This document shows positions 1 through 64,000 of a stretch of 64,000 nucleotides of DNA, piece after piece (positions within the stretch are counted from its first letter, which is position 1; each line of letters begins with the position of its first letter). Location of the stretch: NCBI RefSeq assembly GCF_900105335.1, contig NZ_LT629770.1, forward strand, positions 558,001 to 622,000. Direction: 5' to 3'. The DNA is from Microbacterium paraoxydans. GTDB taxonomy: Bacteria; Actinomycetota; Actinomycetes; Actinomycetales; Microbacteriaceae. Position numbers and translations under genes: made by a program. Under the pieces are notes generated by a model, which was not told the DNA's origin, ran no database searches, and worked only from the letters and a program-made list of their open reading frames with translations.

Positions 1-175
1 GCGGAGCCGTGATCAGCTCCTCGTCCTCCAGCTGCGCCATGTCGTTGCGGATGGTCGCCGCCGAGACGCCGAACGAGTGCCGGTCGACGATGGAACGGCT
101 GCCCACGGGCTCGTGCGTCTCGACGTAGTCCTGCACGATCGCGCGGAGGACCTGCAGCCCTCGCTCTGTGACCAT
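1..175 (-). CDS. hrcA: Heat-inducible transcription repressor HrcA, N-terminus (truncated by window edge)
   Basis: Only the first 58 codons are in the window. The protein starts [14 protein letters not shown] and contains [11 protein letters not shown] and [11 protein letters not shown], the winged-helix DNA-binding start of HrcA. HrcA binds CIRCE operators and represses chaperone genes such as groES/groEL and often its own operon until heat stress. The ATG at 175 is preceded by a GGGAAGGGGAAG ribosome site, and a CIRCE element lies 27 bp upstream, which supports autoregulation. The order hemW-hrcA is typical of actinobacteria; dnaJ would be expected next, beyond the left edge. Confidence 0.93.
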
Positions 176-201
176 GGCTTCCCCTTCCCGCCGACCGGAT
201 G

Positions 202-228
202 CTGGCACTCTGCTGCCCTGAGTGCCAA
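202..228. promoter_or_regulatory. CIRCE operator upstream of hrcA
   Basis: An inverted repeat CTGGCACTC - 9 bp - GAGTGCCAA matches the CIRCE consensus TTAGCACTC-N9-GAGTGCTAA with few changes. It sits just upstream of the hrcA start, where the HrcA repressor is expected to bind and control its own transcription. Spacing is exactly nine bases. Confidence 0.92.
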
Positions 229-284
229 TCCTACCTCCTGCGACCGGGAGATCTCCGAAGGCGGGGCAGCGCCTGTGGAGCCGC

Positions 285-1502
285 TCAATCCGTCAGTTCG
301 CGCACGACGGCGTCGGCGAGGAGGCGGCCCCGGAGCGTGAGCTGCACGCGCCCGCGGATCGCCGCCGCCGCGTCGATGAGCCCGTCGGCGATGAGGCCGG
401 CGATGCGGTCCCTGTTCTGCTCCGGGACGTCGGTCACTGCGATCCCCTCACGGATGCGGCTGAGGAGGAGGATGCGCTCCAGGGTCCGCGCCTCCGGGTC
501 CGGACGTTCGCGCCCTGCCGCCGGCGAGGACGAGGCGGCCAGCCGCTGCGCGTAGGCGGCGGGATGCTTGACGTTCCACCATCGGAGGCCGGCGACGTGG
601 CTGTGGGCGCCGGGGCCGAAGCCCCACCAGTCGCTCCCCCGCCAGTACGCGAGGTTGTGGCGCGACCGCTGCCCCTCGCTGCGAGCCCAGTTGCTGACCT
701 CGTACCACTCGAACCCGGCGGCGGCGAGGCGCTCGTCCGCCAGCTCGTACATGTCCGCCTGCAGGTCGTCGTCCGGAGTCGGCACCTCACCGCGACGGAT
801 CTGTCGCGCGAGCTTCGTGCCGTCCTCGATGATGAGGGCATACGCGGAGACGTGGTCGGACTCCAGGGCGAGGGCGGCGTCGAGCGAGGCCTCCCAGTCG
901 GCGAGACTCTCCCCCGGTGCACCGTAGATGAGGTCGACGCTGACCGCGAGTCCTGCCTCCTTCGCCGCGGCGACGGCGGTACGCACGTTCTCGGGCCGGT
1001 GCGTCCGGTCGAGCGCGGCGAGGACGTGCGGAACGGCGGACTGCATGCCGATGGACAGCCTCGTGACCCCCGCCCCGGCGAGGATTCGTGCGACCTCCGG
1101 GGTCACGGTGTCGGGATTGGCCTCGACCGTGACCTCGGCGCCCGGTGCGAGTCCGAACGCCGCGGTGGCCGCTCCCAGCATGCGGGCGAGGTCTCCCGCG
1201 GGAAGCAGCGTGGGCGTGCCGCCGCCGAAGAAGACGGTGTCCATCGGGCGCAGCGCTCCGGCCTCATCCAGGACGGTACGCGCGAGGGCGATCTCGCCGA
1301 TGAGGGTGGACGCGTAGTCCTCCTGCTTCGCCCCGCGGAGCTCACCGGACGTGTACGTGTTGAAGTCGCAGTAGCCGCAGCGCACCCGGCAGAACGGGAT
1401 GTGCAGGTAGGCGGAGAACGGCGTCTCGGCGGAGATCGGAAGGTCTGCGGGGAGCCGCCCGTCCGCGGGCGCCGGATCCCCGAGCGGAAGTGGTCCCGCC
1501 AT
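285..1502 (-). CDS. hemW: Radical SAM heme chaperone HemW (HemN-like)
   Basis: About 405 residues. The N-terminal part has [15 protein letters not shown], in which the CxxxCxxC triad binds the radical-SAM 4Fe-4S cluster; [10 protein letters not shown] and SIGMQS follow, and a HemN C-terminal region closes the protein. HemW delivers heme to target proteins; it is a paralogue of, but not equivalent to, the coproporphyrinogen oxidase HemN. The ATG at 1502 is preferred to the GTG three bases before it. It overlaps the stop of the DUF1990 gene (TGATG), so the two are probably translated together. hrcA lies directly downstream. Confidence 0.93.
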
Positions 1503-2155
1503 CACACCGGGGTCGCGTAGAGCGGGGAGATCGCGCGGAGGTAGCGCGCGAAGAGCTCGCGACGGCGGCGCTTCATCAGTGCGGGAACGAGACGGTAGAG
1601 CAGCGTGTTCGGGGCGTCGAAGGCGCGGACCGTGAACCAGACCTCGTCGTTGTCCTCTCGCCAGTCCACGTCGAACGACTCCTCGCCGCTCACGACGGAG
1701 CCCCCGACCGTGCCCAGCACGAAGCCGATCCGCCGGGTCTCCTCGGTGACGGAGATCACGCGCAGCTCCGAGTCAGCGCGCATCCCACCCACTCGGCCGC
1801 TCAGGCGCAGCGTCATGCCCGCGCCCACGAAGGGCACCCCCTCCGCGTCATACCGCGGCTCCACGTCGCGCTTGCTCGGTGCGATGGGGTTGCCCTCGGC
1901 ATCGAAGCTCACGCCGGCGTACGCGGGGCCGGGAGCAGGGCGGACGTCTTCCACCGACAGCCCGGCCGCACGCTGCGCCGTCCAGGACAGCAGGGCTTCG
2001 CCGGCCGTCTGGAATCGCTCCTCGCCGCTCCCGATCCGCCAGGATTCCTCCGCCGGGATGCTGCGCTCCGGCGGGTACTGCATCAGATCGGGGGCGTGGG
2101 TCGCACCCACGGCCGCATAGTCCACCGTGTCGTCTCGGAAAGTCCCGCGCCGCAT
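1502..2155 (-). CDS. DUF1990 family protein
   Basis: About 217 residues. It starts [17 protein letters not shown] and contains [13 protein letters not shown] and a C-terminal [20 protein letters not shown], all characteristic of the DUF1990 family found across actinobacteria. The biochemical role is unknown. No signal peptide or membrane segment is evident. The start at 2155 gives the usual family N-terminus; a longer frame to 2191 adds 12 unlikely residues. It shares a TGATG junction with hemW. Confidence 0.85.
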
Positions 2156-2230
2156 GAGTTCCAGCCTACTTCGGGTTCCCTGAGCGAACACCCCCCGCGC
2201 CGCACGCCGTCACATCCCCCGGCGTCGACC

Positions 2231-2492
2231 GGGTCCCTGAGCCTGTCGAAGGGTGGGTCCCTGAGCCTGTCGAAGGGTGGATCCCTGAGCCTGTCGAAGA
2301 GTGGATCCCTGAGCCTGTCGAAGGGTGGGTCCCTGAGCTTGTCGAAGGGTGGGTCCCTGAGCCTGTCGAAGAGTGGGTCCCTGAGCCTGTCGAAGAGTGG
2401 GTCCCTGAGCCTGTCGAAGGGTGGGTCCCTGAGCTTGTCGAAGGGTGGGTCCCTGAGCTTGTCGAAGGGTGGGTCCCTGAGCTTGTCGAAGG
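2231..2492. repeat. Tandem array, 11 copies of a 24-bp unit
   Basis: The unit is GGGTCCCTGAGCYTGTCGAAG followed by GGT or AGT. Ten complete units and one partial unit run head to tail without spacers, with a few positions varying (GGATCC for GGGTCC, C or T in GAGCYTG). The core CTGAGCYTGTCGAAG is, from memory, a widespread intergenic repeat in high-GC bacteria. Because 24 is a multiple of three, several frames stay open through the array; these are not taken as genes. It fills most of the 387-bp gap between the DUF1990 and GIY-YIG genes. Confidence 0.97.
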
Positions 2493-2542
2493 AATCGCCC
2501 ATGCCCCGGGAAACCCGCACACACCTCCACCATGATGGCCGG

Positions 2543-2869
2543 ATGCCATGGACCTACATCCTCGAATGCCGTGACGGCAGCTTCTACACGGGCAGCACGA
2601 ACGGCGACCTCGAAGCCCGCATCTGGGAGCACAACTACGACGACGCGTTCGCCGCCATCCATACGCGCCACCGGAGACCGGTCTCGCTGGTCTACGCGGA
2701 GCACTTCGACACCGTCGACGCGGCCTTCTTCCGGGAGAAGCAGATCCAGGGATGGAGTCGTCGGAAGAAGATGGCGTTGATCGAGAATCGGTGGGAGGAC
2801 CTTCCGTCGTTGTCGAGGTCGTACAGTGCGCTTCGACAAGCTCAGCGACCCAGCGCGGACGGACCCTGA
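2543..2869 (+). CDS. GIY-YIG nuclease family protein (UPF0213/YhbQ-like)
   Basis: About 108 residues, a single GIY-YIG domain. [19 protein letters not shown] carries the YIL...YTG version of the signature, EARIWEHN carries the conserved arginine, and [14 protein letters not shown] carries the expected metal-binding glutamate. Such stand-alone proteins are putative DNA endonucleases with unclear cellular roles. The ATG at 2543 is the family's usual start; an upstream in-frame ATG at 2501 is possible. The last ~13 residues ([13 protein letters not shown]) are encoded by the first unit of the following repeat, so the native C-terminus seems to have been replaced. Confidence 0.85.
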
Positions 2870-3000
2870 GAACCGCGCGTTTCGACACGCTCAGCGACCC
2901 AGCGCGGACGGACCCTGAGAACCGCGCGTTTCGACACGCTCAGCGACCCAGCGCGGACGGACCCGCTTCGACAAGCTCAGCGACCCAGCGTGGACCGACA
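2831..3000. repeat. Direct repeats with 49-bp spacing, related to the 24-bp array
   Basis: TTCGACA followed by A/C, GCTCAGCGACCCAGCG and YGGAC recurs at 2832, 2881 and 2930 with a 49-bp period, then again at 2967. A degenerate end (GACAGGCTCAGCGGG) overlaps the edge of lepA. The core TTCGACAMGCTCAG is the reverse complement of the core in the 2231-2492 array, so the two arrays face each other around the GIY-YIG gene. The 5' end overlaps the last codons of that gene. Confidence 0.9.
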
Positions 3001-3017
3001 GGCTCAGCGGGAGCGGG

Positions 3018-4886
3018 CTACTTCTTGTCCTTGGTCTCGACGTCGCCGGAGAGCGCGGCGATGAACGCCTCCTGCGGAACCTCGACGCGGCCCACCATCT
3101 TCATGCGCTTCTTGCCCTCCTTCTGCTTCTCGAGGAGCTTGCGCTTACGGGTGATGTCACCGCCGTAGCACTTGGCGAGCACGTCCTTACGGATCGCGCG
3201 GATCGTCTCGCGGGCGATGATGCGGGCACCGATCGCGGCCTGGATCGGCACCTCGAACTGCTGGCGAGGGATGAGCTTGCGCAGCCGCTCCGCCATCATC
3301 GTGCCGTAGGCGTAGGCCTTGTCCCGGTGCACGATCGAGCTGAACGCGTCGACCTTCTCGCCCTGCAGGAGGATGTCGACCTTGACCAGGTCGGCCTCCT
3401 GCTGCCCCGACGGCTCGTAGTCCAGGGACGCGTAGCCCTGCGTCTTTGACTTGAGCTGGTCGAAGAAGTCGAACACGATCTCGCCGAGCGGCATGTTGTA
3501 GCGCAGCTCGACGCGCTCTTCGGAGAAGTACTCCATGCCCAGCAGCGTGCCGCGCCGCGACTGGCTCAGCTCCATGACGGTGCCGACGTAGTCCTTGGGC
3601 AGCAGGATCGCCGCCTTCACCATCGGCTCCGACACCGAGCCGATACGGCCGTCGGGGTACTCGCTCGGGTTCGTCACGGTCACCGTCTCGCCGGTGTCGC
3701 TCGTCACGACCTCGTAGATCACGCTCGGGGCGGTGGTGATGAGGTCGAGGCCGAACTCCCGCGAAAGACGCTCGGTCACGATCTCCAGGTGCAGCAGGCC
3801 GAGGAACCCGCAGCGGAACCCGAAGCCGAGCGCCACGGAGGTCTCCGGCTCGTACTGCAGCGAGGCGTCGGAGAGCTTGAGCTTGTCCAGCGCCTCGCGC
3901 AGTTCGGCGTAGTCGCTGCCGTCGATCGGGTAGATGCCCGAGAAGACCATCGGCTTGGGGTCCGTGTAGCCGGGAAGCGCCTCCGCCGCGGGCTTGCGGG
4001 CGTTCGTGATCGTGTCGCCGACCTTCGACTGCCGCACATCCTTCACGCCGGTGATGAGGTAGCCCACCTCGCCGACGCCGAGCCCCTTGGTCGGAGTGGG
4101 CTCCGGGCTCGACACGCCGACCTCGAGGGCCTCGTGGTTCGCGCCGGTGGACATCATCTGGATCCGCTCGCGGGGCGAGAGGCTGCCGTCGACCATCCGC
4201 ACGTAGGTGACCACGCCGCGGTAGGCGTCGTACACGGAGTCGAAGATCATGGCCCGCGCGGGTGCGTCCGCGTCGCCCACGGGTGCCGGGATCTCCTCGA
4301 CGATCCGGTCGAGGAGATCCTCGACGCCCATGCCGGTCTTCCCCGAGACACGCAGCACGTCCTCCGGCTTGCCCCCGATGAGAGAGGCCAGCTCCTTCGC
4401 GTACTTCTCGGGGTCGGCGGCGGGCAGGTCGATCTTGTTGAGGACGGGGATGATGTGGAGGTCGTTCTCCAGCGCGAGGTAGAGGTTGGCCAGCGTCTGG
4501 GCCTCGATGCCCTGCGCCGCGTCGACGAGCAGAATGGCACCCTCGCACGCGGCCAGCGACCGGGAGACCTCGTACGTGAAGTCGACGTGACCGGGGGTGT
4601 CGATCATGTTGAGCGCGAACACCTCGTCCGGGCCCTGCGCCTGCCCCAGAGCCCACGGCATCCGCACCGCCTGGCTCTTGATCGTGATGCCGCGCTCCCG
4701 CTCGATGTCCATCCGGTCGAGGTACTGGGCGCGCATGTCCCGCTCCGCGACCACGCCGGTGATCTGGAGCATGCGGTCGGCCAGGGTCGACTTGCCGTGG
4801 TCGATGTGGGCGATGATGCAGAAGTTACGGATCTGCGCAGCCGGCGTCGCGGCAGGCTGAAGCGGGGTGAGAGCGCGTGGGGACAT
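3018..4886 (-). CDS. lepA: Elongation factor 4 (LepA), ribosome back-translocase GTPase
   Basis: 622 residues, slightly longer than the usual ~600. G motifs are clear: AHIDHGKS (G1), RGITIKS (G2), DTPGH (G3) and NKIDLP (G4). The EF-G-like domains and the LepA-specific C-terminal region ([19 protein letters not shown]) follow. LepA acts on stalled or mispositioned ribosomes at the membrane/cytoplasm. Ahead of the ATG at 4886 a TAGAAT -10-like box (4896-4901) leaves a very short leader. Just before DTPGH the stretch [11 protein letters not shown] appears a few residues longer than the family norm and matches the peptide encoded by the local repeat. Confidence 0.97.
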
Positions 4887-5047
4887 GTCCCGTCGATTCT
4901 ACGGTGAGGGTCCTCATAATCCCCATTCGTGCGTATCGGTGATAGTCTCCCGAAGTTGCCCGGGATCAATCCGTGACACCGGATCCCGTAAGCGATACGA
5001 CTCCGTCACAGACTCCGTGAGGGCTGTCGCGTCGCGCGGAACGGCGG

Positions 5048-6112
5048 ATGAAACCCGATCATCCGCCCGGCTCAGCGTTGCGTCGGCAGACCCCGAGCGC
5101 GTCTGGAGAAGAGAAAGACAAATCCCCCTTGATCAAGTACCTCGCGCGCCGTGCCCTCGGCTGGCTGCTCATGATCGTGGTCGCGACGAACCTCACCTAC
5201 TTCCTCGCGTGGGGCTTCCTCGATCCGCGCAGCAACTACGTGGGTCGTCGCCCTCCGCTCAGTCCTGAGCAGATCGACAACGTCCTCATCCCCCGCAACC
5301 TGAGCGACACAGTCCCACTGATCGAACGGTGGTGGAACTGGTTCTCGGGGATTCTGCTGCGATGGGACTGGGGCGTCAGCCCGACGGGGCAGTCGGTGAA
5401 CGAGCAGGTCGCCTATCGCATGTGGGTCAGCGCCGAGCTCGTCCTCGGCGCCACGATCATCGCCGCCGTGCTCGGCGTCTGGCTGGGCGTGTACACCGCC
5501 TCTCGTCAGTACAAGCTCGCCGACCGCATCGGCCAGGCGACCTCGATCATCACGATGAACATCAACATCATCGTGGCGGGTCTCGCCGTGGTACTCCTCG
5601 CCATCGCCCTCAACGAGGCGACCGGCGTGCGCATCTTCTACGTCACCGGCTCCTCCAGTCCCGGGGTCACCGGCTTCTTCCCCACGATCGTCGATGCGCT
5701 CCAGCACGTCACCCTGCCGACCATCGCTCTGGTGCTGGTCGGTTACGCCCAGTATCACTTCCTTCAGCGCTCCCTGCTGCTCGACAACATCAACGCCGAT
5801 TACGTCCGCACGGCTCGCGCCAAGGGGCTCACGAAGGCCCAGGCGATCCGGAAGCACGCGCTCCGCACGTCCCTCATCCCGGTCGCCACCCAGGTCGCCT
5901 TCACGATCCCGACGATCTTCACCGGCGCGATCCTGACGGAGACGATCTTCGCCTGGCAGGGCATGGGGCGCTACTTCCTCGACACCATCAACCAGAACGA
6001 CATCAACGGTGTCGTGGCGGTCGCCGCGTTCGGCGCCGTTCTGACCGCGATCGGCGCCGTGCTGGCGGACATCATCGTGGTCATCCTCGACCCGCGAGTG
6101 AGGGTGAGCTGA
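5048..6112 (+). CDS. Peptide/oligopeptide ABC transporter permease (DppB/OppB type)
   Basis: 354 residues with an N-terminal membrane segment (GWLLMIVVATNLTYFLAW), several more membrane helices, and the EAA loop region (YVRTARAKGLTKAQAIRKHALR) that contacts the ATPase. It forms one half of the channel of a peptide-type importer. The first 27 residues look like a linker, so the true start may be the TTG at 5129 (L-IKYLARRALGW); the evidence is not decisive because the GGAGAAGAG site is about 16 bp from it. First gene of a four-gene operon, 2 bp from the second permease. Confidence 0.93.
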   Translation: MKPDHPPGSALRRQTPSASGEEKDKSPLIKYLARRALGWLLMIVVATNLTYFLAWGFLDPRSNYVGRRPPLSPEQIDNVLIPRNLSDTVPLIERWWNWFSGILLRWDWGVSPTGQSVNEQVAYRMWVSAELVLGATIIAAVLGVWLGVYTASRQYKLADRIGQATSIITMNINIIVAGLAVVLLAIALNEATGVRIFYVTGSSSPGVTGFFPTIVDALQHVTLPTIALVLVGYAQYHFLQRSLLLDNINADYVRTARAKGLTKAQAIRKHALRTSLIPVATQVAFTIPTIFTGAILTETIFAWQGMGRYFLDTINQNDINGVVAVAAFGAVLTAIGAVLADIIVVILDPRVRVS

Positions 6113-6114
6113 AA

Positions 6115-7035
6115 ATGACCACGGAAATGATCGATCCCCTCGTCGAGCCGCCCGTCGGGCCTCCGCAGCCCGCCGACAAGTCGCTCTCGAAGTGGACGTT
6201 GTACACGCGCCGGTTCCTGCGCAACAAGCCCGCTGTCGGCGGCATCATCGTGCTGTTCGTCCTGATCCTCTTCGCGACGCTCGGACCGTTGCTGTCGCGC
6301 TACGCGGTGAATGACATGGACTTCCTGGCATTGAGCTCGCCCCCGTCGGCCGACCACTGGTTCGGGACCAACGGCGCCGGGAACGACACGTACACGCAGA
6401 CCGCTGTCGGTCTGCAGCGCTCGCTCATGATCGCCATCACCGTCTCGCTCGGCACGACGATCCTCTCGGCACTCGTCGGCACGGCCGCCGCCTACTTCGG
6501 CGGCTGGTTCGAGCGCATCGCTCTTCTGGTGATCCACTTCATGATGGTCGTCCCGACCTTCCTCATCCTGTCGGTCGTCTCGAATGACTCCGGCGGCGTC
6601 TGGTGGGTCATCGCCCTGGTGATGATCTTCGTCGGATGGTTCTTCCCCGCGCGCATCATCTGGACGATGGCGCTGTCGCTCCGCGAACGCGAGTACGTGC
6701 AGGCTGCGCGCTACATGGGGGTCCGTGGCGGACGCATCGTCCTGCGGCATCTGGTCCCCAACATCGGATCACTGCTGGTGATCAACTTCACCCTGGGCAT
6801 CGTCGCCGCCGTGACCACCGAGACCGGTCTGTCGTTCATCGGCTTCGGCGTCAAGATCCCCGATGTCTCCCTCGGCTCCCTGATCGGCGAGGGCAGCACG
6901 ACCATCACGAGCTCGCCGTGGCTGTTCTACTTCCCGGCCCTCGTCCTCACTCTGCTCACCGTGTCGATGGCACTCATCGCCGACGGTCTGCGTGATGCCC
7001 TCGATCCCACCTCGGCTGCTGGAGGCCGCGCATGA
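6115..7035 (+). CDS. Peptide/oligopeptide ABC transporter permease (DppC/OppC type)
   Basis: 306 residues. The N-terminal cytoplasmic stretch is followed by a membrane helix (VGGIIVLFVLILFATLGP), the OppC-type periplasmic-side segment (HWFGTNGAGNDTYTQ) and the permease domain with EAA loop (EYVQAARYMGVRGGRIVLRH). It pairs with the preceding permease. The ATG at 6115 follows the upstream stop by 2 bp; the frame is open much further upstream but that part only shadows the first permease. Its stop overlaps the ATPase start (ATGA). Confidence 0.94.
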   Translation: MTTEMIDPLVEPPVGPPQPADKSLSKWTLYTRRFLRNKPAVGGIIVLFVLILFATLGPLLSRYAVNDMDFLALSSPPSADHWFGTNGAGNDTYTQTAVGLQRSLMIAITVSLGTTILSALVGTAAAYFGGWFERIALLVIHFMMVVPTFLILSVVSNDSGGVWWVIALVMIFVGWFFPARIIWTMALSLREREYVQAARYMGVRGGRIVLRHLVPNIGSLLVINFTLGIVAAVTTETGLSFIGFGVKIPDVSLGSLIGEGSTTITSSPWLFYFPALVLTLLTVSMALIADGLRDALDPTSAAGGRA

Positions 7036-8960
7036 GCCCCATCCTCTCCGTCCGCGACCTCAACGTCAGCTTCGCCTCTGAGGCCGGCCGTGTCCACGCC
7101 GTCCGCGGCGTCTCCTTCGACCTCGAGGCCGGGAAGACCCTCGGCATCGTCGGAGAGTCCGGGTCGGGCAAGTCGGTCACCTCCCTGGCGGTGATGGGCC
7201 TGCTCGACGAGAACGCCAAGGTGTCGGGCTCGATCATGTTCGACGGCCAGGAGCTGATCGGCAAGACGGACGCGCAGCTCTCCACGATCCGCGGCAACGG
7301 CCTGTCGATGATCTTCCAGGACCCGCTGACCTCGCTGACCCCCGTGTACACGATCGGCACGCAGCTGATCGAGGCGTTGACCGTGCACCGCAACATGAGC
7401 GGCAAAGAGGCCAACGCCCGGGCCATCGACCTCCTCAAGCTCGTCGGGATCCCGGAGCCGGAGAAGCGCATGAAGGCCTTCCCCCACGAGTTCTCCGGAG
7501 GCATGCGCCAGCGCGTCGTCATCGCCATCGCGATGGCGAACGACCCCAAGCTGATCATCGCCGACGAGCCGACCACTGCTCTGGACGTGACGATTCAGGC
7601 ACAGATCCTGGACCTCATCGAGAAGGCACAGGACGAGACCGGCGCGGCCGTGATGATGATCACGCATGACATGGGTGTCGTGGCCCGCACCGCCGACGAC
7701 GTCATGGTCATGTACGCGGGCAAGCCCGTCGAGCAGGCCCCGGTCAGGGAGCTGTTCCACAAGACCCGGATGCCCTACTCGATCGGACTCCTCGGCGCCA
7801 TCCCGCGCGTGGACAAGGCCGAGAAGGAGCCTCTGACCCCGATCAAGGGCAACCCGCCCCTGCTCATCGACCTGCCCGATGCGTGCCCGTTCGCGGACCG
7901 CTGCCCCATCGTGATCGACGCCTGCCGCGCGAAGGAGCCGGAGCTTCTCCCCGTTCACACGGGAGGCGTGTCAGAACACCGTGCGGCCTGCATCCGGGCG
8001 GACGAGATCGAGGATGGCGGCATGCTCGGCGGGCTACCGGTGTACCCCGTGCGCGAGGTCCCCGAGAGCGACCTCACGCGCCTTCCCCGCGAGGAGCGGC
8101 CGATCACGCTCGAGGTGAAGAACCTCACCAAGACGTTCCCCCTTCTGAAGGGGGCGTTCCTCAAGCGCAAGGTCGGTGAGGTCCACGCGATCAAGGGGAT
8201 CAGCTTCGACGTGCGCGAGGGCGAGACGATGGCCATCGTCGGCGAGTCCGGCTCCGGCAAGACGACGACGCTGCTGCAGATCATGGACATGGTCAAGCAG
8301 ACCGAGGGCGACATCGTGATCGCCGGCACGAGTGTCAACGACATCCGCAGCCACAAGGTCGAGCGCGCTCTGCGTCGCGACATCCAGATCGTGTTCCAGG
8401 ACCCGATGGGTGCTCTGGATCCTCGCCTGACCGTCGCCGACATCATCGCAGAGCCGCTTCTCGCGATCGGAACGCCGAGCGCCGAGGTGCACCGTCGTGT
8501 CGGTGAGCTGATGGATCTCGTCGGCCTCAATCCGGCGCATCGCGATCGCTTCCCCCAGGCGTTCTCGGGTGGTCAGCGACAGCGCATCGGCATCGCCCGC
8601 GCGCTGTCGACGAACCCCAAGATCGTCGTTCTCGACGAGCCGGTCTCCGCGCTCGACGTGTCGATCCAGGCCGGCGTGATCAATCTCCTCGATGAGCTCA
8701 AGGTCAAGCTCGGGCTGTCGTACCTCTTCGTGGCGCACGACCTCTCCGTCGTCCGCCACATCGCCGATCGGGTCGCCGTGATGTACCTCGGTGATTTCGT
8801 CGAGCACGGCGATGTCGACGAGGTGTTCGACAATCCGCAGCACCCGTACACCAAGGCTCTGCTCTCGGCGATCCCGGTCCCCGACCCGGATATCGAGCGC
8901 ACGCGGCAGCGCGTCGTGTTCGATCCCGACACGGTCAGCACGAAGCCGGCGACGGTCTGA
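7032..8960 (+). CDS. Fused double ATPase of peptide ABC transporter (DppD-DppF type)
   Basis: 642 residues holding two complete nucleotide-binding domains. Domain 1 has Walker A GESGSGKS near residue 45, signature FSGGMRQRVVIA and Walker B LIIADEP. Domain 2 has Walker A GESGSGKTTT near 410, signature FSGGQRQRIGIA and Walker B IVVLDEP. Each is followed by the oligopeptide/dipeptide C-terminal extension, the first with CPFADRCP. It powers import through the two upstream permeases. The GGAGG at 7021 and the 4-nt overlap with the preceding gene fix the start. Confidence 0.95.
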   Translation: MSPILSVRDLNVSFASEAGRVHAVRGVSFDLEAGKTLGIVGESGSGKSVTSLAVMGLLDENAKVSGSIMFDGQELIGKTDAQLSTIRGNGLSMIFQDPLTSLTPVYTIGTQLIEALTVHRNMSGKEANARAIDLLKLVGIPEPEKRMKAFPHEFSGGMRQRVVIAIAMANDPKLIIADEPTTALDVTIQAQILDLIEKAQDETGAAVMMITHDMGVVARTADDVMVMYAGKPVEQAPVRELFHKTRMPYSIGLLGAIPRVDKAEKEPLTPIKGNPPLLIDLPDACPFADRCPIVIDACRAKEPELLPVHTGGVSEHRAACIRADEIEDGGMLGGLPVYPVREVPESDLTRLPREERPITLEVKNLTKTFPLLKGAFLKRKVGEVHAIKGISFDVREGETMAIVGESGSGKTTTLLQIMDMVKQTEGDIVIAGTSVNDIRSHKVERALRRDIQIVFQDPMGALDPRLTVADIIAEPLLAIGTPSAEVHRRVGELMDLVGLNPAHRDRFPQAFSGGQRQRIGIARALSTNPKIVVLDEPVSALDVSIQAGVINLLDELKVKLGLSYLFVAHDLSVVRHIADRVAVMYLGDFVEHGDVDEVFDNPQHPYTKALLSAIPVPDPDIERTRQRVVFDPDTVSTKPATV

Positions 8961-9093
8961 CACGGGCACGGCCGGGGCCGAGAGTGGTCACCGTCCGATA
9001 ACGGTTAGGCGCCATTCACCGCACGGCGGCGTACCGGTATGAGGCTCGAACTATTCTTCCCTTTATGACACGCCGTAAGGCGAAAGGAGCACC

Positions 9094-10803
9094 ATGAAGC
9101 AGTACAAGCTGATGGGAGCGCTGGCATTCACCGGCGTTCTCGCACTCGCGATCAGCGGGTGCGCTGCCGGAAACGGCGGCAGTGGCAACAGCGGCGACAA
9201 CGGCGAAGCTGCCGAAGTCGAGATGGCGAACTACAACCCGCAGCCCCGCGAGAACCTGAAGGAAGGCGGCGAGGTCAACTTCGCCATCCGCGAGGTCCCC
9301 GACCAGCTCAACGCATTCAACAGCGACGGCAGCGCGGACACCGCCCGCATCGCCGCGTGGTACACGCCGCAGCTGATCCTGATGGAGCCGGACGGCACGC
9401 AGTACAAGAACGACAACTACCTGTCGGAGTGGAAGAACGAGGTCAAGGACGGCAAGACGGTCCTGACGTTCACGTTCACCGACGAGGCCCACTGGAACGA
9501 CGGCACCGACATGGACTGGACCGCCATCGATGCCACGTGGAAGGCCAACCGCTCCTACGACGAGGGCTTCAACCCGAACGCGACCGACGGCTACAAGGAG
9601 ATCGAGTCCGTCGAGCAGGGCGACTCCCCCAAGACGGCCATCGTGACCTTCAAGGGCGAGTTCGCCTGGCCGCAGATGCCGTTCAACGGCGGCGTGATCC
9701 ACCCGGCCCTCGCCGACCCGGACGTCTTCAACGAGGCGATGATCGACAACCCGCACCCGGAGTGGGGTGCCGGCCCGTACACCGTCGACGAGTTCGACGC
9801 GAACAAGGGCTACATCTCCTTCAAGCCGAACCCCGAGTGGTGGGGCGACGCTCCGCTGCTCGACAAGGTCACCATGACGGGCATGGACGGCCAGGCTGGC
9901 GTCAACGCCTTCAAGAACGGCGAGGTCGACATGGTGGAGACGGGCTCTCAGGAGCTCATCGACCAGGTCAAGGACGTCGACGGTGCGGTCGTCTACCGCG
10001 CACAGCAGACGGCGAACACCATCCTGCAGGTCGACGCGACGAAGCCGCAGTTCGAGGACGTCAAGGTCCGTGAGGCGTTCTTCAAGGCCATCAACATCGA
10101 CCAGCAGAAGCAGATCGCCTGGAACGGCCTCGGCTACGAGGAGGACCCGGCCGGTTCGCTCACCCTGTTCTCCTTCCAGCCCGGCTACACCGACTCGATG
10201 AAGGCCGCCGGCTGGGAGTTCGACGTCGAGGGCGCCAAGAAGCTCCTCGACGAGGCCGGCTGGACCGAAGGCTCGGACGGCATCCGCGAGAAGGACGGCG
10301 TCAAGCTCTCCGTCGTCTACCCCATCTGGAACGACACCGCGACCGCCAAGGCGCTCGCGCAGTCGCTGCAGGCGCAGGAGAAGGAGATCGGCATCGACGT
10401 CAAGGTCGATGTGCGTCCCGCCAGCCAGTTCTCCGACGACTACACCTCGAAGAACTGGGACGTCTCCGGACTCCGCTTCACCTCGTCCGACCCGTTCGGT
10501 GCCGCCTGGTTCTGCCAGCTCTACTGCTCGGACTCCGGTCTGAACCTGTCGGGTGTCGGTGACGCCGAGCTCGACGCGGAGATCAAGGACAAGGTCGAGT
10601 CGCAGAGCGACCCCGAGGCGCAGACCAAGGCCGCCATGGAGCTCGAGCCCGAGATCTACAAGCGCTGGGGTCTCATCCCGCTGTACAACGGCCCGCAGAT
10701 CTACACGGTTCAGGAGGGTCTGGCTAACCTGACCCCGGAGCCTTACGTGGGTCTCGACCTGTTCGGCATCACGCCGGTCGAGAACGTCGGCTGGGAGAAG
10801 TAA
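9094..10803 (+). CDS. Lipoprotein substrate-binding protein of peptide-type ABC transporter (SBP family 5)
   Basis: 569 residues. A lipoprotein signal (hydrophobic stretch, then AISGC) anchors it outside the membrane. The body is the large SBP family 5 fold (VRYAFFKAIN-like VREAFFKAINIDQ, and AWFCQLYC near the end). It would deliver peptides, or possibly oligosaccharides as some family members do, to the permeases encoded upstream. AAAGGAG 5 bp before the ATG is a good ribosome site. The 133-bp gap after the ATPase gene leaves room for its own promoter. A strong hairpin follows the stop. Confidence 0.94.
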   Translation: MKQYKLMGALAFTGVLALAISGCAAGNGGSGNSGDNGEAAEVEMANYNPQPRENLKEGGEVNFAIREVPDQLNAFNSDGSADTARIAAWYTPQLILMEPDGTQYKNDNYLSEWKNEVKDGKTVLTFTFTDEAHWNDGTDMDWTAIDATWKANRSYDEGFNPNATDGYKEIESVEQGDSPKTAIVTFKGEFAWPQMPFNGGVIHPALADPDVFNEAMIDNPHPEWGAGPYTVDEFDANKGYISFKPNPEWWGDAPLLDKVTMTGMDGQAGVNAFKNGEVDMVETGSQELIDQVKDVDGAVVYRAQQTANTILQVDATKPQFEDVKVREAFFKAINIDQQKQIAWNGLGYEEDPAGSLTLFSFQPGYTDSMKAAGWEFDVEGAKKLLDEAGWTEGSDGIREKDGVKLSVVYPIWNDTATAKALAQSLQAQEKEIGIDVKVDVRPASQFSDDYTSKNWDVSGLRFTSSDPFGAAWFCQLYCSDSGLNLSGVGDAELDAEIKDKVESQSDPEAQTKAAMELEPEIYKRWGLIPLYNGPQIYTVQEGLANLTPEPYVGLDLFGITPVENVGWEK

Positions 10804-10817
10804 CATCCTCTGACACA

Positions 10818-10863
10818 TCTCGTGTCGAAGCGGGGTCGGTGGTCCATCCACCGGCCCCGCTTC
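10818..10863 (+). terminator. Rho-independent-type hairpin after the ABC operon (copy 1 of a 45-bp duplicate)
   Basis: GAAGCGGGG-T-CGGTGG pairs with CCACCG-G-CCCCGCTTC around a short loop (stem 10827-10863) directly after the binding-protein gene. There is no U-run, as is common in high-GC genomes. Positions 10818-10862 recur at 11155-11199 with one mismatch. Confidence 0.85.
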
Positions 10864-10968
10864 GTGTATCGTCGTCGCGCGAAAGGTATGGTCTCCGTTT
10901 CGGCGGGGAGGTCCCGGCTCCGCCGGGGGCTTCCGAAACGAGTGGCCGGAAACGAGATCGGAGGATCG

Positions 10969-11148
10969 ATGAAGAACAAGATTCGCGCGGGAGTGCTCGC
11001 CCTCGGCGTTGCGGCCGTCATGGTGTTGGGGTCTGGTGTCTCGGCAGGCGCGGTCGTGAAGCCCATACCGCAGGGCGACGGCGGCGGCGGGAAGATGGGC
11101 ACCAAGACGTGCTTCATCGGAGGTATGCGCGCGATCTGCCTGAAGTAA
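10969..11148 (+). CDS. Small secreted peptide with two cysteines, unknown function
   Basis: 59 residues starting MKNKIRAGVLALGV. A positively charged start, a hydrophobic core and GVSAGA-VV form a convincing Sec signal peptide with cleavage near residue 28. The predicted mature peptide is only ~31 residues: a PQGDGGGGK spacer, then GTKTCFIGGMRAICLK with two cysteines nine apart that could form one disulfide loop. The ribosome site GGAGG lies 5 bp before the ATG at 10969. It is flanked by two copies of the same terminator hairpin, so it is an independent transcription unit. No family is recognised; a signalling or bacteriocin-like role is only speculation. Confidence 0.7.
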   Translation: MKNKIRAGVLALGVAAVMVLGSGVSAGAVVKPIPQGDGGGGKMGTKTCFIGGMRAICLK

Positions 11149-11154
11149 AGGCCC

Positions 11155-11199
11155 TCTCGTGTCGAAGCGGGGTCGGTGGTTCATCCACCGGCCCCGCTT
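11155..11199 (+). terminator. Rho-independent-type hairpin (copy 2 of the 45-bp duplicate)
   Basis: Same stem as at 10827-10863, with one changed base in the loop side, located 7 bp after the small secreted peptide gene and 17 bp before the hydrolase start. It ends in CTTTCCTT, giving it a slightly better T-rich tail than copy 1. Confidence 0.82.
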
Positions 11200-11215
11200 T
11201 CCTTATGCTGAAGGC

Positions 11216-11947
11216 GTGACCGTCCAGACCGTCCTCGTGCACGGCATCCGCACGTCGGCCACCATGTGGCGGTCGCAGATCGAGTACCTGGAGGCACGCG
11301 AGCTCCCCGTCACCGCCGTCGACCTCCCCGGCCACGGCAGCCGGATGGACGAGGACTTCACCCTCCACGAGGCGCTGCACACGATCGACGCGGCCGTCCG
11401 CGCCGCGGCCGAGAGAGGCCCCGTGCTGCTCGTCGGGCACTCGATGGGCGGGCTGCTCTCCCTGGCATACACCGGTGGCGCGGAGACTCCCCCCGTCGAC
11501 GGACTCGTCGCCGCGGCGTGCACCTCGCTGCCCCGCGGCGCGGGGCTGCGTGCATACCGACTGTTCGCCAGGGCGGTCGACTCCCTGCCCGACCGTGGCA
11601 TGTGGCTGACGCAGCGGATGCTCGCTGCGACGATCCCCGAGGAGAATCGCGGTGATTTCGCCGCCGGCGGCTATGCGCTCGACATCCAGGACCAGACGCT
11701 CCGCAGCCTCGCCGCTCTGGACGTCGCCGCCGCTGTCCCCCGCATCGACGTACCCCTGTGGTTCGTGAACGGCCAGTACGATCAGCTCCGCTTGAACGAG
11801 CCCCTGTTCCGGCGTCTGGCCCCCGAGGCCGAGCTCATCGTCGTGCCGCGGACCACGCACCTTCTCACGGCCATGCGCCCGCGGGTGTTCAATGCCGTCC
11901 TCGCGCTCGCGATCGCGACGATCGAGCAGCGCACGGCGTCAGGCTGA
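11216..11947 (+). CDS. Alpha/beta hydrolase
   Basis: 243 residues. Expected features of the fold are present in order: an early VLVHGIRTSATMW strand-loop (oxyanion region), the nucleophile elbow GHSMGG, an acid-bearing strand near VNGQYDQ, and the catalytic histidine in RTTHLL. It is probably a cytosolic esterase or related hydrolase; the substrate cannot be inferred. The GTG at 11216 is chosen because the upstream part of the frame only translates the terminator hairpin. The 3' end overlaps the convergent MFS gene by 9 bp. Confidence 0.85.
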   Translation: MTVQTVLVHGIRTSATMWRSQIEYLEARELPVTAVDLPGHGSRMDEDFTLHEALHTIDAAVRAAAERGPVLLVGHSMGGLLSLAYTGGAETPPVDGLVAAACTSLPRGAGLRAYRLFARAVDSLPDRGMWLTQRMLAATIPEENRGDFAAGGYALDIQDQTLRSLAALDVAAAVPRIDVPLWFVNGQYDQLRLNEPLFRRLAPEAELIVVPRTTHLLTAMRPRVFNAVLALAIATIEQRTASG

Positions 11948-13177
11948 GAGCACTCGGGGCCGCGCGGCGGCGGTGAGCGCTCCCCCGACGAGCGACAGGA
12001 CAGCCGCCGCGAGGAAGACGAGCCAGAACCCGCCGGCCAGCGCGACGAGCCCGGCTCCGAGGACGGGCCCGATGAGTTGGCCGAGGGCGGCGGTCACGTT
12101 CACGATGCCGAGATCGCGCGCGTGGTCCTGCTCATCCGGGAGCAGATCGGCCGCGAACGCGAGTCCCACCGTCGAGAAGGCGCCGTAGCCGACGCCCATG
12201 AGTGCTGCGGCGATCATCGTCATCTCGAAGGTGGGCAGGGCCACGATCACCACACCCGATGCCGCCTGCACGACCGTGGCCGCCACCGCGAGTCGACGCC
12301 GCTCGCCTGTGCGGTCGGAGATGATTCCCGTGATCACCGAGGCGATAACGACGAAGACGGTGTAGACGACGATGAGGAGCAGGAGGTTGTCCTGTGCGGT
12401 CGCGCTCTCCTGCCCGAGGCCGTGCAGCAGGAAGAAGAGGAACAAGGCCGTCCCGAGGGCGTTGCCGATGTTGGTGACGAGCCGGCCGGAGAGCATCCAG
12501 GCGAAGTCGCGGTCGCGGAGCGACGCCAGGCGGGGACGCCCGATGCGCTGGGGACGGAGCGCTTCGGTGCTCGGCGGGTCCGGCAGCAGCAGCGCCGCGG
12601 CGATGCCCACCGCCGCGATGATGCCGGCGAGGAGCAGATACCCGGCGACGATGTCGAGGCCCAGCAGCACCACCAGCCCGACCCCTAGAACGATGCCGAC
12701 CGCCTGGCTCGAACCGACCGCGGCGGAGGCGGCGCCGCGCTGCGTCGTCGGGAGCTGGTCGGCGATGAGAGCGGTGAACGCGGCGGAGGAGACGGCGACA
12801 CCGATCGAGACGCCGATCCAGCCGGCGCCGACCGCCCACGGTCCCTCGGCGAATCCGGTGAGCACGAGACACGCGGCGGTGAGCACGACACCGCCGAGAG
12901 CCCACGGGCGACGCCGGTGCGCGCCGGCACGGGCGCGGTCCGAGAGCGCTCCGGCGAGCGGCCCGGCGACGACACCGGCGAGGCCACCCACTCCGAGCAC
13001 GATCCCGGAGGAGACGACGCCACGGATCCAGTCGTCCTCCGGAGTGTCGAGCTGCAGCGGGAGGAGGAGCTGGACCGGGGTGAGCTGGACGGTCCAGATG
13101 GCGAGCCAGGCGAGGGTGAACAACGACATCCAGCGCAGGCCCGCCCTGCGGGTGGCGACGCCCGAGGTACCGCTCAC
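11939..13177 (-). CDS. MFS transporter, probable sugar/glycoside permease
   Basis: About 412 residues with roughly 12 hydrophobic segments, the MFS-like loop AGALSDRARAGAHRRRPW between segments 2 and 3, and a second SDRTGERRRLAVA loop halfway. The GTG at 13177 overlaps the stop of the beta-glucosidase gene by 4 bp (GTGA), so the two are translated together. That coupling, plus some similarity to GPH/sucrose-type carriers, suggests it imports the beta-glucoside that the enzyme then cleaves. Export of another compound cannot be excluded. Confidence 0.85.
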   Translation of the reverse strand: MSGTSGVATRRAGLRWMSLFTLAWLAIWTVQLTPVQLLLPLQLDTPEDDWIRGVVSSGIVLGVGGLAGVVAGPLAGALSDRARAGAHRRRPWALGGVVLTAACLVLTGFAEGPWAVGAGWIGVSIGVAVSSAAFTALIADQLPTTQRGAASAAVGSSQAVGIVLGVGLVVLLGLDIVAGYLLLAGIIAAVGIAAALLLPDPPSTEALRPQRIGRPRLASLRDRDFAWMLSGRLVTNIGNALGTALFLFFLLHGLGQESATAQDNLLLLIVVYTVFVVIASVITGIISDRTGERRRLAVAATVVQAASGVVIVALPTFEMTMIAAALMGVGYGAFSTVGLAFAADLLPDEQDHARDLGIVNVTAALGQLIGPVLGAGLVALAGGFWLVFLAAAVLSLVGGALTAAARPRVLSA

Positions 13178-14547
13178 GCTCGTGCCGCCTCGGCGTTGCG
13201 GGCCGCACGAGCGCCCCCGATGAGCTCGCGATACCAGCCGTAGGAGCCCTTCGGGGTGCGCTCCCCCGTCGAGAAGTCCACGTGAACGAGACCGAACCGT
13301 TGCGTGTAGCCGTCCGTCCACTCCCAGTTGTCGAGCAGCGACCAGACCGTGTACTCCTCGACGGGGACGCCGGCGTCGATGGCCTCGCCCACCGCGTCGA
13401 TGTGCGCGGAGAGGTAGGCGATCCGGTCGATGTCCTCCACAGGACCGGCGACCTCGGGTTCCGGGAAGGAAGCTCCGTTCTCTCCGATGACGATCGGTGG
13501 CATGTCCGGGTGGCGGCGGTGCAGGTCGATCAGGAGAGCACGCAGCGCGGACGGCATGATCGGCCACTCGGGACCGAACCCGGTGACGGGGACTCCGGGC
13601 GTCGGCACGATCTCGAACGGGATGTCGTTCCCGGAAGCGGCGGCGGTGACGGTCGTCGGGTTGTAGAAGTTCACGCCGTAGAAGTCGATCGATCCCGCGA
13701 TGCGTGCGAGGTCATCACCGAGGATGGGCAGCGGCGGAAGCCCGAGCGCCTCCAGGTCCGGTGTCGTCCCGGAGAGCAGCGGCTCGCTGAACAGCCGGTT
13801 GTGCAGGAGGTCGTAGACCGCGGCTGCGGCATGATCCTCCTCGGTGTCCCGCAGCGGCAGGACCCAGGTGTGGTTGTTGACGAGCCCCACGCTCTCCGCA
13901 CCCTGGTGTCGCAGCGCGTCAGCGGCTCGGGAATGGGCGAGCAGCTGATGGTGGGCGGTCGGGAGCGCACCGTAGAGGAGCTGCCTGCCGGGTGCGAGCG
14001 CGCCGACGGCGTAGCCCTGCAGGGTGGTCATGGCGGGCTCGTTCAGGGTGTACCAGGACGACACCCGGTCTCCGAGGCGGGCGGCGACGAGGGCGGCGTA
14101 TTCACCGAAGCGTTCGGCGGTGTCACGGGTGAGCCAGCCGCCGTCGGCCTCGACGCGGCTCGGCAGCTCCCAGTGGTAGAGCGTCGGGAACGGTGTGACT
14201 CCGGCCTCCAGCAGAGCATCGATGACGCGGGCGTAGTGGTCCAGCGCCGCGACGTTCCCGGGTCCGCGTCCGTCCGGCTGCACGCGCGCCCAGGGAATCG
14301 AGAACCGGTACCGATCGAGTCCGAGACCGGCCACCAGGTCGACGTCATCCGCCACACGGCGATAGCTGTCGCACGCCGGCTCCGCCGTCGAGCCGTCGCG
14401 GATGCGTCCGGGCTTCGCGATCTCGTCGTCCCAGATCGACCGGCCCGCTCCGTCGGCACGGCGGGAACCCTCGATCTGGATGGATGAGGTGGCGGCGGAC
14501 CAGCGGAGCCGCGCACGCGCGGTCGGGTCGGTGCTGAGGGGGGTCAT
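13174..14547 (-). CDS. GH1 family beta-glucosidase
   Basis: 457 residues, the normal length for a cytosolic GH1 enzyme. It starts in the family way (RLRWSAATSSIQIEG). The acid/base glutamate lies in YTLNEPA, the nucleophile glutamate in VIGENGAS, and the C-terminal SLLDNWEWTDGYTQRFGLVHVD is diagnostic. It hydrolyses beta-linked glucosides such as cellobiose or aryl-glucosides. The ATG at 14547 has AAGGAG upstream. It is the first gene of a two-gene unit with the MFS transporter. No LacI-type regulator is adjacent. Confidence 0.95.
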   Translation of the reverse strand: MTPLSTDPTARARLRWSAATSSIQIEGSRRADGAGRSIWDDEIAKPGRIRDGSTAEPACDSYRRVADDVDLVAGLGLDRYRFSIPWARVQPDGRGPGNVAALDHYARVIDALLEAGVTPFPTLYHWELPSRVEADGGWLTRDTAERFGEYAALVAARLGDRVSSWYTLNEPAMTTLQGYAVGALAPGRQLLYGALPTAHHQLLAHSRAADALRHQGAESVGLVNNHTWVLPLRDTEEDHAAAAVYDLLHNRLFSEPLLSGTTPDLEALGLPPLPILGDDLARIAGSIDFYGVNFYNPTTVTAAASGNDIPFEIVPTPGVPVTGFGPEWPIMPSALRALLIDLHRRHPDMPPIVIGENGASFPEPEVAGPVEDIDRIAYLSAHIDAVGEAIDAGVPVEEYTVWSLLDNWEWTDGYTQRFGLVHVDFSTGERTPKGSYGWYRELIGGARAARNAEAARA

Positions 14548-14768
14548 CGGGCTCCTTGACGTCGTCGTCGTTGAGGATGATTCTGCACCCGGTCCCACCC
14601 TCCGCGCGACGGCGTCTCGTCCGGTCGGTGTCGTTTCGCACGATCCCATCCGGTGCTGGTAGACTCGACTCTTGGCTTGCGTGTGGGTTCTTCCCTCACG
14701 ACCGCCGTGCAGCAGCCCTCTTCTGCTGCCGGCACTCCGAATAACTCCTGTACAGAAAGCGTCCACAC

Positions 14769-15029
14769 GTGGCAAACATCAAGTCGCAGATCAAGCGCAA
14801 CAAGACCAACGAGAAGGCTCACGCGCGCAACAAGGCCGTGAAGAGCGAGCTGAAGACTCTCGTCCGCCAGACCCGCGCGGCCGTCGCCGCCGGCGACAAG
14901 GCCGCAGCAGAGAAGAGCCTGAAGAAGGCCTCGGTCAAGCTCGACAAGGCCGTCAGCAAGGGTGTGCTGCACAAGAACCAGGCATCGAACCGCAAGTCGG
15001 CGATCGCCAAGCAGGTCGCAGCTCTCTGA
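14769..15029 (+). CDS. rpsT: 30S ribosomal protein S20
   Basis: 86 residues, Lys/Ala-rich, beginning [22 protein letters not shown]20 binds 16S rRNA in the small subunit. The start codon is GTG, often seen for rpsT. A 220-bp gap separates it from the divergent beta-glucosidase gene and should hold the promoter. A strong terminator hairpin lies 14 bp after the stop. Its position next to holA and lepA is the usual actinobacterial order. Confidence 0.98.
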
Positions 15030-15043
15030 GCTTCCGACTTCCG

Positions 15044-15074
15044 GAAAGCCCGTCTCCTCATGAGGCGGGCTTTC
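15044..15074. terminator. Terminator hairpin between rpsT and holA
   Basis: GAAAGCCCG and CGGGCTTTC form a perfect 9-bp stem with a partly paired loop (CTCC/GAG), followed by TGCTTT on the plus strand. It lies between two convergent genes and could serve both. Confidence 0.93.
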
Positions 15075-15096
15075 TGCTTTCCGGGAGGCGAGAGCC

Positions 15097-16134
15097 CTAG
15101 CCCCCGAACGGTTCACGGGTGGCGATGACCGTCACCATGCGCTCGAGCGCGAAGATCGGGTCGCGCGCCGCACCCTTGACCTCGGCGTCGGCGCGCGCGG
15201 TCGCCTGGATCGCCATTCCCAGGGAGCGCTCGTTCCAGCCCGCCAGGTCTCGCCGCGCGCGGTCCACCTGCCAGTCCTTCATCCCGAGGCGCGGGGCGAG
15301 CTGCCTGCTGGGTTCACGATTGCCGGCGACGCGCGCCATGGTGCGCAGCTTCATCGCGAACGCGGCGACCATCGGCACCGGGTCCGCACCGGAGGACAGG
15401 GCATGGCGGAGCGCCACGAGAGCCTCCCCGTAGCGACCGGCGATGGCGGTGTCGGCGACGACGAACGCCGACACCTCGACCCGGCCGCCGTAGTACTTGG
15501 TGACGACCTCTTCGGTGATGTCACCGTCGACATCGCCGATGAGCTGCTGACATGCAGCGGCGAGCTCGGTGAGGTCGTCGGCGAATGCCGAGACGAGCGC
15601 TCGGAGTGCCGGCGGAGCGATGCGCTTCTTGGCCGCCTTGAACTCCCCCGCCGCGAAGTCGACCCGGTCGCCGTCGCGCTTGATGGCGGGGCAGGCGATC
15701 TCGATCCCACCGCCGGTCCCCGCGCGGAGGGCGTCGAGGAGCTTCTTCCCGCGGACACTGGCTCCGGTATGCCGCAGAACGACGGTCGCGCCCTCCTGCG
15801 GGTTCTCCAGATACCCGATGGCCTCTTGGAGGAACGCGTCGGAGCACTTCTCCACGCCGGACACGCGGACCAGTCGCGGCTCTCCGAACAGCGACGGCGA
15901 GGTCAGGGAGAGCAGCGTGCCGGGAGCGTAGTCGTCGGCACGCACGTCGCTGACCTCGAGCGCCGGATCCTCGGCACGGAGGTAGTCGCGCACCCCGGCG
16001 ATCGCGCGCTCGGCGCAGACTTCTTCCGGCCCGGATACGAGCACCAACGGAGCGGGATGAGGCTCCCGCCACGACACCTGCGGGATCTTCGTGGCCTTCG
16101 CGCCGCCGCGGGAGGGAGGACGGGAAGCTGCCAT
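15097..16134 (-). CDS. holA: DNA polymerase III delta subunit
   Basis: 345 residues. The N-terminal nucleotide-binding-like domain (LVLVSGPEEVCAERAIAGVRDYL, SLFGEPRLVRVSGVEKC) and the C-terminal collar helices (KDWQVDRARRDLAGW) are typical of HolA, the subunit that opens the sliding clamp during loading. In related genomes comEA, comEC and holA form one unit; here a 0.9-kb islet carrying a lipoprotein gene separates holA from comEC. Confidence 0.94.
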   Translation of the reverse strand: MAASRPPSRGGAKATKIPQVSWREPHPAPLVLVSGPEEVCAERAIAGVRDYLRAEDPALEVSDVRADDYAPGTLLSLTSPSLFGEPRLVRVSGVEKCSDAFLQEAIGYLENPQEGATVVLRHTGASVRGKKLLDALRAGTGGGIEIACPAIKRDGDRVDFAAGEFKAAKKRIAPPALRALVSAFADDLTELAAACQQLIGDVDGDITEEVVTKYYGGRVEVSAFVVADTAIAGRYGEALVALRHALSSGADPVPMVAAFAMKLRTMARVAGNREPSRQLAPRLGMKDWQVDRARRDLAGWNERSLGMAIQATARADAEVKGAARDPIFALERMVTVIATREPFGG

Positions 16135-16167
16135 GGGACCAGCCTACCGGCGGCGTCGGACACCCGC

Positions 16168-16199
16168 CTCAGGGCGGCGCGACGTCGGTCCAGACGCGG
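16168..16199. repeat. 32-bp direct repeat, left copy (duplicate of comEC 3' end)
   Basis: Identical over 32 bases to 17105-17136; flanking bases differ on both sides. Read on the minus strand it encodes the final residues RVWTDVAPP and stop of ComEC, although no comEC reading frame is attached here. The 316-bp gap 16135-16450 otherwise holds only the palindrome at 16397-16429. Confidence 0.95.
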
Positions 16200-16396
16200 G
16201 AACTTGCGCCTTCCAATCACCACGCCGCCCACAACGCAGTTGCGGAGCCGATCGGCAGGCGATCGTCGAGCGTCGACACCCCGAATCGTGTTTCACGGAG
16301 GGACCGGAGACGATTCGCCCCAGATGATGACGTGCTGATAACAATCGCCCCGGCTCGCTCATCTGGCGATCTCCAGCCCGTCCGTCCAACGCTAGC

Positions 16397-16429
16397 GTGA
16401 GACTGCTGACGTCAGGTCAGCAATCTCAC
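16397..16429. promoter_or_regulatory. Imperfect palindrome upstream of the islet lipoprotein gene
   Basis: GTGAGACTGCTGAC and GTCAGCAATCTCAC form inverted arms matching at 13 of 14 positions around GTCAG; with a small bulge the pairing extends outward (AGCG/CGCT). It lies 22 bp before the ATG at 16451, so it could be a repressor operator, a leader hairpin, or a recombination structure of the islet. Confidence 0.6.
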
Positions 16430-16450
16430 TTACGCTTGGGGGACGCGCTG

Positions 16451-17017
16451 ATGCGCCTGTCAAAAAACAATTCCGCCGTGCTCGCTCTGGTGACCATGGC
16501 ACTTCTGCTCAGTAGCTGCTCAGCACCTGCGGCAGAGCCGAAGCCGCAGACGACCACTGCAGTGTCGAGCGATGACACCTCGGATGAGTCGGAGACGACA
16601 ACCGATGCATCGTTTGCCAATAACGTCCTTACCCTGCCCGCGTACACGATCACGATCACCGACACGAAGAAGATCGCCGTCGGCCAACCAGGCAACGAGT
16701 ATGGCGAGAAGCCTGTCATCGCTTTCTGGTACGAAGTCACGAACAACTCCGATGACACGATCGATCCGTCCACCGCGTGGATCGGCACCTTCACCGCGAT
16801 CCAAGACAATGACCCGAACGCCGTCAACGAGCTCGGCGTCGGAATGCTCCCGGACGAGCAGTTCCTCGACACCCAGCTGCAGGACATCAAGAAGGGCGGC
16901 ACTGTCGCCAACGCTGTTGCCTACGAGCTGGACGACGAGGCAACCCCGGTAGAGCTTGTCGCCTCTAACGACCTCGGCATGACCGAGATCGGACGCGCAA
17001 CGTTCACGCTGCAGTGA
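16451..17017 (+). CDS. Lipoprotein with DUF5067-like domain
   Basis: 188 residues. A lipoprotein signal (ALVTMALLLSSC) with the lipid-attachment cysteine near residue 22 is followed by a Ser/Thr/Glu-rich linker. The body resembles the immunoglobulin-like DUF5067 fold: YTITITDTKK, then FWYEVTNNSDDTIDP and IKKGGTVANAVAYEL. These are cell-surface proteins of unknown function, common in accessory regions of Gram-positives. The start is the ATG that gives a proper signal peptide; an upstream in-frame ATG at 16397 lies in the palindrome and is rejected. Only gene of the 0.9-kb islet. Codon third positions are less GC-rich than its neighbours. Confidence 0.82.
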   Translation: MRLSKNNSAVLALVTMALLLSSCSAPAAEPKPQTTTAVSSDDTSDESETTTDASFANNVLTLPAYTITITDTKKIAVGQPGNEYGEKPVIAFWYEVTNNSDDTIDPSTAWIGTFTAIQDNDPNAVNELGVGMLPDEQFLDTQLQDIKKGGTVANAVAYELDDEATPVELVASNDLGMTEIGRATFTLQ

Positions 17018-17033
17018 CCCACTGAGCGCGGCA

Positions 17034-17069
17034 TCGAACGGCTCCCGGCGCATGCTGGGAGCCGTTCGA
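17034..17069 (+). terminator. Terminator hairpin after the islet lipoprotein gene
   Basis: TCGAACGGCTCCC pairs perfectly with GGGAGCCGTTCGA around a 10-base loop. It lies 16 bp after the stop codon, within the islet. Confidence 0.92.
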
Positions 17070-17104
17070 AGTTGAGAGCCACGTGCGATGCCTCGTGAAT
17101 GGCG

Positions 17105-17136
17105 CTCAGGGCGGCGCGACGTCGGTCCAGACGCGG
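17105..17136. repeat. 32-bp direct repeat, right copy (native comEC 3' end)
   Basis: Exact copy of 16168-16199. Here it is the last coding part of comEC, including the TGA stop. Confidence 0.95.
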
Positions 17137-19451
17137 AGGGCATGGTCCTCGATGCCGAGCAGGGTGCGGCCGTCGTGGTCGGTGCGGTAGACGTGCGCGC
17201 CGAGAGCCGACAGCATTTCCAGGGTCTCCCGACGCGGGTGCCCGTAGTCGTTTCCCGCGCCGACCGTGATGAGCGCCACGCTCGGCTGCAGAGCCTCGTA
17301 GAGGGCGGGCTCCTGGTCAGCGCTCCCGTGATGGGCGACCTTCACCACGTCGTATCGTGTCAACGGCGTACCGCGGAACAGCGCGCGTTGCGGGACCGCG
17401 GAGAGATCGCCGAGGAACAGGGCACGGGGCACGCCTCCCCCGGCGAACTCGGTGACGACGCTCGCATCGTTGCCCGACGGGAAGGCGACGCTGCCCTTCC
17501 GCGGCCAGAGCACTCGCCATGACGCTTCGCCGAGAGCGCCCCGGTCTCCGGCGCCGGCTGCCCGGAGGGCAGCGCCCGCCCGCGCCAGGTCGTCGAGCAC
17601 GCGCGCATCGGTGCCATCGGCGGGCGGTCCGTGCAGCACGGTGTCCACTCGCCCTTCGAGCACAGCCGCACCCCCGACGTGGTCCGCGTCGAAGTGCGTG
17701 AGCACGAGCAGGTCGATGCGATCGACGCTCAGCGAGCGGAGGCATGCGTCGAGCGCCGCCGGGTCCGGACCTGTGTCGATGAGGGCGATCGCGTCCTGCG
17801 AACGCACCAGGATCGCGTCGCCCTGGCCCACGTCGCACGCGGCGATCGCCCACCCGTGCGGCGTCACGAGCGGAGCGAGCGGACCGTCGACCAACGCGCG
17901 GGAGGTGCCGACGGACGCCACGACGATGAGAACGCCGGCCGCCACGCATCGGACGATGGTGAGGACGCCGCCGGACGTCGACGTGCCCCGCGGACGAGAG
18001 CGCACCGTCACGACGTCCGGGCGCGGTCTTCCGCGGCAGCACACGATGGCGATCGCGACGCTCACCAGCGCGACCAGGGCAGCGCTCCCGAGACCCGCGG
18101 GGAGGAGCACCTGAGCGCCGGGGAGCCCGGAAGTGACATGCGCGACGGTCGCGATCCACGCCGACGGCAGCCAGGCGCACGCGGCGAGCAGATCCGCGAC
18201 GGGTGGGAGAGGCGCAGCGAGACAGGCGAGCAGCCCGATCACCGTGGCGATCGGCGCGGCCGGCTCGGCGAGGAGGTTCGCGACGACCGAGACGAGCGAT
18301 TGCTGTTCCGCGAACAACGCGATCACGGGCGCGCACGCGAGCTGCGCCGCCAGAGGCACGGCGATCGCCAGGGCGAGCGGACCGGGCAGCCAGCGCCCGA
18401 TCCCGTTCGCCAGCGCCGGGGCGAGCAGGATGAGGGCCCCGGAGGCCACGGCGGACAGCGCGAATCCCGGGGCCGACGCCAGCCAGGGATCGGCGACGAG
18501 GAGTACGGCCACACACAGGGCCAGGATTCCGGCGCCTGCGCTCGGCCGCCCGACGAGGATCGACAGCATGCCCGCCGCGGCCATCGTGGCGGCCCGGATG
18601 ACGCTCGGCTCCGGTGTCACGAGTACGACGAAGGCCGCCAGGGCGAGGGCGGCGAGCACGACCCGCAGCGCTCGCGTCCCGCCGCTCAACGCCACGATCC
18701 CGAAGACCGCAGCGACGACGATCGCGCAGTTCGCCCCGGACACGGCGGTGAGGTGGCTGAGGCCGCTCGTACGCATGTCGGCGTCGACGGCGGCAGGCAC
18801 AGCGGTCGTGTCGCCCACCGCCAACCCCGGAAGGAGCCCGGCGCCGGGTTCCGGGAGCCGCGTCGCGCGCTCCACGAACGACCGGCGGAGGTCTGCAGCG
18901 AATCCGAAGACGCCCGGTGCGGACCGTTCCACCGTTCCCGCGGCGACGAAGACGACGAGGGCCGCCCGCTCCCCCGCATCCGTTTCCGCACTCTCTCCGG
19001 TCACCCGCACCTGCGCACCGAGGACGAACCCCTCCCCTTCCTCGATGCCGATGCGCACCGGACCGGCCGCCGGCGCCACGGCCCCGGGCGCACCGATGCC
19101 GCTCAGCTGCACGTCCATCCACAGACGCCCATCGCGTCCCACGGACGCCGAGGACGAGACTTCACCGACCGCTTCGACGGCTCTGCCTCCCCACGCGTGC
19201 ACGGCGTCACGGCCCGCGGACTGTGCGAACACGGTGAACGCCACGGCCGCCGCCGTCGCGAGAACCACGATGACCAGTCCCCCGATCGTCGCGACTGCGC
19301 GGCGCCGGATCGCCAGAGCGGCGCCGATGATCCCCGCGGCCGCCAGGCATCCACCCGCCACCCACGCCGCCGCTCCCGGCACGAACACGCAGACCAGGGC
19401 CACACCCCAGGCACCGACCGCCACCGGCAGCAGGCGCAGATCGCGCGTCAC
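17106..19451 (-). CDS. comEC: ComEC/Rec2 family DNA uptake channel protein
   Basis: 781 residues. It has an N-terminal membrane part with a DUF4131-like region, the polytopic competence domain (LSHLTAVSGANCAIV, the family hallmark), and a C-terminal metallo-beta-lactamase domain with LTHFDADHVGG and KVAHHGSAD. ComEC translocates single-stranded DNA across the membrane in competent bacteria; the nuclease-like domain may process the other strand. comEA lies upstream but is separated by an opposite-strand DUF2510 gene. The 3' end doubles as one arm of the islet repeat, yet the stop codon is intact. Confidence 0.95.
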   Translation of the reverse strand: MTRDLRLLPVAVGAWGVALVCVFVPGAAAWVAGGCLAAAGIIGAALAIRRRAVATIGGLVIVVLATAAAVAFTVFAQSAGRDAVHAWGGRAVEAVGEVSSSASVGRDGRLWMDVQLSGIGAPGAVAPAAGPVRIGIEEGEGFVLGAQVRVTGESAETDAGERAALVVFVAAGTVERSAPGVFGFAADLRRSFVERATRLPEPGAGLLPGLAVGDTTAVPAAVDADMRTSGLSHLTAVSGANCAIVVAAVFGIVALSGGTRALRVVLAALALAAFVVLVTPEPSVIRAATMAAAGMLSILVGRPSAGAGILALCVAVLLVADPWLASAPGFALSAVASGALILLAPALANGIGRWLPGPLALAIAVPLAAQLACAPVIALFAEQQSLVSVVANLLAEPAAPIATVIGLLACLAAPLPPVADLLAACAWLPSAWIATVAHVTSGLPGAQVLLPAGLGSAALVALVSVAIAIVCCRGRPRPDVVTVRSRPRGTSTSGGVLTIVRCVAAGVLIVVASVGTSRALVDGPLAPLVTPHGWAIAACDVGQGDAILVRSQDAIALIDTGPDPAALDACLRSLSVDRIDLLVLTHFDADHVGGAAVLEGRVDTVLHGPPADGTDARVLDDLARAGAALRAAGAGDRGALGEASWRVLWPRKGSVAFPSGNDASVVTEFAGGGVPRALFLGDLSAVPQRALFRGTPLTRYDVVKVAHHGSADQEPALYEALQPSVALITVGAGNDYGHPRRETLEMLSALGAHVYRTDHDGRTLLGIEDHALRVWTDVAPP

Positions 19452-19713
19452 GCCGATCCCTCCTCGGACCCCAGGGACGAACGCTGCCTCTCATGCATCG
19501 GATCACCCTAGAGTCGCGCCGGTGCCCGCTCCGCCCGCCGCGACCACCGCCGCACGAGCAGAGGACAACGACCCTGGAGGTCAGGGTGTGGAGGAGCACT
19601 TCTCTGATGGAGGAGACCGCCGGCGTCGGACGCGGTGACGACCTCGTCGGAAGCGATTGAGTAGCCTGGGTACTCGCGCGCGGCGGACGCTGCCGCGACG
19701 AGGAGGAGAGCGC

Positions 19714-20463
19714 ATGAGTGTCCCGGCTGGGTGGTACGACGATGGTTCCGGGCGCCAGCGGTGGTGGGACGGAGCACGGTGGACCGACGCCTACGCTCCC
19801 CCTTCGGCTCCGACGAATCCCTCGCCGCCTCATCCCGAGGCGCCGACATACGGGTCGGCCGCCCCTGCGCAACAGGTCCCTGACGCTGCTTCTCGGCCGA
19901 CGCCGGTCCTCGGGTTCATCGGGCTGGGCCTGGCCGTCCTCGGCGCCGTTCTCGCCTTCATCCCGGTGTTGTTCGTGGTCGGCGCGGTGATCCTGTTCGC
20001 CGGGTTCGTCGTGTCGCTGATCGGGTTGTTCACGAAGAACGCCGCGAAGTGGCCGTCGATCGTCGGCATGGTCGTGTCGGTCGTCGGCGCCGTGATCGGG
20101 GTCATCGTGCTCATCGTGTCGCTCGTGCTGGCCTCGTCGGCGCTGAACGACTCGTTGCCCGCCGAAAGCGCGCCCCCAGCCAGCGCCCAGCCATCGGACG
20201 CGCCGAGCAGCGCCAGTGAGAGCCGTCCGACACCTGAGGAGATCGGCGCGTCCGCGGAGGAGATCAACCGGTCGAACGGTCTGACCACCTATGACGACAT
20301 GCCGGACTTCTACCCCTGCGTCGGGCAGTACGTCTACGACTCCGAGTTGTCCGATGAGAGCGTCCAGCTCCTGGTCGACGGACGCGATCCGCTCGAGTCC
20401 GAGCGGGAGCTGGCGACCCAGGTGATCACGGATGCCACGCTGACCTGCGATCCCCAGGGGTAA
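19714..20463 (+). CDS. DUF2510 membrane protein with extracytoplasmic tail
   Basis: 249 residues. An N-terminal DUF2510 motif (PAGWYDDGSGRQRWWDGARWTD) is followed by a Pro-rich linker, two or three hydrophobic segments between residues ~65 and 150 (GFIGLGLAVLGAVLAFIP, IVGMVVSVVGAVIGVIVLIV), a low-complexity Ser/Pro/Glu spacer and a short C-terminal domain (DMPDFYPCVGQYVYD). DUF2510 proteins are common actinobacterial membrane proteins of unknown role. It has a good GGAGGAGAG site. It is inserted on the opposite strand between comEC and comEA and ends 8 bp from the comEA stop. Confidence 0.85.
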   Translation: MSVPAGWYDDGSGRQRWWDGARWTDAYAPPSAPTNPSPPHPEAPTYGSAAPAQQVPDAASRPTPVLGFIGLGLAVLGAVLAFIPVLFVVGAVILFAGFVVSLIGLFTKNAAKWPSIVGMVVSVVGAVIGVIVLIVSLVLASSALNDSLPAESAPPASAQPSDAPSSASESRPTPEEIGASAEEINRSNGLTTYDDMPDFYPCVGQYVYDSELSDESVQLLVDGRDPLESERELATQVITDATLTCDPQG

Positions 20464-20470
20464 GCGACTG

Positions 20471-21070
20471 TCACACGCGCACCCCGTCTCGCAGCCCCTC
20501 CAAGACCTTCTCCCCGATCCCCGGCACCGCCAGGAGATCGTCGACCGTGCGGAACCGACCGTTGTCCTCGCGCCACGCGACGATGCGCTCGGCCAGCGCC
20601 GGCCCGATTCCCGGGAGCTGCTCCAGAGCCGCCTGATCCGCGGTGTTCAGATCGACGGTCCCGTCTCCGGATGGCGGCGCCGACGGGCCGGCGACGGCAC
20701 CCACGACCGGGACCAGGATCTGCTCCCCGTCCTCGACCCGTCGGGCGAGGTTGACACCCACGAGGTCGGCGGCATCCGTCGACCCGCCGGCGGCCGCGAG
20801 GGCATCGACGACCCGGGAGTCGGTGCGCAGGACGTACAGGCCCGGGTGCTCGACCGCGCCGAGCACGTGCACGTAGATCTCCGCGGGCGCGGACTCGACC
20901 GACGCCGAGCTCTCCGCGAGCGGAACGGCCTCGACGGACGACGGCTGCCCCTGCACCAGGCCGAGGCCGACGGCCGTGGAGAGCGCGACGATCGCCAGCA
21001 CGACCGCCGCGCCGAGCCCGAGGCGGAGCCTCCGACGGGGCGGAGGAGGTGGAGGCGGGGCCGAGGTCAT
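20471..21070 (-). CDS. comEA: ComEA family helix-hairpin-helix DNA-binding protein
   Basis: 199 residues. A Pro/Arg-rich cytoplasmic start, one membrane helix (LGAAVVLAIVALSTAVGLGL), an SLBB-type domain (IYVHVLGAVEHPGLYVL) and two C-terminal helix-hairpin-helix motifs (LNTADQAALEQLPGIGPALAERIVAWR; VDDLLAVPGIGEKVLEGLRDGV). It is the surface receptor that captures double-stranded DNA for ComEC. In this genome comEA and comEC are no longer contiguous because of the DUF2510 gene. Confidence 0.94.
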   Translation of the reverse strand: MTSAPPPPPPPRRRLRLGLGAAVVLAIVALSTAVGLGLVQGQPSSVEAVPLAESSASVESAPAEIYVHVLGAVEHPGLYVLRTDSRVVDALAAAGGSTDAADLVGVNLARRVEDGEQILVPVVGAVAGPSAPPSGDGTVDLNTADQAALEQLPGIGPALAERIVAWREDNGRFRTVDDLLAVPGIGEKVLEGLRDGVRV

Positions 21071-21239
21071 CCGGTCACCCTAAGCTCCGCGCCCACCGCC
21101 TCCCGGAGCCGGACACAGCGACCGTGGAGAGACGCTCAGAAGGGACTCGTCGTGGAGGACGGCCGTTCTCGGTCGCAACCCGGTCCGGGGATCACCGCTT
21201 CGCGCCGGGGTCGGCGAAACCGCGGAGAACGCCGGGGAC

Positions 21240-23804
21240 TCAGCCCTTGACGACGATGCTGACGATCTTCGGGGCCCGCACGACGACCTTGACGACCTCG
21301 CGATCGCCGATCGAGCGGATGACCCGCTCGTCGGCTCGCGCCAGCGCCTCGAGCTCGGCCTCGCCGATGCGTGCCGGCACCTCGAGCTGCGCGCGCACCT
21401 TGCCGCCGATCTGCACGACCGCAGTGACGGTGTCCTCGACAAGGAGCGCCGGATCGGCGGAGCGCCACGACACGAGTCCGACGGACGGCTCGTGCCCCAG
21501 GATCTCCCACATCTCCTCCGCGGTGTGCGGGGCGATGAGGTCGAGCATGACGGCGATGGTCTCCGCCGCCTCACGGACGGCGGGGTCGGCAGCACCGGCA
21601 GCACCGTCGATCGTCTTGCGGGTCACGTTGACGAGTTCCATCAGACGGGCGACGAGCACGTTGAACTTGGTCTGCTCGACCAGCGCAGGCGCCTCGGCGA
21701 GCAGCTTGTGCGTCGCACGGCGCAGCGCCGCGTCGCCTCCGTCGAAGACGACGTCGACGGGGCTGGCGACCTCGTGCGCGATCCGCAGGGCGCGCGCGAG
21801 GAACTTCTGCGCACCGGTGGTCGACACGTCCGCCCAGTCCTTGTCGTCCTCCACCGGACCGGCGAAGGCCAGACCGACGCGGAGCGCGTCCGCACCGTGG
21901 GCGTCGAGCTCCTCCTGGAACAGCACCAGGTTGCCCTTGCTCTTCGACATCTTCTGGCCGTCCAGCAGCACCATGCCCTGGTTGATCAGGTTGGAGAACG
22001 GCTCGGTGAAGTCGATCAGCCCCATGTCGAAGAGGACCTTGGTGATGAAGCGGGCGTACAGCAGGTGCAGGATCGCGTGCTCGACACCGCCGATGTACGA
22101 GTCCACCGGGGCCCAGCGCGCCGCCTGGGCCGGGTCGAACGCCTGCGTGTCGCTGTTCGGCGACAGGAACCGAAGGAAATACCAGGAGCTGTCGACGAAG
22201 GTGTCCATCGTGTCGGGATCGCGGAGTACCGGGTCGCCGGTCTCCGGGTCGGTCGTGCGTACCCAGCTCTCCGCGCCGCCCAGCGGCGACGTGCCCTTCG
22301 GCTTGAGATCGAGACCCTCCACGCTCGGCAGCTTCACCGGCAGCCGGTCCTCGGGCACAGGGATGATCCGGCCGTCCTCGGCGTGCAGCATCGGGATCGG
22401 CGTCCCCCAGAAACGCTGACGCGAGATCAGCCAGTCACGCAGGCGGTAGTTCTTCGCCGCCCGCCCCGTCCCCGTGGCCTCCAGCTGCTCGATGGCGCGC
22501 GCGATCGCGTTGCGCTTCGACAGTCCGTTCAGCGGACCAGAGTTGATCATGCGCCCCTCGCCGGTGAGCGCGACGCCGGTCTTCGCCGGGTTCTGCTCGT
22601 CGAGCGCGGCATCGGCATCGATCGGGACGCCGTCCTCGTCCACCTCGATGACCGGCATGGCACCGGTGACCGGAGCGGTGGTGTCGACGACGACCTTGAC
22701 CGGCAGATCGAACGCGCGTGCGAAGTCCAGGTCGCGCTGGTCGTGCGCCGGGACCGCCATGACGGCGCCGTGCCCGTAGTCGGCCAGCACGTAGTCGGCA
22801 GCCCAGATCGGGAGCTTCTCGCCGTTGACCGGGTTGATCGCGTAGCGGCCCAGGAACACGCCCGTCTTGGGACGGTCGGTGGACTGCCGATCGATGTCCG
22901 TGGTCTTCTGCACCTCGGCCAGGTAGGCCTGGAAGCGCTCGCGCACCTCGGGCTCGGCCTCCGCGGCGAGCTCGGCGGCCAGGTCGCCGTCGGGCGCGAC
23001 GACGAAGAACGTCGCACCGTGCAGCGTGTCCGGACGGGTCGAGAACACCGTCACCGGCTCCTCGCGGCCTTCGATGCGGAAGTCGACATCGGCGCCGACG
23101 GAACGGCCGATCCAGTTGCGCTGCATCTGCAGCACCTTGTGCGGCCAGAACCCCTCGAGCTGGTTCAGGTCGTCGAGCAGGCGGTCCGCATAGTCGGTGA
23201 TGCGGAAGTACCACTGGGTGAGCTTCTTCTTGACGACCTCGTAGCCGCAGCGCTCACAGCGCCCATCCACGACCTGCTCGTTGGCCAGAACGGTCTGGTC
23301 GTTCGGGCACCAGTTGACCGGGCTCTTCTTCCGGTACGCCAGGCCCCGCTCGTACATCTTCAGGAACAGCCACTGGTTCCAGCGGTAGTACTCGGGGTCG
23401 GACGTGTGCAGCACCCGGCTCCAGTCGAAGGAGACGCCGTACTGCTGGAAGCCCACCTTCTGCTGCGCGATGTTCTGGTACGTCCACTCGCGCGGGTCAG
23501 CACCCTGGCGGATCGCGGCGTTCTCCGCCGGCAGCCCGAAGGAGTCCCACCCGATCGGGTTCAGGACGTTGTGGCCCCGGTGACGCCAGAAGCGAGCGAC
23601 GATGTCGGAGTAGAGGTAGTTCTCCGCGTGCCCCATGTGCAGGTCGCCAGAGGGGTACGGGAACATGGCCAGCACATAGCGCCGCGGCCGGGTGTCGTCG
23701 TCTCCGCCCGTGAGGAACGTCTCGTGCTCCGCCCAGTACTTCTGCCACTTGGCCTGGATGGCGTGCGGCGAGGAGAACTCCTCGTCGACGGGAGCGGTGG
23801 ACAT
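21240..23804 (-). CDS. leuS: Leucyl-tRNA synthetase
   Basis: 854 residues, a class I synthetase. The HIGH-type motif is HMGH in [11 protein letters not shown] near residue 60 and the KMSKS loop is KMSKSKGN near residue 620, with the CP1 editing domain between. It also has the Zn-ribbon-like CERCGYE segment. The ATG at 23804 gives the normal N-terminus ([20 protein letters not shown]); a TTG extension to 23831 is unlikely. It attaches leucine to tRNA-Leu. pabB lies 46 bp upstream on the same strand. Confidence 0.97.
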
Positions 23805-23850
23805 GTTCTCGGACAACGAACGCACGACCAATCTGAAGGGAAAAACGGGA

Positions 23851-25173
23851 TCAGTTCAGGATATCGGAACGCCAGGTGGCGGGCATTTCCGCGCCGAGCG
23901 CCGCGAGAGGGGCGCGGGCCTTCGTGGCGACCTCACGCACTTCGGCCGCGGGCACCGATCCCCACGTGATCCCGCCACCGGCGCCGACGAACGCAGCCTC
24001 CTCGTCCACGACGATGCTGCGGATCACCATCGCGAGGTCGAGCGCACCGTCCACGCCGATATAGCCGAAGCAGCCGGCATAGATGTCGCGCGGGCCGCCT
24101 TCGAGCTCGTGCAGCTGCGTCATCGCCGACAGCTTCGGCGCTCCGGTCATGCTTCCGGCGGGGAATGCGGCCTCCAGCAGCGCCCCGACCGTGGTCCCCT
24201 CCGCGGCCGTGCCGCTGACGGTGCTGACGAGCTGATGCACGGCCGGATAGCTCTCGACCTCCCAGAGCCCCTCGACCCGGATCGACCCCGGCACGCACAC
24301 CCGGGAGAGGTCGTTGCGCATGAGGTCGACGATCATCACGTTCTCGGCCCGCTCCTTCGGATCCGCGGCGAGCTCTGCGGCGAGCGCGGCATCGGTCACG
24401 GCGTCGGCGCCTCGAGGGCGGGTCCCCTTGATGGGACGGGTGCGGATGACGCCACCGGCGGCGTGGAGGAACTGCTCGGGGCTGGCACTGAGGAGCGCAC
24501 GTCCCCCGATGCGCAGGAATCCGCCATGGTGGGCGGGAGTCGCCGCCCGCAGCCGCTCGTACACGGCGACGGGGTCATGGGTCCCTGGCACGGTGAACCG
24601 CGTCGTGAGGCAGAGCTGGTACGCGATGCCCGCGTGGATGAGGTCGCGGCAGCGGTCGATGAGCTGCTCGTATGCGGCAGGGGTGTGGCGGGCCTCGGCG
24701 GCGTGACGATCCTCCACCACCCGCGGCGTCAGCGCTTCCGGGCCGGCGTCGCTCAGAAGGGACTGCAGCCAGCGCTCCCCCTCACGCGACTCCCCCTCCG
24801 GGGCCAGAAGCCACAGGCGGTGCGCGGCATGATCGAACGCCACGGCCATGGTCACGCGCAGCCACGTCCGGGCTTCCGGCTCCGGGTCGGTGGCGACCGG
24901 AGCCCCCGCGCGGACGGCTCCGCTCTCGTAGTCGCGCCAGCCCACCCATCCTCCACGGAACGGCGGCATCCCCGCCTCGACGGGCCCGGCATCCAGGCGC
25001 ACGTCCTCCGGGAGCTGTTCGGCGACCCCGGTGCCGAGGAAGCTCCATCCCTCGGCGGCGTCAGCGCCCGCATCGAGCCAGAACACATCCGCCAGCTGCT
25101 GCGCGATCACCGCGAAAACACGCTCCGGAGCCACCCAGGACGGCAGCGGTCGGGGGGTCAGGCGGTCGGGCAC
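23851..25173 (-). CDS. pabB: Aminodeoxychorismate/anthranilate synthase component I family
   Basis: 440 residues. The C-terminal chorismate-binding domain carries [30 protein letters not shown] and [30 protein letters not shown]. The N-terminal half is divergent, as in many PabB proteins. It would convert chorismate, with a glutamine amidotransferase partner, to 4-amino-4-deoxychorismate for folate. TrpE is less likely because trp genes are absent here and the N-terminal tryptophan-feedback motif was not seen. Start is GTG at 25173. No pabA is adjacent. Confidence 0.85.
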
Positions 25174-25214
25174 CTTTCCAGCCTAGGACCGGGCCGCTCC
25201 CGTATCCTCATGGG

Positions 25215-25886
25215 GTGGACGACCTCCTGCTCTGGCTCCTCGACACCGTGCAGTCGATCGATCCGGTCACGCGCACTCTGGTCGCGGGTCTCGCCGTCAT
25301 GCTGGAGACGAGCATCCTCATCGGCCTCATCGTCCCCGGCGACACGATCGTCATCATCGCCTCGATGGGCGTCGCCACTCCCCTCGAGGGCATCGCGATG
25401 GGTGTCGCCGTCGTCGTCGGCGCCCTCATCGGAGAGAGCATCGGCTTCTGGCTCGGCCGCTGGCTCGGCCCCTACATCCGTGCTTCCTGGCTCGGGCGGC
25501 GGATCGGGGAGCACAACTGGGTCCGCGCGGAGAACTACCTTGCACGTCGCGGCGGCATCGCCATCTTCCTCTCCCGCTTCCTCCCGGTCCTCCACTCCCT
25601 CGTCCCTCTCACAGTGGGGATGAGCGAGTACCCCTACCGGCGCTTCCTGGCCTGGACGACCCCGGCCTGCATCATCTGGGCCTCGGCGTACGTGAGCGTG
25701 ACCTCGCTGGCGGCCGGGAGCTTCCGTGAGCTCGTCGACCGCGTGCACTTCGCGGGCTACCTGTTCGTCGGGGTCATCGCCCTGTTCCTCGTGCTCGCCT
25801 ACCTGGGCAAGCGGCTGCTGCACCGCCTGGAGGCGCGTCATCTGGAGGCACCGGCGGTGGAGTCCGACGCCGACGTGAAAGACTGA
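25215..25886 (+). CDS. DedA family membrane protein
   Basis: 223 residues with the DedA/SNARE-associated features: LETSILIGLIVPGDTIVIIA near the start, GESIGFWLGRWLG, the amphipathic ENYLARRGGIAIFLSRFLPVLHSLVPLTVGM with the conserved Arg, then two C-terminal helices. DedA proteins are thought to flip polyprenyl phosphates or phospholipids across the membrane. The GTG at 25215 begins VDDLLLWLLD; an ATG five bases earlier is in another frame. Followed 4 bp later by the APP1-type gene. Confidence 0.9.
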   Translation: MDDLLLWLLDTVQSIDPVTRTLVAGLAVMLETSILIGLIVPGDTIVIIASMGVATPLEGIAMGVAVVVGALIGESIGFWLGRWLGPYIRASWLGRRIGEHNWVRAENYLARRGGIAIFLSRFLPVLHSLVPLTVGMSEYPYRRFLAWTTPACIIWASAYVSVTSLAAGSFRELVDRVHFAGYLFVGVIALFLVLAYLGKRLLHRLEARHLEAPAVESDADVKD

Positions 25887-25890
25887 GGCA

Positions 25891-26916
25891 ATGGCCCCCG
25901 CACCCCCGGCGCCCAGGATCCACTGGTTCGCCCGTCTCGAGCACCGCCTGCACGTGTGGCGCGAGGGACGAGCGCGCCGCCGCGGCCGGAACGCCACCGT
26001 GCTGCCCTTCCCGGGCTACGGCGGCCCCGGATGGGTCCGTGTGCTCGGTCGTGTGCTCATCGTCCCGCCGCAGCGCCGCGGTCGCGACGGGGAACCGGCG
26101 AGCATCCGCGGCTGGCGCAGCTTCGTCGGCATCCCTGTCGGCTTCGCCTCCGTCGACGTGCATGTCGGCGACAGCACGCATCGTGTGGTCGCCGACCGCG
26201 GCGGGGTCATCGACACCGTCATCCGCGCCGATCTCGAGCCCGGCTGGCAGACCTTCACGATCACTGTCGAGGGGCAGGAGCCCATCGAGGCCCGGGCCTT
26301 CATCGTCGCGGAGACCACCCGGTTCGGCGTCGTCTCGGACGTCGACGACACCGTCATGGTCACCGCGCTCCCCCGCCCCTTCATCGCCTTCTGGAACTCG
26401 TTCGTCGTCGACGAGCACGCACGCATTCCTGTGCCGGGGATGGCGGTTCTGCTCGATCAGCTTCTCCGGCAGCACCCCGGTGCCCCCATGATCTATCTCT
26501 CCACCGGCGCCTGGAACGTCGCGCCCACCCTGTCACGGTTTCTCGGTCGGCACCTCTTCCCCGCAGGCTCGCTGCTGCTGACCGACTGGGGTCCTACGCA
26601 CGATCGCTGGTTCCGCAGCGGCCGCGAGCACAAGCTCACGAACCTCCGTCGGCTGGCGACCGAGTTCCCGGACGTCAAATGGCTGCTGATCGGCGACGAC
26701 GGCCAGCACGACGAGGCCATCTACACGCAGTTCCAGGAGGAGTACCCGGATTCCGTCGCGGGTGTCGCGATCCGACGGCTGCTGCCCGCGGAGGCGGTGC
26801 TCGCCGGCGGTCGCGCCGAGATGGAATCGCATGACGCTGACGAGGCTCCTTGGGTGAGCGCAGAGGACGGCGCCGGCCTCCGCGACCAGCTCGGCGATGC
26901 CGGCATCCTGCACTGA
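25891..26916 (+). CDS. APP1/DUF2183 phosphatase-domain protein
   Basis: 341 residues. After an N-terminal domain that may be membrane-associated by charge, the App1-type catalytic region has FGVVSDVDDTVMVT (the HAD-like DxDxT nucleophile motif), IYLSTGAWNVAPTLSRFL and WLLIGDDGQHDEAIY. In yeast App1 this domain is a Mg-dependent phosphatidate phosphatase; the bacterial activity is inferred. It directly follows the DedA gene, consistent with a membrane-lipid theme. No signal peptide is visible. Confidence 0.88.
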   Translation: MAPAPPAPRIHWFARLEHRLHVWREGRARRRGRNATVLPFPGYGGPGWVRVLGRVLIVPPQRRGRDGEPASIRGWRSFVGIPVGFASVDVHVGDSTHRVVADRGGVIDTVIRADLEPGWQTFTITVEGQEPIEARAFIVAETTRFGVVSDVDDTVMVTALPRPFIAFWNSFVVDEHARIPVPGMAVLLDQLLRQHPGAPMIYLSTGAWNVAPTLSRFLGRHLFPAGSLLLTDWGPTHDRWFRSGREHKLTNLRRLATEFPDVKWLLIGDDGQHDEAIYTQFQEEYPDSVAGVAIRRLLPAEAVLAGGRAEMESHDADEAPWVSAEDGAGLRDQLGDAGILH

Positions 26917-26917
26917 C

Positions 26918-27781
26918 ATGATCCTCAGGCGTGACGACTGGCTCCGGCGCGAGGACGCGCATCGGGAACGGGCCGACGCGCTGACGGCCGAGCACCGAGA
27001 CCGTGTGGCGCGCGGCGAGAAGCACCCGGTGTGGGACTTCCTCTTCACCTACTACGGCTATAAGCCCGCGCAGCTCCGGCGGTGGCACCCGGGGGCGGGC
27101 GTGGAGTTGCAGGACGCATCCGAGCGAGTGACATGGCGCTGGTACTCCCCCGGGATGTCACCCGGCGGCGCGATTCCCGACGCCCAGCGCTTCGCCGCCG
27201 AGAAGCCGGAGCTCGCTCGCCTCGTCTCGCTGATGCTGCGCCGTACCGGCTCCCGTCCCGGGCAGTTCGGCTGCTTCGGCCTGCACGAGTGGGCGATGGT
27301 CTATCGCGCCGCAGAGCATCGGCATGCCGTCCCCCTGCGGCTCGGGCAGGAGGGCACGGACGCGGTGGTCGAGGGTCACGATCTCCGCTGCACGCACTTC
27401 GACGCCTTCCGGTTCTTCACTCCGGAGGCGGTGCCTCGCAACCGGGCGGCGTTGACGAGAGAGGATCAGCCCCTCCTCGAACAGCCCGGCTGCCTGCACG
27501 CCGGCATGGACCTGTACAAGTGGGCGATGAAGCTCGGTCCGCTCGTTCCCGGAGAGCTGCTGCTGGACGCGTTCGAGCTGGCGCGCGACATCCGGCTGCT
27601 CGACATGCAGGCCGCCCCGTACGACCTGTCGGCGTGGGACGTCGAACCGGTACGCATCGAGACGCCGGAGGGCAAGGCCGAGTACGTCCGGCGCCAGCGC
27701 GGTTTCGCAGACCGCGGCGCCGTCCTCCGCGCCTCCCTCCTCACCGCCTGGCTCGGCCCGGACGAGCGCGCCGCAGCCTGA
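26918..27781 (+). CDS. Conserved actinobacterial protein (often labelled 3-methyladenine DNA glycosylase)
   Basis: 287 residues, cytosolic. Contains HPVWDFLFTYYGYKPAQLRRWHPG, GQFGCFGLHEWAMVYR, HFDAFRFFTPEA and CLHAGMDLYKWAMKLGPLVPGELLLDAFELARDIR, all strongly conserved in an actinobacterial family. From memory such proteins carry the label 3-methyladenine DNA glycosylase, but no helix-hairpin-helix or AlkA/Tag motif is visible, so the activity is unsupported. The ATG at 26918 starts ILRRDDWL and overlaps nothing; the upstream gene ends 1 bp before. Convergent with nagZ 3 bp away. Confidence 0.75.
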   Translation: MILRRDDWLRREDAHRERADALTAEHRDRVARGEKHPVWDFLFTYYGYKPAQLRRWHPGAGVELQDASERVTWRWYSPGMSPGGAIPDAQRFAAEKPELARLVSLMLRRTGSRPGQFGCFGLHEWAMVYRAAEHRHAVPLRLGQEGTDAVVEGHDLRCTHFDAFRFFTPEAVPRNRAALTREDQPLLEQPGCLHAGMDLYKWAMKLGPLVPGELLLDAFELARDIRLLDMQAAPYDLSAWDVEPVRIETPEGKAEYVRRQRGFADRGAVLRASLLTAWLGPDERAAA

Positions 27782-27784
27782 GCG

Positions 27785-28987
27785 TCAGCGGGCAGTGCAG
27801 TCCCCACAGACGGCCCACGACGACGACGCTGCGGCGAGCTCCAGACGCAGGGTGAGCACGCGGGTCGCCGCGTCCTCCAGACGCTCGGCGGGGAGCGTCC
27901 CGGCGTCGACGGCCGCGGCGATCCCCGCGGCCATCTCGGTCGCGGTCTGCGCCGTGGACCCCGCGATTATGAGCACGAGGTCGTTGCCGGCCGCGACCGC
28001 GGCGACGCCGTTCGCGACGGGGTCAGCGTATGCCGGATCCCCCGAGGACAGCAGCATGCCGAGGTCGTCCGTCACGGCCACACCCTCGAAGCCGAGCTCC
28101 TCCCGCGCGATGCGATGCCACTCCGCGGAGAGCGACGCCGGACGGGAGTCCACGGCGGTGTACGCGAGATGGCCGTACATGAGCAACGAGGCGCCGGCTT
28201 CGATGCCGGCGGCGAACGGGACGCCGTCCCCTTCACGCCACGCCGCCTTCGTCATTCCGGTGCTCGGGATCGCGTGATGGGAGTCTCCCGGCGCCGCTCC
28301 GTGCCCGGGGAAGTGCTTGAGCGTGGACGCGACGAAGTGCTCCTGGGCCGCGGTCGCCGCCGCGGTGCGGTCGGCGGCACTCTCCGGATCGGTGCCGAGG
28401 GCACGCCCGAAGATGAACGAGCCGGGGTCCGTCGGGACGTCGGCGACGGTGCCGAAGTCGACGGTGATCCCGGCGCGGGCGACGAGCGCGCCGCGGGCCG
28501 CGAAGGCCGCCGAGGTCTCGGCGACCGGACGGCTCTTCAGGGTCGTCGACGCTGGGAAGGCGTCCCAGGGCAGTCGCGAGACGATGCCGCCCTCCTGGTC
28601 CACGGCGATCAGCGGCGGGAGGGCCGGGTCGATCGTCAGCGCGGCCGTCAGTGCGCGGAGTTCTTCCTCCGTCGCCGGGATGTTCCCACCCATGAGGATG
28701 AAGCCTCCGAGCCCCGACTTCATGTAGTCGCGTAGCGCCGCCGGATCGGTCCCGCCGATGTGTCCCATCACGATGGATGACGCCTGATCCGCCGTGCTCA
28801 TGTCCGCGACGAGGGCGGCGGCCTGCTCCCGGATCGCGTCAGGTTCTGCAGCCTGCACCGACACCGCCTCGGCAGCCGGCTCCGGGCTGGACTGTGCAGC
28901 CGCCGACACCCAGGCACCTCCCGTGAGGGCGAGCAGGACGAGTGCGGCGCCTACGCCTCGCCGCACCCGTGACCAGCCCCGGTTCAT
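27785..28987 (-). CDS. GH3 beta-N-acetylhexosaminidase, secreted (NagZ-like)
   Basis: About 400 residues. A Sec signal (VGAALVLLALTGGAWVSAAAQ) is followed by a GH3 domain with DQEGGIVSRLPWD and KHFPGHGAAPGDSHHAIP; the KHFPGHG-(x)-DSH loop carries the histidine/aspartate acid-base dyad of NagZ-type enzymes. EGVAVTDDLGM holds the nucleophile aspartate. It should trim GlcNAc from cell-wall fragments outside the membrane. The ATG at 28987 is required for the signal peptide; the longer open frame shadows the next gene. Confidence 0.9.
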   Translation of the reverse strand: MNRGWSRVRRGVGAALVLLALTGGAWVSAAAQSSPEPAAEAVSVQAAEPDAIREQAAALVADMSTADQASSIVMGHIGGTDPAALRDYMKSGLGGFILMGGNIPATEEELRALTAALTIDPALPPLIAVDQEGGIVSRLPWDAFPASTTLKSRPVAETSAAFAARGALVARAGITVDFGTVADVPTDPGSFIFGRALGTDPESAADRTAAATAAQEHFVASTLKHFPGHGAAPGDSHHAIPSTGMTKAAWREGDGVPFAAGIEAGASLLMYGHLAYTAVDSRPASLSAEWHRIAREELGFEGVAVTDDLGMLLSSGDPAYADPVANGVAAVAAGNDLVLIIAGSTAQTATEMAAGIAAAVDAGTLPAERLEDAATRVLTLRLELAAASSSWAVCGDCTAR

Positions 28988-28992
28988 CGCTC

Positions 28993-29649
28993 TCAGCGCG
29001 CGAGCGCCTCGGCGATCGGCACCGAGGTCTCCTCGTCGCCGTTGCCGAAGCGGATGGTGCGCCCGATCGTGCCCGGATCCTCCAGGGTCGCGACGATGAC
29101 CGCCGCGACGTCGGCGCGGGAGACCTCGCCGCGCCCTTCCGGGTCGATGCGGATGCGTCCGGTCGGATCGTCGAAGGTCAGCGTGCCAGGGCCGAGGATG
29201 GTCCCGTCGAGGCCGGAAGCGCGGAGGTGCTCGTCTGCGGCCCACTTCGCATCGGCGTACGGGAAGAAGGAGTCGTCCTCCGGCACGCCGTGATCGGCCG
29301 TGGAGCCGATCCACGACACCATGACGTAGCGTCGCACACCCGCGCGCTCCGCCGCGTCCATGGTCCGCTCCGCCGCGTCCCGGTCGACGGCGTAGGTGCG
29401 CTCGGGGCTCCCGCCCCCGGCACCGGCCGACCACACCACCGCGTCGTGCCCGCGGATGATCTCGGTGAGGGCGTCGACGTCCATGGTCTCGATGTCGGCG
29501 ACGAGAGCGATCGCGCCGCTCTCCTCCACCTCGGACACGTGATCGGGGTTCCGGATCACCCCCGTGACCTCGTGACCGCGGGCCACGAGGAGCGGGGCGA
29601 GCAGCAGGGCGATGCGGCCGTGGCCGCCGAAGACGAGGATGCGCGACAT
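28993..29649 (-). CDS. NAD(P)-binding oxidoreductase, atypical SDR family
   Basis: 218 residues. A Rossmann nucleotide loop (ILVFGGHGRIALLLAPLLVARGHEV) is followed by VRRYVMVSWIGS and YADAKWAADEHLRASGLDGTILGPGTL. The Y-x3-K pair is present in YADAKWA. Such NmrA/SDR_a5-type proteins bind NAD(P)H and act as small oxidoreductases or redox sensors; no substrate can be assigned. Ends 5 bp before the hexosaminidase start and may be co-transcribed with it. Confidence 0.85.
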   Translation of the reverse strand: MSRILVFGGHGRIALLLAPLLVARGHEVTGVIRNPDHVSEVEESGAIALVADIETMDVDALTEIIRGHDAVVWSAGAGGGSPERTYAVDRDAAERTMDAAERAGVRRYVMVSWIGSTADHGVPEDDSFFPYADAKWAADEHLRASGLDGTILGPGTLTFDDPTGRIRIDPEGRGEVSRADVAAVIVATLEDPGTIGRTIRFGNGDEETSVPIAEALAR

Positions 29650-29677
29650 GTCTTCACCCTACGCGCCCTCGCCGACG

Positions 29678-30205
29678 TCAGTCCGGGATCTGCGAACTGT
29701 CGATGACGAAGGCCTGCGGATGCGAGGGCAGGTATCGGACGACCACCGGTGCCCCACTCGGGAGCCACGCGTCACGGTCCGGGTACACGGCCGGAGTGAA
29801 GAAGTCGCTCTCCAGCGTGTATTCGGTGCCGTCCGCGGCCGTGAACGTCACCCAGTCCCCGTCCACCGTGCCGGTGGTGGGACGACCGTTCTCGAAGATG
29901 TACGCGCGGGTCACCGGGACACCGGTCAGGCTCAGGATGCCGATGATGAGGGAGCCGAGCATCACGAAGGCCAGGACGCGGAAGAACACGCGGACCACGG
30001 AGCCGCCGATGCCGCCGCTGGATCGCGTGCCCGCCGGAACAAGCCCTTCCCGCTCGCGGACAGCCCGCAGCGAGCCGCCTCCGGTCGTTCCCCGCGCGGA
30101 CACCGCGAACAGCCCGAGGATCGAGAACGCCGCGATGAAGACCATCGCGTAGCCGTGCGCGGCCGGGAAGTTCACCAGCCACATCAGCGTGTCGAGGGGG
30201 TTCAT
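29678..30205 (-). CDS. DUF3592-like membrane protein
   Basis: 175 residues with an N-terminal membrane helix (YAMVFIAAFSILGLFAV), a basic cytoplasmic loop and a second helix (VLAFVMLGSLIIGILSLT), then a small beta-rich domain (GTVDGDWVTFTAADGTEYTLES... PVVVRYLPSHPQ) of the type seen in DUF3592. Function unknown. Its start overlaps the stop of the next upstream gene by 4 bp (ATGA), and that gene has a related beta-rich region, so they likely act together. Confidence 0.75.
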   Translation of the reverse strand: MNPLDTLMWLVNFPAAHGYAMVFIAAFSILGLFAVSARGTTGGGSLRAVREREGLVPAGTRSSGGIGGSVVRVFFRVLAFVMLGSLIIGILSLTGVPVTRAYIFENGRPTTGTVDGDWVTFTAADGTEYTLESDFFTPAVYPDRDAWLPSGAPVVVRYLPSHPQAFVIDSSQIPD

Positions 30206-30993
30206 CGTGCCGGCTCCTTCTCGATGGCGACGGCGACCGTGTGCGGATCCTCACGCCGGTAGAACGCCCAGATCGGTGCCCCCACCTGCAGGCGCGATAC
30301 GGCCTGCGGGTAGACGAACACGGTGGTGTCGGCCTCCCACGGCTCTGCTCCTTCGGGGGCCACGAGCACCTTCAGCGCGAGCTCGCTCTGCCCCTCGCGG
30401 CGTCGCCCGGTCGGACGCACCTCGACGACGGACGCGGGCACCTGGGTCCCCGTCGTACGAGCGCGGACCTGGGACGGGTCGATGAGGCCGCGGTCGATGC
30501 GCCACTGCAGCATCGCCTCTCGGACGCTCGGGTCGCTGAGGTCAGCGAGCTCGACGGTGTCGGGGTCGTCCACGTTGTAGCGGACAGGGACGGGCTGCCC
30601 CACCTGCAGCGCTCCGACGTCACCGGCGTCGAGCAGCATGCGCAGCTGTCCGATGAAGTCGTCGCCGACGCTGGGGCTGACCCGGATGAAGAGGTCGTAC
30701 TGGGGCACGTCGTTCACGGTCACGCCGGTGCGCGACATCTCGACGACGGTGCCGACGCCGATCTGCGCCGGCCCGCGGACCTTCTTGCGCCGCGCCAGAC
30801 CCGACATCGATCCGCCGAAGGTGAGCAGCAGGCCCCAGGCGACGCCGATCACGATCGGTCCGCCCAGGCCGTCATCGCTCGCGAAGGGGAGGATCGACTC
30901 GCGCTGGTTCACACCGAACAGGCCTTCCCCCACCCACACCACGAGCCACGCGGAGAGCAGCAGCCAGACGACGGTCAGGATGATGCGCAGCAT
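30202..30993 (-). CDS. Membrane protein with two DUF3592-like repeats
   Basis: About 263 residues. Membrane helices near the N-terminus (ILTVVWLLLSAWLVVWVG and PIVIGVAWGLLLTF) precede two beta-rich modules: GTVVEMSRTGVTVNDVPQYDLFIRV...GQPVPVRYNVDDPDTVEL, and ASVVEVRPTG...GAPIWAFYRREDPHTV. Function unknown. The ATG at 30993 was chosen because the first helix then starts at once; GGGAGG is very close to it, and a GTG at 31011 is the alternative. Overlaps the DUF3592-like gene by 4 bp. Confidence 0.72.
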   Translation of the reverse strand: MLRIILTVVWLLLSAWLVVWVGEGLFGVNQRESILPFASDDGLGGPIVIGVAWGLLLTFGGSMSGLARRKKVRGPAQIGVGTVVEMSRTGVTVNDVPQYDLFIRVSPSVGDDFIGQLRMLLDAGDVGALQVGQPVPVRYNVDDPDTVELADLSDPSVREAMLQWRIDRGLIDPSQVRARTTGTQVPASVVEVRPTGRRREGQSELALKVLVAPEGAEPWEADTTVFVYPQAVSRLQVGAPIWAFYRREDPHTVAVAIEKEPAR

Positions 30994-32083
30994 GCCTCCC
31001 AGCGTATCCACAGGAGGCGCCGGACGACGAAACGGTCACGAGGAGACCGCGGCGCCCTCCTTCGCGAGCGCGCGGACGCCCCGCTCTGTTCGCGCCGATG
31101 GTGCTCGCGGACGGGCCGTAGCCGACGAGCTGCACCCGGGGATCCGCGACGGCCGTCGTGCCGCGGCCGCCGCGGTCGAGCTGGATCCCGCCCGCGGCAC
31201 TGCGCAGGTGGAGCGGGGCGAGGTGGCCGATGGCCGGCCGGAACCCCGTCGCCCACAGGATCACGTCGACGCGCTCGAACGCTCCGTCGGACCAGCGCAC
31301 GCCGTCGGGCTCGATGCGCTGGAAGAGCGGTCGACGGTCGGCGTACGCTCCGAGACGCTCCGCTTCCCTCTCTTGCGGTCGGAGCATGAGCCCCGTGACG
31401 CTGACCACGCTCTCCGGGGGCAATCCGGCCGCCACGCGCTTCTCGACGAGCGCGACCGCGGCGGCACCGGCCTCCGGCGTGAAGTCGTCGTCCCGCCAGA
31501 CGGGCGGGCGTCGGGTGACCCACAGCGTCTCGGTGAGAGGAGCGAGGGCACCGAGGAACTGCACGGCGGATGCACCGCCGCCCACGACCAGCACCCGCTT
31601 GCCGAGGAAGTGCTCCGGGCCGGGGTAGTCGACGGTGTGGAACTGCTCCCCGAGGAACGTCTCCATCCCCGGATAATGCGGGATGAAGGGTTGCGTCCAG
31701 GTGCCCGTCGCGTTGACGAGAGTGCGGGTGCGCCACTCCCCCTCGTCGGCCTCGACGACCAGGACGCCCTCGTCGTCATGAACCCGGCGGACGTGCACCG
31801 GCCGCAGCACCGGAAGATCATGGGCCTTCTCGTACGCGGCGAAGTACTCCGGCACCGCGATGTTCGCCCGGCGCTCGTCCCGCGGCGGCGCGCTGTCTCC
31901 CGGGAGCTCGGCGACCCCGTGCACGTCGCGCATCGTGAGGGCGTCCCACCGGTGCTGCCAGGCTCCCCCGGCCCGCGCATCGGCGTCCAGCACGACGTGC
32001 TCGATCCCGCGGCGACGCAGGTGGAACGACGCGGACAGCCCGGCCTGGCCGGCGCCGATCACGATGCTGTCGAGAGTGCTCAC
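30872..32083 (-). CDS. FAD-dependent monooxygenase/oxidoreductase with apparent 3' frameshift
   Basis: About 403 residues as read. It has the FAD loop VIGAGQAGLSASFHL, GGAWQHRWD, a second dinucleotide loop VLVVGGGASAVQFL for NADPH, and VILWATGFRP, the pattern of flavin monooxygenases. Near position 31075 the frame changes character: one base fewer would give NRAG-VRALAKEGAAVSS and stop at 31036, a normal family ending. As read, the tail is Arg/Pro-rich and overlaps the next gene by 122 bp. So either a sequencing error or a recent frameshift. The GTG start at 32083 overlaps the recombinase stop (GTGA). Confidence 0.8.
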   Translation of the reverse strand: MSTLDSIVIGAGQAGLSASFHLRRRGIEHVVLDADARAGGAWQHRWDALTMRDVHGVAELPGDSAPPRDERRANIAVPEYFAAYEKAHDLPVLRPVHVRRVHDDEGVLVVEADEGEWRTRTLVNATGTWTQPFIPHYPGMETFLGEQFHTVDYPGPEHFLGKRVLVVGGGASAVQFLGALAPLTETLWVTRRPPVWRDDDFTPEAGAAAVALVEKRVAAGLPPESVVSVTGLMLRPQEREAERLGAYADRRPLFQRIEPDGVRWSDGAFERVDVILWATGFRPAIGHLAPLHLRSAAGGIQLDRGGRGTTAVADPRVQLVGYGPSASTIGANRAGRPRAREGGRRGLLVTVSSSGASCGYAGRHAAHHPDRRLAAALRVARGVGGGRPVRCEPARVDPPLRER

Positions 32084-33876
32084 GATGGATCGAACGCCGT
32101 CGCTCCTCCGGATGTTCCTCGCGCCCCGACGCGCCCGGGCAGCCCGCGCCGATTGGTGCGGATGCGGATTCGTGTAGTAGTGTTTTCACGTTGCCCGGAG
32201 CACTCCGGAGCAGCGTCTGGGCCTGTGGCGCAGCTGGTAGCGCACCTGCATGGCATGCAGGGGGTCAGGGGTTCGAGTCCCCTCAGGTCCACAATTTCAG
32301 ACGTACTAGAACACCTGACATCGGTGGAAGCCGGTGTTGGTGCGAGGGCGGCGAACGGCTCAGCGAGCTTGATCGTCGCCCTCTCGTCTTCGCTGATCTC
32401 GATGCCGTTGGTGAGCGCTTGGTTGGCCAGCCGCTTGCCTTGGTCGTCGGCGCGCGCGTACAGGGTCGCGCAGTCAACGAGCAGGCTGAGCGCGGTGCTG
32501 AGGTGCTTGCGTGAGCCCTCGTGCTGGTCGTGTTCGCTGGCGAGGCGGCGGTCGATGTCTGCAAGCCCGGCCCGGATGCGGTCTTGGTGCCGTTTGAGGG
32601 TGTCGAGGTCGATGGCGTCGGCGAAGTGTGCGGCGAGCAGCTTGTCGCTCTCGTTCTGGAGCCGCTTGCGGTTCTCGGTCAGGTCGGCCAGTTCCTGGGA
32701 GCGGGAGGCGAGCCGTTCATCGAACGCTGTCTCGACCTGAGCGGCGAGGGCGGCGTACTGCTCTTCGGTGATGGAGATGTCTCGGTAGCAGTCCGCGACC
32801 AGCTGCTCGGCGATACCGACCGGCACGGCCCGCCGGGTGCAGTTCTTCCGTTTGGAGGCCCGACCGGAGCACACGTAGTAGGCGTAGCGCACGCCTTGCT
32901 TGTTGGCGGGGTAGTCCAGTTGCATCCGTGACCCGCACTGGCCGCAGAACAGGGAGCCTTTCAGGTAGTGGTCGTGCGTGCGGCGGCGCTCGGCCGCGAT
33001 CTTGCGGGAGTCGAGTAGACGTTGGACTTGCTGCCAGGTCTCGACATCGACCAGCGGTTCGTGGGTGCCGGACTGCTCGGCTCCCTTGTAGCGGACGATG
33101 CCGATGTAGTACGGGTTGCGCAGCATCGAGAAGAACGTGGAACGGCCCACCGGCCCGGACGGACGCTTCGGCGTGGGTACGGTGGTGAGTCCGCGCGCGG
33201 TGGCCTCGGCGAGCAGGCTGACAACGGTGTGCTCACCGGTCGCGTACTGCTCGAATACCCACCTCACCAGCGGGGCGCGCTCGGCGTCGATCTCGACGGT
33301 GCGGTACTCGCGGCCCTGCTCGTCACGCTTGCGGACGTTGAGATACCCGACTGGTGCTCGCATCGGGGTTCCGCCGGTCTCGAACTTCTGGTTCAGGCCC
33401 TTGCTGACCTCGGATGCGAGGTTTTTGGAGTAGAACTCTGCGATGGAGGACATGATGCCGTGCAGCAGCATCCCCGAGGGCGTCTCGTCGATGTTCTCCG
33501 TCGCAGACACCAAGGTCACCCCGGCTTCGACCAGGCGGCGGTGAATCTCCACATCGTCCAGTCGGTTGCGGGCGAGGCGGTCGACCTTGTGGACGATGCA
33601 GTATGTGACTTGATGCGTGGCGATGTACTCCAGCATCCGTTGCAGGTCTGGCCGGTCAGCTGAGCGGGCGGACTCTCCGGCGTCCACAAACTCGGCGACG
33701 ATGCGTGCGCCGAGGTCTTCGGCCTTGCGCGCGTTCGCCTGGCGCTGAGCGGGGATGGAGAACCCCTCGTCACGACCCCCCTTGGTCGCCTGCTCCTTGG
33801 TCGAGACACGTTGATACGTCACCGCTGTCAGAAGCGGCGACGTATCCGTGTCGTGTATCGGCATTGTCAGGGTCAT
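32080..33876 (-). CDS. Large serine recombinase (integrase) reading across tRNA-Ala
   Basis: 598 residues. The resolvase catalytic domain has YQRVSTKEQ with nucleophile Ser25, then the recombinase domain (GGTPMRAPVGYLN), a zinc ribbon (FCGQCGSRM...YYVCSG...KNC) and a coiled-coil-like C-terminal part. It integrates and excises the element. AAGGAGG 6 bp before the ATG at 33876 fixes the start over a longer frame. About 70 C-terminal residues, from VDLRGLEPLTPCMPC on, are encoded by the antisense of tRNA-Ala and host DNA; the stop overlaps the host FAD gene's GTG start. Confidence 0.93.
   Translation of the reverse strand: MTLTMPIHDTDTSPLLTAVTYQRVSTKEQATKGGRDEGFSIPAQRQANARKAEDLGARIVAEFVDAGESARSADRPDLQRMLEYIATHQVTYCIVHKVDRLARNRLDDVEIHRRLVEAGVTLVSATENIDETPSGMLLHGIMSSIAEFYSKNLASEVSKGLNQKFETGGTPMRAPVGYLNVRKRDEQGREYRTVEIDAERAPLVRWVFEQYATGEHTVVSLLAEATARGLTTVPTPKRPSGPVGRSTFFSMLRNPYYIGIVRYKGAEQSGTHEPLVDVETWQQVQRLLDSRKIAAERRRTHDHYLKGSLFCGQCGSRMQLDYPANKQGVRYAYYVCSGRASKRKNCTRRAVPVGIAEQLVADCYRDISITEEQYAALAAQVETAFDERLASRSQELADLTENRKRLQNESDKLLAAHFADAIDLDTLKRHQDRIRAGLADIDRRLASEHDQHEGSRKHLSTALSLLVDCATLYARADDQGKRLANQALTNGIEISEDERATIKLAEPFAALAPTPASTDVRCSSTSEIVDLRGLEPLTPCMPCRCATSCATGPDAAPECSGQRENTTTRIRIRTNRRGLPGRVGARGTSGGATAFDPS
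32153..32180 (+). promoter_or_regulatory. Probable sigma-70-type promoter of tRNA-Ala
   Basis: TTGGTG (32153-32158), a 16-bp spacer and TAGTAG (32175-32180) lie 38 bp before the tRNA-Ala 5' end. Plausible boxes and spacing only. Confidence 0.4.
32219..32291 (+). tRNA. tRNA-Ala (anticodon GGC)
   Basis: 73 nt fold into a full cloverleaf: acceptor GGGCCTG with CAGGTCC, anticodon stem CCTGC/GCAGG around loop ATGGCAT with GGC anticodon, and T-arm with GGTTCGAGTCC. No CCA is encoded. The 3' end forms the left junction of the integrative element, and the gene is intact after integration, as expected when the element carries the replaced 3' part. Confidence 0.95.
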
Positions 33877-34096
33877 GGTGGCCTCCTTGCTCGCCAGACG
33901 ACGAATGGGCGTGCGTCGTGTTTCCGGTGCTGTGTCGATCACCGATGCGACGCTGCTGCTCATCAAGCTCCTGGGCGTGAAGTCCATCCGCGATGTGCAG
34001 AACCAGCGCGATCAGTTGCTTGTTGTCAGGCTTGGAGCGCACCCGAGGCTCGGCCGAGATACGTCGGCCCGTGCTCGTCACCCGGTAGTGCCTCAT
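33770..34096 (-). CDS. Small basic protein upstream of the integrase (possible directionality factor), uncertain
   Basis: 108 residues, starting MRHYRVTSTGRRISAEPRVRSKPDNKQLIALVLHIADG. The first ~45 residues look like a real basic protein; the rest is His/Asp/Ser-rich and overlaps the integrase start by 107 bp. It also overlaps the next gene's end by 71 bp. Small genes beside serine integrases often encode excision or regulatory proteins, but no family was recognised. The frame may be shorter in reality or spurious. Confidence 0.45.
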   Translation of the reverse strand: MRHYRVTSTGRRISAEPRVRSKPDNKQLIALVLHIADGLHAQELDEQQRRIGDRHSTGNTTHAHSSSGEQGGHHDPDNADTRHGYVAASDSGDVSTCLDQGAGDQGGS

Positions 34097-34442
34097 ACCC
34101 GCCAGGTGAACTCGCCTGCCCGTTAGCGTCACGGGCGACGCGGCGTTCCTTGCGGCGGGCGGCACGGAGCCGGAGGTAGATGCCGAAGCCGTGAAAGAGG
34201 AAGCGGAAGCCCTCGCAGATCCCGATCAGAACGAAGAGGTGGAGCCACTCCGGGCCTCCGTTGTCGATCAGGACGGTGCACCCGTAGGCGAAACCGAAGT
34301 AGACGACCCCGGCGAGCACGGCCCACAGACCCCACTTCGGGTCGCGCTGAGTGCGGAACCAGTCGAGCAGGATGGTCGAGGGTATCCAAGGCCGCAGCAC
34401 CCGGAAAAGGATGACGACTGCGATGAAGATGAGCCAGATCAT
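34026..34442 (-). CDS. Small membrane protein of the element, unknown function
   Basis: 138 residues with three hydrophobic segments: MIWLIFIAVVILFRVL, WAVLAGVVYFGFAYGCTVLI and LFVLIGICEGFRFLFHGFGIYL, followed by a basic cytoplasmic tail (RLRAARRKERR). GGGAGG 8 bp before the ATG at 34442 is a good ribosome site. It lies between the integrase region and the conjugation genes. No family recognised. Confidence 0.75.
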   Translation of the reverse strand: MIWLIFIAVVILFRVLRPWIPSTILLDWFRTQRDPKWGLWAVLAGVVYFGFAYGCTVLIDNGGPEWLHLFVLIGICEGFRFLFHGFGIYLRLRAARRKERRVARDANGQASSPGGYEALPGDEHGPTYLGRASGALQA

Positions 34443-34628
34443 GGTCAAGTCCTCCCGAAGCGGCGACGCTTCCTATGGGATGGACTTGCCGGGGCGGCTT
34501 CCCCGGTTCGTCTGCCACCTGCCTGGGGCCGGTGACGACTAGCTGAACATTGATGTCGCCTACCCCTAGTCTAGCGCCTGCACGCTGCTGTCGGAAGAGC
34601 GGTCGTCGTGGGTCGGGTACCTACCCGT

Positions 34629-35342
34629 ATGGCCACGATGGAGCAGCTGGCGTTCGACTTCGATGAGTTCGCCCGCGAGGACGCCCGCGCGCGACTGCCC
34701 GAGTGGGCCGGAGCACCGCTGCACTACACCGAGGACTACTACCCACCGAGGCTGCTGGACGAGGCGTTTGAGCACTGGCGGTTCATCAACGGCAGCTTCG
34801 GCTCGTTCGCGCGTAGCCATATGTGGCACCGCTTCAGTCATGCCACTGTCGAGTTCGGCGAGCATCGCGCCGAGATGTTCCACGCCGATCTTCGCCCTGA
34901 GCCCGACGCGGAGGGGCCGGGCGATCTGCTGAAGAAGATCGTCTGCGGGCCGTGCGCGTGGCAGTCCGACGCCGGCGGCGAGTCAGATGCGGTCGAAGCG
35001 TGGCACGATCACGCCGTACCGGGGTGGCGAGACCTCCCCGTGGTTCCCGGCCAGATTCGGGTACGCACCGACAAGGGCCTGTCGAAAGTGGCCCTGCGGT
35101 GGATTGAGCAACGCTACCCGCAGCACATGCAGATACCTGGTGCCCCGATCATCACCGAACGCCAGCAGTTCGGCATCCGCCACGTTCCTGCCTACTCACC
35201 CTGGGGCGGCTACGACCTGTCCGCTACCGCGCTGGAGCGCCCCGCGCCTCGGCCCGCAGGTCACGCCGTGCGCCGGGAGCCTGCCCAGTTCGAGCCGTCA
35301 GTGAGCGCGCCGCGTCGGACCGGGCGCATGCTCGGCGACTGA
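34629..35342 (+). CDS. DUF6349-like element protein, unknown function
   Basis: 237 residues, cytosolic and acidic. It starts MATMEQLAFDFDEFAREDARARLPEWAGAP and has HYTEDYYPPRLLDEAFEHWRFINGSFGSFARSHMWHRF, a conserved signature I associate with DUF6349 of actinobacterial mobile elements. A CGPC pair (KKIVCGPCAWQ) and ALRWIEQRYPQ follow. Role unknown. It is the only plus-strand gene within the conjugation region and ends at a bidirectional terminator. Confidence 0.78.
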   Translation: MATMEQLAFDFDEFAREDARARLPEWAGAPLHYTEDYYPPRLLDEAFEHWRFINGSFGSFARSHMWHRFSHATVEFGEHRAEMFHADLRPEPDAEGPGDLLKKIVCGPCAWQSDAGGESDAVEAWHDHAVPGWRDLPVVPGQIRVRTDKGLSKVALRWIEQRYPQHMQIPGAPIITERQQFGIRHVPAYSPWGGYDLSATALERPAPRPAGHAVRREPAQFEPSVSAPRRTGRMLGD

Positions 35343-35357
35343 CCGGCACACGAGAGC

Positions 35358-35390
35358 GGGGCCGAAACTTGGGAGTAGGGCTTCGGCCCC
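35358..35390. terminator. Bidirectional terminator hairpin
   Basis: GGGGCCGAA pairs with TTCGGCCCC across a 15-base loop. It lies 16 bp after the plus-strand DUF6349-like gene and 17 bp after the minus-strand operon's last gene, so it can end both transcripts. Confidence 0.85.
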
Positions 35391-35406
35391 GTAAGCGGTG
35401 CGATGC

Positions 35407-35997
35407 TCAGCTGATCTCGCCGGTCTCGGGGTTGAGGTTGGCGTAGAAGTCGTGTTCGAGTTGGCGGCGGCGCTCGACGTCGGCGATGACGTAGGCCACG
35501 AAGTCCTCGTCGCGGTCGGTGATCGGGGTGTCTTCGATCGGTTCGGCCTCGTCCTCGCCGGGCCAGACGGTCTGGCGCGTGGGCCGGTCGCGGTCGAGGC
35601 GGGTGCCGCACGCGGCGACCCAATCACGCAGCCGCTGCCTGGCGTCCGCGAAATCCCGGTGCCAGCCGATCGGGGCCGAACCGTTCTGCTGCGGGTCGAA
35701 CGCGCACAGCCAATGGGTGTGAAGCGCTGAGAGTTCCCAGTGCAGCTCGGGGTGACGGTGCCACATGGGAGGCACCACCGACGACGGCAGCCCGTAGGTC
35801 GTGCGAAGCCAGTTCACCCACTGGTTCAGTTCCAACCATGCGGCCTCGGCGTCGTCGGCGGTCAGCAGATTCCAGTTGATCGGGCCGGGCGGTTCATCGA
35901 GCATCGGCCCCGCCGCCCCGACCCGGTTTGTGGTGCCGTGGTCGATTTCGGGTTCTGGCTCGTCCTGCTCGGGTACGAAGTCCTCTTCGTCATTCAT
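35407..35997 (-). CDS. DUF4913-like element protein
   Basis: 196 residues. An acidic N-terminus is followed by WLELNQWVNWLRTTYGL and PPMWHRHPELHWELSALHTHWLCAFD, then WHRDFADARQRLRDWV. The W..HP...EL.AL...W spacing resembles DUF4913 of actinobacterial plasmids and integrative elements. Function unknown. Last gene of the large minus-strand operon, 15 bp after ssb. Confidence 0.7.
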   Translation of the reverse strand: MNDEEDFVPEQDEPEPEIDHGTTNRVGAAGPMLDEPPGPINWNLLTADDAEAAWLELNQWVNWLRTTYGLPSSVVPPMWHRHPELHWELSALHTHWLCAFDPQQNGSAPIGWHRDFADARQRLRDWVAACGTRLDRDRPTRQTVWPGEDEAEPIEDTPITDRDEDFVAYVIADVERRRQLEHDFYANLNPETGEIS

Positions 35998-36012
35998 GGT
36001 GTCGGCCCTGTC

Positions 36013-36513
36013 CTACTGCGACATCACGGCCGGTTCGCGCTGCTGCGCGGGCCGGTCGTCGCGCTCGAACCCTTGGCTGCGGTCGAGGCCCGGGGCCTCA
36101 CGCTGCGGTGTCTCCTGCTGCGGCGCACGGTCGACGGTGTAGGGCGTCCACATCATGTCGTGGCCGATCTTCGTGGCCACGAACTCTTCACGCTCGTTGC
36201 CGTTCTGATCGGTAAACGGCCGCACGTACCCCTGTGCGATGAAGCGGTCGTCCTGCTGGAACTTCTGGCTCGCTTCCTCGGCGGTCTTGCGGAAGAGCAC
36301 CATGTCGTGGAACGTGGTGCCGGTCTTGACAAACGAATCCTCGCCGTCACGACGGAAGTGATCGACGCCGACGCGCGCGTACAACCGCGCGATCCCGTTC
36401 TTGCTGTACGTGAGCCTGGGTTCGGAGTCGATGTATCCGACCAGCGCTTCACGTGGTCGCAGCTTCGCCCGTTCCTGCCTCTGGCCGTCGTGCGGCTCGT
36501 TCTGCTCGTCCAT
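36013..36513 (-). CDS. ssb: Single-stranded DNA-binding protein of the element
   Basis: 166 residues. The OB-fold core is seen in ALVGYIDSEPRLTYSKNGIARLYARVGV, SFVKTGTTFHDMVLFRKTAEEASQKFQQDDRFIAQGYVRPF; the tail is Gln/Arg-rich without the usual acidic tip. It would coat single-stranded DNA during transfer. GGAGG 7 bp before the ATG at 36513 sets the start. Separate from the chromosomal ssb by context. Confidence 0.88.
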   Translation of the reverse strand: MDEQNEPHDGQRQERAKLRPREALVGYIDSEPRLTYSKNGIARLYARVGVDHFRRDGEDSFVKTGTTFHDMVLFRKTAEEASQKFQQDDRFIAQGYVRPFTDQNGNEREEFVATKIGHDMMWTPYTVDRAPQQETPQREAPGLDRSQGFERDDRPAQQREPAVMSQ

Positions 36514-36599
36514 CAGCTTGCCTCCTACCTCACGGTGCCCCGCCAGTAGGCGGCGCTGCTTGTGTGTGGCGGCAAGGTGCACGAAGCGGCCCGCGAGCC

Positions 36600-39500
36600 T
36601 TAGAACCCTCGCGCGGGCGTCTCCCGCGCCCACGACTGCGCCGACGAACCAGCTCTGCTGGATACCGGGGTGCGTTCGGGGTTCGGGCGGACACCGAGCG
36701 CGGGCCGGTGTGCTCGCACGGTCTCGACGTTCAGCCCATTCGGTGGGTTCCCCGGCGCGGGTTCGGGTTGTGCTGCGTGGTCGATGTCTTCTTGCATCGC
36801 GGCCAGCTGGGTCTCGATTCTGGCGAGGTCTTTCTCCGCGTCGGCAAGGGCCTGGGCGTGGCGGAACGGCTGGCCGATGCGCTGCTCGGCATCGTCGCGT
36901 TCGGTCTCGGCGCTGGCGAGGTCGCTGCGGGCTTGCTCGAGGAGGGAGGGGATGCCGGATGCGCGGTTCTCGATGCGCTGGATGAGTCCGACGCCGCCGT
37001 CGAGGAACGACTGGCGGGTCATGATGAACCCGCTACGCGGCACCCCGTCGAGCCGAATGTTCACCACGGGGTCGGCCCCGAGTGCCGGGCTGGTCGAGAC
37101 GATCACGTCAAAGCCGCTGATCTGGCCGATGACGCCGTGGTCGCGGGAGGCGTAGCGCGGTGCCCACTTCAGGTCGGAGTCGTGCGCCCAAGTTGCGAGC
37201 GCGTGTGCAGCATCGGCCCGGGAGGTGTAGGTGTTGTCGCGTAGCTCGATGCGGAACCTGTCACCGGAAGTGTCGGTCACGCGCGGCAGCACCGCTTCGA
37301 GGGCTTCGATGTCGGCTGCGGCACTCCGTGCATGGTCACTGGCGCGGTCGCGGGCGTGGACGAGCATCGACTCGTTGCGGTGATAGGCGCGTTCGAGACG
37401 GCGGAGCCGTTGTACTTCGGTATGCACCGTGGAGTGCTCCAGCAGAAGCGGGTTCCCCGAGGAGATGGCCTTGGCTTCGGCGGCGGATAGGGCGGATGAG
37501 TCAATCTCCTCGATCTCGCGGGAGTCGAGGTTTCCACGCATGAGCTGCGCGATGAAGGTCGCCTTCCGCTCGACCCCTTGCCACATGTAGGAGTCGAATG
37601 ACCGTTCGGTGACGAACCGGACGATGCCGATCTCGGGGTTTTGGTTGCCTTGGCGCAGGATGCGGCCCTCGCGCTGGGCGATGTCGCTGGGTCGCCACGG
37701 GCAGTCCAGGTGATACAGCGCGACGGCCCGGTTCTGGACGTTGGTGCCGACGCCCATTTTCTGTGTGGAACCCATCAGCACCGCGACGTGCCCGGCACGC
37801 GCGGCAGCGAACAACCTGGCTTTGTCCACGTCGGTCTTGGCTTCGTGCATGTACCGGATGGACTCGGGCGGCATCCCGCGCACGACAAGCTGCGCCCGCA
37901 GTTCGTCGTAGGCGTTCCACTGGGTTGGGTTCGGGGTGCCGATGTCGGAGAACACCAGCTGCAACGCACCCCGCACGGGCGACTCCTGCCCGGTGATCGG
38001 GTCGAGGTAGATGTTGTCTTTCGTCTGCTCCCAGACCCGGTGGATGCTGTCGGCAGCCAGGTCCACCTTGGTCGGCCCAGACGGGTCGGTGGATGCGATC
38101 ATGCGGATATCGAGGGCGGCCTTGCGCCCATCGGTCGAGATGGTGAGCATGTTGTCTTCGCTGGGCGACACCGCCCGGGCTGCGACCTTCTCGGCACGCT
38201 TGCCGAGGGTCTCGATGAACTGCTCCAGCTCGACCGTGGGCTGGATCGCGACCGTCGCCGGTGCCCGCCTACCATCCTCGCGCTCGGCGATCTCGGGGGT
38301 GGGCAGTTGCAGATCCTCGGCGGTCTTCACATCCGCGAAGATCGACCAGAGTTTCAGCATCTCGGGCACGTTCTGGAACTTGGCGAACCGCGTCTTCATG
38401 CGGAACGTGTTGTTGCCGGTCGGGGCCATCTCCATCTGCGTGACCGTCTGCCCGAACGTCGCCGCCCACGCATCGAACGCGCCGATACCGGCGGCGTCGA
38501 GCAAGTCCGGGCGCAGGTACTTCTGCATCACGAACGCCTCGGTCACGCTGTTCGAGATCGGCGTCGCGGTCGCCCCGGTGACCACCCGTTCGCGGCCTTC
38601 GGAGCGCAGGTATTCGAGCTTCATGTGCAGATCGGAGGCACGGTTGGAACCCTCGATCGCGGCGTCTTGGATGTTCGAGTCGGTGGCGAGGTTCTTGTAC
38701 ATGTGCATCTCGTCCACGACCACGTAGTCGATGCCGGTGTCCTCGAAGCACACCCCGGCATCTCGGCTGGTGTCGATGCGGGCTTTGACCTTGTTCTCCA
38801 GCTGGAGCAGCTTGCGCTGGATGCGTTTGACGCTCATCGCGTTCTCGCCCGTCGCGGTGGCGAGCACTTCCCGCATGTCGTCGACCTGGGCTTGGATGTA
38901 CGCCTGCTGGGTCTCGGTGCGCAGTGGAATCTTCTCGAACGCGCCCTGCGTCATGAGCACGCCATCCCACTCGTTCGCCGAGGTCCGTGCGACGAACAGG
39001 CGGCGCTTGTCGGCGGTGAGGTCTTTGCTGGACGCGGCGAGAATCCGGGCCTGCGGATAGATTTGCAGCCACTCGCGGGAGAACTGTTCCAGCATGTGAT
39101 TCGGAATTACGAGCACGGGCTTGTCGATCAGCCCCATGCGGCGCATCTCCATCACGCCCATGATCATTTCCGCTGTCTTGCCCGCCCCGACCTCGTGGAA
39201 CAACCCGGCAGCCGGTTCGGCGATCATGCGGGCGACGGCGGAGCGCTGGTGCGGGCGCGGGGTGAAGTTCTCCGCCAGCCCCGGCAGGCTCAGGTACTCG
39301 CCCGCGTCGGTGTAGTCGCGCAAGACGATGGAGTTGAAGCGCCGGTTGTACTCGGCCACGAGCGTGCGGGCACGCTCCGGGTCTTCAAACACCCACTCGG
39401 CGAACCGCTCTTGCAGGGCGTCGGCTTTCTCCTGCGCGGCGGTGGTCTCCAGCGGGTTGAGCACGCGGCGCTTCTTGCCGTCGACGTTCTCGATCTCGTC

Positions 39501-42347
39501 GTAGACGAGCAGGGTCTTCTGCTCCATGATCGCCTGGGCGATATCGGGGGCCGGGCGACGCTCGGTGCCCCACTCGTTGGTGGCCAGCAGCCCTTGGCGT
39601 CCTCCCCGCACTTCCCACATGCCTGGCAGCGGGTTCTCCACGTTCACGTCGCGGGTGCGCAGCAGCTCGTTCAAGAACTGCGCGTGCACGTCGGCGCTAA
39701 TCCACACCGCGCCCATGCGGGCGCTGATCTCTTCTACGCCGAGTGCTTCGGGTACGACCTCGGTGAGCGCGTCGACATTAGCCTGGAACGCCGGGTCGTC
39801 GGCGGCGCGCTCGGTGGCGTGCTCCAGCTTCATGCGCACGTCGCCGGAGAGATACGCGGGGGCGTGGATGAGCTCGTCGGTGATCGGGTCGGTGAACACC
39901 AGCCCGGTAAGCGAGGCGCGGGCTTCGGTTTCGTCCATGCCGAGCATGTCGGCGATCAGCGGCAGGTCGATCCTGCCGGTGCGGTCGAGGCTGACCGCTA
40001 TCGCATCGGCCGGGGTGTCAACGCCTTGGGGTTCGGTGCGCGGGGAGACGACGCGGCGTGTCATGATCGCCGCCGGGGTCGCGGTCTGGTCGGTGTCGTC
40101 AAACTGCTCCAAGGCGAGCACGAGCGCCCCGAACGGGTCGGAGCGCAGCAGCCGGATCGGGGTCGGCACCGTGCGGGCGTAGGTGTCTTCCCCGGCCTCG
40201 TTGGTGCGGCCGGTGCGGCGCAGCGTGTACCGGTTCAGCGGCCCGTACCTGCCAGCATACTTCCGGTAGTCGCGGTACAGGCCCTCGCGCGCCTGGTTGA
40301 TCTCGTCGGTGTCATCGACGGTCGCGGCCTCCAGTTCGAGCAGCCGGTGCGCGCCGTCGCGCAACCCCAGCAGGGCGCGCAGCTCCGGCCCCGCCGATTT
40401 CGGCACGTCCAACGGTTCGACGGAGCCTTGGACGACGGTGCCGAACCCGGTGTCGGTGGCGACGATGCTGCCATCCCACAACTGCGGCGGCGACGGCACA
40501 CGCGCGGCCTGCCGTGCCTGATACTCCGCCGTGGGCGCAGTGAAGACCCTTCCGGTGCGGCGGGCTGTGAACGTGATCTGGTCGAGCACATCGGCCAGGT
40601 CGGCCTCCAGGCGGTCGAGGTCGCCATCGACGGTGAGCGTCGGGGTGCCGTACATGCCCTGCCGGATGCTCAGGGTGCCGAGCACATGCTCGGGGTGGTG
40701 ATCGAAGTAGGCGTTGATCTTCGCGCGCTGTCCGTCCAGGCTGATCGGGGTGACCGTTTCCCACAGGTCATCTGCCGGGGGTTGCCCGTCCTCGCGGCGG
40801 TGCAGGATGAGCAGATCGGTCACCACGTCGGTTCCCGCCGTGCGCCGATGTGCCCCGGCGGGGAGCCTGATCGCGCCCACGAGGTCAGCGAGCATCGCCA
40901 TCTCGCGGCGCGCGCCGGGGTTCTGCGCGTCCATCGTGTACTGCGACGTGAGCACCGCGACCATCCCGCCGGGCCGGGTGAGCCGCAGGCTCTTGAGGAT
41001 GAAATGGTTGTGCATCGACAGCCGCGTCGGATTGTGCACCGGGTCGTGCAAGGTCACGTCTGAGAACGGCACGTTCCCGATCGCCGCATCGAACGAGGCT
41101 TCGGGCAGCCGGGTGTCGGCGAACGACTCAGTCCGTACCTCGGCGTGCGGATACAGGGCGCGGCTGATCGCCGCGGTCACCGGGTCGAGTTCCACCCCGG
41201 TCATGCGCGCGGTCTCGGGGGCCATGCCGAGGAACGTGCCCAGCCCGGAGCCGGGTTCCAGCACCCTGCCGCCGTCGAAGCCGAGCGCGGTCATGGTCCG
41301 CCACATCTGCCGCACGATCAACGGGTCGGTGTAGTGCGCGTTGATCGTCGTGCGTGCGGCGGCATCCCACTCGTCCGGGGTCAGCAGGCTCCGCAGCTGC
41401 TCACGCTCGGTTGTCCAGTCCTGCCTGGACTCGTCGAACACATCGGGCACCGCGCCCCAGCTCGACCAGCGCGCGAGCGTCTGCTGCTCATCAGCGGTCG
41501 CCGGGCGTTCCTGCTCGACCAGCAGCCGGGCGGTTTCGATCGCCGCGATGTTCGCGCGAAAGCGGGCTTTCGCGCCCGAGGGAGCGAGGTCGTCGTGCGT
41601 GGCGGGCACGAACCGCCCCACCGTCGCGGCAGGCTCCGAGTCGGTGGCGGTCTCGTCGGCGGTGGAGGTTAGCGGACTTCGCGCAGGAAGCGGATCGTCG
41701 CCGCTTCGGCCAGCAGGCTCTGGTGTTCTTCCAGGTACTGCCTCGGGATCTCCGCTTCGACCAGACCCTCCAAGAACCAAGTCGGCACGGCCCAGTCTTT
41801 GGCTTTCTGCTCCAGGTCGACCGTCGAGGGCATCAGGTCGGGGGCGTCTTGCATCCGCTCGGCCCAGGTCACCAGATTCTCGTCCGACGGCCGGGTCTGC
41901 TCCCACTCCTCGCGGGCCTCGTCCAGCGGCAGGCTCGGGTCGCTGACCCAGGCGAGTTGCTGCATCACGACCTCCTCCGCTATCCGTAGCGCCGTCATCC
42001 GGCGTGCCACGTCCTGCAAGTAAGTCTGCTCCGAAGAGGCCGTCTTCGCCAGCACCGACGCCGGTGTTGTCTCGATCTGTCGCGCCAGTTCGCTGATCTG
42101 GCCCTGCGCCTCCTGGCCCAGATCGGTGAAGAACCGGGTCGGGTCGTCGAGGTTCTGGAACCGCTGGGGTGCGTGGGTCTTCCAGTGCGCCATCGCCTGC
42201 GCTCCGTACTTGTTCATGTGTCGATCCCTCCAGTCCGGTCGCGGTTTCGGCTGCTTCGTTGATCTGCTCGTCGGCGGTCTGCTCGGCCAGCCCCCACAGG
42301 TCGAACTCGAGCTGACCGGGCGGCGCTTTCCGGCTCCTGCGGGCCAT
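36600..42347 (-). CDS. Giant SNF2-type helicase with SAM-methylase-like domain
   Basis: 1915 residues as read from the ATG at 42347, which has GGAGGTG 8 bp upstream. A short conserved-looking start (MARRSRKAPPGQLEFDLWGL) and a low-complexity stretch (residues ~45-240, overlapping another gene) precede the core. Near 365-425 lie VLEPGSGLGTFLG and DAAIGNVPF, like an N6-adenine methylase. Near 1050 is Walker A GAGKT, near 1210 VVDEMHMYKN, near 1550 the helicase VI-type REGRILRQGNQN. Probably unwinds or processes element DNA. A GTG at 41621 is the alternative start, giving 1673 residues. Confidence 0.85.
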   Translation of the reverse strand: MARRSRKAPPGQLEFDLWGLAEQTADEQINEAAETATGLEGSTHEQVRSAGDGALEDPRTPAVPEPRRPDPVLHRSGPGGAGPDQRTGATDRDNTGVGAGEDGLFGADLLAGRGTPDDGATDSGGGRDAATRLGQRPEPAAGRGPRGVGADPAVGRESGDLGRADARRPRPDALDGRPGAESQRLGRADLVLGGSGRSGDPEAVPGRTPEPAGRSGDDPLPARSPLTSTADETATDSEPAATVGRFVPATHDDLAPSGAKARFRANIAAIETARLLVEQERPATADEQQTLARWSSWGAVPDVFDESRQDWTTEREQLRSLLTPDEWDAAARTTINAHYTDPLIVRQMWRTMTALGFDGGRVLEPGSGLGTFLGMAPETARMTGVELDPVTAAISRALYPHAEVRTESFADTRLPEASFDAAIGNVPFSDVTLHDPVHNPTRLSMHNHFILKSLRLTRPGGMVAVLTSQYTMDAQNPGARREMAMLADLVGAIRLPAGAHRRTAGTDVVTDLLILHRREDGQPPADDLWETVTPISLDGQRAKINAYFDHHPEHVLGTLSIRQGMYGTPTLTVDGDLDRLEADLADVLDQITFTARRTGRVFTAPTAEYQARQAARVPSPPQLWDGSIVATDTGFGTVVQGSVEPLDVPKSAGPELRALLGLRDGAHRLLELEAATVDDTDEINQAREGLYRDYRKYAGRYGPLNRYTLRRTGRTNEAGEDTYARTVPTPIRLLRSDPFGALVLALEQFDDTDQTATPAAIMTRRVVSPRTEPQGVDTPADAIAVSLDRTGRIDLPLIADMLGMDETEARASLTGLVFTDPITDELIHAPAYLSGDVRMKLEHATERAADDPAFQANVDALTEVVPEALGVEEISARMGAVWISADVHAQFLNELLRTRDVNVENPLPGMWEVRGGRQGLLATNEWGTERRPAPDIAQAIMEQKTLLVYDEIENVDGKKRRVLNPLETTAAQEKADALQERFAEWVFEDPERARTLVAEYNRRFNSIVLRDYTDAGEYLSLPGLAENFTPRPHQRSAVARMIAEPAAGLFHEVGAGKTAEMIMGVMEMRRMGLIDKPVLVIPNHMLEQFSREWLQIYPQARILAASSKDLTADKRRLFVARTSANEWDGVLMTQGAFEKIPLRTETQQAYIQAQVDDMREVLATATGENAMSVKRIQRKLLQLENKVKARIDTSRDAGVCFEDTGIDYVVVDEMHMYKNLATDSNIQDAAIEGSNRASDLHMKLEYLRSEGRERVVTGATATPISNSVTEAFVMQKYLRPDLLDAAGIGAFDAWAATFGQTVTQMEMAPTGNNTFRMKTRFAKFQNVPEMLKLWSIFADVKTAEDLQLPTPEIAEREDGRRAPATVAIQPTVELEQFIETLGKRAEKVAARAVSPSEDNMLTISTDGRKAALDIRMIASTDPSGPTKVDLAADSIHRVWEQTKDNIYLDPITGQESPVRGALQLVFSDIGTPNPTQWNAYDELRAQLVVRGMPPESIRYMHEAKTDVDKARLFAAARAGHVAVLMGSTQKMGVGTNVQNRAVALYHLDCPWRPSDIAQREGRILRQGNQNPEIGIVRFVTERSFDSYMWQGVERKATFIAQLMRGNLDSREIEEIDSSALSAAEAKAISSGNPLLLEHSTVHTEVQRLRRLERAYHRNESMLVHARDRASDHARSAAADIEALEAVLPRVTDTSGDRFRIELRDNTYTSRADAAHALATWAHDSDLKWAPRYASRDHGVIGQISGFDVIVSTSPALGADPVVNIRLDGVPRSGFIMTRQSFLDGGVGLIQRIENRASGIPSLLEQARSDLASAETERDDAEQRIGQPFRHAQALADAEKDLARIETQLAAMQEDIDHAAQPEPAPGNPPNGLNVETVRAHRPALGVRPNPERTPVSSRAGSSAQSWARETPARGF
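41669..42217 (-). CDS. Hypothetical element protein nested in another frame of the helicase gene
   Basis: 182 residues: MNKYGAQAMAHWKTHAPQRFQNLDDPTRFF, then helical segments TYLQDVARRMTALRIAEEVVMQQLAWV and WFLEGLVEAEIPRQYLEEHQSLLAEAATIRFLREV. GGAGGG 8 bp before the ATG and strongly GC-rich third positions show this frame is translated. It lies wholly inside the open frame of the giant helicase (+1 offset). Alpha-helical, cytosolic, of unknown function; similar proteins occur beside helicases in related elements, from memory. Confidence 0.82.
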   Translation of the reverse strand: MNKYGAQAMAHWKTHAPQRFQNLDDPTRFFTDLGQEAQGQISELARQIETTPASVLAKTASSEQTYLQDVARRMTALRIAEEVVMQQLAWVSDPSLPLDEAREEWEQTRPSDENLVTWAERMQDAPDLMPSTVDLEQKAKDWAVPTWFLEGLVEAEIPRQYLEEHQSLLAEAATIRFLREVR

Positions 42348-42438
42348 TGGCCATCACCTCCACGCCTCTGCCGTCGTTGCTGCGACCACCGATCGCAGCT
42401 CGCGGCCACGGTTCAGCGGTCGGTGAATGAGGTGCAGC

Positions 42439-44229
42439 TCAGGGGCCATTCGCGCCTCGTTCCAGCAACGCCTCGATCTCGATCCGATCGGCTTTCAGTC
42501 GCTCGCCGTCGTCTCGCTTCGTCCAGGCCCGCAGATCGGTGATGATCGGCGGGGCCGAGCGCAGCAGCGTGACCGCGGTGCCGAACGGGAGGGTGCGGAT
42601 TCGCTCGGGCGGCATGATCGCGATGCGTCTGACCGAGCGTTGATTGGACCGGGTGCCGTGGTCGCCCAAGGTCACACTGTCGGTGAACTCGTCGCGTTCC
42701 CCGATCAGTGAGGAGAGGTCTTGCAGATCACGGCTGTTGGATGCGCCGCCGAGGACGATCTTGGTGATCGCGGCATCCCAGGTCGCGTTGGCCTGGTTCT
42801 CGCTCCAGCGATCCCGCGCTTGGGCGAGGCTTTGGAGCACGGGCATGGCGGTGATTCCCGTTCCGCCTCCCTCCGACATGAGTGTCGGCAGGCTGGGAAG
42901 CGGGCTGAGGTTGGCGATCTCGTCCAAGGCCAGCAGCAGGGGCGGGTCGAGGCGTGCGCCAGGTGAGCGTGCCGCTACGCGGCGGGCTGCCTCGACGAGG
43001 TCTTCCACGAACGCCGCCACGAGCGCGGCACTCGCGCCCGCGCCCGCGCCGGTGGCGAGCAGGTAGAGGGTGCCGCGCGAGAGGATGAACTTCTCCGGGT
43101 CGAAGTCTTCGCCCGCGCCAGGTGAGACCGCATCGAGCACGCGCGGGTCGGCCAGGGCGCTCAGCGACAGTGACACGCCCTGCCAGATGGAGTCGCGCGT
43201 CCTCGGGTCGGCGTCGATCATCGCCTCCAGCGACTCGGCCCAGCCGCCCGCCGCGAGTGGGCTGTTCGTCAAGATCGCCACCGCATCGGCGGCGGCTGTG
43301 GGGTCGAGCGTCCACCGGAACAATTCCGACGGTGGCCTGTGGTCGATCGCGGCCGCGTGCAAGAGCGCCTGCAGCGCGGAGCGGGTCTTGCCCTCCCAGA
43401 ACCCGCCGCCCTCCACGCCGCCCGAACTTAGGCCGGTGGCCGAGGCGAGGCCGGTTGCGCGGATCATCGCCGTCAGCGGGTCTTCGCAGCCCCTGATCGG
43501 TGACCAGCGCAGCCCGGCCGGGATGCCCTCGGCCAGGTGCTGCGGGTCGAACACGGCGGTCGGGCCGATGCGTTGGCGCGCGCGCAGGCTCGCGGTGAGG
43601 TTGTCCGGGCGGGTCGAGGTGGCGACCACTCCGCCGGGCGCATCCAGGATCGTCGGCACGACGATCTGGAGGGATTTGCCGCTTCGAGGCGGGCCGATGA
43701 CCAGCAGAGAGTCCTCCACGCTGGCCCACACGTCAAGCCCATGCGAGGTGCCGATCCGATAGCCCACATCGGACGGCGCGGGACGCTCCAGAGAGGGCCG
43801 GAGATTCCCTGCCCGAGATAGCAGCGCCTTGGCGGAGGCGGCCTGAGCCACGTCATGTTTCGTTGCCGTGCCGGGAAGTCGATGAGGGTCTTGCGCACTC
43901 TTGCGCGACTGGCGGCGCAGGAGTGTCCACGCCCAGGTGATCGCCGCCGCCAGCAGCCCCAGCAGCACGACCGCGACGATCCAATAGGCGACGACACTGA
44001 GGCCATCGGCCTCCAGCGCGGTCGCCGGGTCGCCGGGGTTGAACAGCACCCCGACCCCGGCGGCGGGGCCGGCCAGGGGTTGAGCGGTGCCGGTGAGGAA
44101 CGCCGCGACCGACCCGGCACCGCGCAGCAGCAGCGTGAGCGCGAACACCCCGATCAGTCCGATCATGGCGGCGTTGGTCAGCTCGTCACCGAAGGAGCCG
44201 GTCTGCCTGCCCGGTGCCGGGGCACTCAT
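42439..44229 (-). CDS. VirD4/TraG-type coupling ATPase (T4CP)
   Basis: 596 residues. Two N-terminal membrane helices (AMIGLIGVFALTLLLRGAGS; VVAYWIVAVVLLGLLAAAITWAW) anchor it; Walker A is GPPRSGKS near residue 180 and Walker B LLLALDEIAN near 433, followed by the coupling-protein pattern GGTGITAMPVLQSLAQARDRWSE. It brings relaxosome-bound DNA to the secretion channel. Overlaps the upstream gene by 4 bp (ATGA). Confidence 0.94.
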   Translation of the reverse strand: MSAPAPGRQTGSFGDELTNAAMIGLIGVFALTLLLRGAGSVAAFLTGTAQPLAGPAAGVGVLFNPGDPATALEADGLSVVAYWIVAVVLLGLLAAAITWAWTLLRRQSRKSAQDPHRLPGTATKHDVAQAASAKALLSRAGNLRPSLERPAPSDVGYRIGTSHGLDVWASVEDSLLVIGPPRSGKSLQIVVPTILDAPGGVVATSTRPDNLTASLRARQRIGPTAVFDPQHLAEGIPAGLRWSPIRGCEDPLTAMIRATGLASATGLSSGGVEGGGFWEGKTRSALQALLHAAAIDHRPPSELFRWTLDPTAAADAVAILTNSPLAAGGWAESLEAMIDADPRTRDSIWQGVSLSLSALADPRVLDAVSPGAGEDFDPEKFILSRGTLYLLATGAGAGASAALVAAFVEDLVEAARRVAARSPGARLDPPLLLALDEIANLSPLPSLPTLMSEGGGTGITAMPVLQSLAQARDRWSENQANATWDAAITKIVLGGASNSRDLQDLSSLIGERDEFTDSVTLGDHGTRSNQRSVRRIAIMPPERIRTLPFGTAVTLLRSAPPIITDLRAWTKRDDGERLKADRIEIEALLERGANGP

Positions 44230-44741
44230 GACAGGCTCCGCACGACGAACGTGCCCGAGACCCTGCCCACGAGCACAACCTCGTCGCCGGGGTCGACGTG
44301 GTCACAGGCCAGGTCGATGAGCGCGCGGGCGGTGCCAGTCGGGGCGGCGTCGGTGTGCCTGATGATGTGGCACACCGCAATGTCCTCACCGGGCACGAAA
44401 CCATCCCCGGTCACTTCCAGCAGCCGGGGCGCATCCGCAGGTTCGGGTTCCGGCGGGGCCGGAGCGGGGGTGTTCTTGCGGGCGGTGGCGGTGATGATGT
44501 CGGTGAACGTCGAGCCATCGGCCTCGGTGACCTCGACTCGTGCCGGAATCATCCGCTCGGCGGTGACCTGATCGACAATCCGCGCGAACGAGCCGCGCCG
44601 CCATGCGCCCTCGGCGACCGGCGGGGCGAGGGGTTCCCCGTCGACGGTGGCGCTCATCGTGCCGTCGTCGTGCACGGCGAGGCGGATCAGCGGCATCGAG
44701 ACCGGCGCGGGAGCAGCGGCATGGGCAAGTGGTTTTCTCAT
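44226..44741 (-). CDS. Hypothetical transfer-operon protein
   Basis: 171 residues from the ATG at 44741 (MRKPLAHAAAPAPVSMPLIRLAV). A beta-rich domain (HDDGTMSATVDGEPLAPP, ARVEVTEADGSTFTDIITATA) and a second part (GDEVVLVGRVSGTFVVRSL). Without signal or membrane segment. Stop overlaps the T4CP start. A longer open frame to 44990 shadows the next gene. Just upstream is the palindrome GTCAGG-TGCG-CCTGAC. Role unknown. Confidence 0.75.
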   Translation of the reverse strand: MRKPLAHAAAPAPVSMPLIRLAVHDDGTMSATVDGEPLAPPVAEGAWRRGSFARIVDQVTAERMIPARVEVTEADGSTFTDIITATARKNTPAPAPPEPEPADAPRLLEVTGDGFVPGEDIAVCHIIRHTDAAPTGTARALIDLACDHVDPGDEVVLVGRVSGTFVVRSLS

Positions 44742-44743
44742 GC

Positions 44744-44761
44744 CGTCAGGTGCGCCTGACG
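44744..44761. promoter_or_regulatory. Palindromic copy of the element's repeated GCACCT motif
   Basis: CGTCAGG and CCTGACG flank TGCG. Read on the minus strand it contains GCGCACCTGAC, the best copy of a short motif that recurs in the gaps of this operon (also near 36575, 42430, 47562, 50807, 53542, 55418, 57635 and 57835). It lies between a GGGAGG site and the ATG at 44741, so it could bind a regulator or form a small RNA hairpin that affects translation. Confidence 0.5.
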
Positions 44762-44776
44762 CCTCCCGGCGAGCGG

Positions 44777-45229
44777 CTAGAGCCTCGGCGCGGGCGGTTC
44801 GTTCCTTCGGCGGTGACCGATGCCGAACTGTGCGGCCTGAGTGGTGCGGTTCTGTATGCGCCGCGCCCAGTTCTCGGCCTCGACGAGCACCTGCCAGAAG
44901 TCCTCCGCACGCGCTTCGCCGGTGCGCTCGACGCCCCACATGTGCGTGCCGTCCGAGTGGCGCACGCGACGTTCCGCTGTCCACGTCCACGACGTCGGCA
45001 GCCGCTCGTCGTCTGACCAGTCGGTGCCGGTGTACTGCTCTTCGATCGCAAACCGTGAGCGGGTGTCGTTCTCCGGGTAGAACACGAAGTGCCCGGCGCC
45101 GAACGTCTCGGGATCTTCGTAGAAGAACTGCACCGCGCCCTCGTGCTTCCGAGCGATCCGGTTCAGGCCGTCGTCGAGCGCCGTCATCGTCAGCGTGAGG
45201 CGCTCCCGATCAGGTTCGCTCTGGCTCAT
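44777..45229 (-). CDS. Hypothetical transfer-operon protein
   Basis: 150 residues, acidic, soluble. It contains NRIARKHEGAVQFFYEDPETFGAGHFVFYPEND, TSWTWTAERRVRHSDGTHMWGVERTGE and AEDFWQVLVEAENWARRIQNRTTQ. No family recognised. Its start overlaps the VirB4-type ATPase stop by 4 bp, which suggests coupled translation and a role in transfer. Confidence 0.78.
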   Translation of the reverse strand: MSQSEPDRERLTLTMTALDDGLNRIARKHEGAVQFFYEDPETFGAGHFVFYPENDTRSRFAIEEQYTGTDWSDDERLPTSWTWTAERRVRHSDGTHMWGVERTGEARAEDFWQVLVEAENWARRIQNRTTQAAQFGIGHRRRNEPPAPRL

Positions 45230-46728
45230 CGCACGCTCCCGCCCGGAGAGCGCCCCGATGCCCGGGCACTCGTGTCGAAGAGCGCGAGCTCAGCAGGGTG
45301 CAACTGCTGTTGGACGACGAAGCTGCGTTCTTTGATGCGCCACAGGCCCTGCCCGACGCCGAGTGAGGGCAGCAGCTTACGCTCGGTGGTCGTCAGGCCG
45401 AGGGCCTTGGCGGTGACGCCCAGCTGGTCGGATTCCTGCCGGTAGATCACCCGCGTCTCGGCGTTCGCCAGCAGGCTGTTGGCGAGCGAACGCATGGCGC
45501 TGCCGGAGTCACCGACGTTCTCCAGATCGGTCAGCTTGTGGAAGATCAAGGCATTGGCGATGCCGTAGTGCCGGGCGAGCCGCCAGTGCGCGTCCATCCG
45601 TCTCAGCAACGACGGCTGAGACATCAGCCGCCACGCCTCGTCATAGATCACCCACCGTTGCCCGCCTGCCGGGTCGAGCAGCGCCGACTCCATCCACGCC
45701 GAACAGCACGTCATTAGCGCGCTGATGAGCGTGCTGTTCTCCGTCACCCGCGACAGGTCGAGGCTCATCATCGGCAGCGTCGGGTCGAACTGCACCGTCG
45801 AGGGGCCGTCGAACAATCCCGCCAAGTCGCCTGCGACCAAACGCCGCAAGGCGTGGCCGACGATGCGGCCGTCCTCGGTCAGTCGCCCGTCGGCGTCGTC
45901 GGACGGGGCGAGGATACGGTCTACGACCATCGGCAGAATCGGCACGGTGTTCTCTCGCACGGTCGCGATCAGCGCCGTGTCGATTGCGGTGTGCTCCAGC
46001 GGCGTGAGGCCTCGGTTGAGGACGACCTCGGCCAGCGCGCCGATGAGGTCGCGGCGGCGCGCTGCCACGGTGCTCTCCCACTCCGCATCGGTGAAGTGGG
46101 AGGGCCGATACCCCTCGTCCAGAGGGTTGAGCCTGTTGGCCATGCCGTGGCCGAGCGCGATCGCCCTGCCGCCGACCGCTTCAGCGATGACGGTATGTTC
46201 CCCTTTCGGGTCACCCGGCACGTACACGCGCCGCCCGAACGGCAGGCTGCGCGTGTAGAGCGACTTGGCCAGTGAGGACTTGCCGGACCCGACGATTCCG
46301 GCCAGCACGACGTTCGGCGCGGTGATGACGCCGTTGGCGTACAGCACCCACGGGTCGTAGACGAAGCTCCCGCCCGAGTACAAGTCTTGACCGACGAAGA
46401 CACCGGACGAGCCGAGGCCGCCCTCGGCGACGAACGGGTACGCGCCGGAGAGGGTGGCGGAGGTGTCTTGATGTCGGGGCAACTGGAAGCGGCCCGGTGT
46501 ACGCAGCATCGAGGGTCCGGGTTCCCCGGCGGCGGGCAGATACTGGCGTGCGGCGCGCTCGGCCTTGTCCGCTTCGGCGCGGGCCTTGGCCTCGTCTATC
46601 CGCTGCTGGCGCTGCTCGCGGTGCAGCTGGTCCGCGGCTTGGCGCCGCTGCTTGCGGTAGCGGCGCCGCTCTTTCGCGGGGGCGACCAGCACCGAGGCGT
46701 GCAGCTTCTCCTCGTCGCTGTGGCTCAT
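45226..46728 (-). CDS. VirB4-type conjugation ATPase (C-terminal, motor half)
   Basis: 500 residues, well short of a full ~800-residue VirB4. A basic coiled-coil-like start (RRRYRKQRRQAADQLHREQRQQRIDEAKARAEA) leads into the motor domain: Walker A GIVGSGKSS near residue 146, Walker B RWVIYDEAWRLM near 363, and the C-terminal VIYRQESDQLGVTAKALGLTTTERK. The usual N-terminal half is missing; the SCO6880-like protein two genes upstream may supply it. Powers pilus/channel assembly and DNA export. ATGA overlaps at both ends. Confidence 0.9.
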   Translation of the reverse strand: MSHSDEEKLHASVLVAPAKERRRYRKQRRQAADQLHREQRQQRIDEAKARAEADKAERAARQYLPAAGEPGPSMLRTPGRFQLPRHQDTSATLSGAYPFVAEGGLGSSGVFVGQDLYSGGSFVYDPWVLYANGVITAPNVVLAGIVGSGKSSLAKSLYTRSLPFGRRVYVPGDPKGEHTVIAEAVGGRAIALGHGMANRLNPLDEGYRPSHFTDAEWESTVAARRRDLIGALAEVVLNRGLTPLEHTAIDTALIATVRENTVPILPMVVDRILAPSDDADGRLTEDGRIVGHALRRLVAGDLAGLFDGPSTVQFDPTLPMMSLDLSRVTENSTLISALMTCCSAWMESALLDPAGGQRWVIYDEAWRLMSQPSLLRRMDAHWRLARHYGIANALIFHKLTDLENVGDSGSAMRSLANSLLANAETRVIYRQESDQLGVTAKALGLTTTERKLLPSLGVGQGLWRIKERSFVVQQQLHPAELALFDTSARASGRSPGGSVR

Positions 46729-47525
46729 CGTTCCAGCCCCCGGTCGCGCTTGATGTCCGCGATGCGGTCGGGGGTGAACCAGGACCCATCGCCACGCACG
46801 CGGTCGCGGCGCTCATCGAGCGCGCGGCGCGCGGCCTCGACGTTCGCCGCATCCTGTGCGGGCTCCACCCGCTGTGAACCGTCGGCGTTTGCTGTGGCGT
46901 TGGCTGGCGGGTTGTAGTCACGGTAGAGGGCGACGTTGCCGAGCGTCCGGTTGTAGGTGAGGGAGTAGCCGGCGGTCTTGGCGTATTTGTCGGTTGTGCT
47001 GTCGGGCAGCTCGTCGTAGACGTGCCCGTTTGCCAGCGCGGCATTGTTGGTCTCGTCGCCGTAGTCCAAGCCTCGCAGATACTCGATTGCCGCGTCGGTG
47101 CCGTCGCGGTCGATGAAGTCAAGCACCCGGTCGGCTTCCTCGCCCTGCAAGAACACCACGGTCACCCACTGGCGCTCGGACGGCTGCCAGGCGATGCGCC
47201 CCAGGTGCCCGGACGCCTGATCCAGGCAGCTCTCGGCGGCGCTGACATGCTGCGCGGCCTGGCGCAGCGCATCGGCAGCGGCCCAGACATCCGCGGCACC
47301 GAGGTCGCGGTCACCGTCGTCATGAGCGGCCCGGCCTTGGTAGGTGATACCTGCTCCGGCGAGCTGGATGAACGACTGTTCCAGCAAGCGGGTCGCGGCC
47401 AGTAGTTCCCCGACGATGCCGTGGAGCTTGTCGGGGTTGTCGATGCGTCGGCTGGCGTGCGCGAGGCCTCGCAACGCCGCGTTTGCTTCCGCAGCGTCAG
47501 CGGTCGGGTCGTTGAACGTGGGCAT
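46725..47525 (-). CDS. Hypothetical transfer-operon protein, mostly helical
   Basis: 266 residues. The N-terminal half is helical (ANAALRGLAHASRRIDNPDKLHGIVGELLAATRLLEQSF, AADALRQAAQHVSAAESCLDQASGHLGRIAW). The second half has FLQGEEADRVLDFIDRDGTDAAIEYLRGLDYGDE and a C-terminal basic stretch. No family recognised; soluble. GGAGG is 6 bp before the ATG at 47525; the longer frame to 47654 overlaps the next gene and is rejected. Couples to the VirB4-type gene by ATGA. Confidence 0.75.
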   Translation of the reverse strand: MPTFNDPTADAAEANAALRGLAHASRRIDNPDKLHGIVGELLAATRLLEQSFIQLAGAGITYQGRAAHDDGDRDLGAADVWAAADALRQAAQHVSAAESCLDQASGHLGRIAWQPSERQWVTVVFLQGEEADRVLDFIDRDGTDAAIEYLRGLDYGDETNNAALANGHVYDELPDSTTDKYAKTAGYSLTYNRTLGNVALYRDYNPPANATANADGSQRVEPAQDAANVEAARRALDERRDRVRGDGSWFTPDRIADIKRDRGLER

Positions 47526-47577
47526 GTCGGACCTCCAGATGAACAGGTGCAGGTGGCTTCGAGGTGCGCCCGACGGC

Positions 47578-49050
47578 TCAGACCTTGCGGCACAGCGGCA
47601 GCGCGGCGGCGGTGAACGCTTGGGCCTGCTGGCCGACCAGCACGCGGGCCTCACACGAGGCTTGGATGGCGGCCTGCTCGATCGCAGCGACTGCCGCTTC
47701 CAGTTCCTCGAGCGAGTCGGCAGACACCGAGATCAGACCCGTGTAGCGGAGCACTCCGTGCCCGGCGGTGAGGTCTGCCTCCTGCTGGAGCACGTCGTGG
47801 TATTCAGCGGTTTGCGAAGCGTCTTCGATCTGCCCGATGCGGGCGCGCTGGGCCGCGTCGCTGATGTACTCGGTCTTCTTGCGGCGAATGTCGCGCGCGG
47901 CCTGATCGGTGCGCAGCGGGGTACAGATCAGCGAGAACGCACGGTGGATACCACTGGACAGCAACACGGGTGAGAGGAACCCCGGATGCACCATCGAGCG
48001 CGGCCACTCCGAAATCCAGACGACGGTGTGATAGGCCGAGTCGCTGCGCAGATGCCCCCACGACTCGGTGACCGCGACTGGCCCGGCGGTGGCGAGGTCG
48101 TGTCCGAGGTCGCCGTGGCGTTCCAGCGTCGCGGCGATAGCCGGGTCATACGCCGAGCGCAGGATGACCGCGATCTGCCCGGTGCTGAGCCAGCCCTTGC
48201 TCGTCAGGTCTGCCGAGCGCAGCGCTGCCGACAGGGTGCCCATCTCCTGCCGCAGTACGTTCGCCGCGCCCTTGATGCCGCCGCCAGCGGTGCGAATCTG
48301 GCGGGCGGCGGCGCGCATGTCCAGGCTCAGGCTGAGCGTGGTCGCGTGACGTTCCCCGGCAGGTCCGGCCCGGTCGATCAGCTCCTGATAGGTCGTCGCC
48401 GCCCACGAGCCGTCGGCGGTGCCGTGCGCGGCCCACCACTCGGCCAAGCCCTGCCCGGAGTCCGGCAGGGTGCGTTCCAGCACTTGCAGGGTGGCGATGC
48501 GCCCGGAGCGGCACACGGTCGCCAGCACCCGGCCCCACGCGGTCACGCGGCGTTCCTGCTCGCCGGGGTCGAGCAGCACGAACGCGGGATGGGTGATCAC
48601 GGTGACGACGGTGAGGGTTCCGGCGGTCGGGTCGTGCACCATCCCGGCCCCGGTCTCGGGGTCGGTGTACTCGCGCAGCCGGGCCATGTCGCCGGGCAGC
48701 GCGAGCGTTCCCGCAGGGCGCGGGGTGACGATTCTGCGCCGGTAGGCCAGTTGCCCGCCGGTCTTGCGCCACAGCCACCAGCAGGCCACCGGCAGCCACT
48801 CGACGAGCGGGCGGCCCGCCACGGGAATCCAGGTGATCGCGGCAGCAAGTACCCAGATCGGGGCGGTGATGAGGAACAGGAGGCCGCCGCCGCCGTAGAA
48901 CGCGGCCACGAGGCTCGCCCCACCGACGCCGAGGGTAATCAGCTGGCTCAGCGACAGGCCGAGCAGGATGCCGCGTCTGGTGAGGCGTGAGAACTTCACG
49001 GGCACCAGTTCGCCGCCACCTGGCTCGTGGGGCGTCTCCGGGCTGGGCAT
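47578..49050 (-). CDS. SCO6880 family membrane protein (PrgI/VirB3 plus VirB4 N-terminal-like)
   Basis: 490 residues. Two adjacent membrane helices (GILLGLSLSQLITLGVGGASLVAAFY; LLFLITAPIWVLAAAITWIPVAG) resemble a PrgI/VirB3-like anchor. The soluble remainder (RLREYTDPETGAGMVHDPTAGTLTVVTVITHPAFVLLDPGEQERRVTAWGRVL... EWPRSMVHPGFLSPVLL... AARDIRRKKTEYISDAAQRARIGQIEDA) fits the N-terminal region of VirB4-type proteins. No Walker motif. It should pair with the short VirB4-type ATPase in the transfer machine. Confidence 0.88.
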   Translation of the reverse strand: MPSPETPHEPGGGELVPVKFSRLTRRGILLGLSLSQLITLGVGGASLVAAFYGGGGLLFLITAPIWVLAAAITWIPVAGRPLVEWLPVACWWLWRKTGGQLAYRRRIVTPRPAGTLALPGDMARLREYTDPETGAGMVHDPTAGTLTVVTVITHPAFVLLDPGEQERRVTAWGRVLATVCRSGRIATLQVLERTLPDSGQGLAEWWAAHGTADGSWAATTYQELIDRAGPAGERHATTLSLSLDMRAAARQIRTAGGGIKGAANVLRQEMGTLSAALRSADLTSKGWLSTGQIAVILRSAYDPAIAATLERHGDLGHDLATAGPVAVTESWGHLRSDSAYHTVVWISEWPRSMVHPGFLSPVLLSSGIHRAFSLICTPLRTDQAARDIRRKKTEYISDAAQRARIGQIEDASQTAEYHDVLQQEADLTAGHGVLRYTGLISVSADSLEELEAAVAAIEQAAIQASCEARVLVGQQAQAFTAAALPLCRKV

Positions 49051-49056
49051 GGCGTG

Positions 49057-50460
49057 TCACTCCTTCGTCGGCTTGGGCTTCGGCGGCGGCGCGGAACTGG
49101 TCGGGGTTTTCGGCAGCGGTTGCGAGGGCGGCGGCGCGTGCGGGGTGACCGGAGCCGACCCCGCTTGCTCGGCACCGCTGGCCGCTTGATCGGCTTGACC
49201 GGCCAGCGCCTGGCCCGCTTTCGGCCCGGCGGTGGCGGCGGCTTTGACCACGGCGGCACCCGCCACGACTCCGGCGGCGACCGGCCCTGCCGCCGCCGCG
49301 CCTCCACCGGCACCGGCACCTGCGGCTCCGGCGGAGCCGCCTGCACCAGCTGCACCACCACTGCTCGCACCGGCTCCTCCGCCGCCTGCCGAGGACGGGG
49401 CAGGCGTGGGGTTGGCTTTGGGGCCTCCACCGGCCCCGCCGCCCCCGTTGCTACCTGCGCTGCTGGACTTGTCGCCGCCTCCCTTGCTGCCCTCGTCGAG
49501 CACCTTCTTCGGCTCGCCCCCTTGTGGCTTGCCCGGCGTCGGAATGGGCCGGTTGAGCGCGCTCTTGGCTTCCTGCTCGGTGCCCATCGAGTTGTAGAGG
49601 TCGAACCCGATGAACGACAGGAAGCGGTATGTCATGTACGGCGCGAACCCGGCCAGCGCCATCAGCACGACCCCGGCGAGGGGGTCGGCGATACTCGACA
49701 AATCGCCGTCGATCGGGGCCGACACCTGGGTCACTGCGACCAGCAGAATCACGACGAGTACGAGCTTGGAGAGGATGAGCGCGACGACGAACATCGCCCA
49801 CTTGGAGATCCAGCCGCGCGTGGCATCCCAGGAGGCGCCGGAGAACGCGAACGGGGCCAAGACCACCGCGACCAGTAGGAGCGCCTTGCGGACTAGCAGG
49901 CTCAGCCAGACGATCGCAGCGGCTGCGATGGCCAAGGCCGCGAGGAAGATGGTCAAGATCGCACCGACACCGGGTGCCCCCACGTTCAGCGCGGTCAATC
50001 CGGCGACGAGGATCGCGATCTTGTCGCCCATCGTGGCTGTGGTTTCGCCAGCGGCTTGGATGATGCCGACCGAGAGTTGGTCAACAATCTCTAGCAGTAG
50101 GGCCGTGAGGGTGATCACCACGAAGGAGCCGAGGACGCTCTTGGCCAGCCCGAGGGCCGCTCGGGAGAGGGCGGCGGGTTCTCGGCGAATCATGCCCGTG
50201 ATGAGCTGTAGACAGAAGAACAGCAGCATGACGAACACGGCGATTCCGAAGATCAGGTTGTAGACGCCTAAGTACTCGCCGCTGGTGACGTCGACCATCG
50301 TGGTCGTGTCGAAGACCGTCCAGACAGCCTCAAACATCCAGGCGGCTGCCGCGCCCATCGCACTGGCGAGCCAGTCGAATGGTGCCGAGATCAGCGTCGC
50401 TGCGGCTTCACCGGCGACGTCGCAGACGGTGGAGATGACGGGGATATCGCACACGCCCAT
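49057..50460 (-). CDS. VirB6/TrbL-like conjugation channel protein
   Basis: 467 residues. About six membrane helices up to residue ~310 (VYNLIFGIAVFVMLLFFCLQLITG, VVITLTALLLEIV, LTIFLAALAIAAAAIVWLSLLV, MFVVALILSKLVLVVILLVAV) are followed by a long cytoplasmic or external Gly/Ala/Pro/Ser-rich tail with very low complexity. This layout is typical of VirB6/TrbL-type polytopic channel components. AGGAGG is 6 bp before the ATG at 50460. Confidence 0.87.
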   Translation of the reverse strand: MGVCDIPVISTVCDVAGEAAATLISAPFDWLASAMGAAAAWMFEAVWTVFDTTTMVDVTSGEYLGVYNLIFGIAVFVMLLFFCLQLITGMIRREPAALSRAALGLAKSVLGSFVVITLTALLLEIVDQLSVGIIQAAGETTATMGDKIAILVAGLTALNVGAPGVGAILTIFLAALAIAAAAIVWLSLLVRKALLLVAVVLAPFAFSGASWDATRGWISKWAMFVVALILSKLVLVVILLVAVTQVSAPIDGDLSSIADPLAGVVLMALAGFAPYMTYRFLSFIGFDLYNSMGTEQEAKSALNRPIPTPGKPQGGEPKKVLDEGSKGGGDKSSSAGSNGGGGAGGGPKANPTPAPSSAGGGGAGASSGGAAGAGGSAGAAGAGAGGGAAAAGPVAAGVVAGAAVVKAAATAGPKAGQALAGQADQAASGAEQAGSAPVTPHAPPPSQPLPKTPTSSAPPPKPKPTKE

Positions 50461-50496
50461 CACGAGCCTCCTAGTGGTTCGGAGTAGATGGGCGGG

Positions 50497-50766
50497 TCAG
50501 ACGGCTTGGCCGACGCCCCAGAAGAAGTTGATGAGCGTGACCGACGCGCCACAGACGACGGCGGCACCGCACGAGATCAAGACGCCGATCTTGCCGCGAC
50601 CGGCCAGATGCGGGTTGGAAGAGTTGGACCCGTAGGCCCAGATGATCGCCGAGACAATCAACGCCAGGACCGACAGGATCAAGCCCACGGTCATGACTGC
50701 GCCGACGATGATGCGCAGCTGGTCGATACCCGGCAAGCCACTGGAGTTGGGGTCGATGTCGATCAC
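50497..50766 (-). CDS. DUF6112-like small membrane protein (pilin-sized), copy 2
   Basis: 89 residues with two hydrophobic helices (LRIIVGAVMTVGLILSVLALIVSAIIWAYG; KIGVLISCGAAVVCGASVTLINFFWGVG). Size and topology are those of VirB2-like pilins and DUF6112 proteins. It is a paralogue of the next gene upstream, sharing IDPN..GLPGI/FDGLAGID starts. A strong terminator-like hairpin lies between the two. GTG start at 50766 with AAAGGAG upstream; the frame to 50829 is too long. Confidence 0.85.
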   Translation of the reverse strand: MIDIDPNSSGLPGIDQLRIIVGAVMTVGLILSVLALIVSAIIWAYGSNSSNPHLAGRGKIGVLISCGAAVVCGASVTLINFFWGVGQAV

Positions 50767-50834
50767 GGCAGTTCTCCTTTGTGAGAGGACGGATGGTTCT
50801 GCCGTCAGGTGCTCTCCGCTGCCACGCACACGAA

Positions 50835-50863
50835 AGCGCCCGCCCCAGAGAGGGGCGGGCGCT
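50835..50863 (-). terminator. Strong hairpin between the two DUF6112-like genes
   Basis: On the minus strand AGCGCCCGCCCC pairs perfectly with GGGGCGGGCGCT around a 5-base loop, followed by TTTCG. It is 19 bp after the first paralogue's stop. As it lies inside an operon it may be a partial terminator that lowers downstream expression. Confidence 0.85.
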
Positions 50864-50881
50864 CAGAAGAAGCCGGAGTCG

Positions 50882-51148
50882 TCAGAGTTGCTGGCCGATG
50901 CCAATCAGCCAGTTCATCCACGCGACACCGGCACCGGCAAGGACTGCGCCTCCGAGGGAGACCAGCACTCCGACGCGGCCCTTGGCGGCGGCGGCATAGT
51001 TGCCGGTGCTCGATGAGACCGCCCAGATGATCGCCGAGACGATCAGCATCAGCACCGCGATCACGAGCGCGAACATCAGCAGCGCCCCGACGACCTCCCG
51101 TAGATCGTCGATACCGGCCAGTCCATCGAAGTCGGGAAATACATCCAT
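50882..51148 (-). CDS. DUF6112-like small membrane protein (pilin-sized), copy 1
   Basis: 88 residues: MDVFPDFDGLAGIDDLREVVG, then two helices (ALLMFALVIAVLMLIVSAIIWAVSS; RVGVLVSLGGAVLAGAGVAWMNWLIGIG). Paralogous to the gene at 50497-50766 with the same VSAIIWA core. Probably a structural membrane subunit of the transfer channel or pilus; this is inferred from size, topology and position between the hydrolase and VirB6-like genes. Confidence 0.85.
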   Translation of the reverse strand: MDVFPDFDGLAGIDDLREVVGALLMFALVIAVLMLIVSAIIWAVSSSTGNYAAAAKGRVGVLVSLGGAVLAGAGVAWMNWLIGIGQQL

Positions 51149-51160
51149 GACGCACCCCCG

Positions 51161-52792
51161 CTACTTCACCGTGACGTGCAGGTGGTCGTAGTGCCCACCC
51201 GTCACGTTGTCGGGGTCGTGCATCCCGCCGCCGTTGTAGGAACGCCAGCCCTCGGAGTCGCGCGAGAGCGACCAGATCTTGCCCTGCCAGATCAGGTACT
51301 CGACACCGAGAGCTTCGGCGTGGGTCTGCATCCACTCGGTGACCTGCCAGCCGTAGTCGAGTTGCTCGCTGGCCGGATACTGGCCGATCGCGTTGCCGAA
51401 CGTCAGATCACACGCCCTGCCCAGGGGATGCTCTGACTGCGTGCCGGGCCGGGGCGAGTAGCAGCCCCAGCCCGTGTCGGGGAACTGGGCGAGAGTCTGC
51501 TCATACAGGTGCAGCATCCGGGCAGTGATCTGCCCGGTCGACGTCGGGTCATCGACCATCCGGCTCGGGTCGTCGCCGTCGAATGGAGCCGGGTCACCGG
51601 CGATACCGTTGGTGCCCGCGCAACCGTGGGGAGGCCCGACTGAGGCTTCGGGGAGGTCGGCGGCGTTGTGCTGGTTCAGCCATGCTGCCGGGTCGATCTG
51701 TTCGCCGTTGGTGCCGCCGGGTCGAACCTCGAAGTGCAGATGTGCTCCGGTGCTACGTCCACTCGACCCGACATCGCCGATGTGCTGGCCCGCGCGCACG
51801 TGATCTCCGACCGAGACGTGGATGCCGTGCTGCCACATATGCGCGTAGGCGGTGGCGACGGTCTGCCCGCTGATGGTGTGCTCGATGATGATGAGACCGC
51901 CGTAACCGCCTGAGAACTCAGCCACAGTCACTGTGCCGTCAGCGGCGGCCAGGATGGGGGTGCCGTCAGCTGCGCCGAGGTCGAGACCGGAGTGATAGGA
52001 GGTCTCGCCGGTGAATGGGTCGCTGCGATACCCGAACTCGCTGGTGACGACCCAGGTGCCCTCGGGCAGCGGGAACACCACGCGCGAAGACTCCGTGACT
52101 TGTCTAGTCGTCACCAGGTAGGGGCCAGTCGCGGTGGTCGGGCCGCCGGAGCCGGTGAGGGCACTGAGGATGGTGGCCGCGACCGGCTCGTAGTTGTTGT
52201 ACCTGTCCGGGTGGGCTGAGACCTCGACAGCCTGTGCCGCCTCGCCCTTGCCCATCTGCTGCCAGCCAGGAATGTCGAGCAGGCCACGCGGACTCGGGTA
52301 GTTGGGGCCGTCCGGCCCGCCGTAGAACGCCCGCGCTTGATACGTGGAGTCCATGAGGTCGGCGACCGTTCCCCACCCCGACTGCGGGCGCATCTGGAAC
52401 AGGCCGAGTGAGTCGTGGTCTGAGCCATTGCCATCGTTCGGGTAGTCGGCGCTCTCGGGGTAGGCGGAGGTGTTCGACAGCATCCGCAGGCTGGATTCGG
52501 TCAGTGCGGCCATGAGCGCGATCTGGATGCCGTCGCGCCCCACCCCGTCGATGCCGGAACCGATCTCGATGATGGTGGCCGCGTGCGTGAGTTGCTGCCG
52601 GTTGAGCGTGATGGTCTCGCCGTTCGCGGTGGTCGCGGTCAACGAGTCGGGGATGTTCCCTACGGTGATGCCGGAGCCGTCGATGGTGCACTCGGCGTTC
52701 GCGGAGGGGTTCATCAGCACGCCGATACCCAGCAGGCCCATGAATGGGCCGAGCAGGAGCAGAAGGGCGAGGGCGATGACTGCTTTCTTCAT
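51161..52792 (-). CDS. Three-domain cell-wall hydrolase of the transfer system
   Basis: 543 residues. A membrane anchor or signal (AVIALALLLLLGPFMGLLGIGVLM) is followed by a transglycosylase-like domain (IQIALMAALTESSLRML... LGLFQMRPQSGWG), an M23 metallopeptidase domain with zinc ligands in YHSGLDLGA and AHLHFEVRPG, and a C-terminal M15/ARB_07466-like domain (GRACDLTFGN... HYDHLHVTV). It should open the peptidoglycan for the conjugation channel (VirB1-like role). ATG 52792 has GGAGG at the right distance. Confidence 0.92.
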   Translation of the reverse strand: MKKAVIALALLLLLGPFMGLLGIGVLMNPSANAECTIDGSGITVGNIPDSLTATTANGETITLNRQQLTHAATIIEIGSGIDGVGRDGIQIALMAALTESSLRMLSNTSAYPESADYPNDGNGSDHDSLGLFQMRPQSGWGTVADLMDSTYQARAFYGGPDGPNYPSPRGLLDIPGWQQMGKGEAAQAVEVSAHPDRYNNYEPVAATILSALTGSGGPTTATGPYLVTTRQVTESSRVVFPLPEGTWVVTSEFGYRSDPFTGETSYHSGLDLGAADGTPILAAADGTVTVAEFSGGYGGLIIIEHTISGQTVATAYAHMWQHGIHVSVGDHVRAGQHIGDVGSSGRSTGAHLHFEVRPGGTNGEQIDPAAWLNQHNAADLPEASVGPPHGCAGTNGIAGDPAPFDGDDPSRMVDDPTSTGQITARMLHLYEQTLAQFPDTGWGCYSPRPGTQSEHPLGRACDLTFGNAIGQYPASEQLDYGWQVTEWMQTHAEALGVEYLIWQGKIWSLSRDSEGWRSYNGGGMHDPDNVTGGHYDHLHVTVK

Positions 52793-52808
52793 CGTCATGG
52801 CCTCCGTC

Positions 52809-53534
52809 TCAGCGCAGTGGCTGGTCGAGAATCGACAGGCGCAGCAGGTAGCAGGACGGCACGACACCCGCATCGGGCGTGCTGGTCTCGCTTTGGCTGC
52901 CGGTCGGCGGGTCGTCGGGCGGGCAGGCGAGGAAGATCGTGAACGCCACCGAGTGCTCGGAGGTCACGGGTTCGTCGTTCCAGATGCCCTCGCGGTGCCG
53001 GGTGCCCTCGATCGTGATGGCGGTCGCCCCGACCGGGAGTTGTCCGGGCCGGGCTTGTTCGACCGCTTGTGCCCACTGCTCGGGCACGTAGGCTTCGGTG
53101 ATGGTCAGGTGCTGGCTCGTGCTGTACTGGCGCAGATCGACCCAGGCGTCACGCGACGGCAGGTAGGAGGCGATGTCAGAGGCCAGGCCCGCCTGCTCGT
53201 TCCCGGTCGGGTCGCCCACGTCCAGCAGCACGGCGGTGTAATCCAGCGGCAGGAACCCGCTGGTGGTATCCCAGGTGAACAGCACGTGCGCGGCCTCGCG
53301 CGCGAACTCGTCGGGGTCGGTCGACGGGGCGATGTAGGGCAGGCGCGGAGTCGGCCGGGTCGGGTCGGTGGGCGCAGGCGCTGCCGGTGCTTCGGGTCGG
53401 GTGCCGTCGTCGTTCGGGCCGGTCACCAGCCCGTAGACGCCGATCGCAGCCAGGACGAGGAACGCGACGCCGGCGCAGACAAAGGAGATCAGTCGGCGGC
53501 GGGTGCGGGCGGGATCATCGGGAGTCGTCTTCAT
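52809..53534 (-). CDS. Membrane-anchored transfer-operon protein
   Basis: 241 residues. One N-terminal helix (LISFVCAGVAFLVLAAIGVYGLVTG) and a Pro/Thr-rich linker lead to an extracytoplasmic domain (EFAREAAHVLFTWDTTSGFLPLDYTAVLLDVGDPTGNE, AWVDLRQYSTSQHLTITEAYVPEQW) with two Cys residues near the end. The layout is like VirB8/TcpC-type channel components, but the fold is not recognised with certainty. It lies next to the hydrolase gene. Confidence 0.75.
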   Translation of the reverse strand: MKTTPDDPARTRRRLISFVCAGVAFLVLAAIGVYGLVTGPNDDGTRPEAPAAPAPTDPTRPTPRLPYIAPSTDPDEFAREAAHVLFTWDTTSGFLPLDYTAVLLDVGDPTGNEQAGLASDIASYLPSRDAWVDLRQYSTSQHLTITEAYVPEQWAQAVEQARPGQLPVGATAITIEGTRHREGIWNDEPVTSEHSVAFTIFLACPPDDPPTGSQSETSTPDAGVVPSCYLLRLSILDQPLR

Positions 53535-53570
53535 GACCCCCAGGTGCGCCGTCCGCGCACCCGACGAGGG

Positions 53571-54551
53571 TCAGAGCGCCCGGAGGTGCCTGCGCGGATT
53601 GCTCAACGCCTGCCGCGCCGTGCGCAGGTCGTCGGCGAACGTGCTGGTGCCGTCAGCGGTCGCCAGGAACGAGGCGATCTGCTCATCGCTGAGTTCGTTC
53701 GCCAGCACCTCGGCGTCGTAGTGCGTCCACCAGTCGGCAAGCTCGCTCCAGGTGGCGACGAACGCGCGCACCGGCCACCGTGCAGGCTCGGCCGCGCCCG
53801 CGAAGGTGACCGGCGCAGGCTTGGTCTGTGCCGCCTGCGCGCGGGCGACGGCCTCTCGTGCGAGTGCCTCCAGGTCGGTGGTCTCGCTTGCGGTCTCGGT
53901 GACGGCGGCGCGGATGCGCTCGAAGCCGGGATGCACCGGGGCACCGGCGTCGATGCGTTCGAGTTCGGCAGCGGCGTCGCCGCGCACCGTGGCGGGCAGG
54001 TCGGGGTCGTCGGTGACTTGCCGCAGGTAGTCGATCTTGTCGAGCGTCTTGTACGACGCGCCGCCGGGAATCATCGCGGCGGCTTGCTCGCTGGCACGGC
54101 CCACAGGTTCGGACGGTGCGGGAAACTTTCCCGCACCGTCCTTTCCGGGCTGGTTCTCCGCGCTGAACCGTGTCGCGGCCTGCCTGCGCGCGGCATCCTC
54201 GGCCATGAGGGTCTTCAGCTCGCGGTAGAGCGCAGCCGCCTCGACCGGGGTGAGGTCTTTGTGGAGCATGTTGTCGTCTTGCTCGGCCAGCAGGTGACCG
54301 AGCCTGCCCGAGATGCCCGAGCGCACCCACACGCTCACCGTGCGCCAGCCGAGCATCTTGATTGCGGCCAGCCGCCTCGCACCGCACACCAGCACCCCGT
54401 CGATGGTGACCGTCAGCGGTTGCAGGAGGCCGTCGCGGGCGATGGACTCGGCCAACGCGGTCAGGTCACCCAAGTCAGTGCGGTGACGGTTGCCGACGAC
54501 GATGGACTCGACGGTGCGGTTGAGTTCGATGTGCCCGGTATGCCTGCTCAT
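53571..54551 (-). CDS. ParB-like nuclease/partition domain protein
   Basis: 326 residues. MSRHTGHIELNRTVESIVVGNRHRTDLGDLTALAESIARDGLLQPLTVTIDGVLVCGARRLAAIKMLGW is the ParB N-terminal domain with its GARR box (GERR in ParB). The middle has LLAEQDDNMLHKDLTPVEAAALYRELK and a DNA-binding-like region. No ParA is adjacent, so it may act as a DNA-binding transfer or regulatory factor rather than in partition. ATG at 54551 overlaps the upstream stop (ATGA). Confidence 0.85.
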   Translation of the reverse strand: MSRHTGHIELNRTVESIVVGNRHRTDLGDLTALAESIARDGLLQPLTVTIDGVLVCGARRLAAIKMLGWRTVSVWVRSGISGRLGHLLAEQDDNMLHKDLTPVEAAALYRELKTLMAEDAARRQAATRFSAENQPGKDGAGKFPAPSEPVGRASEQAAAMIPGGASYKTLDKIDYLRQVTDDPDLPATVRGDAAAELERIDAGAPVHPGFERIRAAVTETASETTDLEALAREAVARAQAAQTKPAPVTFAGAAEPARWPVRAFVATWSELADWWTHYDAEVLANELSDEQIASFLATADGTSTFADDLRTARQALSNPRRHLRAL

Positions 54552-55396
54552 GACCGGCCCCCACGTTTTGGGGCCGCGAGCGAGATCATCAGCACGAGAT
54601 CGTCGTCGCGCAGCAGCGCGCGCAGGCTCTCGCCGATCAGCAGCCTGAGCAAGATGCCGCGCCCGGCAGCGGTCGCGGCGTAGGCCGGGCTGGGGTGCCC
54701 GAGCAGTGCCTTCAGCAGCGCTGTCCACGCGGTGCTGTTCACGTCGAGCAGGGCGCGGGCGTGCTTGTCGCGGCGCAGCGCTTCATAGGCGCTCTGGCGG
54801 CTGCCCGCCCGGGCAAGCGCCTGGCAGATGTGCTCGACCCCGGCGCGGGCGACATGCGGGGGCCAGCCCAGCAGCGTGAACAGTGCGATGGCGTCTTCGA
54901 CCGCCGAGTCTGTCGAGCAGCACGCCGTCGTGCTTGCCGGTTCGTCCGTGCCAGTCGGGTCTGGGTCGGTAACGTGGAACGCCGTGTGGTAGTCCGTGAG
55001 CGGGTTCTCTCGATCTGACAGCCGCTCGGCGTCGTGGAACGCGGAGATGTGCGGACGCCGGGCTTGATGCACCGAACAGAGCAGGCCCTGCCCGCGTTCC
55101 TCGGCGATGCAGGTGATGCGAACCGCGTGGGTCACCACGCCCCACGGATCGTTCGCGGTGCGGGCGGCCTTGGTGCGCATCACATCGAACGCGGCACTGG
55201 CTGCCTCCCACGGGTCGAGGCCGTGCTTGCGGGCCAGCGCCCCGTACTTGTCGGCGGCGTAGGCCATCAGGTCGGCGGCCACCGGATCGCACTGCCAAGC
55301 GCCAGGGCCGCCCTCGTGCAGTCGGTTCAGCAGGGCACGCAAGCCCTCGCTGCGAGTGAAATCCTCCGGTACGTGCTCGGTTGTGCGAGTTGTCAT
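54548..55396 (-). CDS. Hypothetical element protein next to ParB-like gene
   Basis: 282 residues. DFTRSEGLRALLNRLHEGG, DLMAYAADKYGALARKHGLDPWEAASAAFDVMRT and NDPWGVVTHAVRITCIAEERGQGLLCSVHQARRP, then GWPPHVARAGVEHICQALARAGSRQSAYEALRRDKHARALLDV. The pattern LARKHGLDPWEAASAAFDVM vaguely recalls sigma-factor region 2, but this is not sufficient to assign a function. AGGAGG 8 bp before the ATG at 55396. Confidence 0.75.
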   Translation of the reverse strand: MTTRTTEHVPEDFTRSEGLRALLNRLHEGGPGAWQCDPVAADLMAYAADKYGALARKHGLDPWEAASAAFDVMRTKAARTANDPWGVVTHAVRITCIAEERGQGLLCSVHQARRPHISAFHDAERLSDRENPLTDYHTAFHVTDPDPTGTDEPASTTACCSTDSAVEDAIALFTLLGWPPHVARAGVEHICQALARAGSRQSAYEALRRDKHARALLDVNSTAWTALLKALLGHPSPAYAATAAGRGILLRLLIGESLRALLRDDDLVLMISLAAPKRGGRS

Positions 55397-55488
55397 GGTA
55401 GGCACCTCCTGCCAGCCAGGTGCGCTCCCATGCCCAACAGGTCGGGGGCGGTCGGGCGTTCGCTGTCGAATCATCGCTACTCACCACT

Positions 55489-55950
55489 TCACGACTTCCC
55501 GACCGCGGCCCTCGTCGGCGCGTGGTGCCGGGCACCGTGCCCGAACGCCGTCAGCGGCGACAGCCGCCTGGCCCGGTCGCTGAGGTTCCGCAGCCCGGCC
55601 ACGAGTGGTTCGCGGGCCTTGCGTGACATCTCGACTTCCATGTCGATGCCCCGCCCGGCCAGCGACGCCGTGTTACGGGCGATGAGATCGGTGGGCCGCA
55701 CCCACTCGATACCGCGCGCCCGGTGTTCCTCGAGTTTCTGCTCGACCTCTGCCGCCTCAGCTGCACCGGTCATCTCGTCAGTCGCGGGGGTCTCGACCGT
55801 GGTGTCCTTGCGCTTGGTCACGTCGGCAGCGGCGACCGCCTCGGGCACCTGCCGAACCTCGCTGCGGTCTTCCGGCATCTCCGGTTCAGGCACATCCTCG
55901 ACGTGCCAGTCGTCGTAGGCATGCGCCTGCTCGCGCGGGTCGATGTTCAT
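55489..55950 (-). CDS. Hypothetical element protein, acidic/helical
   Basis: 153 residues with an acidic N-terminus (YDDWHVEDVPEPEMPEDRSEV), a coiled-coil-like middle (AAEAAEVEQKLEEHRARGIEWVRPTDLIARNTASLAGRGIDMEVEMSRKAREPL) and a basic tail. Size, charge split and position suggest a relaxosome accessory (MobC-like) role, but no homology is claimed. ATGA overlap with the DUF2637 gene. Confidence 0.7.
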   Translation of the reverse strand: MNIDPREQAHAYDDWHVEDVPEPEMPEDRSEVRQVPEAVAAADVTKRKDTTVETPATDEMTGAAEAAEVEQKLEEHRARGIEWVRPTDLIARNTASLAGRGIDMEVEMSRKAREPLVAGLRNLSDRARRLSPLTAFGHGARHHAPTRAAVGKS

Positions 55951-56612
55951 GGTGTTGTCTCCATCTCTGTTGTGGTTTCCGGCTCCTTGACCGGCGGGGT
56001 AAACCAGCGGCCCACCGTCGAGGCATGGACGCCGAGCTCGTCGGCGATGGCCTTGTTCGACCAGCCGGCCTCCCGCAGCCGAGTGGCACGCTCACGCCGC
56101 CCCAGCACCAGCTCGGCCTCCGGGTCTGCTTCGGACTCGATCGCGGCCATGGGTTCGGTCGCGGCGGATAGCTCGGGCGGTGCCTGCGCCGTGCTCGGTG
56201 GCGCGGTGGTCGAGCGTGTGAGGACGACGGTGAGGTGCGTGCTGGCGAGCAGTACCAGCGGCGGCACGGCCGCGACCGTTGCGGCGAGCATGGCGGGCAC
56301 GCTGGCGTCGGCGGCGACGATCGCGTGCAGCGCGTTTGCAGCAACCGACACGAGTGCTCCGCAGATCAGCAACGCCCACGGATACCAGGCACCCCGGCGA
56401 CCATCGAGTGCGACAACCGCGATGGTGGAGACTACGATCAGGCCGTCCACGAGCAAGGGCCAGATCCACGCCTGCCCCGGCGCGATACCCGACCGGGCCG
56501 CGAGATCGGCCAGCGCCATGAACGAGAGCCAGAACGCGCCGATACCGATCAGCACGGTGCCGGTCGCGGCGGTCACCACCGCCCAACCCCATGCCGGTTG
56601 CCGCACGCTCAT
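55947..56612 (-). CDS. DUF2637 membrane protein with C-terminal helix-turn-helix
   Basis: 221 residues. Four hydrophobic helices (VVTAATGTVLIGIGAFWLSFMAL, IWPLLVDGLIVVSTIAVVAL, WALLICGALVSVAANALHAIVA, MLAATVAAVPPLVLLASTHL) are the DUF2637 (Spd-type spread protein) fold. The C-terminus holds RREREATRLREAGWSNKAIADELGVHASTVGRWF-like sequence, a helix-turn-helix. A membrane domain joined to a DNA-binding domain suggests tethering of element DNA. ATG 56612 overlaps the primase stop (TGATG). Confidence 0.85.
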   Translation of the reverse strand: MSVRQPAWGWAVVTAATGTVLIGIGAFWLSFMALADLAARSGIAPGQAWIWPLLVDGLIVVSTIAVVALDGRRGAWYPWALLICGALVSVAANALHAIVAADASVPAMLAATVAAVPPLVLLASTHLTVVLTRSTTAPPSTAQAPPELSAATEPMAAIESEADPEAELVLGRRERATRLREAGWSNKAIADELGVHASTVGRWFTPPVKEPETTTEMETTP

Positions 56613-57577
56613 CACAGCCTCCGACCACTCACCGAGACAGGCGGCTCGGTGTGGGCGAACCCGGAACCCGTCTGACGTACCGGGGCGCGACGGCGCGGCC
56701 CGTAGGTGCTGACGTGGCGATACGCCGAGCCGACTGTCCGGGTGATCTCGTGCTCTCCCAGCCCGGACTGGCCCGCTGCTGGGCCGAGCGCGTTGAGCGC
56801 GTCGCGGGGTGAGTGTCCGTGCTCAGCCATGCGGCACGCGGCCTTGAACAACCCGAGGTTGCGTTCGCCCTCGGGTTTGCGAGCTACCTGCGAGGCGAGC
56901 CGGGCAACGTCCAGCGGCCAGCCGCCCGGCGGTTCCGGCGCGGGCGCGTATTTCGGGCGCGGGTCGAGGAAGTCACGCAACTGCTGCGCGTCTAGTAGCG
57001 CGACAGGGCGCGTCGCCATGCTCTCGACCCGATACGGCACCCGGCGACCGTCGATGGGGCGCTGTGAGGGCGGCACGATGATGTAGCCGCCGTCGCCCCG
57101 AAAGTCGATACCCGCCCGGCCCGCCTGCCACGATCGCTGCTCACGTTCGGCGTCCGTTGGGTAGTACAGATGCCTGCCGCCGGTCGGCGTGGTAACGACC
57201 GCCAACGGCTCCGGCAGCAGCCCGGCGCGTGTAGCGCGTCTGAATGCGGGATACCCGTTGACCTTGTGTACATCGACGTCGACGACGACGACACCCGAGG
57301 CTGCGCCAGTCGGGATGGCGAGATTCGCATGAGGCCGATGCCGCCACCACGCCTCCACCTGTCTCACATCGTTGGTTGCCTCGTGGAAACCTCGATCGGG
57401 AATCGGGCGCTTCCCGCCGGGCGCGCACGGGAACACCGGCACGCCGTGTCGGGCTAGCTCGTGCGCGACCAGCGGTAGCGGCACGTCCCCGCCGAGCCGG
57501 GAGAAGACCGCAGCGACCGATGAGGCCCGCCGCTCGATCAGATCGTGCGCCCCGCGAGCGTCGCCTACCTTCACCAT
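56612..57577 (-). CDS. Bifunctional primase-polymerase domain protein
   Basis: 321 residues. The N-terminal prim-pol domain has HGVPVFPCAPGGKRPI, WWRHRPHANLAIPTG, VVVVDVDVHK (catalytic acidic residues) and GGRHLYY. The C-terminal helical part ends with NLGLFKAACRMAEHGHSPRDALNALGPAAGQSGL. Such proteins prime replication or second-strand synthesis of mobile elements. GGAGG 7 bp before ATG 57577. First gene of the minus-strand operon, whose promoter should be in the 281-bp gap upstream. Confidence 0.9.
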   Translation of the reverse strand: MVKVGDARGAHDLIERRASSVAAVFSRLGGDVPLPLVAHELARHGVPVFPCAPGGKRPIPDRGFHEATNDVRQVEAWWRHRPHANLAIPTGAASGVVVVDVDVHKVNGYPAFRRATRAGLLPEPLAVVTTPTGGRHLYYPTDAEREQRSWQAGRAGIDFRGDGGYIIVPPSQRPIDGRRVPYRVESMATRPVALLDAQQLRDFLDPRPKYAPAPEPPGGWPLDVARLASQVARKPEGERNLGLFKAACRMAEHGHSPRDALNALGPAAGQSGLGEHEITRTVGSAYRHVSTYGPRRRAPVRQTGSGFAHTEPPVSVSGRRL

Positions 57578-57858
57578 CGCCAGACCTCCCTCCCATCCGG
57601 AGACCACCCCTCGCTGGGTGGCCCTACGACCGTGAGGTGCGTCGGGAGGATCAGGAAGACGAGACGGACAAGGAATCGAGACTGTGACCGTCAGGCATCT
57701 TGAAGAACCCGACGTGTCTATTCCGGACTACCTACGTCGAGGCAGACTGTCCAGCAGTTGTCACGACTGCGGTACACATCGCGCATGACGGGGCACGAAT
57801 GACGCATCACGCCACGCTGCGCGGAGGTGCGTCGGCTGGAGCTGCCCGCAGGACGTCC
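57578..57858. other. 281-bp non-coding gap upstream of the transfer operon
   Basis: No convincing gene on either strand. It holds two copies of the GCACCT element (minus strand; 57635-57642 and 57835-57842). The composition (GTGTCTATTCCGGACTACC) is less GC-rich than the flanks. It should hold the promoter of the primase-to-DUF4913 operon; no clear -10/-35 pair or oriT stem could be fixed by eye. Confidence 0.6.
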
Positions 57859-58809
57859 CTAGGTCGCGGCCGGGTGAGGTGTCTCCCGAAACTCGGATGG
57901 GGATACGCCGAATCGACGTCGGAATCGAGCGGAGGCGATGCGAGAATCCACCCACCCCACTTGCCGGGCGGCCGCGCTTATAGGCACATCTGTTTCTTCG
58001 ATTAAGCGTGTGAACTCCGTTAATCGAATCTCAGCAAGAAACCGCATCGGAGGCGCGCCGGCGTGTGCCGTAAAGAGACGCGTGAGATGGGTGCGCGACA
58101 CAGCGACCTCGTTTGCCAGAGAGTTCACAGTCCAAGGTTCCGCCAGTCGAGCGCGCAGAAGGTCAATCGCTTTGGTGACATGGCCAGCTGAGGGTGGCCG
58201 GGTCAGCCGTCCAGCGATCGGCCGCCACAACGGGCGAATGGGTTGCGGTGACATGCTAGCGTCCAGGAAGACAGGAAGAACACCGGAAACCCAGCGAGCG
58301 AACAGCTCAATGGTGTGGATCGCAGCTACTTCTGGCGCATGGGTACCATCATTCAGGATGCTCATCTGACGCCACAGCGGCTCGACCTTGCGTAGGGCGG
58401 CAGTCCCCGGAGTCAACACTATTGCCGTACCATCCCATTCGCAGGGGTGCAGCCCACTGTGAACACGTTCGCGATGAGGAAGAAACCAAGACATCTGCAT
58501 GCGAAGAAACTGCTCATCTGCATAGATCGACCAGATGCGCACCCGGCCTTGTGGCTTGATCCGGCACCATCTGTCTGCCCCTAGGGCGATCGACATCCCG
58601 GCCCTCAGCATATAGTCGCCGTTGGCAGTCTCGATCCGAGTACTGCCTTCCATCACATTCATGATCTGCGCATGGCGAAAGAGCGCTCGACTCGACGCGA
58701 GCGTCCGGACAAGTTCGAGAGCCGTCATCCCTCCGGGAACATCTCGGTTCTCTGCTAGCGAGTGCGACCAATCCGCGCCGTTGTCGAGTTCGAGATGGAG
58801 TCTCCTCAC
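57859..58809 (-). CDS. AraC family transcriptional regulator
   Basis: 316 residues. A cupin-like sensor half (GDYMLRAGMSIALGADRWCRIKP... WSIYADEQFLRM) and a C-terminal double helix-turn-helix: EPWTVNSLANEVAVSRTHLTRLFTAHAGAPPMRFLAEIRL and ISAAARQVGWVDSRIASARFRRRFGVSPSEFR. This is the AraC/XylS architecture, so it likely senses a small molecule. It is downstream of and co-oriented with the P450 gene, 173 bp apart. It looks less GC-rich than its neighbours, which suggests a separate origin. Confidence 0.9.
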   Translation of the reverse strand: MRRLHLELDNGADWSHSLAENRDVPGGMTALELVRTLASSRALFRHAQIMNVMEGSTRIETANGDYMLRAGMSIALGADRWCRIKPQGRVRIWSIYADEQFLRMQMSWFLPHRERVHSGLHPCEWDGTAIVLTPGTAALRKVEPLWRQMSILNDGTHAPEVAAIHTIELFARWVSGVLPVFLDASMSPQPIRPLWRPIAGRLTRPPSAGHVTKAIDLLRARLAEPWTVNSLANEVAVSRTHLTRLFTAHAGAPPMRFLAEIRLTEFTRLIEETDVPISAAARQVGWVDSRIASARFRRRFGVSPSEFRETPHPAAT

Positions 58810-58982
58810 AGCCTCGCGCGCGCCTATGGCTTACCTCCACGATCAGGAGCAACACGCGAATCGGCGTGAGGTCCGCGTGCACCACTTCCGAAGCGTGCGA
58901 CGTGACGAGAACTCAGCTCCGAGAGTCTGAGTTCTCGAAAGGAACTGTCAGTCGTCTGAGCCCGCAGTCTCATGTGAGTGGC

Positions 58983-61900
58983 TCAGAAGAGGTCAGTGGC
59001 GTATCGCCCGGTCTGGCTGAGTTCGGTGAGCCAGTTGGGTCCGTGGACGTCCTGGCCGATCCGGGTCAGGGTCTCCTCGACCGCTGGCCCCATGCCGGTG
59101 ACGTCACCGCACACATACACGTGCGCGCCCTGCTCGATGAGGTCGAGGATGCTGTCTCGTTCGGCCCAGAGCCGGTGCTGGACGTAGCGGACCTCGCCGT
59201 CGGGCTTGCGTGAGTATGCCCGGTGCACGCGCAGCGTCCCGGCAGCCTCGTAGGTGGCGAACTCTTCGGCGTAGAGGTCGTCCCAGTCGGGGTGCTGGCA
59301 GCCGAAGAACAGCACCGTCTCACCCGCCGGTTCGCCGCCGGTGGCGCGAGCATGACGAGCGTTGATGAAGCCGCGGAACGGGGCGATGCCGGAGCCAGCG
59401 GCGATCATGATCGCCGGGATCGAGTTCTGGGCTGGGGGCCGGAAGTGCTCGGTCGGCGAAGCGAGGGTGACGGTGAGCCGGTCGCCGGGCTGGACGCGCT
59501 GAAGGTAGCTGGAGGCCGCGCCTCGGTAGGTGCCCGTCCCCGAGAGTGCGGGGCCCTCGATGACTGAGACGGTCAGTGCTACTTCGGTCTGGGTTTCGGC
59601 GGCGGAGCTGATCGAGTACTGCCGTGCCCTGGGGGCGGGGAGTCGTTCGATCACCCAGGCCAGGTCGACCTCGCAGGAGGCGAACATCTCCAGCAGGTCC
59701 AGCAGTGAGAACCGGCGCTGCCTGATGGTGTCCGCCTGTTCAGGGGAGGCCAGCTTTTCGAGTTCTGCGCGCTCGGGAGGGCAGCGTGTCGTCTCGGCGA
59801 GCGAGGCGAGTACCCCCTGCGTGGCTGGGGCGGTCAGGTCGACGTGGCGGGTCAGCAGGTCATCGACCCGCACCGGCACTCCGACGGGGATGCGTCCGCT
59901 GGGGGCGTCGGAGTCGATGGTCACCAACTCGTCGCCTGGCAGTGCCAGGCGGGTGAGCATGCGGGTGACGAGTTCGGGGTGGTTCTGCGGCAGCACCGAG
60001 AGGTAGTCGCCGGTGCGATACGTCATGCCCTCGGGCAGGCGGAGTTCGAGGTGCCGCTTGGAGCGGGGCGAGTCGCCGCGGACTAGCTCGCGGTTCTCCA
60101 GCACGATCGCGGTGGCCTCCTCACGATGGGCGGCGGGCTGGCTGGTGGAGGCGATCCGGTAGCGGGGGCCTGTCGGGGCGGTGTCCTCGATCTGGTAGTG
60201 CTCGGACAGTTCGGGCCACAACGGCTGGTACCAGCGTTCCCAGTCGCCGAAGAAGTCGGTGCGGGCATCGGTGGCACCGCGTTCACGAATCCTCGTGGCC
60301 CCGGCAGCAGTCATGGCGTCGTCGATGAGGGTGGGGACGCGCTGGTAGGTGGCGGCCCAGTCCAGGCTCCCGCAGCCCAGCACCAGGTATTCAACACCGC
60401 TCAGGTCCGGGCCGGTGGTGGTGAGCCAGTCGACGAAGCGCTTCGCATTGTCGGGTGGGGTGCCGTTGTAGGAGGAGGTCACGATGACGACCGGCCCGGC
60501 CGTGGGCAGGTCCGCGGTGGCCTCATCGAGGGAGGCCACTCGGGTGTGCCAGCCACGGGCGGCCCCATCGCCGGCGATGGTGCGGGCCAAGCCCTCACTG
60601 CTGCCCCCGTTGGAGCCGTAAAGCACCAGCATCGGCGTGCCGTGCGCATCCGCCGGTGGTGTCGCGGCGGCGGACGCCTTCCGAGCAGGAGCAGGAGCAG
60701 GGGCGGACGCGGGTGCTGTGGCGTCGGTGCGGAGCTGGGTGTGGCTGAGGCGGTTGGCGGCGTGGATGGTGAGGTTCTTGGGCTTGATCGTCAGCGACTC
60801 GGCGATCTTCAGCTCATACCCGGGGTCGGTCAGGGCGATGTCGAAGCGCTGGAGCATCATCGCCAGCACCAAGGTGGCCTCCTGCAACGCGAAGGGACGA
60901 CCGATGCAGGCCCGTGCGCCGTGGCCGAACGGCATCCACGCATACTCGGGGATCTCATCCATCCGTTCCGGGGAGAACCGGTCCGGGTCGAACCGCGTCG
61001 GCTCGGGCCACACGGCCGGATCGGTGTGCAGGGTCGGGAGCATCACCATCACGCTCTCTCCGGCGGCGATGTCGTATCCGCCCAGCGTGGTGTCCTCACT
61101 CGGGGACAGCGCGAACGCCGGAGCGGTGGGATGCAGCCGCAGGGTCTCACGCAGAACCTGCCCGATGTAGCCCAACTTGGCCAGGTCAGCGAACTCCGGG
61201 GTCCGATCACCCAAGACCTCATCAACCACCTCGCGGGCCTTCGCGAGCACATCGGGGTGGGTCAGCAGCTTGTGGGTCGCGAAGGACAACAGCCCGGAGG
61301 TGGTCTCATGCCCGGCGATGAGGAAGGTCGCGAGCTGATACTGGACGTTCTCCTCCGACAGCTTCTCCCCGGTGAGCGGGTCCGCAGCCGACAGCATCCG
61401 CTCCAGCAGGTCATCAGGCCGCTGATCGACAGGCCTACCGGCGCGGGCCGTGACGATGTCCTGGGTGATCTGCCGCATGGTGGCGATGTCCTCGCGGTAG
61501 CGGCGGTTGGTGCCGACCATGAACGGCTGCACCCCCGGTAGGCGCTCGCTGCGCAGCCCCGCCTCGGTCAGCGCGCCCACCATCGCACCGACGAAAGGGT
61601 GATGGTTCTCGGAGTAGAACGAGTTGAACCGCACATCGAACGCACACAGCGCGATCGTGTCCAGCGTCAGCCGGGTCATGTCCTCGGCGACGTCGATCTC
61701 CACGTCTGGCCCGAAGCGCTCCCAGCGGACCATCATCTGCTCGGCGATGTCGAGCATCTGGCCAAAGTAGTCCTTCATCGCCATCGTCCCGAACGCCGGC
61801 ATCAACAACCGGTGCGCCTTCCCCCAGTTCGGCTCCTCGTTGTACGCGGTGAACAGCCCGTCACCACCGAAGTCGCGCACCTGATCGATCGCGTCATGGA

Positions 61901-62141
61901 CCTTCTTCGACCACAACGGACTGGAGCACATCTCCGCCACCAGCGCGTGTTCCGAGGCGAAGATCTGCCGCGTGCCCAGCACATCAAGGGCGAACATGCC
62001 GCCGTACTTGGCGTGATAGTCCTCAGCGAACTCGATTGAGGTCTCCTGCGAAGCGCCCAGCACCTCGAACAGGTTCCCCACCACCGGCAGGGCGGCAGGG
62101 CCGGGGATACGAGGGGTGCCGGTGGCGTTGGGAGGAGTCAT
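58983..62141 (-). CDS. Self-sufficient cytochrome P450-reductase fusion (CYP102/BM3 type)
   Basis: 1052 residues. P450 half (1-~470): oxygen-binding helix FLIAGHETTSG near 277, ETLR of the ExxR motif near 328, and heme loop FGHGARACIGRPFAL with the Cys ligand near 410. An Ala/Pro linker leads to the flavodoxin-like FMN domain (LYGSNGGSSEGLARTIA), then FAD binding (RQYSISSA) and NADPH binding (GSGIAPFRGF). Expected to hydroxylate fatty acids or similar lipophilic substrates using NADPH. ATG 62141 has AGGAAGG 8 bp upstream. Divergent from the TetR gene, with the operator between. Confidence 0.95.
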   Translation of the reverse strand: MTPPNATGTPRIPGPAALPVVGNLFEVLGASQETSIEFAEDYHAKYGGMFALDVLGTRQIFASEHALVAEMCSSPLWSKKVHDAIDQVRDFGGDGLFTAYNEEPNWGKAHRLLMPAFGTMAMKDYFGQMLDIAEQMMVRWERFGPDVEIDVAEDMTRLTLDTIALCAFDVRFNSFYSENHHPFVGAMVGALTEAGLRSERLPGVQPFMVGTNRRYREDIATMRQITQDIVTARAGRPVDQRPDDLLERMLSAADPLTGEKLSEENVQYQLATFLIAGHETTSGLLSFATHKLLTHPDVLAKAREVVDEVLGDRTPEFADLAKLGYIGQVLRETLRLHPTAPAFALSPSEDTTLGGYDIAAGESVMVMLPTLHTDPAVWPEPTRFDPDRFSPERMDEIPEYAWMPFGHGARACIGRPFALQEATLVLAMMLQRFDIALTDPGYELKIAESLTIKPKNLTIHAANRLSHTQLRTDATAPASAPAPAPARKASAAATPPADAHGTPMLVLYGSNGGSSEGLARTIAGDGAARGWHTRVASLDEATADLPTAGPVVIVTSSYNGTPPDNAKRFVDWLTTTGPDLSGVEYLVLGCGSLDWAATYQRVPTLIDDAMTAAGATRIRERGATDARTDFFGDWERWYQPLWPELSEHYQIEDTAPTGPRYRIASTSQPAAHREEATAIVLENRELVRGDSPRSKRHLELRLPEGMTYRTGDYLSVLPQNHPELVTRMLTRLALPGDELVTIDSDAPSGRIPVGVPVRVDDLLTRHVDLTAPATQGVLASLAETTRCPPERAELEKLASPEQADTIRQRRFSLLDLLEMFASCEVDLAWVIERLPAPRARQYSISSAAETQTEVALTVSVIEGPALSGTGTYRGAASSYLQRVQPGDRLTVTLASPTEHFRPPAQNSIPAIMIAAGSGIAPFRGFINARHARATGGEPAGETVLFFGCQHPDWDDLYAEEFATYEAAGTLRVHRAYSRKPDGEVRYVQHRLWAERDSILDLIEQGAHVYVCGDVTGMGPAVEETLTRIGQDVHGPNWLTELSQTGRYATDLF

Positions 62142-62295
62142 CGAAAGGGCCTTCCTGTTCACGATCTATCGGGTCGAACCGTCCATCGCCCCTGGTGGCT
62201 GGCTGTGAGCGGGCGCACCCGGTCAGAGGTCGGAGTGCGGCCTGAAGCCCGGCCATGAGTTCGGGCACCGCGTGACGTCTCCCAACACACTAACT

Positions 62296-62322
62296 TGGCC
62301 ACTCGCCTAGGTCAACTGGCCA
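62296..62322. promoter_or_regulatory. Imperfect palindrome between P450 and TetR genes, probable operator
   Basis: TGGCCA at both ends and nine of 13 positions pair around a central A (TGGCCAnTnGnC...GnCnAnTGGCCA). It lies in the divergent promoter region, 18 bp before the TATGAT box of the TetR gene, so the regulator could control both directions. Confidence 0.6.
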
Positions 62323-62340
62323 CGTCGTGTGCCCAAGGCG

Positions 62341-62346
62341 TATGAT
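62341..62346 (+). promoter_or_regulatory. -10 box of the TetR gene, leaderless start
   Basis: TATGAT ends 6 bp before the ATG at 62353. This distance fits transcription starting at or next to the start codon, i.e. a leaderless mRNA, which is frequent in actinobacteria. Confidence 0.6.
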
Positions 62347-62352
62347 GGGGCT

Positions 62353-62994
62353 ATGGACGATCGAGGAGAGGCGCGTACGCCGCGCAAACAGATCAGCGCT
62401 GGCGAGCGTCGAGAGCAGTTGGTGGCCGCCGCGCTGCGGGTGATGAGGCGCGACGGGATCGCTGCGGCGAGCACCCGTGCGATCTGCGCTGAGGCGGGGA
62501 TGCCGCACGGGGCGTTTCACTACTGCTTCCACTCCAAGAAGGAGCTGTACGCAGCCCTGCTGGCCAGTGACATCGAGATCGACCTGGGGGCCGCCTGGCC
62601 GCATATTTCACCCGATGCAAGCCCGTTTGAGAACATCCGCACCTTGCTGCTGGCGTTCTGGTCACAGATCGAGACCGACCCCGACGCGCAGTTGGTCCTG
62701 TTCGACCTGGGCAGCTTCGCGCTGCGCGACCCCGAACTCCAGGAGCTGCCACAGCACGAGCACGCCGCCTCCCTGGAGAAAGCCACCGGCTACATCACCC
62801 GCCTGGCGGACGAGGCGCGTCTGGACTTCGCCCAGGACGAGCGAGTGCTCGCCGAACTCGTCCTCGACACACTTAACGGAGTCGCCTGGTCCTGGCTGGC
62901 CCACCGAGACAACGACCTCGCCCGCCAGAGCCTGGAACGGTTCGCGAGCCTGGCGGCATCGTTCGCACGCACCAGCAGCGAACACACCAGCTAG
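62353..62994 (+). CDS. TetR family transcriptional regulator
   Basis: 213 residues. The N-terminal helix-turn-helix has REQLVAAALRVMRRDGIAAASTRAICAEAGMPHGAFHYCFHSKKELYAALL. The ligand-binding C-terminal part is helical (FENIRTLLLAFWSQIETDPDAQLVLFDLGSF). It probably represses itself, the divergent P450 gene and perhaps the MFS exporter, and is released by a lipophilic ligand. The ATG at 62353 fits the leaderless promoter; a GTG at 62329 is possible. Confidence 0.92.
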   Translation: MDDRGEARTPRKQISAGERREQLVAAALRVMRRDGIAAASTRAICAEAGMPHGAFHYCFHSKKELYAALLASDIEIDLGAAWPHISPDASPFENIRTLLLAFWSQIETDPDAQLVLFDLGSFALRDPELQELPQHEHAASLEKATGYITRLADEARLDFAQDERVLAELVLDTLNGVAWSWLAHRDNDLARQSLERFASLAASFARTSSEHTS

Positions 62995-63110
62995 CGCCAC
63001 GCGGCACCTCGCCGCACATCACACCAGCAGTCCTGTACGGGCTGCGCACTACCACCAGAACTGTACCGGCACGACGGTTTAGTTTGAGGAAGATACTGAG
63101 GAGACTGAAC

Positions 63111-64000
63111 ATGAATGAACTGATGACGCCAGCCAGGCGATGGGCCTCGCTGGCTGTGCTGGTGGGAGCGGTGCTGCTGCTGGCCATTGACGCCACGGTG
63201 CTGTATCTGGCGGTGCCGTCGCTGACCGCCGACCTGTCCCCGACGGCCTCGCAGGTGCTGTGGATCGGGGACATCTACTCCCTGGCCCTGGCGGGGCTGC
63301 TGGTCACGATGGGGAACCTGGCCGACCGGATTGGGCGCAAGAAGCTGCTGCTGATCGGAGCCGCAGCGTTCGGACTCGCCTCCATCCTGGCCGCCTTCGC
63401 GCCGACCGCGGAAGTCCTCATCGCCGCACGCCTGCTGCTGGGTGTGGCCGGAGCGACGATCATGCCCTCGACGCTGTCGCTGATCCGCAACATCTTCACC
63501 GATCCGATTGAGCGCACCCGTGCGATCGCGATCTGGTCGGCAGCGGCCGCCAGCGGCATCGCACTTGGCCCTCTGGTAGGCGGGGCACTGCTGGAGAACT
63601 TCTGGTGGGGCTCGGTGTTCCTGATCAACCTGCCCGTCATGGCACTGGTCATCGGCCTGGGCGCGTGGTTGCTGCCGGAGTCCCGCAACCCCAACCCCGG
63701 CCGGTTCGACCTGATCTCCAGCGGCCTGTCGATGCTGGCGATCATCCCGTTCGTGTACACGATCAAGCAGGTCACCGGCGGCAAGTTCGACCTCCTCACC
63801 GCAGCGGCGATCATCGCGAGCGTGGTCGGCGGCATCCTGTTCGTGCGCCGTCAGCGCAAGACCGCCTCTCCGATGATCGACGTGGACCTGTTCCGCGTGC
63901 CTGCCTTCAGCGGCGCGGTGCTGGTCAACTTCATCTCGGTGTTCGCCCTCAGCGGTGTGCTGTTCTTCTTCTCCCAGTACCTCCAGCTCGCCCGCGGCCT
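63111..64000 (+). CDS. DHA2-type MFS multidrug/lipid exporter, truncated by window edge
   Basis: The first 296 residues are present, with about 9 membrane helices. LAIDATVLYLAVPSL is the helix 1 motif of the 14-helix drug:H+ antiporters, GNLADRIGRKKLLLIG is MFS motif A, and ALGPLVGGALLE is motif C. It resembles QacA/SmvA/LfrA-type exporters. GAGGAG lies 7 bp before the ATG. The 116-bp gap after the TetR gene has CTGTAC twice (CCTGTACGGG, CTGTACCGG) and may hold its promoter. Likely exports the substrate or product of the P450, or an antimicrobial. Confidence 0.88.
   Translation, partial: MNELMTPARRWASLAVLVGAVLLLAIDATVLYLAVPSLTADLSPTASQVLWIGDIYSLALAGLLVTMGNLADRIGRKKLLLIGAAAFGLASILAAFAPTAEVLIAARLLLGVAGATIMPSTLSLIRNIFTDPIERTRAIAIWSAAAASGIALGPLVGGALLENFWWGSVFLINLPVMALVIGLGAWLLPESRNPNPGRFDLISSGLSMLAIIPFVYTIKQVTGGKFDLLTAAAIIASVVGGILFVRRQRKTASPMIDVDLFRVPAFSGAVLVNFISVFALSGVLFFFSQYLQLARG

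Follow-up and report, generated by a model that had tools for sequence, protein, structure and literature searches.

A 905-bp segment carrying a single recognized gene, for a DUF5067 lipoprotein, lies exactly at the 3' end of comEC in Microbacterium paraoxydans and is flanked by two identical copies of the end of that gene. We analyzed this islet within a 64,000-nucleotide stretch of contig NZ_LT629770.1 (positions 558,001 to 622,000), referred to here as the window; coordinates are those of the window unless a locus is named. We lean toward explaining the islet as a mobile element in reduced form that entered the comEC 3' end by site-specific integration, probably through a tyrosine recombinase. 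The islet is a very small new example of a known element type. Together with the clean empty sites in related genomes, it documents the small size to which an element integrated at a gene end can shrink with one working-looking cargo gene still in place.

A repeat search of the window identified an exact 32-nt direct repeat at positions 16168 to 16199 and 17105 to 17136, with a start-to-start spacing of 937 and 905 bp of DNA (16200 to 17104) between the copies. The right copy comprises the last 31 nt of comEC, stop codon included, plus 1 base beyond the stop, and the left copy lies 33 bp upstream of holA (DNA polymerase III delta; 15097 to 16134, minus strand; 98 to 100% identity in the six nearest genomes). 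Base composition alone would predict 6e-9 matches of 32 nt per 64 kb. The 32-mer occurs at just two sites in the whole genome, a single contig of 3.55 Mb, when up to 3 mismatches are allowed. comEC itself (17106 to 19451, minus strand) is full length at 781 aa; its Competence and Lactamase_B domains exceed the cut-off, and DUF4131 falls below it. A reading of the sequence alone (the sequence-only reading) had described a repeat of the comEC end around a lipoprotein segment, with comEC left intact, and both descriptions are borne out.

The insert is absent from each of the five genomes whose comEC resembles that of the window most closely (protein identity 95, 93, 85, 83, and 74%), in which the order is comEC, one repeat copy, ~33 bp, and holA. 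We constructed an empty-site model by removing the insert and one repeat copy from a 400-bp window junction and aligned it to these five relatives. The alignment was gapless in four (94, 93, 91, and 89% identity) and contained two one-base gaps in the fifth (85% identity). In genome G290, which is as close by holA and has a broken comEC, the comEC end is 37 bp from holA, and among the matches listed the comEC-holA distance in relatives appears by eye to be mostly ~30 to 130 bp. The separation in the window is 937 bp greater, corresponding to the 905-bp insert and the second 32-bp copy. The empty site in relatives indicates that the event was an insertion with a 32-bp duplication rather than a loss in the other genomes, in agreement with the earlier proposal that a precise insertion at the comEC end had displaced holA. 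The insertion leaves in place the 33 bp that carry a promoter-like element of holA, a -10-like TAGGCT (16141 to 16146, minus strand) located 6 nt before the holA start. Of 59 relative loci (57 genomes), 56 have the corresponding motif, GGTAG[GT]C[TC], before the holA start, at a distance of 6 or 7 nt in 53; the motif has the appearance of a leaderless promoter. Because comEC is whole and the 33 bp before holA are kept, both neighboring genes should still work.

The insert has a foreign base composition: its GC content is 61.0%, compared to 73.5% for comEC, and ranks among the lowest 1.3% when 1262 windows are compared. It begins with a 126-bp piece (16200 to 16325) for which a DNA search of the genus returned just short weak matches and no clear relative. 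This is followed by a 24-nt element (16326 to 16349, plus strand), a candidate operator or promoter common to genomes G157, G305, and G158, at which the similarity of these three genomes to the insert starts on the upstream side. An inverted repeat (16384 to 16440, plus strand; fold z -5.14) is located directly upstream of the lipoprotein gene (16451 to 17017, plus strand), which encodes 188 aa with a lipobox, LLSSC, recognized by eye. The protein matches DUF5067 (PF16729) with E 9.7e-28 and 97.1 bits against a Pfam gathering cut-off of 27, and phrog_5610 with E 4.1e-29. Downstream are a terminator-like hairpin (17034 to 17069; fold z -6.30 for the stretch 17030 to 17104) and a final 35-bp piece (17070 to 17104). 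The lipoprotein gene and palindrome of the sequence-only reading are thus confirmed, and its terminator is confirmed in part: the hairpin folds, but a terminator scan found none with a T run.

DUF5067 is the sole recognized gene of the insert, as the remaining ORFs either overlap it or encode fewer than 90 aa at the left end of the insert. The ORF list and profile searches revealed no integration, transfer, or recombinase gene in the 905 bp, consistent with the earlier remark that no recombinase lay inside. A prophage remnant was considered and rejected because the cargo lipoprotein is the only gene found; no phage structural, lysis, or integrase gene was recognized in the insert. A transposon or MITE was likewise rejected given the lack of terminal inverted repeats at the insert ends, where a repeat search found no inverted pair of at least 12 nt joining them. 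The target duplications made by transposases are usually shorter than 32 bp.

These features resemble those of reduced integrative elements. Passages of PMC5704250 describe IMEs with tyrosine recombinases as flanked by 8- to 60-bp repeats and often situated at the 3' ends of housekeeping genes, with the gene left whole; a 32-bp repeat that is a gene 3' end with its stop codon falls within this range. The same passages describe a CIME as an element that lacks integration and transfer genes but keeps both att sites. In the mechanism we favor, a crossover between the att site of the element and the last 32 bp of comEC would have yielded two copies, one completing comEC and the other remaining beside holA. 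Integration and transfer genes may have been lost later or may never have been part of the unit. What was left over would be a single cargo gene, equipped with upstream signals and a hairpin of its own, between attL and attR. This is the anatomy of a CIME, and the DUF5067 cargo would have been retained as helpful to the host or the element. Like a CIME, the islet keeps putative attL and attR sites, is devoid of integration and transfer genes, and lies at the 3' end of an unbroken gene. It differs in consisting of one gene in 0.9 kb, and our searches returned no ICE or IME related to it that uses this site. In addition to the repeat, the empty site in five of five relatives, the foreign GC content, the patchy distribution of the lipoprotein (13 of 366 genus genomes), and the integrase and repressor genes found next to its homologues elsewhere argue for a reduced element.

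Several observations fit this explanation less well and bring in an alternative in which no recombinase took part. The two repeat copies are identical, though the site in the five relatives differs from the 32-mer by 1, 2, 0, 3, and 4 bases, and a foreign att site would have no need to match so exactly. Base 16167, immediately beside the left copy, is C in the window and A in all five relatives. The 32-mer has an inverted-repeat core no better than that of shuffled sequences (137 of 200 shuffles were as good). A break at the comEC end could have been repaired with captured foreign DNA, duplicating 32 bp of target in situ, either by template switching or by end joining in which long overhangs were filled in. 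Such an event would account for copies that are identical while the sequence differs in four of five sister species, and it would need neither a palindromic core nor a second use of the site, neither of which was seen. Because the core is missing, the copies are identical at a variable site, and no partner element was found, we regard in situ duplication as a serious rival, though a clearly less probable one. The duplicated stretch extends just 1 base beyond the stop codon of comEC, and neither this gene nor the promoter-like element of holA is damaged, an outcome that a random break would seldom give, and the insert is a complete gene unit rather than a random fragment.

The sequence-only reading had suggested that the comEC end might be an integration hotspot, with relatives showing either an empty single-copy junction or different cassettes between the same repeats. 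We therefore analyzed comEC-holA loci in which the gap was long, the orientation was changed, or comEC was damaged, with candidate gaps picked by eye among the matches listed rather than across all 366 genomes and with G165, of changed orientation, left out. A flanking repeat of the comEC end was found in none of 7 unusual loci (repeats of ~22 bp or more) and in none of 17 further loci (exact repeats of at least 14 bp). Gaps between comEC and holA reach ~19 kb in relatives (L032), and these inserts lack the comEC-end repeat. Thus, while empty single-copy sites were found in five of five relatives, no other cassette was found between the same repeats in 24 unusual loci, and a hotspot at the comEC end is unsupported.

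The result in these 24 loci also counts against a reduced element, as does the outcome of our searches for its source. No element with an integrase and the 32-bp site was found among the searched comEC-holA loci of relatives. Searches of viruses and plasmids detected the insert neither on a free circle nor in any phage or plasmid; a 26-mer of the putative att site was absent from viral_contigs, and searches of the same collection with holA and with the C-terminal half of comEC gave no relative. In the literature on comEC with a serine recombinase or attB, and on Microbacterium comEC with prophages, we found no report of this comEC site.

The sequence-only reading had further raised the idea of a minimal cassette moved in trans. 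In this scenario the attL-lipoprotein-attR unit is still alive and is mobilized by an integrase encoded at another genomic locus or brought in by a visiting element. The unit is complete, its repeats are identical, and the genome contains 7 tyrosine-integrase matches, each at a place of its own; two of these, close to opposite ends of the contig, have the same score. However, no second copy of the insert was found in its own genome, no third 32-mer is present there, and no free form was detected. We therefore consider a living cassette unlikely, and decay of an element or duplication in situ would account for the structure equally well. A possible parallel comes from a Ruthenibacterium MAG (L096), in which repeat copies 1431 bp apart surround DUF5067 and two small genes in a second islet devoid of a recombinase. 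These copies are 96 bp long, 98% identical, and consist of the 3' end of a small ORF and a terminator. In the same MAG (L096, L203), 83 bp of the left-type copy run straight into the right flank at the end of a contig, with a few base differences; this junction possibly represents an empty site in a strain mixture. This case is a single MAG that a mixed assembly could explain.

The Ruthenibacterium islet emerged from a survey of repeats (at least 26 bp, at least 93% identity, spacing 500 to 2500) flanking DUF5067 genes. Such repeats occurred at 3 of 53 non-redundant DUF5067 loci compared to 2 of 426 control genes (Fisher p 0.011), with both control matches in one repeat array and the p value calculated before two of the three DUF5067 loci were discounted. 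These two loci have ordinary explanations, so we claim no enrichment and no recurrence of DUF5067 islets: the repeat at L120 is a phage terminator hairpin, and that at L191 is a hairpin dispersed at 14 places in its genome, and both were rejected as islet boundaries. The latter, at L191:3440-3497 and 13 other places in the Microbacteriaceae genome G636, is a near-perfect REP-like hairpin with a 23-bp stem, GAGCAGAA...TTCTGCTC.

The nature of the cargo offers some insight into why the islet may have been kept. DUF5067 is present in 13 of 366 genus genomes, two of them by N-terminal matches of E ~1e-3 only. At the family level it is found in 12 of 369 genomes, several by weak matches; both counts include the genome studied here. 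Residues 55 to 188 of the window protein are ~57% identical to proteins of a Lysinibacillus phage and an Exiguobacterium plasmid and 53% identical to that of a Fructilactobacillus plasmid. At the DNA level, identity within the gene is 70 to 74% in plasmids of four genera. No NCBIfam model scored above cut-off, PADLOC gave no match, and a PDB sequence search returned two weak uncharacterized matches, 3qfg and 2llg. Our literature search turned up little on DUF5067 as a lipoprotein; in Staphylococcus aureus, a passage of PMC5020093 describes it as a lipoprotein of unknown function.

We surveyed the genes called within 1 kb of DUF5067 in the 53 non-redundant loci, which exclude the window, and scanned a hand-chosen 104 of the 128 against Pfam, leaving out 24. 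These 104 neighbors include 7 Phage_integrase, 7 HTH_3, 5 ImmA/IrrE peptidase, 1 Ltp, and 1 Abi_2 proteins. They also include 5 Gly_transporter and 4 PTS_EIIA_2 proteins, indicative of ordinary chromosomal places, which counts against the reduced-element explanation. The order in the Fructilactobacillus plasmid is repressor, XRE regulator, Ltp (PF07553, E 9.4e-37), DUF5067, and tyrosine integrase; in Listeria cornellensis it is, by eye, regulator, ImmA-like protein, DUF5067, and integrase. Compared to these relatives with an integrase nearby, the DUF5067 copy of the window stands alone. The association with repressor, ImmA/IrrE, or integrase genes in several loci makes a role in superinfection exclusion likely. 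Judging from these neighborhoods, the lipoprotein is most likely exposed at the cell surface and serves in superinfection exclusion or defense, where it would block phage DNA entry, and the cargo may have been retained since it is phage protective. Ltp, which passages of PMC3952083 describe for phage TP-J34, is likewise a phage-borne surface lipoprotein, and it adjoins DUF5067 before the integrase in the Fructilactobacillus plasmid. The window protein differs in belonging to DUF5067 rather than Ltp: PF07553 is absent, PF16729 alone passes cut-off, and its exclusion role is putative. A probable superinfection-exclusion lipoprotein of this kind is open to direct testing.

The closest homologues, in Microbacterium genomes G157, G305, and G158, are 84% identical to the window lipoprotein and are followed by a GIY-YIG gene. 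PADLOC identifies this gene in G158 as the anti-phage gene UzuA (E 1.6e-85), and the copies in G157 and G305 were assigned by eye; both this pairing and the Ltp-integrase neighborhood speak for arrival on a mobile element. G157 and G158 share a 1.6-kb lipoprotein-uzuA block (L054:1372-3003 and L055:558-2187; first letters GATGACGNGCTGATAACGATCGC) at ~90% identity, with sharp ends and otherwise unrelated surroundings. The window retains only the lipoprotein half of this block, and similarity stops at the hairpin.

All three of these homologues are also linked to comEC, a gene that is repeatedly struck by islands in this one genus, some of them carrying defense genes. In G157 and G305 the lipoprotein lies within DNA that splits comEC, the split spanning ~95 kb in G157 and separating the halves onto different contigs in G305. 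In G158 it is part of a 7.3-kb stretch that separates comEA from comEC and is bordered on both sides by 261-bp copies of the comEC 5' end, 95% identical to each other (L069:763-1023, 8349-8609), as if an element had brought a replacement comEC 5' end. Together with the window, these lipoproteins therefore occupy three different insertion points in or at comEC. Among genomes with both positions on record, the more distant Microbacterium lipoproteins (G338, G390, G394, G161, G025) are on another contig than comEC or more than 100 kb away. The comEC linkage raises the alternative that the cargo arrived by homologous exchange through the comEC flanks, from islands like those found within or ahead of comEC in related species. 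We think this very unlikely: the common DNA extends only from ~16326 to the hairpin, with no island DNA beyond, and such exchange alone yields no 32-bp repeat.

Islands split comEC near codon 240 in at least 6 of 366 genus genomes (G157, G305, G202, G363, G231, and, by the C half only, G204). Their cargo includes type I RM, C5 methyltransferase, and uzuA genes. The islands of G202 and G363 have at the junction a serine-recombinase zinc-ribbon protein, which passes the Pfam cut-off in one island and falls short of it in the other, and carry restriction-modification-type genes, with a uzuA homologue also present in G202. The splits have a short TCCGG-like core, with GGTGGG or CCCACC motifs adjacent in several (by eye), and it seems likely that these islands represent a single integration system that targets the DNA-uptake channel. 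As they use a short core and not a 32-bp repeat, their mechanism is different from that of the window insert. Passages of PMC11472951 and PMC12637031 deal with mobile elements that disrupt competence genes; in pneumococcus, transposons in comEC and prophages in comYC are already on record. The window shares with such competence-gene-breaking elements the involvement of comEC, which islands interrupt in its relatives, two with defense genes, but differs in that its own comEC is left whole. A broader idea is that DUF5067 genes generally form recombinase-less gene-end cassettes of 1 to 3 genes that are moved in trans and that, in Microbacterium, home on the comEC locus, so that an entry-blocking lipoprotein, uzuA, and comEC would make up a recurrent battleground over DNA entry; we offer it as speculation of low probability.

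The codon-240 split point falls at LTAVSG/ANCAIV in L145 (G202), L146 (G363), L147/L148 (G231), L077/L149 (G157), L067 (G305, N side), and L178 (G204, C side). In the sister species G290 (holA identity 99%), comEC is interrupted near codon 536 (L162, ~17965), and the 18 kb before the break contains recombinase-like and other foreign-looking genes (by eye). Within the window, a plus-strand gene at 19657 to 20463, between comEC and comEA, is another variable insert of the com locus, as this segment aligns in L081 and L082 and not in L083 and L084. The window also contains an exact 26-nt direct repeat at 10818 and 11155, 337 bp apart.
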